A DNA stretch of 64,000 bases, from assembly GCA_002709695.1 (NCBI GenBank), contig PAQF01000024.1, positions 1-64,000 on the forward strand, in the 5' to 3' direction. Source of the DNA: Candidatus Poribacteria bacterium. Lineage in GTDB: Bacteria > Poribacteria > WGA-4E > UBA9662. The position numbers were made by a program, and so were the translations under genes. Shown here piece after piece: positions 1 through 64,000 of the stretch (within the stretch, counting starts at the first letter, position 1; each line of letters starts with the position of its first letter). Below the pieces are notes generated by a model. The model searched no databases. It had not been told where the DNA came from and saw only the letters and a list, made by a program, of their open reading frames with translations.

Positions 1-13
1 AATTTTACCCAAC

Positions 14-42
14 AAACGCATTCGTTTTTTGCGCGTTTTTTT
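14..42 (+). terminator. putative intrinsic terminator for a gene left of the window
   Basis: The arms AAACGC (14-19) and GCGTTT (33-38) pair across a 13-nt loop and run into a short T tract on the plus strand. It would end a plus-strand gene lying outside the window that converges on the deacetylase. The stem is only six pairs, so this is tentative. Confidence 0.4.
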
Positions 43-56
43 ATTTGGCAATCAAT

Positions 57-899
57 TTAGACTGTTGCCATTTCAGTGTATAAATTGGGAGGTGAGATGA
101 AACGGATACCTAGGTCTTTAGCTCGGATAATCAGTTCCTCAATCCAAGCTCCTTTTGTTTGGAAGAAGGTTTCGACGTCTACCGTACCATGGTCGTGGGA
201 GCAAACATTCCAAACCAGGTTTCCATCAGCGACTTTTTCCAACATAGCAAAAAGGTAATCTTGGTAAGAATCACCGAATCGACGATCATCAAATCGGTCC
301 CAATAAAAATCGTCTTGGTATCCTTGAACCCCCAATTCTAATATTTCTGAAAAACCTTGATCTGTGTAGAAAAATGGTTGTTCACTAAAAGGCGTTGGTT
401 GGCAATCACGGTAATCCCGGGCATTGGTTCGAATCCATTTAATTCCATTATCCGATAAAATTTGTAGGATATCTGGTCGATCTACCAACCCTCGGTAGTA
501 GCCCCATGGTCCAGTTAAGCCTTGGCATTCAATTTTTAGTAAATCGATAATTAAATTCTGCGTGCTGTGGATTTCTTGTTGAATTTGCTCTAAAGTACCC
601 CCCTGATGGAAAAAGTTGGGTGAGTTGCCGTGGATAGGTTTGCCATCATCTGGACGCATATAGATGGACTTTAAGAGAACGTGATTGAAAGTATGTTGAC
701 CTATTGACAGTAGTGGTTCATCCATTACCTCTCGGATATCTTCAGCACGTGCAGATAGTGTTTGGCCTGTAACATAGATGGTCCAAGGTACATTGTGTTT
801 TTGATGCAATTGTTGAGCACCTTGTAAAAAGCCCTTGGTTGCTTCGGATGCACTCTCTACATCGTATCCAAATATGATTGAACCATGGGTTGTTGACAT
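57..899 (-). CDS. polysaccharide deacetylase (NodB-like) family protein
   Basis: A 280-aa protein of the carbohydrate esterase 4 / NodB-homology type, predicted to hydrolyse N- or O-acyl groups from a polysaccharide or to act on a related amide. The metal triad of the family is visible: Asp13 in 'FGYDVES' and the HxxxH pair His69 and His73 in 'GQHTFNH'. A later 'GPWGYYRG' segment (about residues 130-137) resembles the motif-3 region. There is no signal peptide, so it is probably cytoplasmic, which is common in the PuuE/allantoinase-like branch, and the substrate is therefore uncertain. The ATG at 899 is preceded on the minus strand by AGAAGGAG at good spacing, which fixes the start. The stop is TAA. 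It is separated by a 560-bp spacer from the broken GH10 gene on the same strand. Confidence 0.8.
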   Translation of the reverse strand: MSTTHGSIIFGYDVESASEATKGFLQGAQQLHQKHNVPWTIYVTGQTLSARAEDIREVMDEPLLSIGQHTFNHVLLKSIYMRPDDGKPIHGNSPNFFHQGGTLEQIQQEIHSTQNLIIDLLKIECQGLTGPWGYYRGLVDRPDILQILSDNGIKWIRTNARDYRDCQPTPFSEQPFFYTDQGFSEILELGVQGYQDDFYWDRFDDRRFGDSYQDYLFAMLEKVADGNLVWNVCSHDHGTVDVETFFQTKGAWIEELIIRAKDLGIRFISPPNLYTEMATV

Positions 900-1460
900 T
901 TTTGTATTTCTCCTTCTAAAGACTAAAGTATTTCAGCTTGTGAAGTCTTATCTGTGTCATTAAATTTAAAGGAACAATGTTGATATTTGTATCTAATTTT
1001 TTCTGGCTAATTCTAATTGCTATTGTTAGGTTAGGGAATAATATCGAACTGATTTTTGATGAAGTTTTTGTTTGCCTATATTAGTAGGTTAAGATCGAGA
1101 TTAGACTCGTGGGAGGCGATCTATTGCATGACTTAGTTTGGACTGAAAACTCAGATGACGCATTATACCATGGTCATAGTGCAGAGTAAATAGGTGGTGA
1201 TAACCATAATTGGGGTTCTTAATCCAAGTTAAGTATGCAATCATAAATAGACAGGACGGCTAGCAACTGAGTCTTCCATTTTTAGTTGATATGCTTCTGT
1301 TTTAAAATTGCCAGTTATTGCAATGGTATTTTAAAAACCACTTTTTTCACCATCTGAATGTTTTTGGCATCTTCACTTTATAATAGCCCCTTGTATTAAT
1401 GGTTGGAAATGGTGTAACTAAGGTTAGATTTTCTTAAGGTCCAAACGAACTAGTTATGCG
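900..1460. other. intergenic, no intact gene
   Basis: A 561-bp spacer upstream of the deacetylase on the minus strand. I see the deacetylase ribosome-binding site at its left end and no convincing ORF, RNA gene or repeat. A short open stretch on the plus strand near 1120-1190 (reading LVWTENSDDALYHGH) could be a decayed coding remnant, but it is too short to identify. Confidence 0.5.
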
Positions 1461-2597
1461 TTAATCCGCTTGAGGAGGGTTTTCCAGTACTTTTTGTAAA
1501 GCATAGTAGGCAGGTTTAGCCCTATAATTTCGGTCAAAGAGGCATCCCTCCAGTTTCCTCTTTTTTTTCCATGAATCCCTATCACTAAGATTCCATACGT
1601 TCCAAGTAACAACACCCCCATTTCGCTTCTTTAGCAGTAGTCTCAGCATAGCTTCAAAAGTCTGGGCTTGAGCGTGGTAATCTTTCTTATCATTTCTTAA
1701 CCAAACATTGTTCTCTGTTATGTGAAAAGATAGTCGATTGTCGTGAGCCCAATCTATCAATGCATCCAACTTGTTCATGTTGTTGGATTCCTGTTCTCAA
1801 CCAACATCAATATGTGCCTGCCAACCAATTCCATCAACCCGCAAGTTGTGTTGGCGCAAATAGGAGGCAAGGGCCTTAATTTTCTGCCACATTAATTTTT
1901 CCATGCCTCCATGCTGATTGATAATTAAATCTGTATTTGGAGCATGTTTGTTAGCCAGCTCAAAAGCCAACTTGATGTATCGTGGTGGATTCAGAGTATG
2001 GTTGGTATCATTGCCTAGAAATGTCCATGGGTTTTCCCATTTCTCAGTGCCATTTTTAGCATGATGCCATTTACCATTCTGTAGAACGGTTTCGTTTACT
2101 ACGTCTATCCACTTGACGTGTGGATGTTTATCGTAGCGTTGGCACAAAGCGGTCATGAATTCTATTAAATTTTGTCTCAACTCTCCAACTGTTCGGTTGT
2201 CATCCTTAGTCCACGCTGAGCACTGAGGTCCAATTGGTCCATGGATACGTAGGATTTGCTGCTGTTTATGGCAGTGTTCAACCCATGCATCGGCTTCTTG
2301 CCAATTTCAGGCATTGGGTCGTGGCTGAATTATTCTCTGTTTGAAATTGTTTTCAGGTGTTACGTAACTAAATTCACGATCTATAGTCACACCAGCACCG
2401 TTTGGACGTTTGCGCCAACCGGTTGTGCCGCCAATGTAAACGTGAGTCGGATATTTATCCGCTACTATCTGACGAAAACGACGTCCATCAGGCAAAGGAG
2501 GTTCCGCACTCCATACTCCAGAAATAATAAATGTTAGAAGCAACGCTGAGGTAAGTTTAGCACTTCGTATTTCGATACTCATACCACCTATCCCCAT
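1461..2597 (-). pseudogene. GH10 endo-1,4-beta-xylanase-like gene with two in-frame TGA codons
   Basis: A single 379-codon frame (no frameshift) covers a secreted glycoside hydrolase family 10 protein: an N-terminal hydrophobic signal peptide ending near 'GVWSA', the N-terminal barrel segment 'SYVTPENNF', the acid/base Glu in 'DVVNET', the nucleophile Glu in 'FHITENN', and a typical C-terminal 'LFDRNYRAKPAYYAL'. The frame is interrupted only by TGA at 2307-2309 and TGA at 1797-1799. The first falls in 'RPNA-*-NWQEAD', where GH10 enzymes have an aromatic residue before the 'AD' helix. The second follows 'GWQAHIDVG' and a Trp is plausible there as well. Elsewhere in the frame Trp is TGG. Both catalytic glutamates and the rest of the fold are preserved, so this is either a very young pseudogene or a frame needing UGA readthrough. 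It lies 47 bp downstream of the GH16 gene, probably in one transcription unit. The start is ATG 2597 or the in-frame ATG five codons later (GGGGAT upstream). Confidence 0.8.
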
Positions 2598-2644
2598 TTT
2601 TTGGTTATCAAAGGTGCATTTTAAAGGATCTTAATTAATTTGTG

Positions 2645-3466
2645 CTAAGATTTTTTCTGATACACCCGGACGAAGTCAATTTCATATCGGCATGGAAACG
2701 GTGTTTGAGTGGGATCTCCTCCGTTTTGGCCTCCGATAGCCAGATTTAGCAAAAGATAATGAGGTTGGTGAAATGGGTTTTTGGGCCCCTTATTATTCGC
2801 ATTGATTGTGTGACTGAGATCAATGGTGTTGAGTAAAATCCCATCTACTGAGAGTAGAATTTTTTGGCTGTTCCATTCCATTCGCCAAAGATGAAATTTT
2901 TGATGCCATTTAGGGTCCGAAAAGAATGAAAGTGGTTTTGTAATTACATTCCATTTGGGTTGCCAGCGCTGTTGCGTGCCCCAGCAGGCATTAGCCAATA
3001 TATTCCCCTGGTAGTATTCCATCAGGTCTATTTCTCCACAACTAGGCCATTCACCCTCAACGCCAAGAAACCATATAGCGGGCCAGAGACCATTTTGGGT
3101 TCTAATTCGGGCTTTGACTTCAAAAATACCATATTTCCAGCTATGGAGACCTCTGGTGGTGAGGCAAGAAGAAGTATACTCCACAGACGGTCTGTTTTTC
3201 CTCCAATCATTGCTTCCTTTCTGATAATTGGGGTTAGGTTTATGTTGTCGTCGGCCCTCAATAATTAGCATCCTTTTTTGACAAAATGCATTATCTTTTT
3301 GATACCATTGTAGTTCCTGATTACGGACAAAACCATATTCATAGACCCAATGTTTTTGGTCTGGTTCCCCGTCAACTTCAAATTCATCTGACCACACCAA
3401 TTTATATTCTTCGGAAACTTGGTTTAAAGAATTAATAGACGACATCACTGCTGTAACTAACAGCAA
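2645..3466 (-). CDS. glycoside hydrolase family 16 (beta-glucanase/laminarinase-like)
   Basis: A 273-aa enzyme predicted to cleave beta-1,3- or beta-1,3/1,4-glucans by a retaining mechanism. The GH16 signature ExDxxE is intact as Glu145-Ile-Asp147-Leu-Met-Glu150 in 'GEIDLMEYY'. The opening 'YKLVWSDEFEVDG' and the closing 'YEIDFVRVYQ' strands are also characteristic, and the length matches a stand-alone catalytic domain. The first 15 residues are short and hydrophobic ('LLVTAVM'), possibly a truncated signal peptide. The start is a TTG at 3466 with GAGAGG directly before it. An internal ATG (codon 8) is an alternative, and the frame is open upstream to a TAA at 3488-3490 without a better start. 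It is followed by the GH10 frame at 47 bp, giving a glycan-degrading pair. A perfect 17-bp inverted repeat sits just upstream. Confidence 0.88.
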   Translation of the reverse strand: MLLVTAVMSSINSLNQVSEEYKLVWSDEFEVDGEPDQKHWVYEYGFVRNQELQWYQKDNAFCQKRMLIIEGRRQHKPNPNYQKGSNDWRKNRPSVEYTSSCLTTRGLHSWKYGIFEVKARIRTQNGLWPAIWFLGVEGEWPSCGEIDLMEYYQGNILANACWGTQQRWQPKWNVITKPLSFFSDPKWHQKFHLWRMEWNSQKILLSVDGILLNTIDLSHTINANNKGPKNPFHQPHYLLLNLAIGGQNGGDPTQTPFPCRYEIDFVRVYQKKS

Positions 3467-3824
3467 ACCTCTCGTTTTTAGGCGATTTTAGCATGTTTGT
3501 CTGAAAAATTCAGTTTTTCAGACAAACATGGATAGTAGTAACTATTAACAGAAGTTAGCTTAAATGCTATTCTAAAGTTATCAGCGGAAAACTATTGATC
3601 AAATAATATGCTAATTATAGTTTAAAACACTCCCAAAATTTGGAACTCTTTCTTTGGAGCATTGATCATGGTTTCATACTGAATTCAGTTTTGACTAAAG
3701 AACGGATTATATAATGGATAAGTGGGTTGTCAATGATAAATTTGGAAGAGGAAAGCCAATATAAAGCTATCATCATTTAACCTGGGATTCTTCTAAAATA
3801 GGATCTTAAATCATTGTACTGATA
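3467..3824. other. intergenic spacer upstream of the GH16 gene
   Basis: A 358-bp AT-rich spacer between the MacB-type permease and the GH16 gene, both on the minus strand. It contains the strong palindrome listed separately. I see no ORF or RNA gene in the rest. Confidence 0.5.
3492..3530. repeat. perfect 17-bp inverted repeat (hairpin)
   Basis: The arms CATGTTTGTCTGAAAAA (3492-3508) and TTTTTCAGACAAACATG (3514-3530) are perfectly complementary around a 5-nt TTCAG loop. It lies 25 bp upstream of the GH16 start codon, in its likely 5' leader. There is no T tract on the minus strand after it, so it is not a classic terminator for the upstream permease. A regulatory hairpin, an operator or a small mobile-element relic are possible. 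Confidence 0.85.
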
Positions 3825-5111
3825 TTATTCTATTCTCAAGGCTTCAACTGGTTGTAATCTAGAAGCCCTAATAGCAGGATACAGCCCAAAGCCGATACCA
3901 ATGGAAGCTGAAAAAAGAATGGATATCACTGCCCATTTTATAGGAAATACCATCGGCCATTTATCCACAAGAGTGATAAAATGGGAAAGACCTATTGAAA
4001 TACCATAAGCTATAAAAAAACCCAAGATAATGCCGATAGTGCCACCGATGCTGGACATAATAGTGGATTCAGCCAAAAACTGGAAGAAAATATCTTGCTT
4101 TTTAGCACCTAGTGCCTTCCTCAACCCAATTTCTCGGGTCCTTTCATTAACAGAAACCAATACCATATTCATAATGCCGATACCGCCAACAACAAGAGAG
4201 ATAAAAGCAATACTGGTTAGGGAAATTTGTAAAACTACACGAATTTTGTCCAGTGGTCCAGTGGCAAAGTCGGCAGCGATCCATGTGCCATAATACTCTT
4301 CTTGCACATTATGGTGTTTCTTGATAATTTCCATTACTTCTTTAGAGGCTTGTTGAACTTTTTCTGGAGTTACAGCCTTAATTGAGAAATAATCAATATA
4401 GTTGTTGCCAATAAAACGATCCTGAAGGGCTGTTATAGGTAAATAGAGGTCATCATCTAGATTCCATCCTTGCCTCATACTTACCCCTTTTGATGATAAG
4501 ATACCAACAACGGTGAATCTTTCGGATATTGTTCCTCTTTGTCCCATTCTGCCTCTTTGCCCCATTGTGAGTCTAACTTCTTTTCCAATTGGATCCTCGT
4601 TTTGGAATAGTTCTTCTACGAAGTCCCAACCTAGGACAGTAACTCTCGATCTTTTGGCAACATCTTCGTCAGTTAGGAAACGCCCTAGTACTACTGGTAC
4701 ATCACGTGTAAAAGGATATAGGGGCGTGATGCCATGGAAAGAGACACCCCTTAGTTCGCTGCCATTAGATGATTGAACGCGGCCATTATGTCGCAAAGCG
4801 CAAGAGGTCACATTTTCAACCGATGGCGATTCAGATTCGATCAGAGCTGCGTCTTCCAGTTTAAAATAGTGTTGGCTGGGGTTTGGAACCCAACGATCGT
4901 TCTTACGAATCCAGCCTTTGCGGTATATAGAGAAATTATCTGCTCCACCGAATCTTATTGCTTCGTTGATCAAGATGGTCTTAGCTCCATCTCCAACTGC
5001 AATCATTCCCAAGACAGCGCTAACACCAATGACAATACCAAGGACTGTCAACAAAGACCTCAGTTTGTTAGATGAAATGGCGACCATAGCGGCCCAAAAA
5101 CTTTCAATCAA
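3825..5111 (-). CDS. MacB/FtsX-type ABC transporter permease
   Basis: A 428-aa inner-membrane permease of the MacB/LolC class. It has the usual four-helix layout: one N-terminal helix within residues 12-45 ('KLRSLLTVLGIVIGVSAVLGM'), a large periplasmic MacB_PCD domain of about 230 residues, then three C-terminal helices of the FtsX domain. The conserved cytoplasmic loop 'VNERTREIGLRKALGAKKQDI' precedes helix 3. Such permeases work with a separate LolD/MacB ATPase and often a MacA-type periplasmic adaptor in export or mechanotransmission. Neither partner is in this window. The start is TTG 5111 with AAAGGT upstream. The approximately 1-kb upstream region shows no partner gene, so the partner must be encoded elsewhere or has been lost. 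Confidence 0.9.
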   Translation of the reverse strand: MIESFWAAMVAISSNKLRSLLTVLGIVIGVSAVLGMIAVGDGAKTILINEAIRFGGADNFSIYRKGWIRKNDRWVPNPSQHYFKLEDAALIESESPSVENVTSCALRHNGRVQSSNGSELRGVSFHGITPLYPFTRDVPVVLGRFLTDEDVAKRSRVTVLGWDFVEELFQNEDPIGKEVRLTMGQRGRMGQRGTISERFTVVGILSSKGVSMRQGWNLDDDLYLPITALQDRFIGNNYIDYFSIKAVTPEKVQQASKEVMEIIKKHHNVQEEYYGTWIAADFATGPLDKIRVVLQISLTSIAFISLVVGGIGIMNMVLVSVNERTREIGLRKALGAKKQDIFFQFLAESTIMSSIGGTIGIILGFFIAYGISIGLSHFITLVDKWPMVFPIKWAVISILFSASIGIGFGLYPAIRASRLQPVEALRIE

Positions 5112-6109
5112 GGTTCATTTACCTTTCGTCCAATCGTTGTGTAGGCTTCTGTGCCTGATTCTTATTTTCTAATTTCCGATGGCTGTTCCTAATTAAATTC
5201 ATTCCCTGTACATGATTTTTTTACGTGGGTTTCAATAATTGTTTAGTCCCTTAAGTTAGCTGTTTCAAAATCATCATCTTGGTATCAACAAGCAGAATGC
5301 CAGTAATCAGCTGGGAGTCTACAGCAATCGCTTGGCTAAGCAAAAAAACTTCAAGCTATGAGCGAGAAATGGTGTAAATCCGAATGAACAAAGACTGAGG
5401 GAAGGCCGTCTGTAGCAACGGCTAAAATCCTTGTTGTGCTGGTGCAAAAAACAAATTAATTTGAAAACATGAGTCATCGGGACATATATTTTGAAGTGCC
5501 AAATAATATCTAGATTTATTGAAAAGAAATCAGAAGGACCCAACTAAATCTTGATGCCTATTCTTTATAATTGGGATTAGAGCCATTGCCGCTTTGCTTT
5601 TCTTTTAGATGGTCTTCTTAGTTTTGAGATCTTTCAGTTCCTGCACACTTGCAACGAGCAATTCTTCAACATCCTCAGCATGAACGAAACTTACCAAGGC
5701 AATCATCCGCAACACCGCAAAGATTCTACCCTTAATGTTACTTTTTGCTATAGTAGTGCTTGATTTTTTATGGATCGAGAAATCAGGCAAAACTATATAA
5801 TTCTACACTTCTAACGGTAAAAATAATACTAAAAAGATGTTACGGAAATGTTGAGGCGCTAATGTTTTTGATTTTGTCGCCTAGGATAAGAATTGGAAGA
5901 GAACAGAGCTAACCCAAATATTTACAGTGGAAATGGATGAGCAATGCTATTTAAAAAATGATTACTGTTCTAAGAACAGTTGATGTTTAAACTTATTTGC
6001 TATGAAAGACTATCAGTCGGTTCAAACGAAGAGAAGCTTGGGTTACTATGGTTCCAGCATGATTCTTTTGAATCAATTAAGCGTTTGTTGAAGTACTGCT
6101 TGGATTAGA
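5112..6109. other. about 1 kb with no convincing gene
   Basis: This AT-rich stretch holds only short open frames (for example 61 codons on the minus strand at 5605-5790 and 74 at 5319-5543), with no family resemblance that I recognise and no good ribosome-binding site. A plus-strand segment near 5360-5440 translates in pieces and could be the remnant of a decayed gene. I cannot assign it, and I see no tRNA or repeat. Confidence 0.45.
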
Positions 6110-6649
6110 TTAGATGTATTCGTTTACTGGTTTTGTATTGCTGTCTTTTTTGCCATGAAAATCTGTCATTATCCGCCAAAAAGACAGCCGACCAATTAAA
6201 TATACCGAGGGTAAAATATAATAAAATCGAGGGAAATATGGCCAAAATTCTGTCGCTTGTCCTAATTGAATAAACTTAGTTATATAAAAAGCATCGTCAT
6301 ACCAATTCGAGACGGGAAATGGGAAGGAATCCTGATGAATTGCTAACGCGAGAAAGAAAAACAGATCTTCTATTACAGGAAACAGCCACATTGACCAAAA
6401 AGCTGAAACCCAATTCTGGCAAAGAAAAAAAGTAATTCCAACTGCTGTGATAAACATGAATGTCCAGTAGAAATACATGTTAGGGAAATACTTAGAGATT
6501 TTTAAAGCTCCGTTGTAGTAAGGGCTGTGGAAAGCAATATATTCCAGTACTCCATACATTGCCGAGTAAACTAATATACTTACCAAAGCTGTCTCTTTAG
6601 AACACTGGTTTCTTAATATAAATTTAGCGTTCAAATGATTTTTTCCCAA
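6110..6649 (-). CDS. hypothetical multi-pass membrane protein
   Basis: I do not recognise this 179-aa protein. It is rich in aromatic residues and shows about four hydrophobic segments: residues 20-40 ('ETALVSILVYSAMYGVLEYI'), 58-78, 82-105 and a weaker one near 140-160, which suggests an integral inner-membrane protein. Trp, Tyr and Phe are very abundant in the second half. The start is a TTG at 6649 with no clear Shine-Dalgarno, and the frame is closed by a TAG three codons upstream. It is isolated between two spacers with minus-strand neighbours 1 kb and 0.3 kb away, so context gives no role. It may be a real lineage-specific gene or a shortened one. Confidence 0.55.
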   Translation of the reverse strand: MGKNHLNAKFILRNQCSKETALVSILVYSAMYGVLEYIAFHSPYYNGALKISKYFPNMYFYWTFMFITAVGITFFLCQNWVSAFWSMWLFPVIEDLFFFLALAIHQDSFPFPVSNWYDDAFYITKFIQLGQATEFWPYFPRFYYILPSVYLIGRLSFWRIMTDFHGKKDSNTKPVNEYI

Positions 6650-6984
6650 GATATGCTACTCAAAATCCAGTTGAGATAGATTTAAGTGATCTTTAGATAG
6701 TTGATGTGTTTTGTCGTTGCAGACTTAAAACATGATCTCAAAAATTGGCAGACAACCACACCTCATTCCATATGCCTTAGACCAACACATAGTTAAAGCA
6801 CACTTGGAGATGAAGCTTGGTGACATTGATTAGAAATGCATCTTTACCTTTGGGTAACATCTATTTGCGGTTAGTCTCTGTACATCCCAGAAATCTCATA
6901 CATTTTATTGTTAGTTTCTGATTGGCTTTTTTAGAGAGTCTACTGTACAAATATTATCAATCTGTGTGTACTTCCAACCATTGT
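6650..6984. other. intergenic, nothing recognised
   Basis: This is a 335-bp AT-rich spacer between two minus-strand genes. I see no ORF, RNA gene, repeat or clear terminator. Confidence 0.45.
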
Positions 6985-7665
6985 TTATTCCAATAATAGA
7001 CGGCCAATATCGCAGGTGGTATCATGGCAATACCATAGAATTCCTTCATGTATAGTCATACCATGGACTTCGGTTGGTGCTTCAACACGGATGACATCGT
7101 AAACTCGTCCTGAAATCGGATCTAACAAACAGATAGTGCCCGCAGAGGTATCTGCCGCCCAGAGTCTGCCGTCAATGGCCCAAGCTAATCCATGCACTCG
7201 CAGTCCTGGAGCACGAAAAGCATATTCTTCCTCCCAATTCGCGGGGTTCATAACATGGATCATTTGAGAAGGTGGTGATGCCACGTAAAGCTTGCCTGCC
7301 CGCCATTCTAAACCGTGAGCACCAGTAGATTGAGGGTTTTCTTGATCTTCATTAAAGGCAACTACGCCGGATCCCGGTGAATCATATTTAGCTATAGTAG
7401 AACCAGTTTTCAGATCTAATTGGGCTATTTTGTTCTCATAGGTAGAGGCAATCCACAGATAATCATTTCCCACAGTTATGCCGCTGGAGCTTACCGTGTC
7501 AGTTTGAGCTTCAAAAAGGATTTCACCCGTTTGATAATCCAAGCGGTAAATTTTATTATCAGCTTGGTCGATGCACCACAGCCCATCGGGAGTAGCCTGT
7601 AGGCCATTGGGGTGGGAGCCAGGACTTTTAAACAGCTTTTCTACTCTAGCGAATTTTATGGACAT
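6985..7665 (-). CDS. SMP-30/Vgb-like beta-propeller protein
   Basis: A 226-aa protein built from about five short beta-propeller blades with recurring 'G(L/I).W.A(S/D)' strands: 'DGLWCIDQADNKIYRLD', 'DYLWIASTYENKIAQLD', 'GKLYVASPPSQMIHVM', 'GRLWAADTSAGTICLLD' and 'GILWYCHDTTCDIGRL'. It resembles SMP-30/gluconolactonase or streptogramin-lyase-like (Vgb) propellers but is shorter than a typical six-blade gluconolactonase. An enzymatic role (lactone hydrolysis) is possible but not shown. There is no signal peptide. The ATG at 7665 has AAGGA eight to nine bases upstream, so the start is secure. It is a single gene with a 335-bp spacer downstream. Confidence 0.7.
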   Translation of the reverse strand: MSIKFARVEKLFKSPGSHPNGLQATPDGLWCIDQADNKIYRLDYQTGEILFEAQTDTVSSSGITVGNDYLWIASTYENKIAQLDLKTGSTIAKYDSPGSGVVAFNEDQENPQSTGAHGLEWRAGKLYVASPPSQMIHVMNPANWEEEYAFRAPGLRVHGLAWAIDGRLWAADTSAGTICLLDPISGRVYDVIRVEAPTEVHGMTIHEGILWYCHDTTCDIGRLLLE

Positions 7666-8261
7666 GATATGATTTCCTTGTATTTTATAAATTTTTTGAT
7701 GATACTAGTTTATCAGGTCTCTTTTGGTCATCAAGTTGTAGGTTGACAGTTGAAGTTTTTTATGAATTTTGGCGGTCGCTGATGGTTTGAGAATGTGTTT
7801 TTTTCAGCATCAACCTAGAGATGGGGGAGTTTCTAAATGCTAGATTGCCTTACTTGGCACAACATTCTATCACCATTTTGTTTTGAAGTAAATAGGTCAA
7901 ATTGTCAACAAGATAAGTTTGTTAGGTTTATTGTCCTTCCCTTTGGCTATACTATTCTGAGTGATGGAAACGTGTTCATATTTATATTATACAAAACCTT
8001 GTTCAGACCATTGAAAATATGGCTCTTTGAATTGTGAAGTGGATTAACAAATGACTCAGCATGTACTTGTATTACTCCATGAAGAATTGATTGTAACCTG
8101 AGTAAGAATTGTAAACATAGCAATGCCTTTACGTTTGAGGAAGCCTAAGTGTTTCCTGCTTTCAAAATCAGTGTTCAATGATTATCCAACTGATTTGGCC
8201 TTGACTTTACCATTTCTCATGTTAAGATAATCAAGCTTTATTTCTAGCAAAGAATGAATAT
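7666..8261. other. divergent intergenic region
   Basis: A 596-bp spacer between the minus-strand propeller gene and the plus-strand PhyH/ABC operon. It must carry promoters for both. A 66-codon frame at 7837-8037 has no recognisable similarity or ribosome-binding site and I treat it as chance. Confidence 0.5.
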
Positions 8262-9023
8262 ATGAGCGATCAACTTTTCCATTCCTACCAATTTACCGAA
8301 ACTGAACGCCAACGTATGGATTTAGATGGGCATTTAGCTTATCCAGGCTTGTTAACCCAAGATGTCCAAGTACTTTTGACAGAAGCTTTAGCTCATATTC
8401 AATCTTTGGAACGTGTTGAGGGTTATGAACCTAACCGTTTTGCTGCTGAGTACAATGCATTTTTGGAAGGTCTGATCACTCACCCGGAGATGTTGGAACT
8501 GGTAAACCACGTGCTTGGTAAAGAAGTTCGTTATGATCATTGTGTTACTCTCAACCGCTCAGGTAGTAATGGAGGATCTCACTGGCACAGCCATGGATAT
8601 GCTGAAGACCACCCCCTTTTAGGTTTCATCCGCATCTTCTTTTATGTCAATGGTTTTGAGATCAACGATGGTGGGTTGGCTGTTGTCCCTGGCAGTCACC
8701 TGTTTCGAGACACGAAGATCCATGCTAAGTCGGATGCTGAACTTGAGTCAGGTTGGATGTTAGGTAAGCAGCACCCAATTACAAAGCAACCATTGAAAAT
8801 CGAGCATTTGTCTGTTCCAGCAGGAACAGTGATTCTGATGTGGACGCATGCTGCACATGGTGTATCGGCTCGTCGGCCTGATAGTGATACTCGATGGACA
8901 GTTGTGTATGCTTATCGGAACCCTGGCAAGCCGTCGGGGGCACGTTGGATCAGTCAAGAATATGAGAACCAAAAACGCACTGATCCAAATAGCCCGCTTA
9001 AAGATTTGATCAGCCTATACTAG
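8262..9023 (+). CDS. phytanoyl-CoA dioxygenase (PhyH) family protein with HxH motif
   Basis: A 253-aa cytoplasmic protein with the double-stranded beta-helix of PhyH-type Fe(II)/2-oxoglutarate oxygenases. The core runs from 'RYDHCVTLNRS' (about residue 90) through 'GFIRIFFYVNGFEINDGGLAVVPGSH' to 'VPAGTVILMWTHAAHG'. The usual iron motif HxD is replaced by His107-Trp-His109-Ser-His111. The distal histidine is His196 or His199, and Arg211 is well placed to bind 2-oxoglutarate. The family hydroxylates small molecules or lipids; the altered carboxylate ligand makes the chemistry here uncertain. It is the first gene of an operon: the ABC exporter subunit follows after 11 nt. The ATG at 8262 has only a weak purine-rich leader (AAAGAATG). 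Confidence 0.82.
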   Translation: MSDQLFHSYQFTETERQRMDLDGHLAYPGLLTQDVQVLLTEALAHIQSLERVEGYEPNRFAAEYNAFLEGLITHPEMLELVNHVLGKEVRYDHCVTLNRSGSNGGSHWHSHGYAEDHPLLGFIRIFFYVNGFEINDGGLAVVPGSHLFRDTKIHAKSDAELESGWMLGKQHPITKQPLKIEHLSVPAGTVILMWTHAAHGVSARRPDSDTRWTVVYAYRNPGKPSGARWISQEYENQKRTDPNSPLKDLISLY

Positions 9024-9034
9024 TTTGCTTCGTT

Positions 9035-10954
9035 ATGAAGCTAGTAGGAACCAATTTGCAAATAGTTAACCAAACTAAGCCGAATAAAATAGAACGTGTT
9101 TCATTCAGCGAATATGCCGTACTGCTGAGGCAACATCTCAGTCCTTTAAAATCCCGTTTCTGTTGGCTGGTCATTTTTATGGCCATTAGTATTCTCCTAT
9201 CGCTACTTTCCCCGCAGGTCCTGCGCTTTTTCATCGATGTGGCCACTAACAAATTAGAGGCTGGTAAAGATTTTCTACGATCCTTTCTCTTTCCACTAGC
9301 TGAGTGGTTGGGACAAGACCCGTTGGTGGCGGCGGCTTTGCTTTTTATATTTCTTAGCATGGCAGGCCAACTTGTTTGGCTGGTCACCAGTTACTTGAGT
9401 CAAGATATCGGTTGGAAAACGACCAATCAAATTCGAGGTGACTTGGCACAACACTGTTTGTCTCTGGATATGAATTTCCACCACCAAAAAACCCCAGGGG
9501 AAATGGTTGAACGGGTAGATGGTGACACCACTGCTTTAGCCACATTTTTTTCGGCTTTAGTTATAGACGTTTTTGGGGGGGGAATCCGATTAGGCCTCAT
9601 TTTACTGGTGGTTTTCTTGGAAGATTGGCGAATTGGCTCTGCTATGACCATTTTCACTGCTATTTCCATGTATGTTTTTAATCTGACTAGATCGGTAGCG
9701 GTGCCGATCTACGCTGCTGAGCGAGAAGGGTATGCCAAACTATTCGGTTTTATTGAAGAACGTCTGGGTGGTATAGAAGATATTCGCACTAATGGTGGGG
9801 TTCCCTATACTATGAGGCGATTTTTCAAGGTGATTCAGGAGGTTTTTCAACTCAACCTCAGGAGTGATATCATCGGTCAATTGCTTCGATCCTTGACAAG
9901 AGCTCTATTTGCTTTAGGTTACGCATTAGCCATGGGAATTTGCATCTGGTTATATCAAAATAACCTTTTCACTTTGGGGAGTATTGTCTTAATTCTTGCT
10001 TATATGAGGCAGCTACAGGGGCCACTTGATACTATCAGCCGACGAATCAACGAACTTCAGCATGCTACGGCAGGTATGAAAAGGATTGAAGAGTTATACC
10101 ATACTAAGTCAAGCCTTAAAGATGGAACTCAGTCTCTAACTCCACAATCTGAGGCAAGTCGACATGCTGATGCTACCCCTGCGATTTCTTTCAACCAAGT
10201 AACGTTTGGCTATGTTAAGGACGAAATTGTTCTTAACAATGTCTCTTTCGAATTGGATGAAGGAAAGGTTTTGGGGTTACTAGGTCGCACCGGGAGTGGG
10301 AAAACGACTATAACTCGTCTACTATTTCGTCTCTATGAGGCCAACCAAGGACAAATCCAGATTGCTGGGGTTCCCATTCAAAATCTGAAACAGTCTGATT
10401 TGCGACAGTATATCGGTTTAGTTACACAGGATGTACAACTTTTCAATGCTACAGTGCGACAGAATCTGACCTTGTTTGACGATCAAATTAGCAGTGAAAA
10501 GATCATATCCGTCATTGATAATCTAGGATTAACCAGTTGGTACCAGTCATTACCTGAAGGGCTTGATTCCATGCTGTCGACTGGAGGTAGTGGGTTGTCG
10601 GCAGGGGAGGCTCAGTTACTGGCTTTCACTCGGATTTTCTTGAAAAACCCTGCTATTATTGTGTTGGATGAGCCTTCATCTAGACTTGATCCAGCCACGG
10701 AGGCTCGAATTGATCTTGCGCTACAAAAACTATTGCAAGATCGAACGAGTATCATTATTGCGCACCGTTTAGGAACCCTGCAACGTGTAGATGAAATAAT
10801 GATTTTGGAAGATGGTCATATTAGAGAATACGGTGATCGGCATTCACTCGTAGCAGACCCACAATCCCGATTTTCCCAATTGCTGAGTACTGGACTCGAA
10901 GACAAAGATTTACCAAACGAACGATCACGAGCATCTAAAGAGGTCCTGTTATGA
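9035..10954 (+). CDS. ABC exporter, subunit A (catalytic Walker B)
   Basis: A 639-aa type IV ABC exporter half-transporter. Six transmembrane helices occupy about residues 40-330 and an ATPase domain about 385-600. Walker A is 'GRTGSGKTT' (Gly417-Thr425), the Q-loop is in 'VTQDVQLF', and Walker B with its catalytic glutamate is 'VLDEP' (Glu546); the H-loop 'IIAHRL' is present. The signature is degenerate: 'LSAGE' (521-525) in place of LSGGQ. The next gene overlaps by four bases and has the opposite pattern, so the two most likely form an asymmetric heterodimer. It follows the PhyH gene by 11 nt. An internal start is possible because the first 20 residues precede the conserved membrane domain. 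The substrate is unknown; such pairs move lipids, peptides or drugs out of the cell. Confidence 0.93.
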
Positions 10955-12750
10955 CCACATGGCAGTCTGCTTGGCGGTTGTTGCTATATCGGCCAGGTTT
11001 GTTTTTGGTTACTATTCTTTTAAGAGGCATTGATGATTTGGTTCCGTTTGTCGTGGGGTTGTTGATGAAATACTTTTTCGATGCCCTTTCTGGTGATGGA
11101 AACACGGGGTTGAATGTTTGGACCATCGTGGCATTTTACGTGGCCGTTGATTTGGGAGATCGAGGTGTTTTGATTTCTTCCGTTTTCTTTTGGACTCGCT
11201 GGAGATTTTCAATTTATACTTTGTTGAGGAAGAATCTGATCCAGGCCATTTTAGACGTTCCGAATCCTCAACAGGTAGCTAGTTCTTCTGGTGAAGTTAC
11301 CAACCGTCTCCGCGATGACACACGTGCCATTGTTTCTTATTTGGAGCAGTATATCCATCTTTGGGGAAACATGATTTTTGTGGGACTAGCCGTTTACTGG
11401 ATGGCAAAGATAGATTGGACTATTATGTTGGCTACTGTTGTTCCGGGCATCATCATTGTTACTGTTGTCAACGTGGCTCGCAGATTTATCGGTAAGTACC
11501 GAAAAGCACAACGTGAAGCTACGGAACAATCAACCAATTTTATTAATGAGATGTTCCAGTCAATTCTGGCTATTAAGGTCAACAATGCCGAGACAGACGT
11601 TGTTGATCAGTATAGGTATTTGAATGATGCTCGTCGCAAATCGACCATTATCGACAATATGTTCAACTATTTGTTGATTTCTATTAACCACAACATCGGC
11701 CAGATTGCAACAGGAGTGATTTTGGTCTTGGTAGTGGAGAAAATGCGGTCGTCTGTCTTCACGGTTGGAGACTTCTACCTATTTGTTTCCTATGTTGGTT
11801 CGGTGGCTCGCAGCGGTTCATTAATAGGAACTATAATGGCACAACATAAACGGGCTGAAGTTTCATTCACTCGCATGGTTGGTACAGTAGAAGATATGAA
11901 CCCTGAGGATCTTGTGGCTCATAGTCCTGTCTTCTTGCGCGGGGCTTTACCGTCTATTGTGCTTCCTGCACGTCAACCTTCAGACCGACTGGATAATCTT
12001 ACTGTCCAAGGTTTAACTTATCTATATCCAAATTCTCCGAATGGTATACAGAATTTTGACTTAGAATTGTCTGCTGGTTCCTTCACTGTTATTACGGGAC
12101 AGATCGGGGCAGGCAAAACTACCTTGTTGAAAGCTCTGTTAGGTGTGCTCCCCATCCAATCAGGACAGGTTTGCTGGAACGGTGAAACTGTTAGCGAACT
12201 GAAGGATTTTTTCGTCCCGCCTCGATGTGCTTATACACCGCAAGTACCACGATTGTTTAGCGAATCTCTAAAAGACAACATTTTGATGGGTTTATCGGAC
12301 GATGCGGAATTAATCGACCACGCTGTTAGATTGGGTGTTATGGAAGAGGATTTACCGACTTTGGATGATGGCTTGGAAACAATTGTAGGCCCGCGAGGAG
12401 TCAAGCTCTCTGGAGGACAGATGCAACGGACGGCTGCTGCACGAATGTTTGCCCGTCGGGCAGAACTCTATGTTTTTGATGATTTATCTTCTGCCTTGGA
12501 TGTCGAAACTGAACAGGAATTGTGGGATCGAGTGTTTACAACTGCGGATACTGCAGATGCTCAACACCAAGTTACCTGTCTAGTTGTGTCTCATCGACGA
12601 CCGGCGCTACGCCGAGCTGACCAAATTGTAGTATTAAAAGATGGTGAAATTGAATCTATCGGGACACTCGATGATCTTTTAGAAACGAGTTTGGAGATGC
12701 AAAGTCTGTGGGCTGGCGATCTAAGTTATGCCGAAAACGAGTTGGGCTGA
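10951..12750 (+). CDS. ABC exporter, subunit B (non-canonical Walker B)
   Basis: A 599-aa half-transporter with six helices in about residues 15-310 and an ATPase domain at about 350-575. Walker A is 'GQIGAGKTT' (383-391) and the signature is canonical 'LSGGQ' (486-490). Walker B ends '[11 protein letters not shown]', so Asp511 replaces the catalytic glutamate. Combined with subunit A, this gives one complete site (Walker motifs of A with signature of B) and one degenerate site (Walker motifs of B with LSAGE of A), the arrangement known from heterodimeric exporters such as TM287/288 and TAP. It overlaps subunit A by ATGA (translational coupling). It ends in TGA, after which a 390-bp spacer begins. 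Confidence 0.93.
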
Positions 12751-13140
12751 AATTGTCTTCTTGTCAAGAAATTACGACGGTTTTAAAAAGGAAGTCTGAA
12801 TAAATGTTTCGACACTTGTTCTAATAGGCTTAGATAGTTTAGAGCTGATTTTGATCATAACTGATATCTCCTCAATCTTAACAGTTAGCAGGAAGGATAA
12901 GTAACGATAAAAAAGTTATATAATAAAATGCCCGATGTGGAAAACAATAGCGTATCTAAATTGAGGAGATGGAAATGCGAAAACATTAACTAGAAACAAC
13001 ACCAAGTATTATGATAATATTTTTTTGGTTCTTTGTTACTATGTTTGCCTACGTTTTGGAATACCCTTTGATTGGTAACTGAATATCGACTTGTTGGATG
13101 TAGAAATTATGTAGGCTTGATCACTAGAAGGCTTTTTAGA
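12751..13140. other. leader region of the second PhyH gene
   Basis: An AT-rich spacer. It contains TATAAT at 12919-12924 without a good -35, and a strong GAGGAG at 12963-12968 in front of a tiny frame (ATG 12969 or 12975, stop TAA 12987-12989, peptide MEMRKH). This may be a decayed start region or a leader peptide. I see no RNA gene. Confidence 0.45.
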
Positions 13141-14409
13141 ATGAACATCTCCGAATTGCAAACCAAAGTCGCAAGCTTGGAACGAGAGTTGCAGGATACT
13201 CGGGATCTCTTAGCGAAAATGATCTGTAGTACGGAAACTGTCACTGAAAACTTAGCTCGTACAAGGGCTTACGCGTTTAATGCTTCGACACTCCCCCTCG
13301 GTGAAGTGATACAGGGAGGGGTCGATTCTCTTAATAGGTATGGATTTTGTGTCATTGACAATGTAATACCTGCTGACTGTGTAGATGCTATTCGTGAAGA
13401 GATTTTAGCCGCCCAATCAACGATCACCCAAAACATGAAGTGTCTAAAGGAACTGCTTAGCGAAGAAGAGTCTGGTGTACAGGAGTCACTTGAACAAAGA
13501 GCAGCAGCAAACAACGTAGAATTGAGACCGGTACGTCGTGTTGGACATTCTCCAAAACCTCCTAACGACATTATATGGATGCCGCAGTATGCTCAGCATT
13601 TGGCAAATCCTGTGGTTACTGCTGTGGCGCGTCAGGTTTTAGATGACCACTTACGGATTGCCCAGTTGCATACTCGTATTATTGAAACTGATAAGCCTGA
13701 TGGTACTTTAGGTGGTTTTGGTTCAGTTAAATACCGAGGTCGTGTAGACACCCGTGAGTGGCACACAGACTGGCCCCATGACCTTTCGGCATATGGCAGA
13801 GATAATCCTGCCGAAAACGCTGGTTGCATCCGCCAGCCTTTTCCTGATATAGCTATGTGTTTGGTAATGATCTGGTATTTAACTGACGTGGATGAAAATT
13901 CTGGTGGTACATGGGTCGTTCCTGGATCGCATAAGGATGAACGTAATCCAAGAGGACCATCCGACGGGATTACGGTCACAGCACCTATCCCTGGAGATAT
14001 GCAAATAACGGCGCCTGCGGGGTCCGTCTATATCCAGGACTCGCGAAGCTGGCACGCGTCTGCTATGCACAATTCCAGCGGCCGAGATAGAGTAGCGGTC
14101 GTAAACCGGTGGTGCCCTTGGTGGTTGTCTGTTGATGACTATGCTCCAGGTGGTATATACAATACAGTCTGCCGGCCGTTGGCTCACTCGGAGTATCTTG
14201 CGTTGCCCGTCGATTTGCAGCCGTTGATGCGACATCTTTGTCCTGATGAGCAGGACACCTTGCAACAACCCGTACTTGATCGTGCCAAAGCGGCTGCGAT
14301 GCGGACCCATTGGGGTTTTAAGCAACTGGAGGAAAACCCAGACAATTTGGCCCAGGCAAACGCTCACATTTGTGTGCTCTTCGAAGAGCCGAAGGACACA
14401 AGGTCGTAG
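13141..14409 (+). CDS. phytanoyl-CoA dioxygenase (PhyH) family protein with N-terminal coiled coil
   Basis: A 422-aa Fe(II)/2-oxoglutarate-dependent oxygenase. The first 40 residues ('ISELQTKVASLERELQDTRDLL') form a coiled coil that could drive oligomerisation. The oxygenase core starts at about residue 70. The iron site is canonical: His208-Thr-Asp210 in 'EWHTDWPHD' with distal His305 in 'DSRSWHASAMHN', and an arginine in 'GRDRVAV' (315 or 317) for 2-oxoglutarate. 'NSGGTWVVPGSH' is the typical strand before the ligand region. The frame stays open upstream to a TTG at 13072, but the ATG at 13141 has AGAAGG nine bases before it and begins the coiled coil, so I choose it. It is not tightly linked to the ABC genes (390-bp gap). 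The substrate is unknown. Confidence 0.88.
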   Translation: MNISELQTKVASLERELQDTRDLLAKMICSTETVTENLARTRAYAFNASTLPLGEVIQGGVDSLNRYGFCVIDNVIPADCVDAIREEILAAQSTITQNMKCLKELLSEEESGVQESLEQRAAANNVELRPVRRVGHSPKPPNDIIWMPQYAQHLANPVVTAVARQVLDDHLRIAQLHTRIIETDKPDGTLGGFGSVKYRGRVDTREWHTDWPHDLSAYGRDNPAENAGCIRQPFPDIAMCLVMIWYLTDVDENSGGTWVVPGSHKDERNPRGPSDGITVTAPIPGDMQITAPAGSVYIQDSRSWHASAMHNSSGRDRVAVVNRWCPWWLSVDDYAPGGIYNTVCRPLAHSEYLALPVDLQPLMRHLCPDEQDTLQQPVLDRAKAAAMRTHWGFKQLEENPDNLAQANAHICVLFEEPKDTRS

Positions 14410-14684
14410 GTTCTCTGCACCTTAAGTAATAGGTCCCTTTTTTTATTATTTTATAGTGTCTTTTCTTCTGTTGCAGTTTGTTGGGAAAACATGCGATTTT
14501 TCAATTATTTTACTGCTGACTATATAGTGTAATGACCTTATCGAAAGTTGCGATTTTAGTAAACAGCTTGTATTATGTGGAACAGTTCTTCAGTAGTTGT
14601 TAATCGTTGCACTGCGGTTTTTTGAGAATCTTTTACCTTCGGATAATTCGTTTAACTAGTCAATGCTAAGAACCCCATAAGAAT

Positions 14685-15302
14685 TTAAGCTTTCCAGTAT
14701 TTGAGAAGTGGGCCATCTTCCCCATAAACTGGGTCCATTGATGGCAAGCTTACACTTTCAATGTTCCGAATTACTTCTGACCTATTGTATTTGTATAAGT
14801 TAGATGTACTTGTTTCCTTATGTAAATCAGGTGTTTGATTAATTGGATAAGCACCGATGACACATAGGTCTGGGCTTGCACCTAAATTTTTATGTCCTAC
14901 TCCTGCTGGAATGATAATAACGTCACCGGGTGCGACAGAACGTATTATACCGCTTCTACCACCGAATTTCACTTTGGCTTTGCCTGAACAGATACCGAGA
15001 ACTTCGTGGGCTGTACTATGGTAGTGGTGATAGCTGAAAATGCCGTTTCTCCAACATCCTTGCCAGTTGTTTGCAGTGAATAATGATTCGCACATCAATA
15101 TTGGATCGTGAACAAAAATGTTAAATGCGTTTGGGTAAATCAAAAGAGGAAGTTTATGATTGTTGGGAATTTGCCCGTCGTCTAGCAATATTTTGCATGT
15201 GATTTTGGTGTCATTGACAAACTCGTTGAGGGAGAGATCTAGGGGGACTTTGGTTTCGTTTTTCATCTCTGAATTACTTTTTAATATCCAATCTTTGCCC
15301 AC
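14685..15302 (-). CDS. YjlB-type cupin protein
   Basis: A 205-aa single-domain cupin. The first cupin motif is 'YHHYHSTAHEVLGICSG' (about residues 90-107) and the second is 'VAPGDVIIIPAGVGHKNLG' (about 123-141), providing histidines and a glutamate for a metal. The full pattern, including 'CVIGAYP' after motif 2 and 'DPVYGEDGPLLKYW' at the C terminus, matches the uncharacterised YjlB family. The reaction is not known. The start is a GTG at 15302 or the ATG at codon 13; neither has a strong ribosome-binding site, and the cupin fold begins later in either case. It converges on the PhyH gene and is divergent from phnW. Confidence 0.8.
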   Translation of the reverse strand: MGKDWILKSNSEMKNETKVPLDLSLNEFVNDTKITCKILLDDGQIPNNHKLPLLIYPNAFNIFVHDPILMCESLFTANNWQGCWRNGIFSYHHYHSTAHEVLGICSGKAKVKFGGRSGIIRSVAPGDVIIIPAGVGHKNLGASPDLCVIGAYPINQTPDLHKETSTSNLYKYNRSEVIRNIESVSLPSMDPVYGEDGPLLKYWKA

Positions 15303-15765
15303 TTTATATGATGAGCAAACTCATTCGTGAAATTGTGAGAGCAATTTTAATTACCAAATCCTGACTATGAATAGTTTAACATACTTTATCTGCAGGTTTG
15401 TTTTTGAACATTGGTTTCTAGGAAGTAAAACACAGTATCTTTGCAATAAGATGAAGTATGACCAGTTGTGGCTAATTATTTAACAAAAAGGGAACAATTG
15501 ATGCTTAAATAATAGACTAAAGGAGTACCAAAAATAAATTCCATAACGAAATCGAGCAATACATTAATAACGATAATTATGAAGAATAAGAAGCCTATTG
15601 TGTTAGTAACTTGAAATTTGTTAAGGTCCTAGCTTTATAGATCATAGGTAAACAAAATAGATTATTATTTGGTTCAAGGACTTGTGGGATTTCATAAGAA
15701 CAAGTGGTGGTTGGAACGTATTGGAACTTTATCATTATTTATTTCAACCTTGAACAGGTAAAGAC
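15303..15765. other. divergent intergenic region before phnW
   Basis: A 463-bp AT-rich spacer between the cupin (minus) and phnW (plus). It should hold both promoters. I found no ORF, strong consensus promoter or RNA structure. Confidence 0.45.
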
Positions 15766-16896
15766 ATGAAGACAATTTATTCAAATAAAGACAAAGTGTT
15801 ATTCACTCCAGGTCCATTAACAACAAGTAGTACTGTTAAACAAGCGATGTTAACTGATCTGGGATCTAGAGATATTGCGTTTATCGAAATCGTTCGCCAA
15901 ATTCGCCAAAAATTATTAGAAATAGGTTCATGTTCTCCGGATGTATACACTGTGGTTCCTATGCAAGGCAGTGGTACTTTTGGAATCGAAGCTGTTGTTT
16001 CTTCAACAATCCCCCCTGATGGAAAATTACTAGTAATTGCCAATGGTGCATATGGAGAACGGATTGCTAAAATAGCGAATGTACTAAATATTAATTGCTA
16101 TGTTCTTAGAGGAGTTGAGGAAAAAACGCCCGATCTCGATGAGATCAACAAAGTTCTTAAAACAAACTTAGGGTTTACCCATGTCGCAGTTGTACATTGT
16201 GAAACAACCACTGGGATTATCAATCCCATTCAAGAAATTGGGGGAATTGTCAGGGATTTTAATTGCAAATTTTTTGTTGACGCTATGAGCAGCTTTGGTG
16301 CTGTTCCTATAAATTTATATGATTGTGATATTGATTATTTAGTTTCGTCATCCAATAAGTGCTTTGAGGGAGTTCCAGGTTTTTCGTTCGTTATTGCAAA
16401 AACAGAGGCCTTGGAAAAAACTCAGGGATATGCTAGAAGTCTTAGCTTAGACCTCTTTAGTCAATGGCAAGGATTGGAACGGGACGGGCAGTTTCGGTTT
16501 ACTCCTCCAACACATGCATTAGTATCTTTCCATCAGGCCTTAATTGAACTTGAAGCTGAAGGAGGAGTTTCAGGTCGTGCTCTGCGTTACCGAAAAAATC
16601 ACGAGATACTAGTTGACGGTATGAAGGATATTGGTTTTGAGCTGTATTTACAGCCTGCTAACCGAAGTTATATCATTACATCCTTTATTTCGCCAAACCA
16701 CCTCAATTTTGATTTTTGTAGTTTTTATCAACATTTGAGTAATCGTGGGTATCTAATTTATCCAGGTAAAGTTAGTAATGCAAATTGCTTCAGAATTGGA
16801 TCAATTGGTTACCTTTTTAAGTTGGACATACATGCGCTTTTATCTGCTGTTCAGGACACTTTAACTGAGATGCAAATTGATTTGTCAGGAATCTGA
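15766..16896 (+). CDS. phnW: 2-aminoethylphosphonate--pyruvate transaminase
   Basis: A 376-aa class V PLP aminotransferase that transfers the amino group of 2-aminoethylphosphonate to pyruvate, giving phosphonoacetaldehyde and alanine. Family hallmarks run the length of the protein: 'LFTPGPLTTS' at residues 12-21, 'MQGSGTFGIEA', 'HCETTTGIINP', the Asp of 'VDAMSSFGA', the PLP lysine Lys198 in 'SSSNKCFEGVPGF', 'GQFRFTPPTH' and the C-terminal 'YPGK'. The length is normal for PhnW. The ATG has AGG seven bases upstream. It stands alone: no phosphonatase (PhnX), PhnA/PhnY or phosphonate transporter is within the window, so downstream steps must be encoded elsewhere, or it may serve phosphonolipid synthesis in reverse. 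Confidence 0.95.
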   Translation: MKTIYSNKDKVLFTPGPLTTSSTVKQAMLTDLGSRDIAFIEIVRQIRQKLLEIGSCSPDVYTVVPMQGSGTFGIEAVVSSTIPPDGKLLVIANGAYGERIAKIANVLNINCYVLRGVEEKTPDLDEINKVLKTNLGFTHVAVVHCETTTGIINPIQEIGGIVRDFNCKFFVDAMSSFGAVPINLYDCDIDYLVSSSNKCFEGVPGFSFVIAKTEALEKTQGYARSLSLDLFSQWQGLERDGQFRFTPPTHALVSFHQALIELEAEGGVSGRALRYRKNHEILVDGMKDIGFELYLQPANRSYIITSFISPNHLNFDFCSFYQHLSNRGYLIYPGKVSNANCFRIGSIGYLFKLDIHALLSAVQDTLTEMQIDLSGI

Positions 16897-17117
16897 AGTT
16901 GATTGCAAATACTCAGTATCGTTTCTAATCAAATTATCTCCTAAATAATCCTAAAAATTGACTGAAATTGTATACCATCTTTTTTTCAATCCTGCTATAA
17001 TACTACGGCGTATAGAAGAACATGTGTTATTATTGTATTTAGCGCTTTTTCAAACATCCAGTATTCAGGTCGTTTTCGTGTTTCGTTAAGGCTTAAAAGG
17101 TATTTCCCCAAAGTTAA

Positions 17118-20100
17118 GTGTTATTCAGAATAAAAATACTATCCTTCACTTGTCTCATTATTGCGCTCTTTCCGTTTGCGACAATTGCCCAAAATGACAC
17201 CTTCATTTTTGCTGTTACTGGTGAAGTGAAACAACCTGATGGAACACCTGCAGCAAAAGGACTGACGGTTGCTGTTACAAATACAAGTAGAAACCTAACA
17301 CGTACTACAACATTAGGAAAACGGATTGAAGGTGAATATATTGTCAACTTCCTTAGTACTACAGGGGGGCCTGTAGCTAGAACCAATGACTTATTGAGAA
17401 TACGAATTACGGATGCCAAAGGTGCTCTGGTTGTTGAAGGAAGCCATAAGATTTCTCGGGCTGAAATACAAGCTTTAAGTGCTATAGTTAATCTGCAAAT
17501 TAAGCTTCGAGATGTATCATTGTCGCGTTCGCTCTCAACCGTTGAGTTGGTTCCATTCAAATCAGTTATTGCTGATGGAAAAGCGACTGCAAAAATATAT
17601 GTGACTCTGAAAGATATTCGGAATATTCCTGTAGTTGGACAACGTTTTCTGGTAACTGCAACTGGGTCTAGTAATACTATTTCTCCGACTTCTCCTACCA
17701 ATGTAAATGGCGAAGCTGTTGCTGAAATTAGGTCGGTCAAGGCGGAAGAAAAAATTGTTACAGTTACTATTGGTGATATTGCTTTGGTACCAATTACTAT
17801 CAAGTTTGTCGCTGGAGATCCACATCCTGAGAAATCAACGGTTCTTGTTAGCGAAGTTCAAGTGGCTGCTGATAATAAATCAACAGCCAATATTGAGGTT
17901 CAGTTAATAGATCTATATGGAAATCCTGTTGTTGATAGGATTATTGAAGTTATAAGTACTGGAACTGAAAATACGATTACGTCAACCGAATCAACGAATA
18001 TTAATGGGCGCACCACAGGGCAAATTGCCAGTAAGAAAGCGGAAATCAAAACTCTGACTATTAGAGAGGCTCGCAGTGGTATTTCGCTGATAGAAAAACC
18101 ACAAATTACCTTTATTCCTGGCAGGCTCAGTCAGAGCCAATCGTTGATTACAGCGTCATCGCCAGTTGTCGCTGATGGTAAAGCTAAAAGCCTAGTAACT
18201 ATTACACTCATGGATCAATTTGCTAATCCTATTAGTGATGAAGAAGCGAAGATAAACGTTAGTGGCTCAAATAACGAAATAGCTCAATCCGAAACTTTAA
18301 CTAATTTGTATGGTAAAACGGTAGCACAGGTTACATCAACCAAATCAGAAACCAAATATATCACCGCAAATGTAAGAGGAGTTCCTCTCGTAGCCACAGC
18401 AAAAGTGGAGTTCTTGCCTACATTTTTAGATACGACAACTCTTACTATAGACCCAAGTGTCTTACCTGCAGACGGAGTGTCTACTTCAGTAGTAGTTGTT
18501 AGTGTTGTTGATATTTTCGGCAATCGTATTGATTCCCAAAAACCAACTCTAAAGGTCACGGACGGTGCAATTGGTGAAGCTCTATTTCAGTCAGATAAAG
18601 GTGTGTGGATTGCTATGTATACAGCAGGTAGGCTCCCTGGCCCTAATGTGGTAAGTGTTTTGATTGATGATGTGGTTCAGACCAGTATGACCATTACTCT
18701 CACTAAGCCCGATCAAGCAAGCCAAAGAATTAAATCTACGTCGATTTTGCCTGCGTCTGGTATTACCAATGATGTTTTAGTTTTTCAATTGGTTGGAACA
18801 AGTGGTGGTAAGGCAACCGTTTCTATTAATGGAATTGAAGGTGTGAGCAATTTTCCGATGGCTGAAAGCACAACTTCACCTGGTATATACACCATACCAT
18901 ATACAATCAAAGACGGGGATCAAGTTTCTAATGTGCCTGTTGTTTTTAGACTCAATACGGCAATAGATCAATCCAGTACTGTTTCTATCAACGCAAGTGA
19001 TGTTTCAGTTAAAATCGAGTTTTTAGGTGAGAAAACCGCACGCCTTGGAGCTGTAAAAAAAATCCAAGGTAAGCTTATCCCCGAGATTCCCGATCAATTG
19101 TTGCAATTTACAATCAATAAACCAGATGGTAGTGACAGTTTAATTAAGGATGTAAAAACGGACAAATCGGGGCAATTTTCTTTCAATTTAGCATTTGATC
19201 TAGCAGGTGGTTGGTTCATCAATGCTAATTATGGTGGTAACGCAACGTACTTGCCTGTATCAGGGTCTGCTGTCTATGTGGCCATGATGAATGTTGGTAA
19301 AGCTATTATTGTCCTTGGAGGCAATTCGCAGACTAATCCAATTTGGGATGCCTTCAGAGTAAATGCAGAATTTGTTCATTACACTTTTACTACTCGTGGA
19401 CTCGACCCTGAAAGCGACATTAAATTTTTCTCTTCAGAACCAAATAGAACAGCTAATGCCGACGATTTCGCTACGCTTGTTAATCTTGAGGAAGCAATTA
19501 GTATTTGGGCAAAACCACAATTAGGTTCACAATCACCTCTGTTTCTCTATCTCATTTCTGCAAACCTTGGTTCCGATTTTTTGCTAAATGATAAGCATAT
19601 TTTAACACCTGATCTTCTTGATAGTTGGCTGGATGTTGTTCCTGATGAAACACCAGTGTTCATAATGGTTGAATCAAGTTATAGCGGTAATTTTATCACC
19701 CAGTCGCGCGACGGTAGTCCTGTACTGTCATCTACAAACCGCACAATTGTAACGAGTTCACACAGTAGTCGGCAAAATCGCATTATGGTCAATGGTTATT
19801 CTTTTTCGCGCCTGTTTTTCGATCAAATTCAAGCAAATAAAACTATCGGTGAGGCATTTATTGCTGCTCGTAACACCATACAATCTACACCAATTTATCG
19901 GTTACAGTACCCTCAGATTGATAGCAACAGCAACGGTTTAGCCAATGAAGCCCGGGATTTAACAGTGGCCTCTCCACTGTATATTCCTATGCCAGTTGAG
20001 GTTAGATCTACGTCCCCCCCTCTCATAGAAATGATATCACAAAACCGTACTTTGTCGCCCGAAACCAAGTTGATGACCATCGAAGTCAAGGCACCAGACC

Positions 20101-21428
20101 CTGATATTACTGAGGTTTGGGCAACTATCGTTCCACCTCCATTTAATTCCAAAAAGATAATTACTCAATGGCTGGATTTGAAGTTTGAGCAAATTTCACT
20201 CGTAACCGGGGGGAGCGAAGTATATAGTGGTATTTATGATAATCTTTCTACTCCAGGTGATTATGTTGTTTATACTCATGCTGTTCGAAATGATGGTGTT
20301 GTCTTTTATGCTGATTCACCTATTAAGGTTAAGTTGAAGTCAGCTATAGACCCATCCAAACCAACTGTTTTGTTAGATAGGTGCCATACTACTAGCCAAC
20401 GCTGTGATCTGCCTACTGAAATTGGAAGTGTCTTTGAACTGGTGATGCGGGTTGAAAATATTGCAGGTCTGCAAGGTTTTGGTACTGTAATTCGTTACAA
20501 CCCGGTTCAGATTGATGCAATTTCCGTGTCTGAAGGGGAATTCCTTAGGCGTGGAGATGCAGATACACGACCTGTACAGTTAACGATTGATGAAGAAAAT
20601 AGTCTTATTAAAATTACGATATATCGATTGGGTGGAGAAGGTATGAGCGGTAACGGGATATTGGCCAACATTAAATTCCGTGCGAAGGATGCAGATACAG
20701 CAGCGATTACCTTCGAGACGGTAGACTTTTCCGATGCTAATGCAAATCCAATATCTGTTAACTTGGTTGATGCTTCAATTCCAATTAAGAATTTTTTCCC
20801 ATTATGGGACATTAATCAGGATGGCACTACTAACATCTTTGATTTAGTTTTGGCTGGAAATCAAATGGGACAAAAGGGAGAGGCCCTGTCGGGAGATGTG
20901 AATCAAGATAAGCAAGTCGATATTTTTGATATCGTTCTAATTGGTAATCACTTGGGGGAAAACAGTATGCTCTCCTCACCTGAGCTTGTTCGTTCTCTGC
21001 CAATTGTCAGTTCGCTATCTGTTCTCAGAAGGATACAGTCTGAATTACAACTCAAATTGGCGTGGGCCGATCGAAGCAATGGATTTCTTGCAACGCAAGA
21101 TGTTGTTGATTCTCTTATCGCTTTGCTTGAAAACCAGAATTCAAACACAAATCTTTATCAGAATTATCCAAATCCTTTCAATCCTGAAACATGGATACCG
21201 TTCGAGATAGCAGAAGACTGCTTAGTGTTAGTACAGATCCACGACACAAACGGGAATTTAATTCGCGAACTCGATTTAGGTTTCTGTGCAAAAGGTGTCT
21301 ATACAAATAAAAGTAAAGCGGCGTATTGGGATGGTTGCAATCAGCAAGGCGAGAAGGTGTCGAGTGGTATGTATTTTTACATGCTTAACAATGTGGGGCT
21401 GCCTCGAAAAATGATAGTCTTGAAATAG
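17118..21428 (+). CDS. giant secreted protein: invasin-like repeats, inactive C13-like domain, cohesin-like, dockerin, sorting domain
   Basis: A 1436-aa exported protein. A signal peptide covers residues 1-24 ('LIIALFPFATIAQ'). Four Big_1/invasin-type Ig repeats of about 100 aa follow (about 145-530), each opening 'ADGK.T' or similar. Residues about 727-960 resemble the caspase/legumain-like C13 domains seen in related secreted proteins, but the catalytic cysteine of 'DACxSG' is Ser854 in 'ESSYSG' and the histidine of 'DHGG' is lost ('SANLG'). A cohesin-like domain lies at about 1081-1222 and a type I dockerin at 1230-1280, with two calcium loops ('DINQDGTTNIFD', 'DVNQDKQVDIFD'). The C terminus from Asn1349 is a 'NYPNPFNPETWIP' FlgD-like/T9SS-like sorting module ending 'MIVLK'. 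The GTG at 17118 starts the signal peptide. Likely role: surface-attached scaffold or adhesin. Confidence 0.88.
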   Translation: MLFRIKILSFTCLIIALFPFATIAQNDTFIFAVTGEVKQPDGTPAAKGLTVAVTNTSRNLTRTTTLGKRIEGEYIVNFLSTTGGPVARTNDLLRIRITDAKGALVVEGSHKISRAEIQALSAIVNLQIKLRDVSLSRSLSTVELVPFKSVIADGKATAKIYVTLKDIRNIPVVGQRFLVTATGSSNTISPTSPTNVNGEAVAEIRSVKAEEKIVTVTIGDIALVPITIKFVAGDPHPEKSTVLVSEVQVAADNKSTANIEVQLIDLYGNPVVDRIIEVISTGTENTITSTESTNINGRTTGQIASKKAEIKTLTIREARSGISLIEKPQITFIPGRLSQSQSLITASSPVVADGKAKSLVTITLMDQFANPISDEEAKINVSGSNNEIAQSETLTNLYGKTVAQVTSTKSETKYITANVRGVPLVATAKVEFLPTFLDTTTLTIDPSVLPADGVSTSVVVVSVVDIFGNRIDSQKPTLKVTDGAIGEALFQSDKGVWIAMYTAGRLPGPNVVSVLIDDVVQTSMTITLTKPDQASQRIKSTSILPASGITNDVLVFQLVGTSGGKATVSINGIEGVSNFPMAESTTSPGIYTIPYTIKDGDQVSNVPVVFRLNTAIDQSSTVSINASDVSVKIEFLGEKTARLGAVKKIQGKLIPEIPDQLLQFTINKPDGSDSLIKDVKTDKSGQFSFNLAFDLAGGWFINANYGGNATYLPVSGSAVYVAMMNVGKAIIVLGGNSQTNPIWDAFRVNAEFVHYTFTTRGLDPESDIKFFSSEPNRTANADDFATLVNLEEAISIWAKPQLGSQSPLFLYLISANLGSDFLLNDKHILTPDLLDSWLDVVPDETPVFIMVESSYSGNFITQSRDGSPVLSSTNRTIVTSSHSSRQNRIMVNGYSFSRLFFDQIQANKTIGEAFIAARNTIQSTPIYRLQYPQIDSNSNGLANEARDLTVASPLYIPMPVEVRSTSPPLIEMISQNRTLSPETKLMTIEVKAPDPDITEVWATIVPPPFNSKKIITQWLDLKFEQISLVTGGSEVYSGIYDNLSTPGDYVVYTHAVRNDGVVFYADSPIKVKLKSAIDPSKPTVLLDRCHTTSQRCDLPTEIGSVFELVMRVENIAGLQGFGTVIRYNPVQIDAISVSEGEFLRRGDADTRPVQLTIDEENSLIKITIYRLGGEGMSGNGILANIKFRAKDADTAAITFETVDFSDANANPISVNLVDASIPIKNFFPLWDINQDGTTNIFDLVLAGNQMGQKGEALSGDVNQDKQVDIFDIVLIGNHLGENSMLSSPELVRSLPIVSSLSVLRRIQSELQLKLAWADRSNGFLATQDVVDSLIALLENQNSNTNLYQNYPNPFNPETWIPFEIAEDCLVLVQIHDTNGNLIRELDLGFCAKGVYTNKSKAAYWDGCNQQGEKVSSGMYFYMLNNVGLPRKMIVLK
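17548..18720 (+). repeat. four Big_1/invasin-like Ig repeats within the 1436-aa protein
   Basis: Diverged in-frame repeats with a period of about 300 nt. Each unit begins near an alanine-aspartate 'VADGK'-like motif (coding positions near 17564, 17866, 18166 and 18465) and contains 'V.V.D..GNP(V/I)', 'T..NG.T.A.I.S.KAE.K..T'. The fourth lacks the second motif. Confidence 0.75.
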
Positions 21429-21576
21429 GTTTTCTCAAAGTTTGATGTGCGTGCGATGTGTCGCATATTTTTTTTGCTTTTGTTGTAACATTTGTGAATT
21501 TTGTTTTCATATAATGTGATTTTTTTTCTTAAGGTATAACAATTGGTAACAAAAGCGTAACAAGTATTAATATTAT

Positions 21577-24500
21577 ATGCCAAACTATGTTATAAATCGA
21601 GCTCTTTTTTCAGATTATTATCTGGATTTTATTGTTCCAAGTTTTTTTGATCAAAAGAATGCCCTTGAACTTGAATTGACGTTCAATGAAATTCAGCGAT
21701 TATATAAAAAGATTAAGTTGATCAAGTCGAATCTGCTTGAAGCGCAAACTGAAGGGAATTTCATTCGTCCGGTGCTAGAGCTCCTTGGGCACCATTTTGC
21801 AGTTCAGCCAACACTTCGAACATCTCAAGGCGTGAAGAGGCCCGATTATGTGTTTTTTCCCAACTCAGATGCGTTTGAATTTTCTCAATCTCGTATAAAC
21901 ACAAGATCTTTTTTCAAAACGGCTGTTGCTATTGGTGATGCAAAAGCATGGTCCAGAGATCTAGATCGCAAGTATAGGAGCGGTTCTGATGCTTTCACCA
22001 ACATGAATCCAAGTTTCCAAATTGATTTCTATCTGCGTGAAACCGATAGGGTTTGGGGAATTCTAACCAATGGCCGGCAGTGGCGACTTTTTCATCGGAA
22101 TACTAGTTATCGGTTAGATCAATTTTACCAATTTAATTTGGAAGATATCTTAGAGGCAGATAAATTTGATCTAGATTCATTCAGCTATTTTTACTACTTT
22201 TTCCGTTGTGAAGCCTTTGTGGTTGATCATGGGGGGACATCTTTTCTCGATCAAGTTTATACAGAAAGCAAGGAACACACAGTAGGCGTTTCTGAGGATC
22301 TTGAGATTCGTGTCTACAAGGCATTAAAAATTTTGATGCAAGGTTTTCTAGATTTCTCACGCAACCAACTCGAAGCCTCACCAGAATTAATTCAACAAGT
22401 GCATGGGAATAGTTTGATTTTGTTGTACCGAATTCTGTTTGTCCTCCATTCAGAAAGCCGGAATCTTCTGCCAATTGATAATCCTCATTATGCCAACGAT
22501 CATAGTTTGTCAAAACTGGCAGCTGATGCGCATCAACGTATTGAAGAGCAGCGATATATCCTGCCTACTATGAATGATTATTGGTCGCGTTTACGTGGTT
22601 TGTTTCAGCTTATCAATGATGGCTGGGAAGAATTTATTCCTCAATATAATGGTGGATTGTTCAGTGCCAAACGTTATCCGTTTCTGGAAACATACGAAAT
22701 TGGAAATCAAGCACTGTCTAAGGCTTTGGATCTTGTAACTTACACTGAGGATGGTGAACGGATTGCTTATAGGGATCTAGATGCTCGCCATTTATGGAAT
22801 GTTTATCAAAGCTTGCTTGATTTAAAGCCTATCTTTGAAGATAATATTGTTGATTTTATCCGGCCAAAAGCAAAAAAACGTAGTGCTCGTAATGGCCAGA
22901 CTCCCGATTATATTAGCCGATATATCGTTGAAGAGACCCTTGCACCTTTGTGTAAGGGAAAGAATGTCGAAGATATCTTGCAACTAAAAGTTCTGGACCC
23001 AGCTGTTGGTAGTGGGTACTTCCTAATTGAGGTTGTTGATTTCCTGGCCGAAGAGATTGTCAGGCGTGTCGATACACCATTACCTTCTGAGATTGATTCA
23101 GAGATTAGCTATTGGCGCCGGCGTGTTGTCGAATCGTGTGTTTATGGTGTGAGCCTTGACCCTACTGCGGTAGAGTTAGCGAAGCTTTCTCTTTGGCTGC
23201 ATACAGTAGCCAAAAACGAGCCGCTTTCGTTCCTAGATCATCATATTCGTTGTGGAAATTCTTTACTTGGTGCTGAGATAGCAGATTTAGCTAATCCTCC
23301 AATTGTTGAAAACAAGCGAAGAAGAATCATGCCTAGTAATGCCCTGCAGGTTGAACTGAATCTGTCCTTCGATTTTACGGATACTGCTGCGTGTGCGATT
23401 CAAAACTATTTAGAAATTGAGGAAACAGAAAGCAGCCAAGCAGTTCATATTGATTTGAAAGAACAGAGGCTTGATAGTGCTGAAATTATGCTCCACCCTT
23501 ACAAAGAAATTGCCAATCTCTGGCTGAGTTGCTATTTTGGAAATGAAGTTGGAAGATCTGACTATCATGCGGTACTTGATATGCTAAAAACCAATGAATT
23601 AGAAGGGATCGAGTCTATACCTTGTTTTGCTTTGGCCCAAGAGATTGCAGAGAGAAATTGTTTTTTTCATTGGGAAATTGAGTTCCCAGAGGTCTTTCGA
23701 GATAGAGGTGGACGCCTAAAGGAAAACGGCGGTTTTTCAGCGGTTGTAGGAAATCCTCCTTGTCTCAGGCAAGAAGAGATCGGTGCAGAAAAAAAATACT
23801 TAGCAACTTATAAAACATACAATGGTGTAGCAGATTTATATGTATATTTCATGGAAAGATCACACCGTTTATTAAAGGGCGGTGGTCGTTTCGGAGTGGT
23901 TACGTCCAATAAGTTTATTCGTTCAAAGTACGGTAAGAATTTACGGAAGTATCTTGAAACCGATGTGCAAATTTGTCAAATCATTGATTTTGGAGATTTA
24001 CCAGTTTTCGAAAATACAGCATTGATGGCTGCTATTCTTTTAACAGAAAATGTACCCTCAAGGGCTAGTTGTTTGCCTCAATACGCGGAGATTGAAAATC
24101 TTGAGTTTGATTCTTTTGATACAGAGGTACATCGCGTCTCTCGTTCCTTAGATAGAAATGCTCTTCAAGATGGGAATTGGATAGCATCACGTGTTAATGA
24201 CATCGATTTTGATATTAAGGCCCGTACGCTTCCATTAGGTGATTATTGTCAAGCTAAGATTCGACGTGGTGTCATGACAGGTTTAAACCAAGCATTCGTC
24301 GTCGATGCTGAAACACGAAAGAGCTTGATCGCTCAAGATGAAAATTCTGTTGATATTCTGAAACCACTTGTGTCAGGAAATAATATTCGAGAGTATTATG
24401 TTGAGTTTGAAGATTATTTTTTAATTTGGGCCGTCAACGGCGTAGATATTCAGAGATATCCAGCAGTTTTTGAGCACCTTAAGCATTTCAAAGATTCATT

Positions 24501-25332
24501 GGAGAATAGGCGAGACAAAGGAGATAATTGGTGGGAAATAAGAAGTTGTCGTTACGCGCTAGAGTTTGAGATGTCAAAGATCTTGTTTCCTGACTTGGGA
24601 GCTAACTGTCGATTTTGTTTGGATAAAAGTGGACTCTTTTTGATCAATAATGCTTATTTTATTGCTGAAGATGATTATTATTTACTAGCTCTATTAAATT
24701 CTCAATTTGCTTGGGAGTACTTGAAACGGATTTGCACTAGATTTAGAGGTAAGACTTTACGTTTCAGCAAGCAGTATTTAGAAAAGGTACCAATTCGCGT
24801 TATAGATTTTACAACGCCGGCAACTGAACGGAAACGGCTTTACGAAAAGGCAAAATTGCTTTACGAGAAATGTTTAGAAAAAGATGATGTTGCTTGTTTG
24901 TTAGGGTTTGTTGATCATCATATTTCAGAACAGCGAGCGGATATAGTCTACGATTTGTTATCTTTTTTGGCTGAAAAGATGAGCACAGACAATTTGGCTT
25001 TATACCAAGAGAAAGCTGGGTTTCTGAAATGGTTGGAACGAGAGATCAGTTTTTCAGTTAGTAATCTTAAAAATAAGAGAATTATCGAAAACTATCAGCA
25101 TGCGAGCTTGTCTGAAGTAATCTCAGTCCTCAAGAAAAACCAGAAAATGATTCCTATAGAAGTATCAAGCCGAAACTTTCAGGAATCGGTTGAAAACGAA
25201 TTCAGTATCAGTTGTGAAAGGTTAGACCCGCTTTCACGCCAAGCTGTAAGAACGAACCAGTTGATTGACACAATTGTCCTTAAGCTTTACGGTATGGAGA
25301 GGGGGAATTTTAAAGAGTCTCGAACTGAGTAG
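21577..25332 (+). CDS. type IIG restriction-modification enzyme (Eco57I-like)
   Basis: A 1251-aa single-chain endonuclease plus adenine-N6 methyltransferase. The N-terminal nuclease shows a PD-(D/E)xK core: Pro89-Asp90 in 'RPDYVFF' and Asp121-Ala-Lys123 in 'AIGDAKAW'. A helical linker leads to the methyltransferase: motif I 'DPAVGSGYF' (474-482) and motif IV 'NPPC' (726-729). The C-terminal part (about 880-1100) resembles a TaqI-like target-recognition domain ('MTGLNQAFVVD', 'LKPLVSGNNI', 'TRFRGKTLRFSKQYL'). Cys729 stands where the family has Tyr or Phe, which stacks on the flipped adenine, so methylation may be altered. No separate specificity or methylase gene is adjacent, as expected for type IIG. 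No clear ribosome-binding site precedes the ATG. Its 3' end overlaps the convergent folD by 23 bp. Confidence 0.92.
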   Translation: MPNYVINRALFSDYYLDFIVPSFFDQKNALELELTFNEIQRLYKKIKLIKSNLLEAQTEGNFIRPVLELLGHHFAVQPTLRTSQGVKRPDYVFFPNSDAFEFSQSRINTRSFFKTAVAIGDAKAWSRDLDRKYRSGSDAFTNMNPSFQIDFYLRETDRVWGILTNGRQWRLFHRNTSYRLDQFYQFNLEDILEADKFDLDSFSYFYYFFRCEAFVVDHGGTSFLDQVYTESKEHTVGVSEDLEIRVYKALKILMQGFLDFSRNQLEASPELIQQVHGNSLILLYRILFVLHSESRNLLPIDNPHYANDHSLSKLAADAHQRIEEQRYILPTMNDYWSRLRGLFQLINDGWEEFIPQYNGGLFSAKRYPFLETYEIGNQALSKALDLVTYTEDGERIAYRDLDARHLWNVYQSLLDLKPIFEDNIVDFIRPKAKKRSARNGQTPDYISRYIVEETLAPLCKGKNVEDILQLKVLDPAVGSGYFLIEVVDFLAEEIVRRVDTPLPSEIDSEISYWRRRVVESCVYGVSLDPTAVELAKLSLWLHTVAKNEPLSFLDHHIRCGNSLLGAEIADLANPPIVENKRRRIMPSNALQVELNLSFDFTDTAACAIQNYLEIEETESSQAVHIDLKEQRLDSAEIMLHPYKEIANLWLSCYFGNEVGRSDYHAVLDMLKTNELEGIESIPCFALAQEIAERNCFFHWEIEFPEVFRDRGGRLKENGGFSAVVGNPPCLRQEEIGAEKKYLATYKTYNGVADLYVYFMERSHRLLKGGGRFGVVTSNKFIRSKYGKNLRKYLETDVQICQIIDFGDLPVFENTALMAAILLTENVPSRASCLPQYAEIENLEFDSFDTEVHRVSRSLDRNALQDGNWIASRVNDIDFDIKARTLPLGDYCQAKIRRGVMTGLNQAFVVDAETRKSLIAQDENSVDILKPLVSGNNIREYYVEFEDYFLIWAVNGVDIQRYPAVFEHLKHFKDSLENRRDKGDNWWEIRSCRYALEFEMSKILFPDLGANCRFCLDKSGLFLINNAYFIAEDDYYLLALLNSQFAWEYLKRICTRFRGKTLRFSKQYLEKVPIRVIDFTTPATERKRLYEKAKLLYEKCLEKDDVACLLGFVDHHISEQRADIVYDLLSFLAEKMSTDNLALYQEKAGFLKWLEREISFSVSNLKNKRIIENYQHASLSEVISVLKKNQKMIPIEVSSRNFQESVENEFSISCERLDPLSRQAVRTNQLIDTIVLKLYGMERGNFKESRTE

Positions 25333-26167
25333 TTGCCAACTTTAAGGTGTTTTCAAGCAAGATGGCACGTGTCATCGGTCCAACCCCTCCTGGTACCGGT
25401 GTTATAAAACCTGCAACTTTGGATACTGTTTTGAAATCAATATCTCCAATCAAAGAGTTACCAATACGGTTTATACCAACATCAATGACAATGGCTCCTG
25501 ATTTTACCATCTTTGGAGTAATAAACTTGGGTTTTCCTATCGCGACAACGAGAATGTCAGCTTCCTTGGTTTCTAAACCAAGGTCCATTGTTCGAGAGTG
25601 ACAGAATGTGACAGTTGCGTGTCTGTTCAGCATCAGCAAACCAATTGGCTTACCTACGAGTCTACTACGTCCAACACAAACAACACGCTTTCCTGCAAGT
25701 TCGATTTTTGTTTCTTCTATTAGACGAAGAATTCCTCCTGGTGTACAGGGGAGTACGCGTTCTTGTCCAATTAGTAGATTACCCAAATTCACTGTTCCTA
25801 GTCCATCTGCGTCTTTTTGGGGCAAAATTGAATCGATTACTATTTGCTCGTCGATATGGTTAGGCATGGGCATCTGTACCAAAATGCCATGAATGTGTTT
25901 TGATAGATTTAGTTGTTGGATTAGATCTATTACTTTTTCCTGTAAAGTATTTGATGGCAATCGGATAACTTCAGAATGGAATCCAACACGCTCACAATCT
26001 TTTTGCTTATGGTTGACATAAACTGTTGAAGCAGAATCGGTACCGATTTGTATAACAGCTAATCCTGGTTTAAAGTCAAGTCTTTTTACTTGAATACGTA
26101 TATGGTTTCGAATCGATTTTGCAATCTGTTGGCCATTAATAAGTTGTGCTGAAACATTTTCTTTCAC
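25310..26167 (-). CDS. folD: bifunctional methylenetetrahydrofolate dehydrogenase/cyclohydrolase
   Basis: A 285-aa cytoplasmic enzyme interconverting 5,10-methylene-, methenyl- and 10-formyl-tetrahydrofolate in one-carbon metabolism. The catalytic segment 'YVNHKQKDCERVG' holds the conserved Tyr and Lys. 'GILVQMPMP', 'DADGLGTVNLGNL', 'PCTPGGILRLI', the nucleotide-binding 'VVCVGRSRLVGKPIGLLML' and the C-terminal 'PVPGGVGPMT' are all present and the length is standard. The start is GTG 26167 with only a weak GGAA upstream; no nearby ATG competes. It lies 45 bp downstream of an ABC ATPase on the same strand and may be cotranscribed. Its 3' end overlaps the convergent type IIG gene. Confidence 0.96.
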   Translation of the reverse strand: MKENVSAQLINGQQIAKSIRNHIRIQVKRLDFKPGLAVIQIGTDSASTVYVNHKQKDCERVGFHSEVIRLPSNTLQEKVIDLIQQLNLSKHIHGILVQMPMPNHIDEQIVIDSILPQKDADGLGTVNLGNLLIGQERVLPCTPGGILRLIEETKIELAGKRVVCVGRSRLVGKPIGLLMLNRHATVTFCHSRTMDLGLETKEADILVVAIGKPKFITPKMVKSGAIVIDVGINRIGNSLIGDIDFKTVSKVAGFITPVPGGVGPMTRAILLENTLKLATTQFETL

Positions 26168-26212
26168 TGGGTGTTTTTCCGGATTTCCTGATTTTCAATC
26201 TTATGTTCTAAC

Positions 26213-27151
26213 CTACGTTGGAAAAGAGCTTGGTTCACTATATTCGACGGCAGTCATAAAAATATCCTCCAAAGATTGTTCCACCAAGCCGAGATGGCGA
26301 ATCTGAATACCTGTTTCAATTGCTAACTGAAAGAATAAATTGTTGTTGATGGACATTGAGTTTTGGCTAGTAACACGAATTTCTACACTGGATCGGATAT
26401 CAACCTCACAATCATTTTTTCTTAAAGCATGAATATAAGCCTCCTGATTGCCTTTGATTTTGAGTTCATAGCTGGGTCGATGTTCTGATTTTAATTGCTT
26501 CATGTTTCCTGCAAGTACAACTTTCCCCTGATTTAAAGCTATTACATCTTCGCATACATATTCAACATCATCTAGAATATGTGAGGAGAAAATGATATCT
26601 ATATTTTTGTGTGTTGAAATGTCACGTATTAGTTCAAGTATCTCTTGACGACCAGTTGGATCCATGCCATTCGTTGGTTCGTCAAGTAACAGAACCATTG
26701 GGTCGTGAGTTAGTGCTTGTGCGAGTTTGACTCTTTGTTTCATCCCGATTGAGTATGTATCAACTTTACGGTATCGTGCTTCGCCCAGATTGACGTATTG
26801 CAATACTTCATGTGCTCGTTGCGTCGCATCATCTTTTGGCATCCCTGTTAACTCTCCCATGTAGGAGACAAAATCGAGCCCAGTCATATCAGGAATATGG
26901 CAATCATTTTCGGGCATATATCCGATTTGATGTCGGGCTTTAATGGGATTATCACGGACAGAAGAGCCAAAAATCTTGACGGAACCACTACTGGGAATTA
27001 AAAAACCGAGTAGTGTTTTAATTAATGTGCTTTTTCCTGCACCATTTGGTCCCAATAATCCAGTAGATTTGCTATTAATAGATAGATTAATATTGTCTAA
27101 TGCTAGCGATTTGCCGTAAAAAACGGAAAGATCTTCAGTCTGAACTAGCAT
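26213..27151 (-). CDS. ABC transporter ATP-binding protein (ABC-2 type exporter)
   Basis: A 312-aa ATPase of the ABC-2/CcmA-like class. Walker A is 'GPNGAGKST', the Q-loop region is 'IGYMPEND', the signature is 'YSIGMKQR', Walker B is 'LLLDEPTNGMD', and the switch histidine is in 'FSSHILDDVE'. A C-terminal extension of about 80 aa resembles the DUF4162 domain of this class ('LGLVEQSLEDIFM'). The open frame continues upstream to 27253, but family proteins begin with 'LVQTEDLSVFYG', so I take the ATG at 27151. No clear ribosome-binding site is visible there. No permease is adjacent, so the membrane partner and substrate are unknown. It is followed closely by folD and is divergent from purD. Confidence 0.9.
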   Translation of the reverse strand: MLVQTEDLSVFYGKSLALDNINLSINSKSTGLLGPNGAGKSTLIKTLLGFLIPSSGSVKIFGSSVRDNPIKARHQIGYMPENDCHIPDMTGLDFVSYMGELTGMPKDDATQRAHEVLQYVNLGEARYRKVDTYSIGMKQRVKLAQALTHDPMVLLLDEPTNGMDPTGRQEILELIRDISTHKNIDIIFSSHILDDVEYVCEDVIALNQGKVVLAGNMKQLKSEHRPSYELKIKGNQEAYIHALRKNDCEVDIRSSVEIRVTSQNSMSINNNLFFQLAIETGIQIRHLGLVEQSLEDIFMTAVEYSEPSSFPT

Positions 27152-27280
27152 AAAAAAACGCCCAAAATTACAGCTCCAAAGAAATATTCTACTTAGACAA
27201 TTCTGAACTGGGCCAACAGAGGAAAGTTGTTGCCAATATAGCATACTAACCAAATGAATTCAAAACTATTCTCTTTAAAA

Positions 27281-27309
27281 TTGTGTTGTAACTTCAGGAT
27301 GTGTATAAT
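27281..27309 (+). promoter_or_regulatory. putative sigma70-type promoter of purD
   Basis: A perfect TATAAT (27304-27309) is preceded at 17 bp by TTGTGT (27281-27286), which matches only half of the -35 consensus. It lies 38 bp upstream of the purD start. Confidence 0.5.
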
Positions 27310-27347
27310 TGAACTATCGATTTGTTTCTATAATGGAGGAATAGCGT

Positions 27348-28625
27348 ATGAGAATTCTTGTGATTGGTACGGGTGGCCGTGAGCATGCAATTGTATGGAA
27401 AGTCGTTCAGAGCTCGCTTGTGGAGAAGGTATATTGTATCCCTGGAAATCCGGGAATCTCAGAGATAGCGGAATGTCCTAATGTTTCGTTGGAGGGTGAT
27501 TTTAATCATGTTGCCGATTTCGCGGAAAACCATCAAATTACTCTGACTATTGTTGGGCCAGAAGTACCTTTAGCGAAAGGATTGGTTAATGTTTTTCAGG
27601 CACGTGGGCTTCGCGTCTTTGGGCCAACTCAACAAGCTGCAGTTATTGAAGCAAGCAAAGATTTTGCTAAGGATTTGATGGTAAAAAATTCTATTCCAAC
27701 GGCTGATTATCGAACATTCGTAGATGCCGATGCCGCGATCAATTATGTAAAAACTGTAAACCAGCCGGTTTTTGTCAAAGCTGATGGGCTTGCGGCTGGA
27801 AAAGGGGCGATTTCTGGTAGAACAGTTGAAGAAGCGGTTGCGGCTATAAAACGTATTCTAGTTCACAACGACTTTGGAGTTTCGGGACAAAAAGTTGTTA
27901 TTGAAGAATTAATGATAGGAGAAGAAGCTTCATTTACTGTGCTAACTGATGGTGATTATTGCCTGCCATTAGTCACAGCTCAAGATCACAAGATGTCTCA
28001 TGATGGGGATCAAGGTGACAATACCGGTGGAATGGGTGCTTATTCACCCGCTCCTGTTATTACAAAGTCAATTGAAAAAGAGGTAATGGACACAATTGTA
28101 TATCCAACAATTTGTGCAATGAAAGCTGCAGGCAGAGAATTCAAAGGGGTGCTTTACGTCGGATTGATGATTACCCAAACTGGTCCAAAGGTTGTTGAAT
28201 TTAATGCTCGGTTCGGAGATCCCGAAACGCAAGTGATTTTACCAAGACTGACAAGCGATTTAGTTCCGTTGTTGAATGCTTGTGTTGATGGGAATCTCAA
28301 TCTTTGTACAGCTGAGTGGACATCAGAAGCAGCCGTTTGCACAATTATGGCTTCTGGAGGTTACCCTGGTGACTATGAAACAGGGAAAGTCATTCATGGA
28401 GTCGATGATGCAGATGCGTTAAATGATGTGGTGGTTTTTCACGCAGGAACGAAACTTATTAGTGATAAAATTGTTACTGATGGTGGTAGGGTATTAGGAG
28501 TAACTGCGATTGGCACAGATATCGAATCCTCAATTAATTTGGCATATCAAGGAGTGTCAAAAATCAGTTTCGAGCAAGCTCACTACCGATCCGACATCGG
28601 ATATCATGCGATCAATCGCGAGTAG
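27348..28625 (+). CDS. purD: phosphoribosylamine--glycine ligase
   Basis: A 425-aa ATP-grasp enzyme joining glycine to 5-phosphoribosylamine in step two of purine synthesis. Visible motifs include the N-terminal 'GTGGREHAIVWK', 'IVGPEVPLAKGL', the ATP-grasp 'VKADGLAAGKGA', 'GDQGDNTGGMGAYSPAP' and 'VEFNARFGDPETQ'. The length is standard. The ATG at 27348 has GGAGGA seven bases upstream, and a -10 TATAAT lies at 27304-27309. It is divergent from the ABC ATPase gene and convergent with the unknown helical-protein gene; no other pur gene is in the window. Confidence 0.97.
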   Translation: MRILVIGTGGREHAIVWKVVQSSLVEKVYCIPGNPGISEIAECPNVSLEGDFNHVADFAENHQITLTIVGPEVPLAKGLVNVFQARGLRVFGPTQQAAVIEASKDFAKDLMVKNSIPTADYRTFVDADAAINYVKTVNQPVFVKADGLAAGKGAISGRTVEEAVAAIKRILVHNDFGVSGQKVVIEELMIGEEASFTVLTDGDYCLPLVTAQDHKMSHDGDQGDNTGGMGAYSPAPVITKSIEKEVMDTIVYPTICAMKAAGREFKGVLYVGLMITQTGPKVVEFNARFGDPETQVILPRLTSDLVPLLNACVDGNLNLCTAEWTSEAAVCTIMASGGYPGDYETGKVIHGVDDADALNDVVVFHAGTKLISDKIVTDGGRVLGVTAIGTDIESSINLAYQGVSKISFEQAHYRSDIGYHAINRE

Positions 28626-28727
28626 TTTTCCCCTGCTCTCACTCAATTCTTATAAACACAATAAGGTTAGTTAAGACTAGAGATGAAATATATGTATTTG
28701 TTTTGTGGTGTTGGTGTTTTGCCGGAT

Positions 28728-30143
28728 TCAACTTCCGGTTCTTCCAATATAATTTTCTCCCCGGTCGAAAATATCACCGATCCATTCCTTAAGTATTTTT
28801 CTTGTGGTTCTACGAACTCGGTCAACATTAGGCATACTTTTCTTGGAATCGGATAGCCAGATTTGCTGACATATAGACTCCCATTCTCTGAATTCTTGAT
28901 CAGATACGCCAGAAATATATTGCTTGACACATAATAATATTTCTTCACCTTTTCCCACTATTTCTTTATTTTCAGTATCCATTAGTTGCCCTATACCATT
29001 GATAAAACTTCGGCAAATTTGCAAATGACGATCTCTGTCGAAATTAAGTGGTAGAAGGATATCAAACACGGCAGTCAGTGAACGAAATAGGATTTCTTCA
29101 GGAAATGTATGCAGTTGCCAAGCATCAACAGTGATTTTAATTTTTGAATGTGGGATATATCGAGTAATGGGTGCTAATATCGACCAGACGCTAATTATCA
29201 AACGGGATTTCAGTCTTAATGCCTCATTGAATTCTCCAGATTGCTCATGGAGGATAGAATGGAGATAATCAACGTCTGTCTGTGTTTCAGAGATTTTTAG
29301 AAGCCCTCTGACGTACGTTAACTGAAGCGCTTCATGATCCTCAATGTAAGTATTTGGGATTTGGTGACTATATTCAATTAAGTGTAATAGAAAATCGAAA
29401 ATTTCAGGTGCATAGTACAGGTTCTCAACAGAGAGTTCCTGTTGTAACAAAGTAATCAAGTGTGCTTTAAAAGGCTCGACTTTGTGTCTGAAGCTGTCAA
29501 TAATTAAACCTAATGCACTATTTAAATCTTTGGATTTACTGACGAACGACATCATTTTCTCCGCACAGGGACGGGGTAATGCCTCCTGAAGTGCAGGTTG
29601 CGAAATCATTAAATCAAAAACCGCTTCATAGGCAGAAAATGTCAAGTTGTTGTCTGCGATATAATCCAGAAGTTGTCGACACAGAAAAGCCAGTCCATCG
29701 TCTGTCATCCGGATACAGACCCAGTGGATTAAGTTGACTGTATCATCACAATTATAGGAATTTCGTAAATATGGAACTAGCTTAGAAAGTATTTCCTTTT
29801 CTAATTTTTCCTTATAAGGAGAAGGTAGTTCCGGGATTGAAATTGCTATCTCAACGACTTTTTTAAGATCTTGAAATGATTCGCATTGATTAACTGAGTT
29901 TTGCAACCCCTTAGCAAGAGATTTTCGTGTTGGCCAATCAATCTCAGAGGCATCATAGAGCTTAATAATTAATTCGGCAGCGCGATGATCCTCTTGATGC
30001 AACCTAAGATCAGAGACAAAATCGGCTGCTTGGTCAATTTTGTCTCTGAATGATTGCTTTTGGGGTGACTCGGTTTGGTTGTTTATCTGAAGTAAATAAT
30101 TGATTTGCTTATCAATCTCTTCAAGTGTCGTCGTCTTATCCAT
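28728..30143 (-). CDS. hypothetical alpha-helical protein
   Basis: I do not recognise this 471-aa protein. It has no signal peptide or membrane segment. Its sequence is dominated by amphipathic helices with Leu, Ile and Glu in heptad-like spacing and short polar turns, which suggests a solenoid (HEAT/TPR-like) or other all-helical fold, without a clear repeat period by eye. The last 20 residues are polar and glycine-rich. The ATG at 30143 has a weak leader. It is convergent with purD and divergent from the DUF362 gene, so it is transcribed alone. It could be a protein-interaction scaffold, but that is only inferred from composition. Confidence 0.7.
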   Translation of the reverse strand: MDKTTTLEEIDKQINYLLQINNQTESPQKQSFRDKIDQAADFVSDLRLHQEDHRAAELIIKLYDASEIDWPTRKSLAKGLQNSVNQCESFQDLKKVVEIAISIPELPSPYKEKLEKEILSKLVPYLRNSYNCDDTVNLIHWVCIRMTDDGLAFLCRQLLDYIADNNLTFSAYEAVFDLMISQPALQEALPRPCAEKMMSFVSKSKDLNSALGLIIDSFRHKVEPFKAHLITLLQQELSVENLYYAPEIFDFLLHLIEYSHQIPNTYIEDHEALQLTYVRGLLKISETQTDVDYLHSILHEQSGEFNEALRLKSRLIISVWSILAPITRYIPHSKIKITVDAWQLHTFPEEILFRSLTAVFDILLPLNFDRDRHLQICRSFINGIGQLMDTENKEIVGKGEEILLCVKQYISGVSDQEFREWESICQQIWLSDSKKSMPNVDRVRRTTRKILKEWIGDIFDRGENYIGRTGS

Positions 30144-30303
30144 AATTACATTCTACTTGCCTTGAACAGTTATGTCAATCTGTTAAAATTGATAATTATT
30201 ATTGGAAATTTTTCCTGCTAGTGTGCAGCTAATTCTGCTTGACAACAGATATAACCTTAGACACAATATTTTAATTTAGAATACTAAGATACAGGGTTTT
30301 TGA

Positions 30304-31518
30304 ATGATTAAAGATTACAAAGTAAGAGCTTCATATTGCAATCATCGAGTTTCAGAAGAGGAAATTTATCAGACCTTAAAACGTACAACAGACCCATTAA
30401 CAAAATCATGGCATCAGATTGAGAAAGCTCGAAAGGTTGTTATTAAGTTTAATATGATGAAGCCTCCCGAACGGATTGAATATTTTCAAGGACGGCGTCG
30501 CGAATTGGTAGATGACGCGTTTTGTCGAGCAACCTTGCGTTTGATTAAAGAGCATACTACTGCTCAATTGATTGCTACTGATACTAATCCTTACAATAAT
30601 GGAAACGTTATGCCAACTGGGTTTAATTATGAACATCATCTCAAGGAATTCGGTGTTCAGTTTGTTGACTCGAGTCTGCCACCATTTAGCGACTATGAAG
30701 TACCAAATGGAGGTTTGATGTTTAATCGATATACTTTGAGCAGATGCTTTGAGGAATCTGATGCAGTGGTCTCGGTTGCCAAAATGAAAAACCATGCTTT
30801 TATGGGAATTACATTATGTACTAAGAATCTTTTTGGGCTTCCACCGATAATTCCGCCCGAAGGGCGTACTAGGAGCTATTATCATCATTTAGTCAGGTTG
30901 TCCTATGTATTACCAGACCTTGCTTTAATCACAAAACCGTGTCTGAATATTATTGATGCTTTAACAGGTCAATCAGGACGTGAATGGGGTGGGGAAGGAA
31001 GAATTTGTGATGCTATAATTGCAGGAGATCATCCGATTGCAACAGATGCATGTGGTATGTACTTGATGGGAACTGATCCTAAGTCGGATTGGCCAACTCC
31101 ACCGTTCAAGCGAGATCGTAATCACATTCTAATTGCTGCTCAACATGGTTTTGGAACAGTTGATCTAGAGCAAATTGACTTTGAGAGTGAAGTCGAACCC
31201 CCTTTAGCTGATTTTGACTCAGTTGAAACAGATTCATTGGAGACAGTTCGCAACTGGAGGTTAACAACGTGTCAACAGGGCATGGCATATCTTGAAAATC
31301 GAAAACGATTGGTCGATAAATACCGTGGTCATTTTATTTATATGCAAGCAGGTGAAGTTGTCTGGAATGGTTTAGACCCTTCCGATTTGGGAAGTCGTCG
31401 TCAACTTAGTGGTGACAAAAAGGATAGTGCACTTTGGCTTAAATTAGTTGACCCTGAAGAACATGAAGGTGAGAAATTTAGTGTTTACGAAAAACTTTTG
31501 TCAGATTTTGCAGCTTAA
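30304..31518 (+). CDS. DUF362 domain protein
   Basis: A 404-aa protein of the DUF362 family (function not firmly established; members often sit near iron-sulfur or redox genes). The family core is 'DAVVSVAKMKNHAFMGITLCTKNLFGLPP' at about residues 155-185, here quoted in part as 'KMKNHAFMGIT', followed by 'IIDALTGQ' and 'IIAGDHPIATDACGMYLMG'. There is no ferredoxin domain and no signal peptide, so it is a DUF362-only form. The ATG has AGGG seven to eight bases upstream. The next gene begins inside its 3' end on the same strand, so DUF362, the C13-like/transglutaminase protein and MoxR look like one operon. Confidence 0.85.
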   Translation: MIKDYKVRASYCNHRVSEEEIYQTLKRTTDPLTKSWHQIEKARKVVIKFNMMKPPERIEYFQGRRRELVDDAFCRATLRLIKEHTTAQLIATDTNPYNNGNVMPTGFNYEHHLKEFGVQFVDSSLPPFSDYEVPNGGLMFNRYTLSRCFEESDAVVSVAKMKNHAFMGITLCTKNLFGLPPIIPPEGRTRSYYHHLVRLSYVLPDLALITKPCLNIIDALTGQSGREWGGEGRICDAIIAGDHPIATDACGMYLMGTDPKSDWPTPPFKRDRNHILIAAQHGFGTVDLEQIDFESEVEPPLADFDSVETDSLETVRNWRLTTCQQGMAYLENRKRLVDKYRGHFIYMQAGEVVWNGLDPSDLGSRRQLSGDKKDSALWLKLVDPEEHEGEKFSVYEKLLSDFAA

Positions 31519-34132
31519 GACGTACGTAGTCTTTCTGGTTTCCACCTCTATTTTGCTCCAATCAGGGTTTGCTAGCAATCAAGTGTTAATTATTGGTGGT
31601 GCTGGCGGTGATAAATCTTTCTATGATCGTTTCTGGAAGGCGACTTCTCGTTTTCACAACATACTTGTACATAACTATGGTTACGACTCTGATCAGATTA
31701 ATTTTCTGTTTGAGGATAATGGAGAAGATCCTACCATAGTCGATGGCCGTTCAACAAAACGTAACATTGAGAATACCTTGAATAGAATTTCCCACAATAT
31801 TGGTACATCCGATCGGTTTATATTATTCTGGGTCGGGCATGCTAGCAAATCTGAGATAGGTCTTAAGTTGAACTTACCAGGTCGTGATTTGTCTTTGCTA
31901 GCTGTATCTAAACTCATCAATAATGTCAGTGTAAAGGAAATGGTGTTAATCTGTGATTTTCCGTTTAGTGGTCGAGTAATTCCATTACTAGAGGGAAAGA
32001 ACCGATTTATTGTTACCTCATGCACAGCACGTGAACGGCACGCGCGATCTGGGTTTTCTAATCTTTTCGCTGATACATTAGAGAATGAACCTTCGACTAT
32101 ACCTTTAGTAGATGTTTTTGCAACCACACAGGATTTGGTGGAAAAATGGTATAGAAATGATGGGAGCTACCAATCTGAACATCCGCAGATCGGTAGTGGT
32201 GGGGAAAAGGCCTCACTAGGGGATGTTGTTAGCGAAAAACAACAGGTTGTAGCGGTTGGTGAACATAGAATCGAAAAAATTGTCAAAAGGGCTAGGGAAC
32301 AGAAAAAATTGCCTGATTCAATGGCAGTTGTTTTGTGGGAGTCTGATACTTTTGATGTTAATGAGGATTCAAGTTATGAGCACAAAAGGCGTCGTATTGT
32401 ACAGATTTTGAATAGAGACGGAGAAAAGTTTGGGACAGTCTCCATTCCTTATATGCGCAATAATGATGATGTTACAATACATCACGCATGGACTCTGAAG
32501 AAGGATGGAAAGCGGGTTAATCTCGATAGATCAAAAATCACTAAGGATTTGATGCCACCTGAAGCAATTGAATTAGGCATGTTTGTCGATGCTAGGCTAC
32601 AGCAGTTTACCATGCCGGAAATGTCAGAAGGGTGTATTATCGATTACGAATATTCTTCTAGGGCTCGCGGTCACTTATTGCGTGGTGATTTCTGGCATCA
32701 AATCTATTTTCAGACTGAAGTGCCGATCAAGAATTACCAATTAATTGTAAAGATACCAGTCAAGAAGAATTTACAGTATGCTGTACATGGGCGAAATATC
32801 AAGCCGAATATTGTTGGAACTACACACGCACGAACTTACACTTTTCAGATTGCTGATATACCGGCTTTATCTAAGGAACCACTGATGCCAGCAATTCAGG
32901 ATGTTGCATATTCGATTAGTCTTTCTTCACTTGATTCTTGGCATAGGTTAATTGAATGGTATACAACATTAATTCGTGAACAGGATCAAGTCACCCCAGC
33001 TATTGAACAGGAAACAAAAAAACTGCTCTATGGTGCGTTTACTCAAAAAGAAAAGATTAAACGTCTCTTCTATTTTGTTGCTAATAATATTAAGTATGTC
33101 GCAATTGAACTCGGCATATGGGCTATTAAACCCCATGCGGCATCGCGCATCTTGGAAGAAGGATATGGTGATTGTAAAGACAAGTCAACATTGCTTCGTA
33201 CGATGCTAGCTGTAGTTGGTATCAAGTCTTATCCAGTTCTTATTTCAGCTGGAGAATCAAGGCGTGTAGTTCGTGAGATTCCATCACTTTCTTATTTTAA
33301 CCACATGATTTTGGCTGTAGAAACGGGAAAAAATAATGATTTAATTTGGTTAGACCCAACAGCAGAGAATTGCGCTTTTGGAGATTTCCCCTCTGAGAAT
33401 CAGGATCGTTGGACTCTTGTATTAGATCTTGATGATAATAACTTAGGTCAAGGTCAGCAACCATATCGTTTTTTGAAAAGCCCCGCAACTACTGCAGATC
33501 GGAATTTGAAACGAATTAAGACCGAAATTCGCGTGATGGATGATTTTTCGGTCAAAGTGAGTCAGGAAATAACACTTACAGGGGATTTCAACACCAGAAT
33601 TCGAAACCGATTGAAACATCGGAATAATCAAAAATTTTTGCGTGATTTGATTAATCTCAACAACCGAGCGGAGTTGACTCGGGCAGATACGTCTAATTTG
33701 GATAACATGGCTTCGCAGCTTAAATTATGGTTAGACTGGAATTGTGCTGATTATACATTTGCGATTGGGCGTCAGTTTGTATTGAATCTTCCATGGGTTG
33801 ATCTACCTTATGCTGAATTGATGACAAGCAGTCAGCGTGTGAATCCAATTTTTCTTGGTAAAACATCCACTTTTGAAGAAAACATTTCCTTCAGTCTTCC
33901 TCTTCAGTTTCAGATTGAAAGTCTTCCCAAGGATCTCCAGATTCGAAATCAAACTGGAGTATTGGATGTGTCCACTTCGAGGCAAAAGCGAAGTGCATCC
34001 ATTAAGCGTAAAATTCAGTTTAATAACTCAGTTATACCTGCGAACCAGTTCAGCGAAATCACCGAAATTCTTAAAGTAGCATCAGTAAAAGAAAACACAC
34101 GAGTGTTACTAAACAAAAAGACAGAAAAATAA
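31463..34132 (+). CDS. secreted protein: inactive C13/caspase-like domain + DUF3857 + transglutaminase
   Basis: An 889-aa exported protein with a hydrophobic signal segment ('[17 protein letters not shown]', about residues 21-38). Residues about 40-200 have a caspase/C13-like fold: 'VLIIGGAGG', 'FWVGHA' with the catalytic histidine kept (His126), but 'DFPFSG' where family members have 'DACxSG', so Pro167 replaces the nucleophilic Cys. Residues about 250-490 are DUF3857. A transglutaminase-like core follows with an intact triad: Cys571 in 'GDCKDKS', His614 in 'YFNHMI' and Asp631 in 'WLDPTAEN'. It probably processes or cross-links protein or peptide outside the cytoplasm. Candidate starts are TTG 31448, ATG 31463 and TTG 31508; none has a strong ribosome-binding site. 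MoxR follows after 10 nt. Confidence 0.85.
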
Positions 34133-34142
34133 TAAGGAAAAA

Positions 34143-35150
34143 ATGCCAGCAACAGAAGAAATTCAAGCTATTGATAAATTAATGTCTGGGAAGGAAGCAA
34201 TCCTGAAGCAAATGAAAAGAGTGATTGTTGGTCAAGAAAATGCGATAGATCAAATTCTGATGGCATTTTTCGCTGGAGGACACTGTTTACTAGAAGGTGT
34301 ACCTGGGTTAGCTAAGACCTTAATAATTAAGACAATCGCTAATATTCTAGACCTTGATTTTAAACGAATACAATTCACCCCTGATTTAATGCCAACTGAT
34401 ATTACAGGGACAGATGTACTTGAAGAGGACAAAGCTACGGGTAGGCGTGAAATTCGTTTTATCCGCGGTCCGGTATTTTCCAATGTTTTGTTGGCTGATG
34501 AGATTAACCGGACACCTCCAAAAACACAAGCTGCCTTGCTGGAGGCAATGCAGGAATTTCATGTAACTGTTGGTGGAAATATGTTGGAGTTGAACAAACC
34601 CTTTTTCGTGCTGGCTACACAAAACCCAATTGAACAGGAAGGAACATATCCATTGCCAGAAGCCCAATTGGATCGTTTCATGTTCAAGGTTATTATTGAC
34701 TATCCTGAGGAAAACGAAGAAGTTCAAATTGTTTCATCTACAACTGGAATTGAACAGCCGAATCTTGAATGTGTAATGTCAGGAGAGGACATTCTCAACT
34801 TGAATCAGGTTGTCCGCCGAGTGCCGATCGCTGAAAACGTTGTCCAATATGCCGTTAAAATAGTGCGAGCAACACGTCCTAGAGGTAGTGATGCACCTGA
34901 TTTTGTTACCAAATGGGTGCGTTGGGGAGCAGGACCACGGGCGGGGCAGTATTTGACTCTTGGTGCCAAAGCACGGGCAATTATGCTTGGTCGGTTCAAT
35001 GCTTCATGTGAAGATATCCGAGCTGTTGCTTACGCAGTTTTACGACACCGAATTCTCACGAATTTCAATGCGGAGGCCGAAGGGATTGATTCAAATGCTG
35101 TGATCCAACGCCTCCTTGAGACAGTAGAAGAACCATCTACACAGTGGTAA
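34143..35150 (+). CDS. MoxR-family AAA+ ATPase
   Basis: A 335-aa MoxR-type chaperone ATPase. Walker A is 'GVPGLAKT', followed by '[14 protein letters not shown]', the pore-region '[24 protein letters not shown]' (Walker B 'LLADEINR'), sensor 1 '[23 protein letters not shown]', and a helical lid. MoxR proteins help mature or activate partner proteins and usually sit next to DUF58, VWA or transglutaminase genes. Here the partner upstream is the DUF3857/transglutaminase protein and no DUF58 or VWA gene follows. The ATG has AAGGAAAAA upstream. A possible terminator lies about 160 bp downstream. Confidence 0.95.
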
Positions 35151-35683
35151 AACGACCAATTATTATTTGACGTTCAGGTCATTTTTGGGTAGAATCTAGG
35201 CAGAGTATGACTGGGAAAGATTGTAATTTCCATTTGTTGGTCTTACCTTTCTTATCGGTTTTGAAGTAACCCTATTGTTTTGTTTATCAAATTGGATAGG
35301 GAGGATGCCCGCTTTCGTAGGCTTGCGATGGTGGGTTTTTTTTATTTTTATCATATGAGTGTGGATCAGTCATCTCTCTCGAGACGATAATCGTAGTGAT
35401 AACTGATTTTGTCAACTGAGCTGGTTCCATCATATGCTACCCAACAAACGAATCTCGGTTGGGCATTAGTAGAATACGCAACTTTATTGGAATCATAGTC
35501 GTTTTATATATGTTGTTACTTAAACAGGTAGTTGGTTGATTTAGATGAGTTACCATGGTTTATACATCTAGAATTTGAGAATTGCATTTAATCAATTAGT
35601 GAGTAGATAATTTTGGGCGAAATCCTTTTCGAAATTTGAATATTAATGTCAACAGAAAAAATGGGCAATTAAGGAAAAACAGA
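35151..35683. other. intergenic region upstream of cimA
   Basis: A 533-bp spacer. It holds the putative terminator at 35308-35343 and an inverted repeat CCCAAC (35440-35445) / GTTGGG (35458-35463) around a 12-nt loop, within what could be the cimA leader. I see no ORF (the frame at 35636-35683 is taken as untranslated) and no recognised riboswitch or T-box. Confidence 0.5.
35308..35343 (+). terminator. putative intrinsic terminator after the MoxR gene
   Basis: CCCGC (35308-35312) pairs with GTGGG (35331-35335) with one G-T pair, and an inner TCG/CGA helix is possible. Eight T residues follow (35336-35343), then ATTTTT. Confidence 0.45.
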
Positions 35684-37315
35684 GTGATTGAGCTTTACGA
35701 TACAACTCTAAGAGACGGAAGCCAAGGAGAAAGTGTTTCTTTCTCCATCAAAGACAAGATACTAATTATTTCTGAACTAGATGAACTTGGTGTCCATTTT
35801 ATCGAAGGAGGGTATCCAGGGTCTAATCCCAAAGACGTTGATTTCTTCCGACGAGTAAAATCAATGCAGCTACAAAACGCACAGGTTGTTCCGTTTGGTT
35901 CAACCCATCATCCAAGTCTGAAACCCGGCGATGATCCAAATTTGTCAGCGTTACTTGAAACTGGTATGCAAACAGTTACGATATTTGGAAAAACTTGGGA
36001 ATTGCATGCGAGGGATGTCCTCCGTATTGGTCCAGAAGAGAACCTTGATCTCATTGAAAGCTCAATAGGATTTTTAGTTGAGAATGGATGCGAAGTTATT
36101 TATGATGCGGAGCATTTTTTCGATGGTTACTATGATAATTCCAAATATGCTTTGGAAACACTCAAAGTAGCAACAAGAGCTAAGGCGAAATGTCTGGTTT
36201 TATGTGATACCAATGGAGGGCGATTACCGTTAGAAATACAAGAAGCAATACGTGTTGTGAAGTCAGAGCTAAATGTCTCACTTGGTATACATGCGCATAA
36301 TGATTCTGGAGTTGCTGTTGCTAACTCTGTTCTTGCTGTCCAAGCGGGAGTGACACATGTACAGGGTACATTTAATGGATATGGTGAACGATGTGGCAAT
36401 GCGAATCTTTCTTCTATAATCCCAAACCTAAAATTAAAATTAGGAGTCGATTGTATCGAAGATGAACAACTTCAGCGTTTAACTAGTATTTCACGGTTGA
36501 TTAGCGAATTAGCCAATTTGCCCCATGACGAGCGACAAGCATACGTAGGTAGGTCTGCCTTTGCTCATAAGGGTGGGCTCCATACCGACGCGATTCGCAA
36601 AAATCGGCTGACTTATGAACATATCGTTCCGGAGTTTGTTGGAAACGAACAGCGAATTCTTGTTTCTGAGCAAGCGGGTAGAGGGACACTCATTAAGAAG
36701 ATTGAGCGTGAATATTCCGGCTATGACAAGGACTCTCCGGAGATTGTTTCTCTTTTTAATAAATTGAAAGATGCGGAGAATGAGGGATATCAGTATGAAG
36801 CTGCAGAAGGATCGTTTGAGCTTCTAACTCATAAGATATTCGATGAGCATTTGTCTTTCTTTGATTTGATCGGATTTCGTGTAATTGTGGAAAAATCTCA
36901 GAATGGAAATATACAAACAGAAGCAACTATTAAGCTCATAGATCGAAGAGGAGACATTGTCCATACTGCAGCTGACGGTGATGGTCCAGTTAACGCACTA
37001 GATAACGCGTTGAGAAAGGCATTAGAACAGTTTTACCCAGTATTGAAAGAAATCCGTTTAGTGGATTATAAGGTACGGGTTTTAGATACTAAATCGGGCA
37101 CAGGTGCTAAGGTTCGTGTGCTCCTTGAAGCTAGTGATGGAAAGGATAAATGGGGTACTGTTGGAGTTTCCGAAAATATTATCCAAGCTAGTTGGGATGC
37201 ACTGACTGATAGTATGGAATACAAACTTTATAGAGATCAAAAGCTAGTTGACACGGATTCGCTAAATTCTACCATAAAATCAACTAGCGAACAAAAATCC
37301 AATGAGGACAATTAA
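35684..37315 (+). CDS. cimA: citramalate synthase
   Basis: A 543-aa enzyme condensing acetyl-CoA and pyruvate to (R)-citramalate in the threonine-independent isoleucine route. Residues 2-300 form the HMGL-like TIM barrel: 'ELYDTTLRDGSQ', 'EGGYPGSNPKD', metal histidines in 'GIHAHNDSG', and 'GTFNGYGERCGNANL', which is typical of CimA rather than LeuA. The 'YVGRSAFAHKGGLH' segment is also CimA-like. The C-terminal third is the LeuA allosteric domain, so feedback control by isoleucine is likely. The frame is open to a TTG at 35636, but AAGGA eight bases before the GTG at 35684 puts the start where family members begin. The zinc-ribbon gene follows two bases after its stop codon. Confidence 0.93.
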   Translation: MIELYDTTLRDGSQGESVSFSIKDKILIISELDELGVHFIEGGYPGSNPKDVDFFRRVKSMQLQNAQVVPFGSTHHPSLKPGDDPNLSALLETGMQTVTIFGKTWELHARDVLRIGPEENLDLIESSIGFLVENGCEVIYDAEHFFDGYYDNSKYALETLKVATRAKAKCLVLCDTNGGRLPLEIQEAIRVVKSELNVSLGIHAHNDSGVAVANSVLAVQAGVTHVQGTFNGYGERCGNANLSSIIPNLKLKLGVDCIEDEQLQRLTSISRLISELANLPHDERQAYVGRSAFAHKGGLHTDAIRKNRLTYEHIVPEFVGNEQRILVSEQAGRGTLIKKIEREYSGYDKDSPEIVSLFNKLKDAENEGYQYEAAEGSFELLTHKIFDEHLSFFDLIGFRVIVEKSQNGNIQTEATIKLIDRRGDIVHTAADGDGPVNALDNALRKALEQFYPVLKEIRLVDYKVRVLDTKSGTGAKVRVLLEASDGKDKWGTVGVSENIIQASWDALTDSMEYKLYRDQKLVDTDSLNSTIKSTSEQKSNEDN

Positions 37316-37317
37316 AA

Positions 37318-37866
37318 ATGAGATCTTTTCAAGATATTGAGGCCTCTGCTCAAAAAATTATTGAGATATGTGGGAAGGGCCAATTAAAAAAAAGTGACAA
37401 AGATCGTTTGCTCAAGGTACAAGCAGAGATGTATGCTTGTATCGAAAACCTTTTAGAATGTGATTTGTGTGGTTGTATTAGTGATCTTTTGGTTGAAATT
37501 AAAATTCATGGTATCAGTGCTAAAACCTGTAGAAACTGTGGTATAAAAGTGCTTGAAGCCGGTGAGATTAAGAAGGCATCATCACGTCGGAAATCGAATA
37601 CAACTCGTAACGTAAAAACCGAATCTAAACGGATTAGCAGCGTCAAGTTGGAGAAGAAGAGTCTGCCGGAAATCCATGCTGAGATTGAAAGTCGAACTGA
37701 TCTCAAAAAGACAGAAATTCGTAAAATTCAAAAGCTGATTGATGAAATTCCAACACCAATGAATCTGACAAATACCATAGATTATGTTTCAAGAGAAGTA
37801 GAAATTGCAAAGTTGAAAATCGATTTAGATGATTTGAAAGTAGCCATTAAGCTAATAATGGCATGA
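37318..37866 (+). CDS. small zinc-ribbon protein, unknown function
   Basis: A 182-aa soluble protein that I do not recognise as a named family. Two CxxC pairs, 'CDLCG' and 'CRNCG' (about residues 44-66), form a probable zinc ribbon. It is flanked by an N-terminal helix and a long basic, then charged, C-terminal part with coiled-coil character (about 90-180, 'KTEIRKIQKLIDEIP'). This build suggests a nucleic-acid or protein-binding adaptor. The ATG lies two bases after the cimA stop, so translation is probably coupled. A large secreted-protein gene follows 18 bp later, which could put all three in one transcript. Confidence 0.75.
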   Translation: MRSFQDIEASAQKIIEICGKGQLKKSDKDRLLKVQAEMYACIENLLECDLCGCISDLLVEIKIHGISAKTCRNCGIKVLEAGEIKKASSRRKSNTTRNVKTESKRISSVKLEKKSLPEIHAEIESRTDLKKTEIRKIQKLIDEIPTPMNLTNTIDYVSREVEIAKLKIDLDDLKVAIKLIMA

Positions 37867-37884
37867 TTTCAGAGGAAAAGCCTT

Positions 37885-40800
37885 ATGTGGACGATTCGAA
37901 TTTTAGCAGTTTTGGTTTTGTTTTCCGCTGGTTCCACAAGTGCTGTTACCATCTCTCTGCGTGACAGCAGATCTAAAAATTCAACTTTTAAAACGGAGAT
38001 TGGTGAACAGTTTCAAGTTGATATTCTTGTTGAACCGGGAGGAGAATCCATTGCTGGGTTTGCTGTATTTCTCTCGTTCGATAACCGATTTTTAGAAATA
38101 GTTGATTTGGATTCTGAAAAAGCGAGAATACAACCTGTGCAAACAAGCCAGGAGGTTCCAGAAAATTGGGGAGTTTTTGATAATGACACCCATGGTGATC
38201 CTGGTAACGAAATAGACCTATTTCAAATTGACTATGTTCACACCTCAATTGGTGGAGGGGATTTAATTACGGATCCTACCGTCATTGGCCAGATTACTTT
38301 TAAACCTAAGTTAGCTATATCTTCGACTTCTATAGCATTTGATGTTGATGCATCTGTATCGCGTATTACTGAAGTTACTGTTGTTAACGCGGAGGAAAAT
38401 CAACAACAAGTTGCATTTTCAAATATGTCATCTGCTGTCATATCAATTGGTGGAGGACCGGTACTTACCAAGACTTTTCTTCCAATTCGTGTATTATTAG
38501 GAAAGAGTGAGTCATTTAACCTCAATGACTATGTTACTGATTCCAACGATTCTAACGATGCTCTCACTTGGTCGGCTGAAGGCGACCATATAGCGGTCGA
38601 AATTAATCAATCTACACATTTAGCAACACTTTCTGTTAGTAATGAGTTTGTTGGAGAAACTGAAGTTCTATTTACTGTGAGAGATCCTAAAGGTAATATT
38701 GCTTCTGGCACGTTGTCTGTTACAGTTGTGTCATCCCCAAAAATTTTGCCGCTGCCAAAGATTAACTCTCGAATTGGAAGAACTAAGTCAATTAGCCTTA
38801 GTCAATATGTGGTTGACCTGGACTCCCCAGATCTTAAAGGGCTAAGTTGGGAAATTAGTCAAGGATCAAATCTCCTAGACCTCCAAGTAAACCGAGGTAT
38901 TCTAACCGTGCGTGGTAAAGCAGTGCAAATTGATCCTGCCATCGCAATTTCTTTGAAGGCAATTGACGAAGACCAAAATAGCACTGTCGCTCCACTTTTT
39001 GTCTCGGTTTTTTCGGATCAGGAAGCATTAATAATCAAGGAAATTCCAGAGATTATTGTAACTAGTATGGGGGAAATGATTAAACCGGTCATGGGAATAA
39101 TACTTGATGATTATGTTTTCGATATTGATTTTCCTTCCAATCGCATGAGTTGGACATTCGATCGAAGTCAGAGTTTGGTACTTGACATTGATCTAGAAAA
39201 TCGGCGATTTCATATCGTGAAATCGAAAAATGGTTGGATTGGCAATGAGACAATAACGCTTCGGGTAACCAATCCAAGCGGGAAATCGGTTTCCTCCTCA
39301 ATAAATGTGCAAGTGATAGAAGCTGGAGCTCCCCCAATTCTATCCGAAATCCCAGCTATTGAGCTTTTAGTTGATGATGGAAGTAAAGTTGCTGCGAATT
39401 TGAAAACGCTTCGTCTTGATTTAAAGAAGTACGTTTTAGATCATAACCATGAACCTGAACAAATGAAATGGAAGTCTAGTGACCATAAATTGGTAAAAGT
39501 CAACATTGACCCGCAGGGAATAGCAACAATGTCTGCTAATCAGGCGACAACAGAGATGGTTAGGGTTTTCGCTATAGATCCCGATGGAAACCGAGATAGT
39601 ACTAGATTCATCGTTACAGTGATCAAACCGACTGTGCCTACTATCAAAGCTTTTCCTGTTCTTCGACTTCGGCTAGGGGATAATATTCAGCCATTAAATC
39701 TTGATGATTTTGTTACAGATGTTTTTACATTAGATGAACGGATTTCATGGAAGGCTGAGGGCTTTGACCCAAAAAATCTGCTTGTTGAAATTGACAAACA
39801 AAGGCGAATAAAATTTGCGGTTAAATCAATGTGGCACGGCACAGAAACAGTAAAACTGACAGCAACTAACGAAGCAACATTATTTCAAACTGTGCCAATT
39901 AGTGTGATTGGTACAGCTAAACCGAAAATTACTTTTAAGACTAATGAGCTTGAGATTGGTGAAGGTTGGCGAGTCATCATTGATTTAGATACAGTTGCTA
40001 ATGATCCAGACACAGAAAAAGATCAGCTTAATTGGAAAATTGAACCAATTAAAGTACTCTCAGCTTTCATTAATCCAGTTAGCCAAACCTTGATCATAGA
40101 AGCACCGAAAGAATCAGCAGGCAGCTACAAGTTGAACCTCTCTGTTGCTGATCCAGATAATAACAAGGAAACAGTTACGTTATCAGTAATGGTGATTGAT
40201 TACCCTAAATCAAAGCCTGTAATTACTGAACTGCCCAAGATATCTTTTCGAAGTGATCAGGTTTTTTCTCTACCATTGAATAAGGTTATTATTGACAAGG
40301 ATACACAACTTGACCAGATTACTTGGGAAATATCTGGCAATAAGAAAGTTAAGGTAAACATTGAATCAGGAAAACAAATATCGTTCTCAGCTTTTTCTGA
40401 GGATTTTGAGGGGACAGAACTGATCACTTTGATGGCGACAGACCCAGAAAAGCAGTCGGATAAAAAAAGTGTCATTGTTACTGTTGTTTTACCCCCCCAA
40501 ACACCCATCATTAAGGAGTTCCCAGAAATCAATATTCACCAAAAAGAGATAAATGATAGTCTTAAGTTGCCAGGTTATGTCTTGGATCGTGATACACCAT
40601 TTGAAAAACTTAAGTTTACAATTGTTAATCAGGTTCATACTTCTGTCGAGCTTAATTTAGAGTCGAAAACTTTGGTTATAACCTCTGCCGACAAGGTTTT
40701 AGGAAAGGAGGAGGTAACATTGGTAGTGGAAGACCCTGAAAAAAACAGAGCAAGTCAAACAATTGTTATTAATGTTTTTGAATCTCCGCCCATTGAGCCT

Positions 40801-42318
40801 CCAAAACTACTAGATTTTCCTATATTATCCATAAAGTTGTCTGAGTTGCCAGGTGCAAAGCCGTTTACTATTAAACTCGATGATTTTGTACAGGATAAGG
40901 ACACAGATAAGAAAAGTCTGAAATGGAGTTTCGACAAAGGATCGGATGATATTACAGGGGAAATCGACTCGAAAACTCGGGTTGCTATAATCAAGATTCT
41001 TAAAGAAAATTTTACTGGAGATGAAAGGTTATTAATCAAAGTGAGTGATCCAGAAGGAAAAGAGGCTAAGGGTGAAATTCAGGTGACTGTAATTGATGAC
41101 AGTCCTAAGTCTCCAAGTATTGTTGACCTACCGAGCCAAATTACTTTCAAATGCGGTATTCCAGAAGTCTCTTTAGATCTAAGTCAGTACGTAGAGGACC
41201 CGGATAGCCCAATGGATAGTCTTAAGCTGACTTTAAGTTCGGAGTCAAAACAGATATTAATTGAAGATGTAGATCCTTCGTCACAAATTGTAAAAATTGC
41301 ACCCGCATCGGATTTCACAGGAGCTGAAGTTCTTACTTTTACTGTCAAGGATCCGGGGGGATTAACTGCTACTGCCCAGTTGCCAGTTTTCATTGAAGCC
41401 ACTGGTGTTGATAGTAACCCGCCTGTTTTACCTGCTTCAATATCAATTGAAGTTACACCAGGCGAACTGCAAACGGTGAATTTAAACGAGGTAGTCTTTG
41501 ACGCAGACACCCCAAAGTTGCAGATTAAATGGACTTGGGAAAATAACGAGAAATTTGATTTTGAGGTAGACGAAAAAACAAAAATAGGGGAACTCAGACT
41601 CAAAAGTATGTACCGGGACTTTCGTGGCAATGAATCAATCTCTTTGTTAGCCGAAGATCAGGAATGTGGAAGTGCTACAACCTTGCTTAAAGTAACAGTT
41701 CTAGATCCTCCTGATATAATCCCTCCGAGTTTTACAATTCATTTACTACCTAATCCTATCCAACCTGATTTTTTAAGCGTGAGCATACAAGCCTCTGAGG
41801 AACTTAGAACAAGGCCAAAGCTAAAGATAAACGACGAAAATATACCTGTTCAGCCTAATAAGGACATGATGCAAACATGGATTAGTGTGTATGTTGTACC
41901 GAACGATTTCATGGGATTAATTGAGTTAGCTGTTACTGGTGAAGATATTGCAGGATTAAGCACAACGGAATTCAAATCCTTCGACCGTAGAGCATTGCCG
42001 TCAGCACCAAAAGAGCTACAGGTAAGGTCGACAAAATTGCTTCCGAACTACCCAAATCCGTTTAACCCTGAAACTTGGATTCCTTACCAATTGGCTGACA
42101 CATCAAATGTGACGCTTAAAATATATACTGATTCTGGATTATTAGTTCGAGAGTTTTATCTTGGAAATCAACATGCGGGGCATTATATTGACCGCAACAA
42201 GGCTATTTATTGGGATGGTCGTAATAGTGTAGGTGAGACTGTTGCCGCAGGGCTCTATTTCTACCAACTAACAGCTGATGACTTCACCGAAATCCAACCT
42301 GCTTTAATTGTTAAGTAA
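37885..42318 (+). CDS. giant secreted protein: cohesin-like domain, 11 Ig/cadherin-like repeats, sorting domain
   Basis: A 1477-aa exported protein. The signal peptide is residues 1-20 ('ILAVLVLFSAGSTSA'). A cohesin-like beta-sandwich spans about 22-188 ('GFAVFLSFDNRFLEIVDL' ... 'VIGQITFKPK'). Eleven diverged repeats of about 95-100 aa follow (about 189-1273), each with a proline-rich start ('P.I..(L/F)P.I'), 'L..YV.D.D', an 'L.W.' strand and 'V.DP.GN..S.T..V.V', resembling dystroglycan/cadherin-type Ig modules with calcium-binding acidic positions. One more distinct Ig-like domain leads to the C-terminal module from Asn1388 ('NYPNPFNPETWIP' ... 'YFYQLTADDF'). It is likely a rod-shaped surface protein. 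The cohesin could bind the dockerin of the 1436-aa protein. It starts 18 bp after the zinc-ribbon gene. Confidence 0.88.
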   Translation: MWTIRILAVLVLFSAGSTSAVTISLRDSRSKNSTFKTEIGEQFQVDILVEPGGESIAGFAVFLSFDNRFLEIVDLDSEKARIQPVQTSQEVPENWGVFDNDTHGDPGNEIDLFQIDYVHTSIGGGDLITDPTVIGQITFKPKLAISSTSIAFDVDASVSRITEVTVVNAEENQQQVAFSNMSSAVISIGGGPVLTKTFLPIRVLLGKSESFNLNDYVTDSNDSNDALTWSAEGDHIAVEINQSTHLATLSVSNEFVGETEVLFTVRDPKGNIASGTLSVTVVSSPKILPLPKINSRIGRTKSISLSQYVVDLDSPDLKGLSWEISQGSNLLDLQVNRGILTVRGKAVQIDPAIAISLKAIDEDQNSTVAPLFVSVFSDQEALIIKEIPEIIVTSMGEMIKPVMGIILDDYVFDIDFPSNRMSWTFDRSQSLVLDIDLENRRFHIVKSKNGWIGNETITLRVTNPSGKSVSSSINVQVIEAGAPPILSEIPAIELLVDDGSKVAANLKTLRLDLKKYVLDHNHEPEQMKWKSSDHKLVKVNIDPQGIATMSANQATTEMVRVFAIDPDGNRDSTRFIVTVIKPTVPTIKAFPVLRLRLGDNIQPLNLDDFVTDVFTLDERISWKAEGFDPKNLLVEIDKQRRIKFAVKSMWHGTETVKLTATNEATLFQTVPISVIGTAKPKITFKTNELEIGEGWRVIIDLDTVANDPDTEKDQLNWKIEPIKVLSAFINPVSQTLIIEAPKESAGSYKLNLSVADPDNNKETVTLSVMVIDYPKSKPVITELPKISFRSDQVFSLPLNKVIIDKDTQLDQITWEISGNKKVKVNIESGKQISFSAFSEDFEGTELITLMATDPEKQSDKKSVIVTVVLPPQTPIIKEFPEINIHQKEINDSLKLPGYVLDRDTPFEKLKFTIVNQVHTSVELNLESKTLVITSADKVLGKEEVTLVVEDPEKNRASQTIVINVFESPPIEPPKLLDFPILSIKLSELPGAKPFTIKLDDFVQDKDTDKKSLKWSFDKGSDDITGEIDSKTRVAIIKILKENFTGDERLLIKVSDPEGKEAKGEIQVTVIDDSPKSPSIVDLPSQITFKCGIPEVSLDLSQYVEDPDSPMDSLKLTLSSESKQILIEDVDPSSQIVKIAPASDFTGAEVLTFTVKDPGGLTATAQLPVFIEATGVDSNPPVLPASISIEVTPGELQTVNLNEVVFDADTPKLQIKWTWENNEKFDFEVDEKTKIGELRLKSMYRDFRGNESISLLAEDQECGSATTLLKVTVLDPPDIIPPSFTIHLLPNPIQPDFLSVSIQASEELRTRPKLKINDENIPVQPNKDMMQTWISVYVVPNDFMGLIELAVTGEDIAGLSTTEFKSFDRRALPSAPKELQVRSTKLLPNYPNPFNPETWIPYQLADTSNVTLKIYTDSGLLVREFYLGNQHAGHYIDRNKAIYWDGRNSVGETVAAGLYFYQLTADDFTEIQPALIVK
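38452..41705 (+). repeat. eleven Ig/cadherin-like coding repeats
   Basis: In-frame units of about 285-300 nt inside the 1477-aa protein. They are conserved at protein level (motifs 'YV.D.D' and 'DP.GN') but well diverged in DNA, so expansion is old. Confidence 0.75.
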
Positions 42319-42546
42319 CAATCCGACCTAGATTGACATACCCTTCTATTTTGGATAAAATAGCTGAGTCAAATTACACAGCATCCCTTCAATATTTCAT
42401 TTCTATGATCAAAGTAATAGGTAATATATAGCTCAACTTGATTGAAAAACAGCTAAATCCGTCTAGTGTTAAGGTTGGGAGTTTTCAATCTTGCTGTTCC
42501 TATTTGTAATCTTTTGCTCCTTTGGTATTCGAGATTATCTAGAATT

Positions 42547-45500
42547 ATGCTAATTCAAAGAAGCCTATTCTTAATTGCCTTTCTTATTTTTTCTCCCCTT
42601 TTTTGGTCTTATGCACAACCATCTTTAGAAACAGAAATTGTTAGTAGTGTTAGTGGAACTATTTCGCATGGTGATGTTGTTTTTATGTGGATGGGTAAAT
42701 CTATAGATAAGCCTATTCTTGGTTATTACTATACCTTGAGAGATGATGATTCTATATTTACAGACGCAACCCAAGTCGCTTTCTTCGATCTTCCTGATGG
42801 TATTTATTCTTTTTCTGTTAGTTCTGTTGATATTGATGGTATGGTTGACCCCACGCCGGCCTTTAGCAATTTCCAGATTAGTCGTAACATTCAATTAGAA
42901 TTTGAATTTAACGGCCAAAGTAATTTCGCGAATTATCTACAAAGTGGGAGAACTCTGCAAGGTACAAGTCTGAATCAGCATGATGAGGATTGGTACAAAT
43001 TTGATGTTGTCAGTACAAGAACTATTACTATCTGTTTAAAGCGAGTTGGCGGTACTGGATCAACTACAGCGAAGGTTTATAAAACCGTTGTTTCTGATGT
43101 CAATAAGATAGAAGAATTCCATATTGATCAACAAAACAACCAACGTCAAATGGTTACCATTGGCGTTAATGAAGGTAATTATTTGATTCAGATTCAACCT
43201 GGCATCGTTGATTTCGATTTTGCGGGTTATACACTTTCTGTGTCACCAAATAAACTTGGAAGTGGTATAGCTTGGGATATTGAAAAGAATGATACATTTG
43301 ATGAGGCAACGCCTCTGAGGATTCCTAAAACTGAACAACTAAACCTGATTGGCAGTCAGAATAGCGCAGGTGATCTCGATTGGTTTTCACTCCAGATTTT
43401 GCAGCGGCAGAAGCTCAAGGTCGTTTTTGAACGGACTGGAGCTTCTAGCCAAACAATGGCTTACTTGTATCGGTCACCAGTAGGAAATGAGGTTAGTCGA
43501 CAAGTTGGGTTACTCGAAGCAACCAACCTAAATGGGCATTTTGCTCAACTTGAGACCTACGTTGTTCCAGGTAACTACTTTTTAAAAGTGGACAATGGTG
43601 CTCCTGAGGAAATTGCCAACTATCTTGTTCTATTTCAGCTAGAAGAAATAGAAGCGGAAATATTGACCGAGTTTGAACCGAATAATATTTCTCCTATATT
43701 GAACCCAAACATTGCGGATCGTATTAGTTTGGAAAAGACGGTTGTTGGATCGAACTGGGATGGTAATGCTGATATAGATTGGTTCCAGATAAACCTGCCA
43801 AGTCTAGATCGTTTAGATCAGAGTATTCTGCATGTCAGTTTTGAGAGGTTGTTGGGGATTGGGTCAACACGATTGGAACTTTTCAGTCAAACCAATGTCA
43901 AAGTTGGTGAACTGGATATTTCCAGCCAAAACAATCAAAGCGGTCAACTTTCGGTTCCCGTAAAAAACCGAGCTTTAGCTATTCGATTATCTCCAACTAA
44001 TGAATCAACTACAGCAGATTATAAATTGCGAACAACACTGATCAAATCTGCACGTCATTTGGCAGAAGGTACGTTGGCTTTGGATGAACAGTTGATAGTT
44101 GAAGTTAAGTTGAAAAAAAAACCACTTGTCGCGGTTTTTGATCTAATTGGTGATTTTCGTTCGTCCATCGCAGATCTGCGAACAAAAAGCATTCCGTTGG
44201 TTGTTAAAGAATTTACTGGAAATGACATAAGCCTAACAGGCAGCTATCGAATACTACCAGGTGATGATGTTACTTCGGCGGTAGTAGTAGTTAGGATAAC
44301 TGATTTGGATAATCAAATCCTCAATGTCAACTTGCCCAATGAGATTAGGATTGATACAAGTGTTCCTGAAATTGAAACTTTAGAACATAATGGCCAGGGA
44401 GTACTTATAGCTGGAGATCGATTGGAAATTATCCTTCGTGGTGATTCTGAAGATATAGAAGCCTCAATCGAAATTGTTGATCCTGAAACTGGATTTTCAT
44501 CTATAAATTTGCCAATGAAACGGATAGGTAACAGCTGGAAAGCTTTCTATCAAGTGAAGAGTAAAGATCTAGTAAAAAATGGGATTGTTATCGGCCAGCT
44601 AACTGATGAAGCAGGCAATAAGGTCTCATTAGAGGCCGAGCAACGCGTGAATTTGATTGGAAAATCTCCCAAAATTATATCCGTGGATCACGACGCGAAC
44701 CAACCGTTAGGACTGGGCCAAGCGTTGACAGTGACAATGGTCGCAACAGCTAAAGGGACTGCTACTTTTTTGATTAATGGTTTGATTCCTATGACTGATG
44801 ATGGACAGGGAGTTTACGTAGGAAAATATATTGTGCAGGCAGGAGATCAACTAAAAAATGCCAAGATTGGTGTCAGTTTTATTGATCTAAGAGGACAAAA
44901 GGTTAGCATGGAGATTTCTAGACCCTTGACTATTGATGGCAATCTCCCTGAATCTATCCGTGGGTTGAAAGCAATGGATGTACCAAACGATCAAGGGTTC
45001 AAGATATGGCTTGAGTGGAAACCTTCTGTTGAGCCAGATTTTTCGCATTATAATGTTTATTTGTCAGATCGACCAATCCGAGAGGTAGGCAAACCTTTAC
45101 TAAGCAATATCAAAAAAACGAGTGTTGATTTGGGCGTTCCATTAAATAACGTGCCATTTTTTGTAGCCGTTACGGCTGTTGATAGTGTCGACAATATGTC
45201 TCTGATCTCTGCCCAATCTGTTGTGAATACAGTCAAGGCAATTGATAACCTTCCACCTAATTCTATTATGACTGTGTCAGCTGTTGACACACCAGATGAT
45301 GCTGGCAAGAGTGTTACTGTTTCTTGGACACATCCAAGTTTTGATCCCGATTTCCATAAATATAGAGTTTATACTTCTATAATATCTCCGACCGACCCTT
45401 CTGCTACCTTAGTACTCCAATCTGAAATTTCCAACGTCGACTTAACTTCAATAGATGTGCCAACTGTTTTTGATAACAAAAATCAATTCTTTTCAGTTAC

Positions 45501-48500
45501 TGCCATTGATAAATCTGGCAATGAATCAGTTCTCGTTGAGCGTTCCGTTTCTGAAGCGACACATTCGATTGCTAATGTGATTTTAGATCCTGCTGGTTTT
45601 TTGCGTTTTCACACAGCACCAATTGGTCTTATTCATTACAAATCTCCATCTTTTCGATGGAGTCCGTTTCGTAATGAGACCGAGTATCGTTATCAATTTG
45701 ATCAGCGTCCTCCTAAGATTGTGAGTTCTACAAAACTCATGCTCACGGATTTACCAGCTGGTAGCCACCAACTGCGAGTTGAAACTCTAGATGGCAGACA
45801 ATCAGTAATGAGGCGATTTTCTATTGCTGATTCACTTCTTAGTGAAAAAGAACCTAATAACAGTGCTGACCAAGCCAATAACCTGCCTATCAACTGGGAA
45901 ATCCGAGCGGATGCAACTGATATTGATTTTTATCAGATTCAGATAGATCACAAAGGTGTATTAGACATTTGCCTTAGTTTGAATACTTCTCCATTAACAA
46001 TTACTATCTACCAGGCTCAAGACCAACTTCCTGTTGCTATAGGTCAAGTATTACCGAGCAAGTTAAGTCCAATCAGCATTGGAGTATTACCTGGCTCCTA
46101 TTTGATAGCTGTAGCAAACAATAGTCGAGTTGCTAGTCTTTATAATTTAAGCACACAGTTTACAACCAGTGAGATATGGGAAACTGAACCCAACGATCAA
46201 ATTGCCTCTGTAATACCAATTGACACTCTTATCAGAGGTTCTCAAGCTAAACCAAATGATAGAGACCTTTACCAACTTCAGTTAAACCAAGCGGGTTTGC
46301 TAGTTTGCAACTTAGTCAACGAAAAGGGTAAACCAGATGTGGAGATTGTTCTTAAAGATGAAACTGGTGTTATTATTAGTCGAACTGACAAGTCTATTAT
46401 GACTTCAGAGGTAAAGAGTGGAACTTATTTCTTGGATATTATTCCTGATGGTGAATACTATTTGATCACGACGTATGTCGAGCATGCCAATTTTTGGATT
46501 GACGATGGCACAAAAAACTCGCCTAGGAATATTCTCCGATTTGGTGATAGTTTAGTTGTTGATGTCAGCTGGCACGGTGAAACTAATTTTTCCATCGAAG
46601 GAGTTACATCAAAGGTTTTACTCGAAAAAAATACTAGTATCAAAATCCCTGAAAATTTAGACATTTCAAATGTTCCAATTGGGATTACATTGGTGAACAA
46701 AAATCAAAATACTGTTCATTTTGAACTGTTCCCACCTCTCGAGATTCATACAACTACTCCAAATAGTATTCAAAATCTTGTAGCCTTTGACACTCCGAAT
46801 GATGCTGGTGGTGATATTACGCTTTCGTGGGCACGCCCCGGTGACTTGGCTAATCTCGCAGGATACAAAATTTACATTTTCGATGAAAACCCAGAGGTAA
46901 GCCTGTCAACCGCCGATCTTAAATCTGAACTAGATGATCCTTCAAAGACCAAAATTAGTATTTCAACTCATGCTGATGAAATTGACTTCTTTTTTGCTGT
47001 AGTTGCTGTGGATTTGTATGGCAACGAGTCTAAAATCGTAGATTCAGCGATTGATGGCCCCGTACGTTCTGTTAATAACAAAGTGCCACCAAACATCGTT
47101 GCTGTTCGGCATAATGCGATTAGAACTTTGGTTGACGGCGATATTTTAAAAATCGAATTGACCGGCGACATATCTGGGATAGCTGGTTTTTCAGTTGCAG
47201 GTGTTGTGGAAGGTATGAAGTTGTTTGACGATGGTAAACATGGTGATCAAGATGCTAATGATGGTCATTATGCTGGAAGTTACCAAATACAACCCGACGA
47301 TTTTGCTATCAATACAACAGTTAAGGTTATATTAGCTGATAGCAAAGGAAACCAAGCAACTAAAACCATAGAACCTCCAATATCTATTGATACTGTGCCT
47401 CCATGGATTAAAGAGGTAACTCATGATGCTAAATCTCCTTTACGGATTGGGGAGACCATCAATGTCAGGTTAGTTACTGAACCCAATACGACTGCGAAGT
47501 TTGAAATTGTTGATGGGGATAGAATAGTAATTGGTGCTAATCGGTTTAGTGTTGTCCAAAGTGGACAAATTGAAGAGAAAAAGACACAAAATCGAGATAA
47601 AGGTTCTAAAAAAACACTGATGGTGCTCAGCTCTTCATTAGTTATTCGAGAGGGGGATGATGTCATGGATGGCCGTGTACAGGTAATAGTAAAGAAACTC
47701 GCAGGTAAATCGAGTACTTTGACATCGACCATGTTGTTAACCATAGATACGATTCCTCCAACTAAAGTTATTGATCTAACTGCTGTTGATCAACCAAATG
47801 ATCAAGGTTATGCTGTCCAACTCACTTGGCAGGAAAACCAAAATCCTGATTTTGATCACTACCGAATTTATCAGAGCGAGACACCCATTTCTCCTTATTC
47901 TCTAGAGGCAACTAAACTTTTGACGACCAAAGCTAAATCGGAAACCATTAGAGTTGAACAAAATAATATCGATATCTACTTGGCTGTAACGGCAGTTGAT
48001 ATAGCTGGTAATGTTCAACAAGACTTAGCTTTGGTGACAGCACAAGCCATTGATAATATTCCGCCGTTGCCAGTGCAGCTTATTTTGGCAACGGATAGTC
48101 CAAACGATTTTGGTGGTCAAGTGTCCTTGAGATTACGCGCACCTAGCTTTGAACCCGATTTCGCTGGTTATCGTATCTACGTTTCAGTAAATGAAGTAAT
48201 GACTACCAAAGGGTTAAGGTCTATTATGACAGTGCCCGATCGGAATTTAATTAACATAGATGTATTATCACCAAGTGATGAAAGGCCTTATTTCTATGCT
48301 GTTACCGCTATTGATACTTCGGGCAACGAATCGGAACTTCGTGCTGATTCAGTAACATCAGCTATCCAATCTGAAAATAACATTGGACGTGAAACAGAAA
48401 ACCCTGTTCAGATTGTTAGTGGACCGATTGGTACCGTAAGGCAGAGAGCGGTCACCTTCCATCTGTTTAATATGGGTCAAGCACCGGTTGTATTTAGTTT

Positions 48501-51500
48501 GGATAATCAACCGCTGAATGGTGTCAGATCAAATCAGTTGACTTTTCACGATTTAAAGTTTGGTAACCATACGTTTTTAGCAAAATTGGCTAATGATCCG
48601 CGTACCACAGTTCGCAATTTCACAATAGTTCCAACTTTTACTACAGAGATCGAGCCAAATAATTCGCCTTTTACTGCTACGCCTTTGACTAGTAACGGGA
48701 TTATGCGTGGATCAACAAGTGCAGAACTTGATGTTGATTGGTTTCATATGGTTTTAAATAGGGATATTACGAAGCAACTAGATCTGCATTTTGATCGATT
48801 CCAAGGTATTGGTCGAACCAATGTCACTATTTTGTCATCAGATTTGCAAATTCTGAGTGAACTATTGGTTGACCCTTCAACCAATCAAAGAAATCAGGTG
48901 AGCCTTGGGATTGGATTTGGAATTGAAAATCTGCTCATAAAAGTACAGGCACTAGGAGAGAATCCAAATGCTATTTACAATCTTTCTATATCAAAAATGC
49001 AGAGATTACCTATATCTGTCTTGGAAGTTGAGCCTAATGATACCGCTGAGTTGAGTCAATCCATTGATATAAGCAATCAGGAACTCGAAATTGTGGGACG
49101 TTCAGATCGAGCTCAAGATGTTGATTTTTTTGAAATCAACATTCCTGTTCAGACACTATTGACCATTAATTTTCAGCCTACTTTAAAGGCAACTATGCAG
49201 ATACTATCAGGAAAAGAGACAATTGGTCAACTTGATGCTAAAGATAGGAGTTGGGAAACGATGCTAACAACTGGTAGGTATATACTACGAGTTGTGGATG
49301 CAAATGATAGTTACCGTATTATTATTAGACCAAACGAGATGTTATCAAGAAAATGGGAACTTGAACCTAACGGTGACATAAAATCTGCCTCTTTGATTGA
49401 GTCCAATATGCTAATTAATGGTTCATTGTCATTACCTGATCTAGATTGGTTCAAACTAGTAATTGATGAGCGAGGTATTCTTAGTGTTGGGCTTTCAGGT
49501 GAATCGATACAAGAAGCAAAATTGACTTTACATTCCATGGTTGGTGGGGCAATCGAACCAAAAGTTCTATTATCTCCTAACAGCACGATTTTTTCAATCG
49601 ATGCATTTCCAGGTACCTATTACCTTCGGATAGAAGCCAACAACGGATTTGGGAAATATCAACTGACACCCGTTTTGGTTACTAATATTTCTCATAGTGC
49701 AGTTGATCGGATTTTGGGAGTGGATGAGACTTTAACCGTACAGTTTGATTGGATACCTGATCAGCAAGCGAGGCTTCGGATTGTCAAAGCGGAACAGGTT
49801 ATAGATATTCGTCCGATGATTCATCAAGGAGGAGGCCGTTATGTGAGTCAACTGAAAATGGCGGATAATCTTGCTGTCGTGAAAGGCAACCTTATTGTTG
49901 ATCTTTCTATACCAAATCATTCTGAGCTCATAAATAGTTTTCTGATTGAGGATTCTCTTTATATTGATACTCTGCCTCCCAAAATCGAACGGGTTTCCCA
50001 CCAATCCGTTCGATCCAACGGTACAGTGCTACCGTTGGGTGTTAATCAGAATTTGATTGTTCGTATGGTTGGTGAGGTTGGAGCAACAGCTAGGTTTCGT
50101 ATTGAAGCTGAAGATTTCTCTGTTACCGGAGAAATGTTTGATGATGGCAAACACAATGATGATAAAATTGACGATGGTGTCTATACTGGGTTTTACACCG
50201 TTAGCCCTGGCGACAATGTTAGCAAAGGAAAGCTCACGGGTCTTCTCAGAGATTCAGCAGATAATATCAGTGAATTGTTAAGTAACATGTCGGTTATTTT
50301 TGATACAGATCAACCAGAGATTCAAAGTATTATTTATACTGTCAAACGTCCACAACAAGGATTTGTTAATACCACTACGCTTCTCGCTGGAGATATTCTG
50401 ACAATTATGTTGACAGGTGCTCCGAATTGCAAAGCCATTTTTGATTTAGGGGATTTGGCAGGAAATTTACCGCTGTTTGATGACGGAACGCATAATGACC
50501 TCACACCCAACGATGGAGTCTACACGAATTTTTACGTTGTACAGAAAGAAAAACAGACAAAAAATGTTGCTGTAGTTCTTAGATTAACAGATCTCGCTGG
50601 TAATGAAAATGAGCAAATTCTTTCTGAAACGCTGAATATTGATACTAACCCACCAGATATTAAGTCAATCAAACATAATGGTATTGGCAAAGCCTTAGTA
50701 CGGGGCGATAAGCTTGTTGTGTATGTGGAAGGCGAACTTGGAGGGACAGCAGCCTTTGACATTGGAGCCTTAAAAACTGATCTGCCGCTGTTTGATGATG
50801 GTTCTGGAGAGGACAGCGAACCAAATGATGGTATATACACTGGGTTGTACCAAGTTGTGGCTGGAGACTTTGTTCGGAATGCGATGGTATCTGCGAGGCT
50901 TATAGACCAAAATGGAAACAGCCAGGTGATTCGTGCAAGTTCGCGTGTTACAATCGATGCTGTTCTTCCAAAACCAATTAGAAGTATCAAAGTGATTGAT
51001 TACCCCGATGACCAAGGTAATGTTTTGTTGGTTACTTGGAATCCGATTGAGCAGCCGAACGATTTTTCCAGATATCGAGTATATCGTGAAACTGCGCCGA
51101 TTCGATCAACCTTCGGACTTATTCCTGTTCCAATTAATCTGTTATTGGTCGATCAAATCGAAGCAAAAGTAAACGTGCCACGTAACAATTTTAATTATTA
51201 TGTGGCTATAACAGTGATAGACCTAGCAGGAAATGAGTCACTGTTAGAAGAACGACAATCTGTGTTTGGACCAATTCAGGCAACTGATGATCTCCCTCCA
51301 TTACCAATTACTGGCGTGAACGCAGAGGATAAACCAAATGATAATGGCAAGACGTTGGTTGTCCGCTGGGCTCCGGTTTTGGCCGAAGATTTTGCATATA
51401 TTGACATTTATGTTGGTCTGGATCAAATTAAAACGGTTAGTGGTTTGAAACCAGCTTTTCGCGTTACGGATCCAAATCTAATCGAAATTGAGTTAACAAT

Positions 51501-52662
51501 TGAAGCAGATAATACAGATTATTTTATAGCTGTAATTGCAGTGGATGAAAACCAGAACAATTCTATGTTAAGTGCTAGTTCTGTTGCTGGGCCTGTGCAA
51601 ACTAAAGATGAAATCCCTCCTCCTCCTGTTGTAGGTGTTACTGCTATTGATACCTTATCTGATAGTGGAAAAAACCTTACGGTTAATTGGACTTCGCAGG
51701 AGGGGATTGAGGCCTATCATATTTACCTTTCCCTTGTTCCTATTGATTTTGAAGATATACAAGGGTTGAAACCAATTGTTGTCCAAAATAGTGGGGCAAG
51801 GCAGAAACAGCTTGAAACCCCGGTGGATGGCATTGATCTATTTGTAGCGGTAACGGCAGTTGATGTGGCTGGTAACAGGTCTCGGCTTGGAGATACCAGC
51901 ATCGCGGGGCCAGTACAATCGGTATCTAATTTTCTTTTACCCAATACTTCAACAATAATTACTGCCGGGTTCGACCCGAAAACGAAAATTACTGTATCTG
52001 CTGATTCGATCACTAATAGAGCAACAGTCATTGATATTGTTCAGCCAACCGAATCTAAGGTTATGTCTCAGGTCGAGGAAGCCAATTACTTTTTGGGACA
52101 AGCTCATATTGATGAAACCACGGATGTCGCACTCCAGAATACAACCCGACAATTTATTATCAATAGTGAGAAGAAGTCGTTGTTTCAAGTAACAATGTCG
52201 TATGATGGAGTAGAAGTCCCTCAGGAAATTGAGAATGAACTTCGTATTTTTAGCCTGAATCCTTATGGCCGAATTACATTATGGGAGCTTGTGTCAGGAA
52301 CTCAATTCACTGATTTTAAAAATAAGACCATTACTGTTAGCACCAATCGGCTTTCAGTTTTTCGAATTGCGCGTTTGCAATTACCCAAAAATCTTAAAAA
52401 GGTTTTAGTACATCCTAACCCCTTTCGTCCAAATTCTATAGGAAGTAAGGAAATAACTTTTGAGAAGTTAACAGTAAACGCAATAATAGATATATTTACT
52501 TTGAATGGGGAACTGGTAAGGTCAGGTATCGAAGGTAGATCCGGTTACGCTATATGGGACGGTCGCAATGATGGTGGATCCGACGTGGTAAGTGGCCTTT
52601 ACATTTATTTGATTCGAAGTGACATTGATAAAACTGTGGGGAAAATCCTGATTATTCGCTGA
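42547..52662 (+). CDS. giant secreted protein (about 3371 aa): PPC-like, Fn3 and FDDG modules with sorting domain
   Basis: A very large exported protein. The chosen ATG starts a clear signal peptide ('LFLIAFLIFSPLFWSYAQ'); the frame opens earlier at a GTG (42466), which would put 27 residues ahead of it. About eight PPC-like beta-sandwich domains are marked by 'EPN(N/D)' and 'D.DWF' motifs (near residues 118, 248, 376, 1100, 1212, 2034, 2159 and 2272). Eight fibronectin-III domains carry '(V/F)D.PND.G' and 'FFVAVTAVD..GN.S' (near 809, 911, 1414, 1746, 1848, 2817, 2927 and 3034). Four modules have 'FDDG...D...NDG.Y' (near 1559, 2531, 2644 and 2749), a likely calcium-binding signature. The C terminus from His3289 ('HPNPFRPNSIG') is a sorting-type module that differs from the other two proteins. 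No catalytic domain is visible. It is probably a surface adhesin or matrix protein. Confidence 0.87.
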   Translation: MLIQRSLFLIAFLIFSPLFWSYAQPSLETEIVSSVSGTISHGDVVFMWMGKSIDKPILGYYYTLRDDDSIFTDATQVAFFDLPDGIYSFSVSSVDIDGMVDPTPAFSNFQISRNIQLEFEFNGQSNFANYLQSGRTLQGTSLNQHDEDWYKFDVVSTRTITICLKRVGGTGSTTAKVYKTVVSDVNKIEEFHIDQQNNQRQMVTIGVNEGNYLIQIQPGIVDFDFAGYTLSVSPNKLGSGIAWDIEKNDTFDEATPLRIPKTEQLNLIGSQNSAGDLDWFSLQILQRQKLKVVFERTGASSQTMAYLYRSPVGNEVSRQVGLLEATNLNGHFAQLETYVVPGNYFLKVDNGAPEEIANYLVLFQLEEIEAEILTEFEPNNISPILNPNIADRISLEKTVVGSNWDGNADIDWFQINLPSLDRLDQSILHVSFERLLGIGSTRLELFSQTNVKVGELDISSQNNQSGQLSVPVKNRALAIRLSPTNESTTADYKLRTTLIKSARHLAEGTLALDEQLIVEVKLKKKPLVAVFDLIGDFRSSIADLRTKSIPLVVKEFTGNDISLTGSYRILPGDDVTSAVVVVRITDLDNQILNVNLPNEIRIDTSVPEIETLEHNGQGVLIAGDRLEIILRGDSEDIEASIEIVDPETGFSSINLPMKRIGNSWKAFYQVKSKDLVKNGIVIGQLTDEAGNKVSLEAEQRVNLIGKSPKIISVDHDANQPLGLGQALTVTMVATAKGTATFLINGLIPMTDDGQGVYVGKYIVQAGDQLKNAKIGVSFIDLRGQKVSMEISRPLTIDGNLPESIRGLKAMDVPNDQGFKIWLEWKPSVEPDFSHYNVYLSDRPIREVGKPLLSNIKKTSVDLGVPLNNVPFFVAVTAVDSVDNMSLISAQSVVNTVKAIDNLPPNSIMTVSAVDTPDDAGKSVTVSWTHPSFDPDFHKYRVYTSIISPTDPSATLVLQSEISNVDLTSIDVPTVFDNKNQFFSVTAIDKSGNESVLVERSVSEATHSIANVILDPAGFLRFHTAPIGLIHYKSPSFRWSPFRNETEYRYQFDQRPPKIVSSTKLMLTDLPAGSHQLRVETLDGRQSVMRRFSIADSLLSEKEPNNSADQANNLPINWEIRADATDIDFYQIQIDHKGVLDICLSLNTSPLTITIYQAQDQLPVAIGQVLPSKLSPISIGVLPGSYLIAVANNSRVASLYNLSTQFTTSEIWETEPNDQIASVIPIDTLIRGSQAKPNDRDLYQLQLNQAGLLVCNLVNEKGKPDVEIVLKDETGVIISRTDKSIMTSEVKSGTYFLDIIPDGEYYLITTYVEHANFWIDDGTKNSPRNILRFGDSLVVDVSWHGETNFSIEGVTSKVLLEKNTSIKIPENLDISNVPIGITLVNKNQNTVHFELFPPLEIHTTTPNSIQNLVAFDTPNDAGGDITLSWARPGDLANLAGYKIYIFDENPEVSLSTADLKSELDDPSKTKISISTHADEIDFFFAVVAVDLYGNESKIVDSAIDGPVRSVNNKVPPNIVAVRHNAIRTLVDGDILKIELTGDISGIAGFSVAGVVEGMKLFDDGKHGDQDANDGHYAGSYQIQPDDFAINTTVKVILADSKGNQATKTIEPPISIDTVPPWIKEVTHDAKSPLRIGETINVRLVTEPNTTAKFEIVDGDRIVIGANRFSVVQSGQIEEKKTQNRDKGSKKTLMVLSSSLVIREGDDVMDGRVQVIVKKLAGKSSTLTSTMLLTIDTIPPTKVIDLTAVDQPNDQGYAVQLTWQENQNPDFDHYRIYQSETPISPYSLEATKLLTTKAKSETIRVEQNNIDIYLAVTAVDIAGNVQQDLALVTAQAIDNIPPLPVQLILATDSPNDFGGQVSLRLRAPSFEPDFAGYRIYVSVNEVMTTKGLRSIMTVPDRNLINIDVLSPSDERPYFYAVTAIDTSGNESELRADSVTSAIQSENNIGRETENPVQIVSGPIGTVRQRAVTFHLFNMGQAPVVFSLDNQPLNGVRSNQLTFHDLKFGNHTFLAKLANDPRTTVRNFTIVPTFTTEIEPNNSPFTATPLTSNGIMRGSTSAELDVDWFHMVLNRDITKQLDLHFDRFQGIGRTNVTILSSDLQILSELLVDPSTNQRNQVSLGIGFGIENLLIKVQALGENPNAIYNLSISKMQRLPISVLEVEPNDTAELSQSIDISNQELEIVGRSDRAQDVDFFEINIPVQTLLTINFQPTLKATMQILSGKETIGQLDAKDRSWETMLTTGRYILRVVDANDSYRIIIRPNEMLSRKWELEPNGDIKSASLIESNMLINGSLSLPDLDWFKLVIDERGILSVGLSGESIQEAKLTLHSMVGGAIEPKVLLSPNSTIFSIDAFPGTYYLRIEANNGFGKYQLTPVLVTNISHSAVDRILGVDETLTVQFDWIPDQQARLRIVKAEQVIDIRPMIHQGGGRYVSQLKMADNLAVVKGNLIVDLSIPNHSELINSFLIEDSLYIDTLPPKIERVSHQSVRSNGTVLPLGVNQNLIVRMVGEVGATARFRIEAEDFSVTGEMFDDGKHNDDKIDDGVYTGFYTVSPGDNVSKGKLTGLLRDSADNISELLSNMSVIFDTDQPEIQSIIYTVKRPQQGFVNTTTLLAGDILTIMLTGAPNCKAIFDLGDLAGNLPLFDDGTHNDLTPNDGVYTNFYVVQKEKQTKNVAVVLRLTDLAGNENEQILSETLNIDTNPPDIKSIKHNGIGKALVRGDKLVVYVEGELGGTAAFDIGALKTDLPLFDDGSGEDSEPNDGIYTGLYQVVAGDFVRNAMVSARLIDQNGNSQVIRASSRVTIDAVLPKPIRSIKVIDYPDDQGNVLLVTWNPIEQPNDFSRYRVYRETAPIRSTFGLIPVPINLLLVDQIEAKVNVPRNNFNYYVAITVIDLAGNESLLEERQSVFGPIQATDDLPPLPITGVNAEDKPNDNGKTLVVRWAPVLAEDFAYIDIYVGLDQIKTVSGLKPAFRVTDPNLIEIELTIEADNTDYFIAVIAVDENQNNSMLSASSVAGPVQTKDEIPPPPVVGVTAIDTLSDSGKNLTVNWTSQEGIEAYHIYLSLVPIDFEDIQGLKPIVVQNSGARQKQLETPVDGIDLFVAVTAVDVAGNRSRLGDTSIAGPVQSVSNFLLPNTSTIITAGFDPKTKITVSADSITNRATVIDIVQPTESKVMSQVEEANYFLGQAHIDETTDVALQNTTRQFIINSEKKSLFQVTMSYDGVEVPQEIENELRIFSLNPYGRITLWELVSGTQFTDFKNKTITVSTNRLSVFRIARLQLPKNLKKVLVHPNPFRPNSIGSKEITFEKLTVNAIIDIFTLNGELVRSGIEGRSGYAIWDGRNDGGSDVVSGLYIYLIRSDIDKTVGKILIIR
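44950..51910 (+). repeat. eight fibronectin-III coding repeats, dispersed
   Basis: Units of about 300 nt with the shared protein motifs 'D.PND.G', 'PDF..YR(I/V)Y.S' and 'VAVTAVD..GN'. They start near 44974, 45280, 46788, 47785, 48092, 50997, 51329 and 51649, in a pair, two singles/pairs and a terminal triplet. Confidence 0.75.
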
Positions 52663-52909
52663 GAGTTTTGTCTTTTCCAGCTTTTAGGAAAAGGATTTAC
52701 CAAACGAGTTCTCCTAAAGTTTCGAATGGAGATTCAGCTGACGCGCAGGACCGGTATAATCTTCCGATCTTGCGCTAAAGGTATAATGGGACTTTTCTAC
52801 GTCGACGAAGAATTCCTCGTCACTAGATTCTGTGAATCCTACTCAGATAGTATGATCTATTCAATGTTCTCCCACCTTTTATAAAGGAATCAATTCTCTT
52901 TTGGGTGAA
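52663..52909. other. intergenic region with a cluster of hairpins
   Basis: Four inverted repeats occur in 170 bp after the giant gene: CTTTTCC/GGAAAAG (52672-52678, 52687-52693), a 12-bp stem with one G-U and one mismatch (52743-52754, 52764-52775, 9-nt loop), GACGA/TCGTC (52804-52808, 52817-52821) and GATTC/GAATC (52826-52830, 52834-52838). None has a clear T tract. It may be a transcript end or a structured RNA; no family is recognised. Confidence 0.5.
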
Positions 52910-52937
52910 TTGACAAACTCATGATTAGCAGTATAAT
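52910..52937 (+). promoter_or_regulatory. near-consensus sigma70 promoter
   Basis: A perfect TTGACA (52910-52915) and a perfect TATAAT (52932-52937) are separated by 16 bp. The expected start of transcription is near 52944, about 25 bp before the amidohydrolase ATG. This is the strongest promoter match in the window. Confidence 0.8.
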
Positions 52938-52968
52938 TGCGTTCAATCCTAATTAGATGGAGATTAGA

Positions 52969-53718
52969 ATGAAGACACAATTTGTAGCTGATTTTGAAGC
53001 CTACATGCCTGCTGTATTTAATGACAAACCTTATGGGAAACCCGGACTTCTTTCTCTTGCGGATGAAGCTGGGATTGACTGTTGTGTTGTTTTTCCTGCT
53101 GGTGTGCCACCAGATCCAAGGCCACTTAACGCAGATTTATTGCAAGAAGTAGTAGGTGAGTCTCGTATCTTACCTGGTTGTTTAGTTAATCCAACCATGG
53201 GGACGAGTGCTTCTGATGATTTGAAAAAGTGTGTTGATCAAGGCGCTAGAACAGTAAAGTTGATGGCGGCCTTGCATGGCTATCGTGTGGATTCAACTTG
53301 TGTTGACCCTATTATGCACCAGGCAGTGTCCCTTGGAATTACCGCCACGGTTCATTCTGGCTCACCAATGAGCGGTTGTTCACCTCGGTACATTGGAAAT
53401 CTAGCACGTCGTCATCCGAATGTTACCATTATAATGGATCACATGGGTTACCGTGAATGGGTAGACATGGCTGTCGAAGTCGCAATAGAAAACGCTAACG
53501 TGTATTTGGGAACTACACTAGTAGCTGCGGCAGAACCAATTTTCATTAAAAATATTGTTCAGAGTGGTCGTATCGGTGCTGATCGGATTGTCTTCGGATC
53601 AAATTCACCAAGTGGGGTAGCATTACATGGTGTCAACGGTATTCGAAACGTCGGATTCACTGTGCAGGATGAATCATTAATTTTAGGCCAAAATCTGAAG
53701 CAAATTTACCAACTCTGA
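52969..53718 (+). CDS. amidohydrolase-2 fold protein with degenerate metal site
   Basis: A 249-aa TIM-barrel protein of the amidohydrolase-2 (COG2159-like) type. Recognisable strands are 'CVVFPAG', 'LPGCLVNP', 'ARTVKLMAALHG', 'TATVHSG' and 'TIIMDHMG'. The metal site looks incomplete: the N-terminal 'DxHxH' is 'DFEAY', and the usual terminal 'FGSD' aspartate is Asn in 'FGSNSP'. The two barrel histidines ('VHSG', 'MDHMG') remain. It may be a non-hydrolytic decarboxylase-like or inactive member, or have another chemistry. The ATG at 52969 has GGAG six bases upstream and is preferred to the ATG four codons earlier. It starts a cluster with a permease, 2-hydroxyacid dehydrogenase, Gfo/Idh and fucosidase, so a sugar-derived substrate is possible. 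Confidence 0.75.
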   Translation: MKTQFVADFEAYMPAVFNDKPYGKPGLLSLADEAGIDCCVVFPAGVPPDPRPLNADLLQEVVGESRILPGCLVNPTMGTSASDDLKKCVDQGARTVKLMAALHGYRVDSTCVDPIMHQAVSLGITATVHSGSPMSGCSPRYIGNLARRHPNVTIIMDHMGYREWVDMAVEVAIENANVYLGTTLVAAAEPIFIKNIVQSGRIGADRIVFGSNSPSGVALHGVNGIRNVGFTVQDESLILGQNLKQIYQL

Positions 53719-53928
53719 ACCTCCAATCTGTCATTTTTCTGCCAACTTCATTGTAGGGATAATTCTAATCCTTACTGTTTATTGGTTTTCTTCTTATTGT
53801 TAAGCGAATGACTTTCATTTGGAACAGGGTAGTCCTTCTTAATTTACGACTTCGCACTTTTCTTGGATAAGTGTACGTAACTATAACTAGGACGGTTTGA
53901 TTACTGTCAAAATTGCGAAAATATCAAG

Positions 53929-55836
53929 TTGATCAATATTAAGATAAATAGGGGAGCAACTTGGCGATCAATCTTGGTTGGATCGATTCTGCTGCCGTTG
54001 AACGTTTACTGGCTGACAGTAGCAGAAATGAAGTATGGATCTCAAGCTACAGCACTACCGTTGTTTATTTATCCTGTATTTATCCTGTTTTGTCTGATTT
54101 TATGCAATATTGCACTTAGAAAATTATGGTCGATACTTTTTCTATCACCGGGAGAATTGCTTACTATCTATGTCATGCAGGTAATTTCTTCTTCTCTGGC
54201 AGCCTACGGAATGCTACAAGATCTGTTTGCTGTTATTGTGCATCCCTACCGATTTGCTTCCCCTGAAAATGAGTGGAAAAATCTTTTTTTCCATCATATA
54301 CCGCCTAACTTCACTGTTAGCCTACCAGATGTATTGATTGGATATTATCAAGGGGGGGACACCTTTTATCAGCTCAGCCATGTGTTGAGTTGGATCCCAC
54401 CCTTTATGACTTGGTCTGCATTCACCTTGATATTGTTGCTGATGATGCACTTTCTTAATGCTTTATTTCGCCAACAATGGATCCAATATGAACGTTTAGC
54501 CTTTCCAATTATTCAGTTGCCAGTGACTATGGTACAATCTCCTCATTTCTTTAGTAACCGGATGATGTGGCTTAGTTTTGGAATTGTTGCCATTTTAGAT
54601 GTTTTAAACGGTTTACATGTGCTATTTCCAGCTGTTCCTCACTTACAACTCAAACTTACCAATATTAGTCAATATTTCACCGAGAACCCATGGAATTTAA
54701 TAGGGACAACGCGAGTTTCATTCTATCCGTTCATGATCGGAATTGGTTTTTTTCTGCCTTTAGACCTATCCTTTTCCTGCTGGTTTTTCTTTCTGTTTCG
54801 TCAATTATCTCGTGTGTTCTCAGGTTACATTGGCATCCATCATTTGCCTGGTTTCCCTTACTTTCATGAACAGTCAGCGGGTGCTTGGATTTGTTTGGCT
54901 TTGATTGCACTTTGGTTAACTAGAAAGCATCTCGTTGTTGCTTTTAAATTTGCGTGGTCAGACAAAAACGGTACGAATATAAATTCTCCTATGAGTTATC
55001 GTACAGCCTTCTTGGGTCTTATTGGCTGTAGTCTTTTTCTGCTTGGGTTTGGTTCTCACGCTGGTATGTCAGTAACGGCTATATTGCTGTTCTTTGGTAT
55101 CTATTTCGCTATTGCTATTGCCATTACACGTTTACGAGCAGAATTTGGTGCACCTCACGGAATCTTCAATCATCCTCTGGATATGATGGTAACAACTTTT
55201 GGAAGCAAAAGTTGGGGGGGCAAAAACCTGACAGTGATGTCGTTCCTTTTTTGGTTCAATCGTGGGTATCGTCCACACCCAATGCCAAACCAGTTTGAAG
55301 CATTAAAGATTGCAGATACTATTGGCATAAAGAACAGACGTTTATTGTTGGCTATGATCGTTGCTGGATTACTTAGTTTAGTCTGTGCTTTCTGGAGTAA
55401 TTTGGATATGATGTACCGTGACGGAGCGTTGGCTAAAGTCACAGGATTTCGGGCTTGGGTAGGAAGGGGTGCTTTTACTAAACTGGAAAAATGGCTGCTT
55501 TACCCGGTATCGTCAGATTGGTTACGAATCAGTTTTATGGGGATAGGTTCGTTGTTGACTTTGGTTTTACTCGTCCTGCGAATCCGATTCGTCTGGTGGC
55601 CCCTACATCCAGCGGGATATTCCCTTGCTGTTAGTTTTGCTATTGATTATTTTTGGTTTCCTTTTTTTATCAGTTGGAGTTTAAAGTCGATCATATTGAA
55701 AACAAGAGGAATTAGAGGATATCAACAAGCGGTTCCGTTTTTTTTGGGCTTAATTCTAGGTGATTTTGTCGTTGGCTCGTTGTGGATGGTATTTGGTATC
55801 TTGGCTCAACAACATGTTTACATGATTTTTATCTGA
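53929..55836 (+). CDS. large multi-pass membrane protein, OPT-like (DUF6785-type)
   Basis: A 635-aa integral membrane protein with about 14 hydrophobic segments. The first is near residues 15-33 ('LVGSILLPLNVYWLTVAEM'). A conserved polar stretch 'RLRAEFGAPHG' (about residue 405) and 'FWFNRGYRPHPMPNQFEALK' (about 440-460) match a family found beside sugar and sulfatase genes in Poribacteria and Planctomycetes, annotated DUF6785/DUF6784 and distantly resembling oligopeptide transporters. Transport is likely but the substrate is unknown. The start is TTG 53929 with a poor ribosome-binding site; no better candidate lies before helix 1. It lies 210 bp after the amidohydrolase gene and 111 bp before a 2-hydroxyacid dehydrogenase, all on the same strand. 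Confidence 0.75.
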   Translation: MINIKINRGATWRSILVGSILLPLNVYWLTVAEMKYGSQATALPLFIYPVFILFCLILCNIALRKLWSILFLSPGELLTIYVMQVISSSLAAYGMLQDLFAVIVHPYRFASPENEWKNLFFHHIPPNFTVSLPDVLIGYYQGGDTFYQLSHVLSWIPPFMTWSAFTLILLLMMHFLNALFRQQWIQYERLAFPIIQLPVTMVQSPHFFSNRMMWLSFGIVAILDVLNGLHVLFPAVPHLQLKLTNISQYFTENPWNLIGTTRVSFYPFMIGIGFFLPLDLSFSCWFFFLFRQLSRVFSGYIGIHHLPGFPYFHEQSAGAWICLALIALWLTRKHLVVAFKFAWSDKNGTNINSPMSYRTAFLGLIGCSLFLLGFGSHAGMSVTAILLFFGIYFAIAIAITRLRAEFGAPHGIFNHPLDMMVTTFGSKSWGGKNLTVMSFLFWFNRGYRPHPMPNQFEALKIADTIGIKNRRLLLAMIVAGLLSLVCAFWSNLDMMYRDGALAKVTGFRAWVGRGAFTKLEKWLLYPVSSDWLRISFMGIGSLLTLVLLVLRIRFVWWPLHPAGYSLAVSFAIDYFWFPFFISWSLKSIILKTRGIRGYQQAVPFFLGLILGDFVVGSLWMVFGILAQQHVYMIFI

Positions 55837-55947
55837 ACTTAATATTGCTTTTTGATATCCTAGGTTGGCAATCAGTTGAATAAAACTTGAAAACAACGTA
55901 GTCTATCGGTAAGAGACCTAGCAAACAGCCTTAGCAAGGGGCGATTA

Positions 55948-56895
55948 ATGAAAATTGTAACCAACAATTTAAGTTCTGAAGACCTAAATCAAGTTCGTCA
56001 AATCACTCCGCATATAAACTTTGTGGTTACCACAGAAGATGAAGATACAATGCGTGAAATTAAAGATGCGGATGCATTCTGGGGACATGGAATCACTCCA
56101 GAACTTGTTTGCCAAGCGAGAAAACTTCGCTGGATTCAAGTTAACTATGTGGGCATTGAGTCATTAATGTTTTCGGAATTGGTCAACAGTGATATTATCC
56201 TGACTAATGCTCGTGGTACTACAGGGGTTAACATTGCAGAACATGTTATGTCATTAATTTTAGCTTTTGCCCGCACACTACATCTCACCATCAAACGACA
56301 AATGGAAAAGATATGGGAAATACGACCCAACTTGCCAGTGATAGAAATTGCTGGTGAAACCATTGGCATCCTTGGACTTGGCGGTATTGGGTTACAAGTG
56401 GCAAAACGTGCTAATGCCTTTGATATGCGGGTTTTGGCAATTGATCCTATATCAGTAGAAAAGCCTGATCATGTTGAGAGTCTGTGGAAACCTGATCAAT
56501 TGCATAGGTTGCTACGGCAATCTGATTTTGTGGTTGTTTGTTGTCCTCTGACACCCCAGACTATGGGCTTTATTGGTGTAACAGAGTTTGATGTTATGAA
56601 AGAGACTGCTTTTCTCATCAATATTGCTAGGGGAAGAATTGTTGATCAACCAGCTTTAATTGCTGCATTGCGAAACAAAGAAATTACTGGAGCTGGTCTG
56701 GATGTAACGGAACCAGAGCCGTTACCAGACGAAAATCCGCTTTGGGGAATGGAGAATGTAATTATTACCCCACATCATGCTGGACAATCGCCGAAATCAG
56801 CTCCTCGTATTTTTTACGTTTTATGCGAAAATCTGAAACGCTTCGCAGCAAATTTGCCTCTGATCAGTGTGGTTGATAAAACACAATGGTTTTAA
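55948..56895 (+). CDS. D-isomer-specific 2-hydroxyacid dehydrogenase
   Basis: A 315-aa NAD(P)-dependent oxidoreductase interconverting 2-hydroxy and 2-oxo acids. The Rossmann nucleotide motif is 'GILGLGGIGLQVAKRA' (about residues 138-153). The catalytic Arg is in 'NIARGRIVD', the Glu in 'DVTEPEPLPD' and the His in 'TPHHAG'. The N-terminal substrate domain is short and starts with 'MKIVTNNLSSED'. Glyoxylate/hydroxypyruvate reductase and phosphoglycerate dehydrogenase are the nearest types, but the substrate is not readable. The ATG at 55948 has AAGGGGCG seven bases upstream. It may take part in sugar-acid breakdown with its neighbours. Confidence 0.92.
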   Translation: MKIVTNNLSSEDLNQVRQITPHINFVVTTEDEDTMREIKDADAFWGHGITPELVCQARKLRWIQVNYVGIESLMFSELVNSDIILTNARGTTGVNIAEHVMSLILAFARTLHLTIKRQMEKIWEIRPNLPVIEIAGETIGILGLGGIGLQVAKRANAFDMRVLAIDPISVEKPDHVESLWKPDQLHRLLRQSDFVVVCCPLTPQTMGFIGVTEFDVMKETAFLINIARGRIVDQPALIAALRNKEITGAGLDVTEPEPLPDENPLWGMENVIITPHHAGQSPKSAPRIFYVLCENLKRFAANLPLISVVDKTQWF

Positions 56896-57115
56896 AATAA
56901 AATAGCAGAGTCCAGAATTATGGAATTGGAACTTGAAGGAAAAGCAACTATGATTACGAGTAAAGACAAAGGAGTAAATAACACTACATACTCTGTGACG
57001 GATTAGTAATCACTTATAGTACATTTAAGTATTTATCAATTTGAAAAAAATGAAAAACGAGTAAATATAGTCTTTGCTTTGCTAAAGAGCTTTTGATTAA
57101 AAAGGAAATGACTTT

Positions 57116-58141
57116 ATGAAGGAAATTAAGGTAGGTATTATTGGATCTGGGTCAATCGCAAAGCATAAACATCTGCCAGGGCATCAAGGTGTCGAAGGCG
57201 TTTCAGTAATAGCAGTTTGTGATATTGATCTTCAGCGAGCTCGAACTTTTGCCGATGAGCATAACATCGAGCATGTATTTGAAAACCAGCATGACTTGCT
57301 GGCTATATCTGAAATCGACGCGGTCAGTGTTTGTACCCCCAATAATTTCCATGCTGAACCAACTATCGCTGCGCTAAAATCTGGGAAACATGTGATTTGT
57401 GAGAAACCTATTGCTGGCAACGCAGTTGACGGGCAAGCTATGGTAGACGCTCAAAAATCAGCGGGAAAAATTCTTCAAATTGGTTTGCAGTCTCGATTTA
57501 GTACAGAAGCCAGAACTTTACGTCGATTATATGAAGATGGGCTCTTTGGCCATATCTATTATGCTCGTGCAATGACCATACGTCGACGTGGAATGGGGCT
57601 TGTGCCAACTTTCATGCAGAAGGCAATTTCTGGTGGAGGTCCCTTAATAGACATAGGAGTGCATGAGTTGGATGTGCTTTTATGGATGATTGGTTATCCC
57701 AAACCGGTGGAAGCATTTGGTTATACTACTCGAAAATTCGGACATCGCCATGATATTGTCCATGACGGTGATTGGGAGAGGTCGAAATTTGATGTAGAAG
57801 ACTTTGCTATGGGGGTTATCCGTTTTGAAAATGACCTGACTGTAAATCTGGAAACGGCGTGGGCATGTCATTACCAAGATACGGGTGGTTCTTTCTTTAT
57901 GGGAGATTTAGCTGGTGCGTCATATCATCCAATACGAATCTATACTGACAAAGGGGATGACATGATTGATTACGAGCCCGAACTCATAACAAGTTCTTGT
58001 GGCGAATTTGAGTCTTTTCATCAGGCGATTCGTCAGAACCTTTCTTCGCCTGTGCCTGCAGAAGAGGTTCTGGTAACAGCTAAAATTTTCGATGCTATCT
58101 ACGAATCTAGCCGAATTGGTCGTTCTGTGCCGATTACTTGA
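57116..58141 (+). CDS. Gfo/Idh/MocA family oxidoreductase
   Basis: A 341-aa NAD(P)-dependent sugar or polyol dehydrogenase. The N-terminal Rossmann fold has 'GIIGSGSIAKHKHLPGH' (about residues 7-23), the strand 'VSVCTPNNFHAEPTIAAL', and the conserved 'CEKPIAGN' with the catalytic-region lysine. The C-terminal Gfo/Idh domain includes 'GGGPLIDIGVHELDVLLWMIGYP', where the Asp and His of the family signature are present. The length is typical. The ATG has AAGGAAATG upstream. It lies 220 bp after the hydroxyacid dehydrogenase and 474 bp before the fucosidase. A role in oxidising a released sugar is likely from context but not specific. Confidence 0.93.
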   Translation: MKEIKVGIIGSGSIAKHKHLPGHQGVEGVSVIAVCDIDLQRARTFADEHNIEHVFENQHDLLAISEIDAVSVCTPNNFHAEPTIAALKSGKHVICEKPIAGNAVDGQAMVDAQKSAGKILQIGLQSRFSTEARTLRRLYEDGLFGHIYYARAMTIRRRGMGLVPTFMQKAISGGGPLIDIGVHELDVLLWMIGYPKPVEAFGYTTRKFGHRHDIVHDGDWERSKFDVEDFAMGVIRFENDLTVNLETAWACHYQDTGGSFFMGDLAGASYHPIRIYTDKGDDMIDYEPELITSSCGEFESFHQAIRQNLSSPVPAEEVLVTAKIFDAIYESSRIGRSVPIT

Positions 58142-58615
58142 GATAACCTACATAAAACTATGTGACACGAGTTAATGGTCGGTGGAAAAAGGACAGTACT
58201 ATATCATTGACTTAGGAATTCCGATAGAGACAATTTACTGGATATCATGGACCAAACAGTTGATGTATTTGTTGTTTTCTATATATGCTCTATTGGAGTA
58301 CTAATTCAGTGTGAAGATATCTGAGAATGGATTTTAAAGCTTATTAGGAATTAGTATGTTTTTGTTTGTCAATTTCCCAAGTCCGTCGTGTTTTTGCTTG
58401 TTATAACTTTTGCTTGTTATAACTGAGGGTGTACAATGGGGAACATACTGTTTTTGTTACTTGGGCTTAGAGATTTATGTTAAAAGAGCGTCAACGCACG
58501 GTTCGATTTGCTAGAGTCTATATTGATGTGTTTATTATGGGAAAAGCTGACTAAACAGCTATAAAAAAAGGCTAGAGAGGAACTTATTAGTAAACAGGAA
58601 ACAACCATAGAAAAT
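58142..58615. other. intergenic region upstream of the fucosidase
   Basis: A 474-bp AT-rich spacer containing the 16-bp tandem duplication listed separately and a TACAAT-like -10 at 58432-58437. No RNA gene is recognised. The fucosidase frame is open for at least 14 codons upstream of its TTG, so part of this region may be translated. Confidence 0.5.
58392..58423 (+). repeat. perfect 16-bp tandem duplication
   Basis: TTTTGCTTGTTATAAC occurs at 58392-58407 and again at 58408-58423 with no gap, directly upstream of a TACAAT-like -10. Recent slippage or a double operator are both possible. Confidence 0.85.
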
Positions 58616-59878
58616 TTGGTTAAACCAACTCCAGAACAAGTAGAGTGGGCGAATTGCGAAATCGGGATATTGATCCATTACGATATGCAGGTATTCCATC
58701 CGGCTGGTTACCAGTTTGGGGATGTACCGTCTCCTATGTTATTCAATCCAACACAACTTGATACAGATCAGTGGATTGAAATTGCTAAGGCAGCGGGAGC
58801 AGAATATGTTGTTCTAGTAGCCAAACATGGTAGCGGATTTAGCCTGTGGCCTAGCAAAGCACATGATTATAGTATTCTGAATTCACCTTATCTAAATGGT
58901 CAGGGTGACATCGTTAGTGACTTTATCGGTTCTTGTGAAAAGTACGGCATGCGACCGGGAATCTACTATCATACTGGTTATAATGCCTATTGCCAAGTAG
59001 ATAACCCAGGGAAAGTCTTGTCAGGAGATCCAGAAGAACAAAAACGTTACAACAGTACCGTTATACAACAAGTAACAGAACTCTGGACTAACTACGGTGA
59101 ACTCTTCGAAATATGGTTTGATGGAGGTATTTTGTCATTAGAGCAAGGTGGTCCTGATATCGTCCCCTTGCTCTGGAGGCACCAACCAAAAGCAGTCGTT
59201 TTCCAAGGGCCAAAAGGAACACCTTCCCTTGCACGTTGGGTTGGGAATGAACAAGGCAAAGCTCCCTATCCTTGTTGGAGTACAGTAAGAAATTTTACAG
59301 GAGATAATGAGTGTCCAACACCAGGAGCTGGAAGTGCTAAGGGGACAGTTTGGGCTCCCGCTGAGTCGGACATGCCAAACCGTAATCATCAATGGATTTG
59401 GGTTGAAGATACGGATCATCTTCTATATTCAGTAGATGATTTATTGGAATGTTATTATCTTTCTGTTGGACGCAACACCAATCTTTTGATTGGTATGGTT
59501 ATTGATAATAGGGGGTTGGTACCTGAAGCCGATGTAAAGCAATTCACCGAGTTTGGTCGTAGAATTCGACGCCAATTCGGCAAAAAAATAAAAGATGTTT
59601 GTGGTCAAGGAGAGACTTTTACCATAGATATCGGATACCCAACGCAAATTGATCATGTTGTTGTTATGGAAAATATAGCTGAAGGTGAAAGGGTCCGGGA
59701 ATACGTAATTGAGGCAATGGTAGGTCGAGAATGGATAGAAATTTGTCAGGGTTTTTCGATAGGACATAAGCGAATCGAACGCTTCGATGCAATTAAAACT
59801 TCGCAAGTAAGATTGCGTTGTGTCTCGTCAATAGCCGAACCGATAATTCAAAGTTTATCAGTGTTGAAAAGTAATTGA
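58616..59878 (+). CDS. GH29 alpha-L-fucosidase-like glycoside hydrolase
   Basis: A 420-aa enzyme related to GH29 alpha-L-fucosidases, which remove terminal fucose by a retaining mechanism. The nucleophile region 'FEIWFDGG' (Asp169) is intact, and the N-terminal part has 'GILIHYDMQVF', 'AAGAEYVVLVAKHGSGFSLWPS' and 'VSDFIGSCEKYGMRPGIYYH'. The usual 'KHHDGF' is 'KHGSGF', so the substrate pocket differs. A C-terminal beta-sandwich (about 325-420) resembles a F5/8-type carbohydrate-binding domain. There is no signal peptide, which is unusual and implies a cytoplasmic oligosaccharide substrate. The TTG start lacks a close ribosome-binding site. The frame continues upstream, and GAGAGGA before an in-frame ATT at 58586 hints at a non-ATG start. 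It lies between Gfo/Idh and aldolase genes. Confidence 0.82.
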   Translation: MVKPTPEQVEWANCEIGILIHYDMQVFHPAGYQFGDVPSPMLFNPTQLDTDQWIEIAKAAGAEYVVLVAKHGSGFSLWPSKAHDYSILNSPYLNGQGDIVSDFIGSCEKYGMRPGIYYHTGYNAYCQVDNPGKVLSGDPEEQKRYNSTVIQQVTELWTNYGELFEIWFDGGILSLEQGGPDIVPLLWRHQPKAVVFQGPKGTPSLARWVGNEQGKAPYPCWSTVRNFTGDNECPTPGAGSAKGTVWAPAESDMPNRNHQWIWVEDTDHLLYSVDDLLECYYLSVGRNTNLLIGMVIDNRGLVPEADVKQFTEFGRRIRRQFGKKIKDVCGQGETFTIDIGYPTQIDHVVVMENIAEGERVREYVIEAMVGREWIEICQGFSIGHKRIERFDAIKTSQVRLRCVSSIAEPIIQSLSVLKSN

Positions 59879-59965
59879 AATATATCTAACGGGATTATCT
59901 GGCTAATGGCTGAAATCAGATTTTTTCAATACGTGAGAGATAGTTTAGTTTGCTATTGTTGTCAT

Positions 59966-59984
59966 CCCAATAATTGTTATTGGG
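59966..59984. repeat. short perfect inverted repeat before the aldolase gene
   Basis: CCCAATAA (59966-59973) and TTATTGGG (59977-59984) flank a 3-nt loop, 72 bp upstream of the next ATG. No T tract follows. It is a possible operator or weak terminator. Confidence 0.7.
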
Positions 59985-60056
59985 AGTCAGTTGGCTAAAT
60001 TAACCACGAGGATATTTTCGTAAAATGTCAAGTTGGGGTTTGCAAAGGAGAATATT

Positions 60057-60941
60057 ATGGCAGCACGAATTAACAAAGCAATTGAGTTGCTTGATCAAGA
60101 TCAGCCTGTATATTATGTAGGGGAGCATACCGGAGCTGAGTTGAGCTACGAGAGTGGTCAATCTCTAGCCAAAACATGTGCCGACTATATTAATGTTGGT
60201 ATGGAACATGGTGCGTTTGATATGGCAGGGTTGAACCGGTTTATGCAGGGACTAGCTGAAAGTGGCCCAACCAACAGTGGGCATCTTACCCCAGCGGTGA
60301 TTGTGGAAATGCCAGTTGAAGGTAGTAGTGCAGATGTTATTAGAGCAAATGCTTGGCAGTTTAGGCAGGTTTTAGCTCGGGGGGTGCATGGGATTCTATT
60401 GTGCCATGCGGAATCGCCAGAAGCAGTTAAAGCATTTGTAGAAGCTTGTCGGTATCCTTTTCAGACTATTGGTGTTGGTAGTCACTTGGACACTGGTTGT
60501 AGAGGTTCAGCTGGACAAGGTTCAGCGGCCCCGATCTGGGGTGTTTCTACTGATCAATATTTAGAGAAAGCAGACCCTTGGCCGTTAAATCCAAATGGGG
60601 AATTGATGCTGGGTTTGAAAATCGAAAACAAGCGTGCCCTACAGAATGTTGAGATGACAATTCGGGTGCCTGGTATTGCTTTTGTCGAATGGGGGCCTGG
60701 AGATATGGGAATGTCCTTCGGTTATCAAAACACCCCGAATCCATATCCCGCCGAAATGATAGAAGCCAGAGATAGGGTATTTGCCGCTTGTAAAGCGGCT
60801 GGAGTTGCTTTCTTAGAAGGAGCTAGTCCTGATGATGTCGCAGATAACATTGACCAAGGTGTGAGGATCTTTTCTGCCGGGTCGGCCGGTGAGGTTGCCG
60901 ATGCTGGTCGATCTTATACAAACAGGTCTATGCCTGTTTAG
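60057..60941 (+). CDS. HpcH/HpaI aldolase family protein
   Basis: A 294-aa TIM-barrel class II aldolase-like protein (HpcH/HpaI/citrate lyase beta type), which usually cleaves 2-keto-3-deoxy sugar acids or related hydroxy-keto acids with a divalent metal. Key segments are 'GEHTGAELSYESGQ', 'IVEMPVEG', 'GVHGILLCHAESPEAVKAFV', 'IRVPGIAFVEWGPGDMGMSFGY' (family metal Glu and Asp region) and 'RIFSAGSAGEVADAGR'. An insertion near 'DTGCRGSAGQGSAAPIWGV' is typical of the larger subgroup. The ATG at 60057 has AAAGGAG seven bases before it, so it is preferred over the TTG at 60033. It follows the fucosidase on the same strand. Confidence 0.88.
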   Translation: MAARINKAIELLDQDQPVYYVGEHTGAELSYESGQSLAKTCADYINVGMEHGAFDMAGLNRFMQGLAESGPTNSGHLTPAVIVEMPVEGSSADVIRANAWQFRQVLARGVHGILLCHAESPEAVKAFVEACRYPFQTIGVGSHLDTGCRGSAGQGSAAPIWGVSTDQYLEKADPWPLNPNGELMLGLKIENKRALQNVEMTIRVPGIAFVEWGPGDMGMSFGYQNTPNPYPAEMIEARDRVFAACKAAGVAFLEGASPDDVADNIDQGVRIFSAGSAGEVADAGRSYTNRSMPV

Positions 60942-61090
60942 AATCACTTTCTACTCCCAATTTCAGGTAAACAATCACATATAGCAAGTTCCCAGAACAT
61001 CAGCCGAGCCTTCAACAGAGTTCCCTAATTGCAACACTGGTGTTAATAATTTTTATATCTCCGCCTAAGTTCCAGTGAATCGAAAACCTA

Positions 61091-62494
61091 TTAGCTGGTC
61101 GCTGCGACCATTTGGTAGAGTTGTGTACATCGAAAACGCATGTCGGTAAGCTGAGTAGTAGCATTGGCGTCGTCAGCAAGATTATGGGATTCGTAGGGAT
61201 CAGACTCAAGGTTGTATAGTTCTTCATAGACCGGATTCTGTTCGAAGTAGCGAATGTATTTCCACTCTTTCGTTCGGATGCCTTCGCTTTTAGCAATGCC
61301 CGGGTGATCGAACCGGTGTTCGCAGAAGAATTCATCTCGCCAATCATCAACCATTCCCTCTATCAATGGAAGCAAATTCTGACCTTGGATGTGATTCCGT
61401 TTTGGTAATCCTGCCAACGCGAGGATAGTGGGTGCCAAGTCTATGTTCAAAACCATCTCTTCGATAGCAGTGCGACTTTCGCCTTCGGTGCGAGGATCGC
61501 AGATAATTAGCGGTATCCGAATTGACTCCTCATTTAGCTGCCAGCAATCACTTAGACCACGTTCCCCGTAATACATACCGTGGTCCGAGGCGAAAATAAT
61601 GACAGTGTTATTCTTGAAGGACAAATGTTCTAGAGTCTTGATGATATATCCGATATTTCGGTCCACACCACTAACCATCCGATAGAGTCCTTTCCGGTTG
61701 CGCTGATAGTTTTCTGGTGTGTCAAACCGGGTGTGCCACCGAACCCGGTTTTCGGATTCTCTAATGAATTTCGGTAGTGATTTGAAGAAGGCTGGGTCGG
61801 AGTTGATAGCTTCGGGGATGGTGTCGTTCTCGTAGAGTCCTTCCTCGGGCTGAGGCCAAATATAGAGACATGGATCGTCATCCTGTGCGTGCGGCGCATT
61901 AAAACTAACTGACAAACACCATGGCTGGTCTGACTGGCACTTTTTCAGAAAGCTAGTCACCTTTTCACCGGTGATGTCGGTCAAATGTCTTTTCGTCCCG
62001 TCTGATTGTTTTACGAAATAACCTTTGGGGGAGCCTTCAAAAAGGCCCCAGTGTTCAAAATTGTCGAAGTGATCGAACATCTTTTTAAGAGTAGTCTCTT
62101 CATCTTCTACTAATAGTTCCCCGTGTGATTCAATACCAAACTTGCCGATGAATCCGGTTCGATACCCCGCTGCCTTTAACAGGGCAGGATAGCTGTTGTC
62201 TGTAAATTTAGTCCCTAGTGGGGAAGTTTTAAAGGTAAATTGATGGCAACATTCATACAAACCGGTCAGATAGCTGGCGCGACTAGCAGCACAGATTGGG
62301 GTTGTGGCGAAGGCGTTGGTGAATCGAATACCACGCTTGGCCAGCAGGTCAAGGTGAGGTGTTTTGATAATCGGGTTGCCGGCACAGCCGAGAAGATCTG
62401 ACCGCTGGTTATCAGTGAGAATAAAAAGAATATTTGGACGCTGCAATGAGTTCCTCAGCTTGGTTGAATTACAATCCTCAACGTTAACAGACAT
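61091..62494 (-). CDS. sulfatase (type I arylsulfatase family)
   Basis: A 467-aa alkaline-phosphatase-superfamily sulfatase. The opening 'RPNILFILTDNQRSDLLG' supplies metal ligands (Asp28 and Asn29). The formylglycine site is Cys68-Ala-Ala-Ser-Arg72 in 'PICAASRASYLTG', where the usual Pro at position +2 is Ala. 'GYRTGFIGKFG', 'VIIFASDHGMYYGERGL' and 'RTKEWKYIRY' are further family segments. There is no signal peptide, so it acts in the cytoplasm unless exported by another route. The ATG at 62494 has GGGAGG five bases upstream. It is convergent with the aldolase gene and divergent from the ferredoxin. Together with the fucosidase it suggests use of sulfated, fucosylated glycans. Confidence 0.93.
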   Translation of the reverse strand: MSVNVEDCNSTKLRNSLQRPNILFILTDNQRSDLLGCAGNPIIKTPHLDLLAKRGIRFTNAFATTPICAASRASYLTGLYECCHQFTFKTSPLGTKFTDNSYPALLKAAGYRTGFIGKFGIESHGELLVEDEETTLKKMFDHFDNFEHWGLFEGSPKGYFVKQSDGTKRHLTDITGEKVTSFLKKCQSDQPWCLSVSFNAPHAQDDDPCLYIWPQPEEGLYENDTIPEAINSDPAFFKSLPKFIRESENRVRWHTRFDTPENYQRNRKGLYRMVSGVDRNIGYIIKTLEHLSFKNNTVIIFASDHGMYYGERGLSDCWQLNEESIRIPLIICDPRTEGESRTAIEEMVLNIDLAPTILALAGLPKRNHIQGQNLLPLIEGMVDDWRDEFFCEHRFDHPGIAKSEGIRTKEWKYIRYFEQNPVYEELYNLESDPYESHNLADDANATTQLTDMRFRCTQLYQMVAATS

Positions 62495-62890
62495 CAATTC
62501 CTCCCGCTATGAGGGTTAAGAAGCTGGTATCGATTTAGATTATCCATATCTTCCTCTGGTTTCCATTAGTTTCTTCTACCATGCAGAGCTAAACGTCACT
62601 ACGTCATCCAGTGAATCCTTAAAATGATTATAAGCCTTGATTAATGCCCTTCTGCAGATATTTAAGATTATAGTCAAGCAAAGCCTTACTCGCAATTCTA
62701 AAATGGTGCACCTCCGGTTTCAGCCTCAATTTTATGTTACAATTTGAGGAATTCGATGTAGCATGTCAGTTTACTTGTTTTCCTAAAAAAAATTATTTTG
62801 GTTAAAGCAAAATAGTACATAGGTAGTGTGTCCCCTAATTAAACAACGATTTTACAATGTTAATTGGTATTAATAGAGGGAAACCTGACC
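62495..62890. other. divergent intergenic region between sulfatase and ferredoxin
   Basis: A 396-bp spacer that must carry promoters for both genes. It contains a weak inverted repeat CCTCAA (62724-62729) / TTGAGG (62744-62749). There is no ORF, RNA gene or strong consensus promoter. Confidence 0.45.
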
Positions 62891-63214
62891 ATGAAAAATT
62901 GGCTTAAGCGTCTCGTTGGCAATGATTCTTGTGAAGTGCACTTCGATGAAGGTCCAACAGTAGCAGTAGATTCTGGGACAACCATCATGGATGCAAGCAA
63001 GCAAGCGGATGTCGAGATAGACAGCTTTTGTGGTGGAAATTGTTCTTGTAGTACCTGCAAAGTGATGATTTCTGATGGTGCTAAATGCCTTAGTAAGGTT
63101 TCTGTTGAAGAAGAGACAGTGTTAGGGCCAAAAATGATAAATGAAGGATATCGCCTATCTTGCCAAGCAAAGGTGCAAGGTATAGTTCATGTCAAAATCC
63201 CCAGATATTTTTAG
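62891..63214 (+). CDS. adrenodoxin-type [2Fe-2S] ferredoxin
   Basis: A 107-aa electron carrier. The cluster ligands follow the adrenodoxin pattern CX5CX2C plus a distal Cys: Cys47, Cys53, Cys56 in 'FCGGNCSCSTCKV' and Cys91 in 'YRLSCQAKV'. An extra Cys51 sits inside the loop. The segment 'VEEETVLGPKMINEGYRLSCQ' corresponds to the conserved helix before the fourth ligand. The frame opens earlier at TTG 62864, but the ATG at 62891 has GAGGG upstream and begins the usual N terminus. The membrane protein gene follows six bases after its stop, so the two are very likely cotranscribed and may work together. Confidence 0.92.
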   Translation: MKNWLKRLVGNDSCEVHFDEGPTVAVDSGTTIMDASKQADVEIDSFCGGNCSCSTCKVMISDGAKCLSKVSVEEETVLGPKMINEGYRLSCQAKVQGIVHVKIPRYF

Positions 63215-63220
63215 AAAATC

Positions 63221-64000
63221 ATGATAACTTCAAAAATAACTTCTTCCATAATTTTCATCCGGTTAATAACTGGTCTAATCATTATGATCTATTGCTTCGG
63301 TCATATGATTAATCACTCTCTTGGTATTATTTCAGTAGAGATAATGGACTCTTTCAGGCGATATTTCATGGCATTCTGGCGTGCACCTGGGATCTATTGG
63401 CTTATGCCTATATCTATTGTACTTCATGCTGGGGCTGCTTTGTTTACTTTTCTTCATCGTAGGTCTCTGCGTGGCCTTACTATTACTGAAAAAGTGCAGT
63501 TTGGTTTAGGGGTGACACTCCCTATTTTGCTTTTCATTCATATTTCTTACGGTCGTCTTGGTTACCAGGTCAATGGTCGCCCACTGTATTATTCCTACTT
63601 CTTTCATATGATTGAGGAGGACGGTTTCCTTACTGTCTTTTTAATTGCTTACTCATTGTTTCTAGGTATGGTATGGGGGCATGGTTGTATTGGCTTGCAT
63701 CGTTGGTTGTCTCTTAAGCCTTGGTATAGTCGATTCTGGCTTGCATGTTATACCTTAGCTATAATGCCATATATTACATCTATGATGGGTGTAGTAGCAG
63801 GATATCGCGAAACATCATTTAGAAAATCCGATTCCAATTGGCTGTTAAAACTTGATGGGCAAGCACAGTGGTTGACTACAGAAGGAACTCCAATGAGTTC
63901 TAAGGAAATAGATCAGATCGTTATGTCTTTCGCATTCCAGCTAATTGGAGCTTTTTTCGCTTCGGTTATGCTTGGTATAATTATAAGGTTAGTATGGCTA
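63221..64000 (+). CDS. partial: haem-binding six-helix membrane domain, probable N-terminus of a class III adenylate/guanylate cyclase
   Basis: The frame is open from the ATG to the window edge (260 codons, no stop). The protein has about six transmembrane helices and histidines in helical positions: His28 and His32 in 'GHMINHSLG', His69 in 'IVLHAGA', His107 in 'LLFIHISYGRLGYQ', and His154 and His160 in 'GHGCIGLHRWL'. The arrangement, with 'WRAPGIYWL' and 'RSLRGLTITEKVQFGLGVTLPILL', matches the succinate-dehydrogenase-cytochrome-b-like input domain of a group of bacterial class III cyclases, some of which bind haem (Sinorhizobium CyaC is an example). The catalytic domain, if present, lies beyond 64000. 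The ferredoxin gene is six bases upstream. The first helix starts near residue 10 and there is no separate signal peptide. Confidence 0.8.
   Translation, partial: MITSKITSSIIFIRLITGLIIMIYCFGHMINHSLGIISVEIMDSFRRYFMAFWRAPGIYWLMPISIVLHAGAALFTFLHRRSLRGLTITEKVQFGLGVTLPILLFIHISYGRLGYQVNGRPLYYSYFFHMIEEDGFLTVFLIAYSLFLGMVWGHGCIGLHRWLSLKPWYSRFWLACYTLAIMPYITSMMGVVAGYRETSFRKSDSNWLLKLDGQAQWLTTEGTPMSSKEIDQIVMSFAFQLIGAFFASVMLGIIIRLVWL

Follow-up and report, generated by a model that had tools for sequence, protein, structure and literature searches.

Two in-frame TGA codons in an otherwise intact GH10 glycoside hydrolase frame of Candidatus Poribacteria probably mark a recent pseudogene

Conserved in-frame stop codons under purifying selection are widely reported from bacteria (PMC7918605), and a tRNA-Trp(CCA) variant with a 4-bp anticodon stem was shown to raise UGA readthrough (PMC13092985). 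UGA can also specify selenocysteine (Sec), and the parts of a review used here list peroxiredoxins with one Sec (PMC13188914). In this study we describe a GH10 glycoside hydrolase frame with two in-frame TGA codons from a Candidatus Poribacteria genome. The window, by which we mean the whole stretch of DNA analysed, comprises 64,000 nucleotides and begins with the first base of its contig. In our judgement, this frame is probably a recently inactivated, laterally acquired and dispensable accessory gene that carries two nonsense changes.

The GH10 frame occupies positions 1461..2597 on the minus strand. It translates into 378 residues and closes with TAA; inside it there are exactly two stops, and each is a TGA. 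The first lies at 2307-2309 (codon 97) and the second at 1797-1799 (codon 267), both numbered from 2597, and the two are about 510 bases apart. Neither a frameshift nor an internal TAA or TAG was found in the frame. When read through, it matched Pfam Glyco_hydro_10 (PF00331) over profile positions 31-309 of 311 with 146 bits (cut-off 22.1), and a whole-genome profile search returned the same match, with two TGA inside, as the sole GH10 match of the genome. Both catalytic Glu regions, DVVNET and FHITENN, were kept and aligned with those of intact relatives. The frame thus has the profile score and the two catalytic regions of a GH10 enzyme and lacks an uninterrupted reading frame; a sequence-only reading of this DNA had already described the two TGAs, the preserved catalytic regions and the absence of a frameshift. 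Translation probably begins at the ATG at 2580-2582, which gives MSIEIRSAKLTSALLLTFIISGVWSA..., an N-terminus that looks like a signal peptide. Counted from this assumed start (2582), the frame has 16 further Trp codons, all TGG.

The residues at the two sites were then read in aligned GH10 proteins from other phyla. The nearest relatives found shared about 62% identity and came from MAGs labelled Verrucomicrobiales, Acidiferrobacteraceae and Victivallaceae, and the Acidiferrobacteraceae-labelled protein was almost identical in sequence to the Verrucomicrobiales-labelled one. At site 1 all three intact homologues carried Trp, and at site 2 Phe was present in two of them (L002 and L003) and Trp in the third (L004). 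Cys was never seen at either site. In the three best-aligned solved GH10 structures, site 1 is Phe or Tyr. The proposal of an aromatic first site and a Trp-compatible second site was therefore borne out, and the residues in the relatives make TGG the likely ancestral codon at site 1 and a plausible one at site 2. A search of IMG/VR for GH10 homologues returned none, and those on plasmids were only distant (about 25-28%) among the matches listed.

The rest of the frame showed no sign of decay. The dicodon scores per codon of the three segments delimited by the TGAs were 0.37, 0.26, and 0.18 (genome median 0.35, 10th percentile 0.19), so all three are coding-like and the third is close to the 10th percentile of the genome. 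At 146 bits, the Pfam score fell between those of two intact relatives (156 and 143). Where three sequences could be aligned, this frame had 44 residue changes of its own, compared with 44 in L004 and 37 in L002, which indicates no acceleration in this lineage. The disabling changes are missing from the relatives at about 62% identity, whose frames are intact. These results indicated that any inactivation is recent, since there is no excess of private changes and the Pfam score is in the range of intact relatives; the option of a very young pseudogene, raised in the sequence-only reading, was supported.

The choice of stop codon was also considered. Given the codons at risk, chance alone would make both of two nonsense changes TGG-to-TGA in 1-4% of cases, and both TGA of whatever origin in 8-12%. 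These figures are post hoc and mildly favour something Trp-specific. Such a hint counts for less than the much higher prior probability of pseudogenes together with the lack of Trp recoding machinery described below.

No close GH10 homologue was found in 84 other genomes of the phylum, which marks the gene as accessory, and it was probably acquired laterally. A genome from a neighbouring member of the family (G002) holds a distant GH10 relative (28%). Downstream of the frame lies a polysaccharide-deacetylase family gene (57..899, minus strand), whose product is 88% identical to one in a genome of the same genus (G001). Upstream lies a GH16 gene (2645..3466, minus strand) with an unbroken frame, an EIDLME motif and an N-terminus without a clear signal peptide. 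The adjacent deacetylase is kept in G001 and G002, and GH10 and GH16 are not alongside it in the stretches examined. Of GH16, G002 contains only a short remnant at another place (L127:3311-3642, on G002:C509), which matches the GH16 gene of the window in two overlapping pieces, that is, with a broken frame, and we count it on the side of the pseudogene reading.

Other features of this region were recorded. A 39-base near-perfect inverted repeat (TGTTTGTCTGAAAAA...TTTTTCAGACAAACA) at 3492-3530, between a MacB-like gene and GH16, is a candidate terminator or operator. Non-coding stretches at about 8170-8300 and 5600-5727 match several places in G001 and G002 and may represent repeats or upstream regions that are conserved. 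An Rfam search of window positions 1-9000 gave no match.

Direct support for a recent pseudogene comes from the two TGAs, Trp or Phe in the relatives, an otherwise undecayed frame, the rarity in the lineage, the normal tRNA-Trp and the presence of RF2. Against it stand the lack of a frameshift, the lack of TAA or TAG, and the 1-4% chance of a double TGG-to-TGA change. The gene would have been acquired laterally and kept under selection until recently, when two nonsense changes, both TGA and most likely from TGG, would have just inactivated it. We infer TGG as the ancestral codon at both sites and take the changes to be real and fixed. Only the first 96 residues (counted from 2597) would be translated, short of the catalytic part, and presumably no enzyme results. 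A pseudogene of this kind is nothing unusual. As such the gene matters little, being a lost accessory sugar-degrading gene of an apparently uncultured lineage.

The main rival is a consensus or strain-mixture artefact near the contig end: base-calling or assembly mistakes, or minority alleles, would account for the TGAs, and the gene carried by the organism would be intact. Because the window begins at the first base of its contig (C24), GH10 is only 1.5-2.6 kb from the contig end; the assembly is fragmented (87 contigs), and the undecayed remainder of the frame would also fit an intact gene. However, an artefact needs two substitutions that arose independently at a distance of about 510 bases, both making TGA and neither shifting the frame, and the deacetylase and GH16 frames on either side are unbroken. 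We regard this explanation as unlikely.

Programmed or leaky readthrough, which had been put forward as the more exciting option, found no support. The genome has one tRNA-Trp, with anticodon CCA and an ordinary 5-bp anticodon stem; tRNA-Trp(UCA) was sought in the genome and not found, and the 4-bp-stem variant is not present. A weak extra tRNA match (C30:8890-8961) has the loop CCC by eye, not UCA. RF2 is encoded. In the window about ten other gene-like frames end in TGA, in line with the earlier statement that UGA is not simply Trp here because at least seven other genes end in it. No internal stops were present among the approximately 217 PhyH and ABC-transporter matches listed (153 PhyH found; 67 ABC). 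The 153 PhyH (phytanoyl-CoA dioxygenase family) matches in 5.2 Mb are, in their own right, an unusually large expansion.

Interrupted coding frames were scanned in 1.49 Mb of the 5.2-Mb genome. TGA interruptions were rarer (8) than TAA (29) or TAG (22), most of the interrupted frames looked like adjacent genes, and 2 of the 8 TGAs were Sec codons of a tandem peroxiredoxin. The scan threshold of 12, taken over 60 codons downstream of the stop, misses the GH10 frame itself (10.3 and 9.6), so weaker cases could also be missed. No other gene with TGA at a Trp position was found.

Under the readthrough explanation, the ordinary tRNA-Trp(CCA) would read both UGAs rarely and give little full-length enzyme. 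Trp suits both sites, both stops are TGA, and conserved in-frame stops are widely reported from bacteria, all of which favour it. Nevertheless, the tRNA-Trp stem is not of the readthrough-raising form, the loss is multiplied by having two UGAs, TGA-interrupted frames are the rarer ones in 1.49 Mb, and TGA conservation cannot be shown with no close orthologue in the other genomes of the phylum. We consider it improbable. A version in which the UGAs are tolerated, the tRNA-Trp reading them at a low rate that perhaps varies with conditions so that a trickle of GH10 is kept beside Sec decoding, appears highly doubtful to us.

Sec was the other possible meaning of the GH10 UGAs, and had not been foreseen by the sequence-only reading, whose pseudogene option, aromatic sites and non-Trp UGA held up and whose readthrough option did not. 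Other genes of this organism do use UGA as a Sec codon. The selB gene is directly followed by tRNA-Sec(UCA) at C82:26341-28341 (L039, L064, L078). In addition, the interrupted-frame scan revealed a tandem fusion of two Bcp/PrxQ-like AhpC/TSA peroxiredoxin domains with an in-frame TGA at each peroxidatic position (L088:7888-8928, corresponding to G000:C26 about 167888-168928, minus strand; relatives L129-L139). Both TGAs were kept in 18 of the 20 genomes searched, its own included, and one other had a single-domain match with one TGA. Each peroxiredoxin UGA is accompanied by a conserved SECIS-like hairpin, about 16-39 bases from the start of the codon. In the parts of the review used here (PMC13188914) no such form with two domains and two Sec was found, and it may merit separate study.

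Single-sequence folding was non-discriminating, since true Sec sites also fold unremarkably alone, and a held-out covariance model was therefore used. Built without this genome, it gave 55.6 and 50.2 bits at the genome's own peroxiredoxin sites and at most 1.2 bits in GH10; the model, made from the relatives' Sec peroxiredoxins, includes peroxiredoxin coding sequence and so tests the known element of the lineage, not every SECIS. In spite of the Sec machinery and a second gene with two conserved TGAs, Sec insertion at one or both GH10 sites was thus rejected: it is extremely improbable, given Trp or Phe and never Cys in homologues and no match to the SECIS-like element of the lineage.

UGA as Trp throughout the genome, to which two TGAs at aromatic sites would point, was ruled out by the tRNA set, RF2, the listed PhyH and ABC matches, the 1.49-Mb scan and the many genes ending in UGA, and import from a UGA=Trp organism by the TGG at all remaining Trp codons of the frame, so that we assign this explanation next to no probability.

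Compared with known systems, the locus when read through resembles GH10 glycoside hydrolases (PF00331), having the entire domain, the catalytic Glu regions and the predicted fold positions, and differs from them in its two in-frame TGA stops. It resembles bacterial selenoproteins in that its in-frame UGAs occur in an organism possessing tRNA-Sec and SelB, but its sites have neither Cys homologues nor a SECIS-like match. One genome holds a conserved double-UGA Sec peroxiredoxin with its hairpin and, in contrast, a double-UGA GH10 frame for which the apparatus, conservation and signal needed for recoding are missing. Readthrough or reassignment by the 4-bp-stem tRNA-Trp(CCA) (PMC13092985) would likewise put Trp at an in-frame UGA, whereas the tRNA-Trp here has a 5-bp stem. 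With recent bacterial nonsense pseudogenes (PMC7918605) the frame shares few stops, no frameshift and an otherwise intact sequence, and is set apart from them by having two stops, both of which are TGA.
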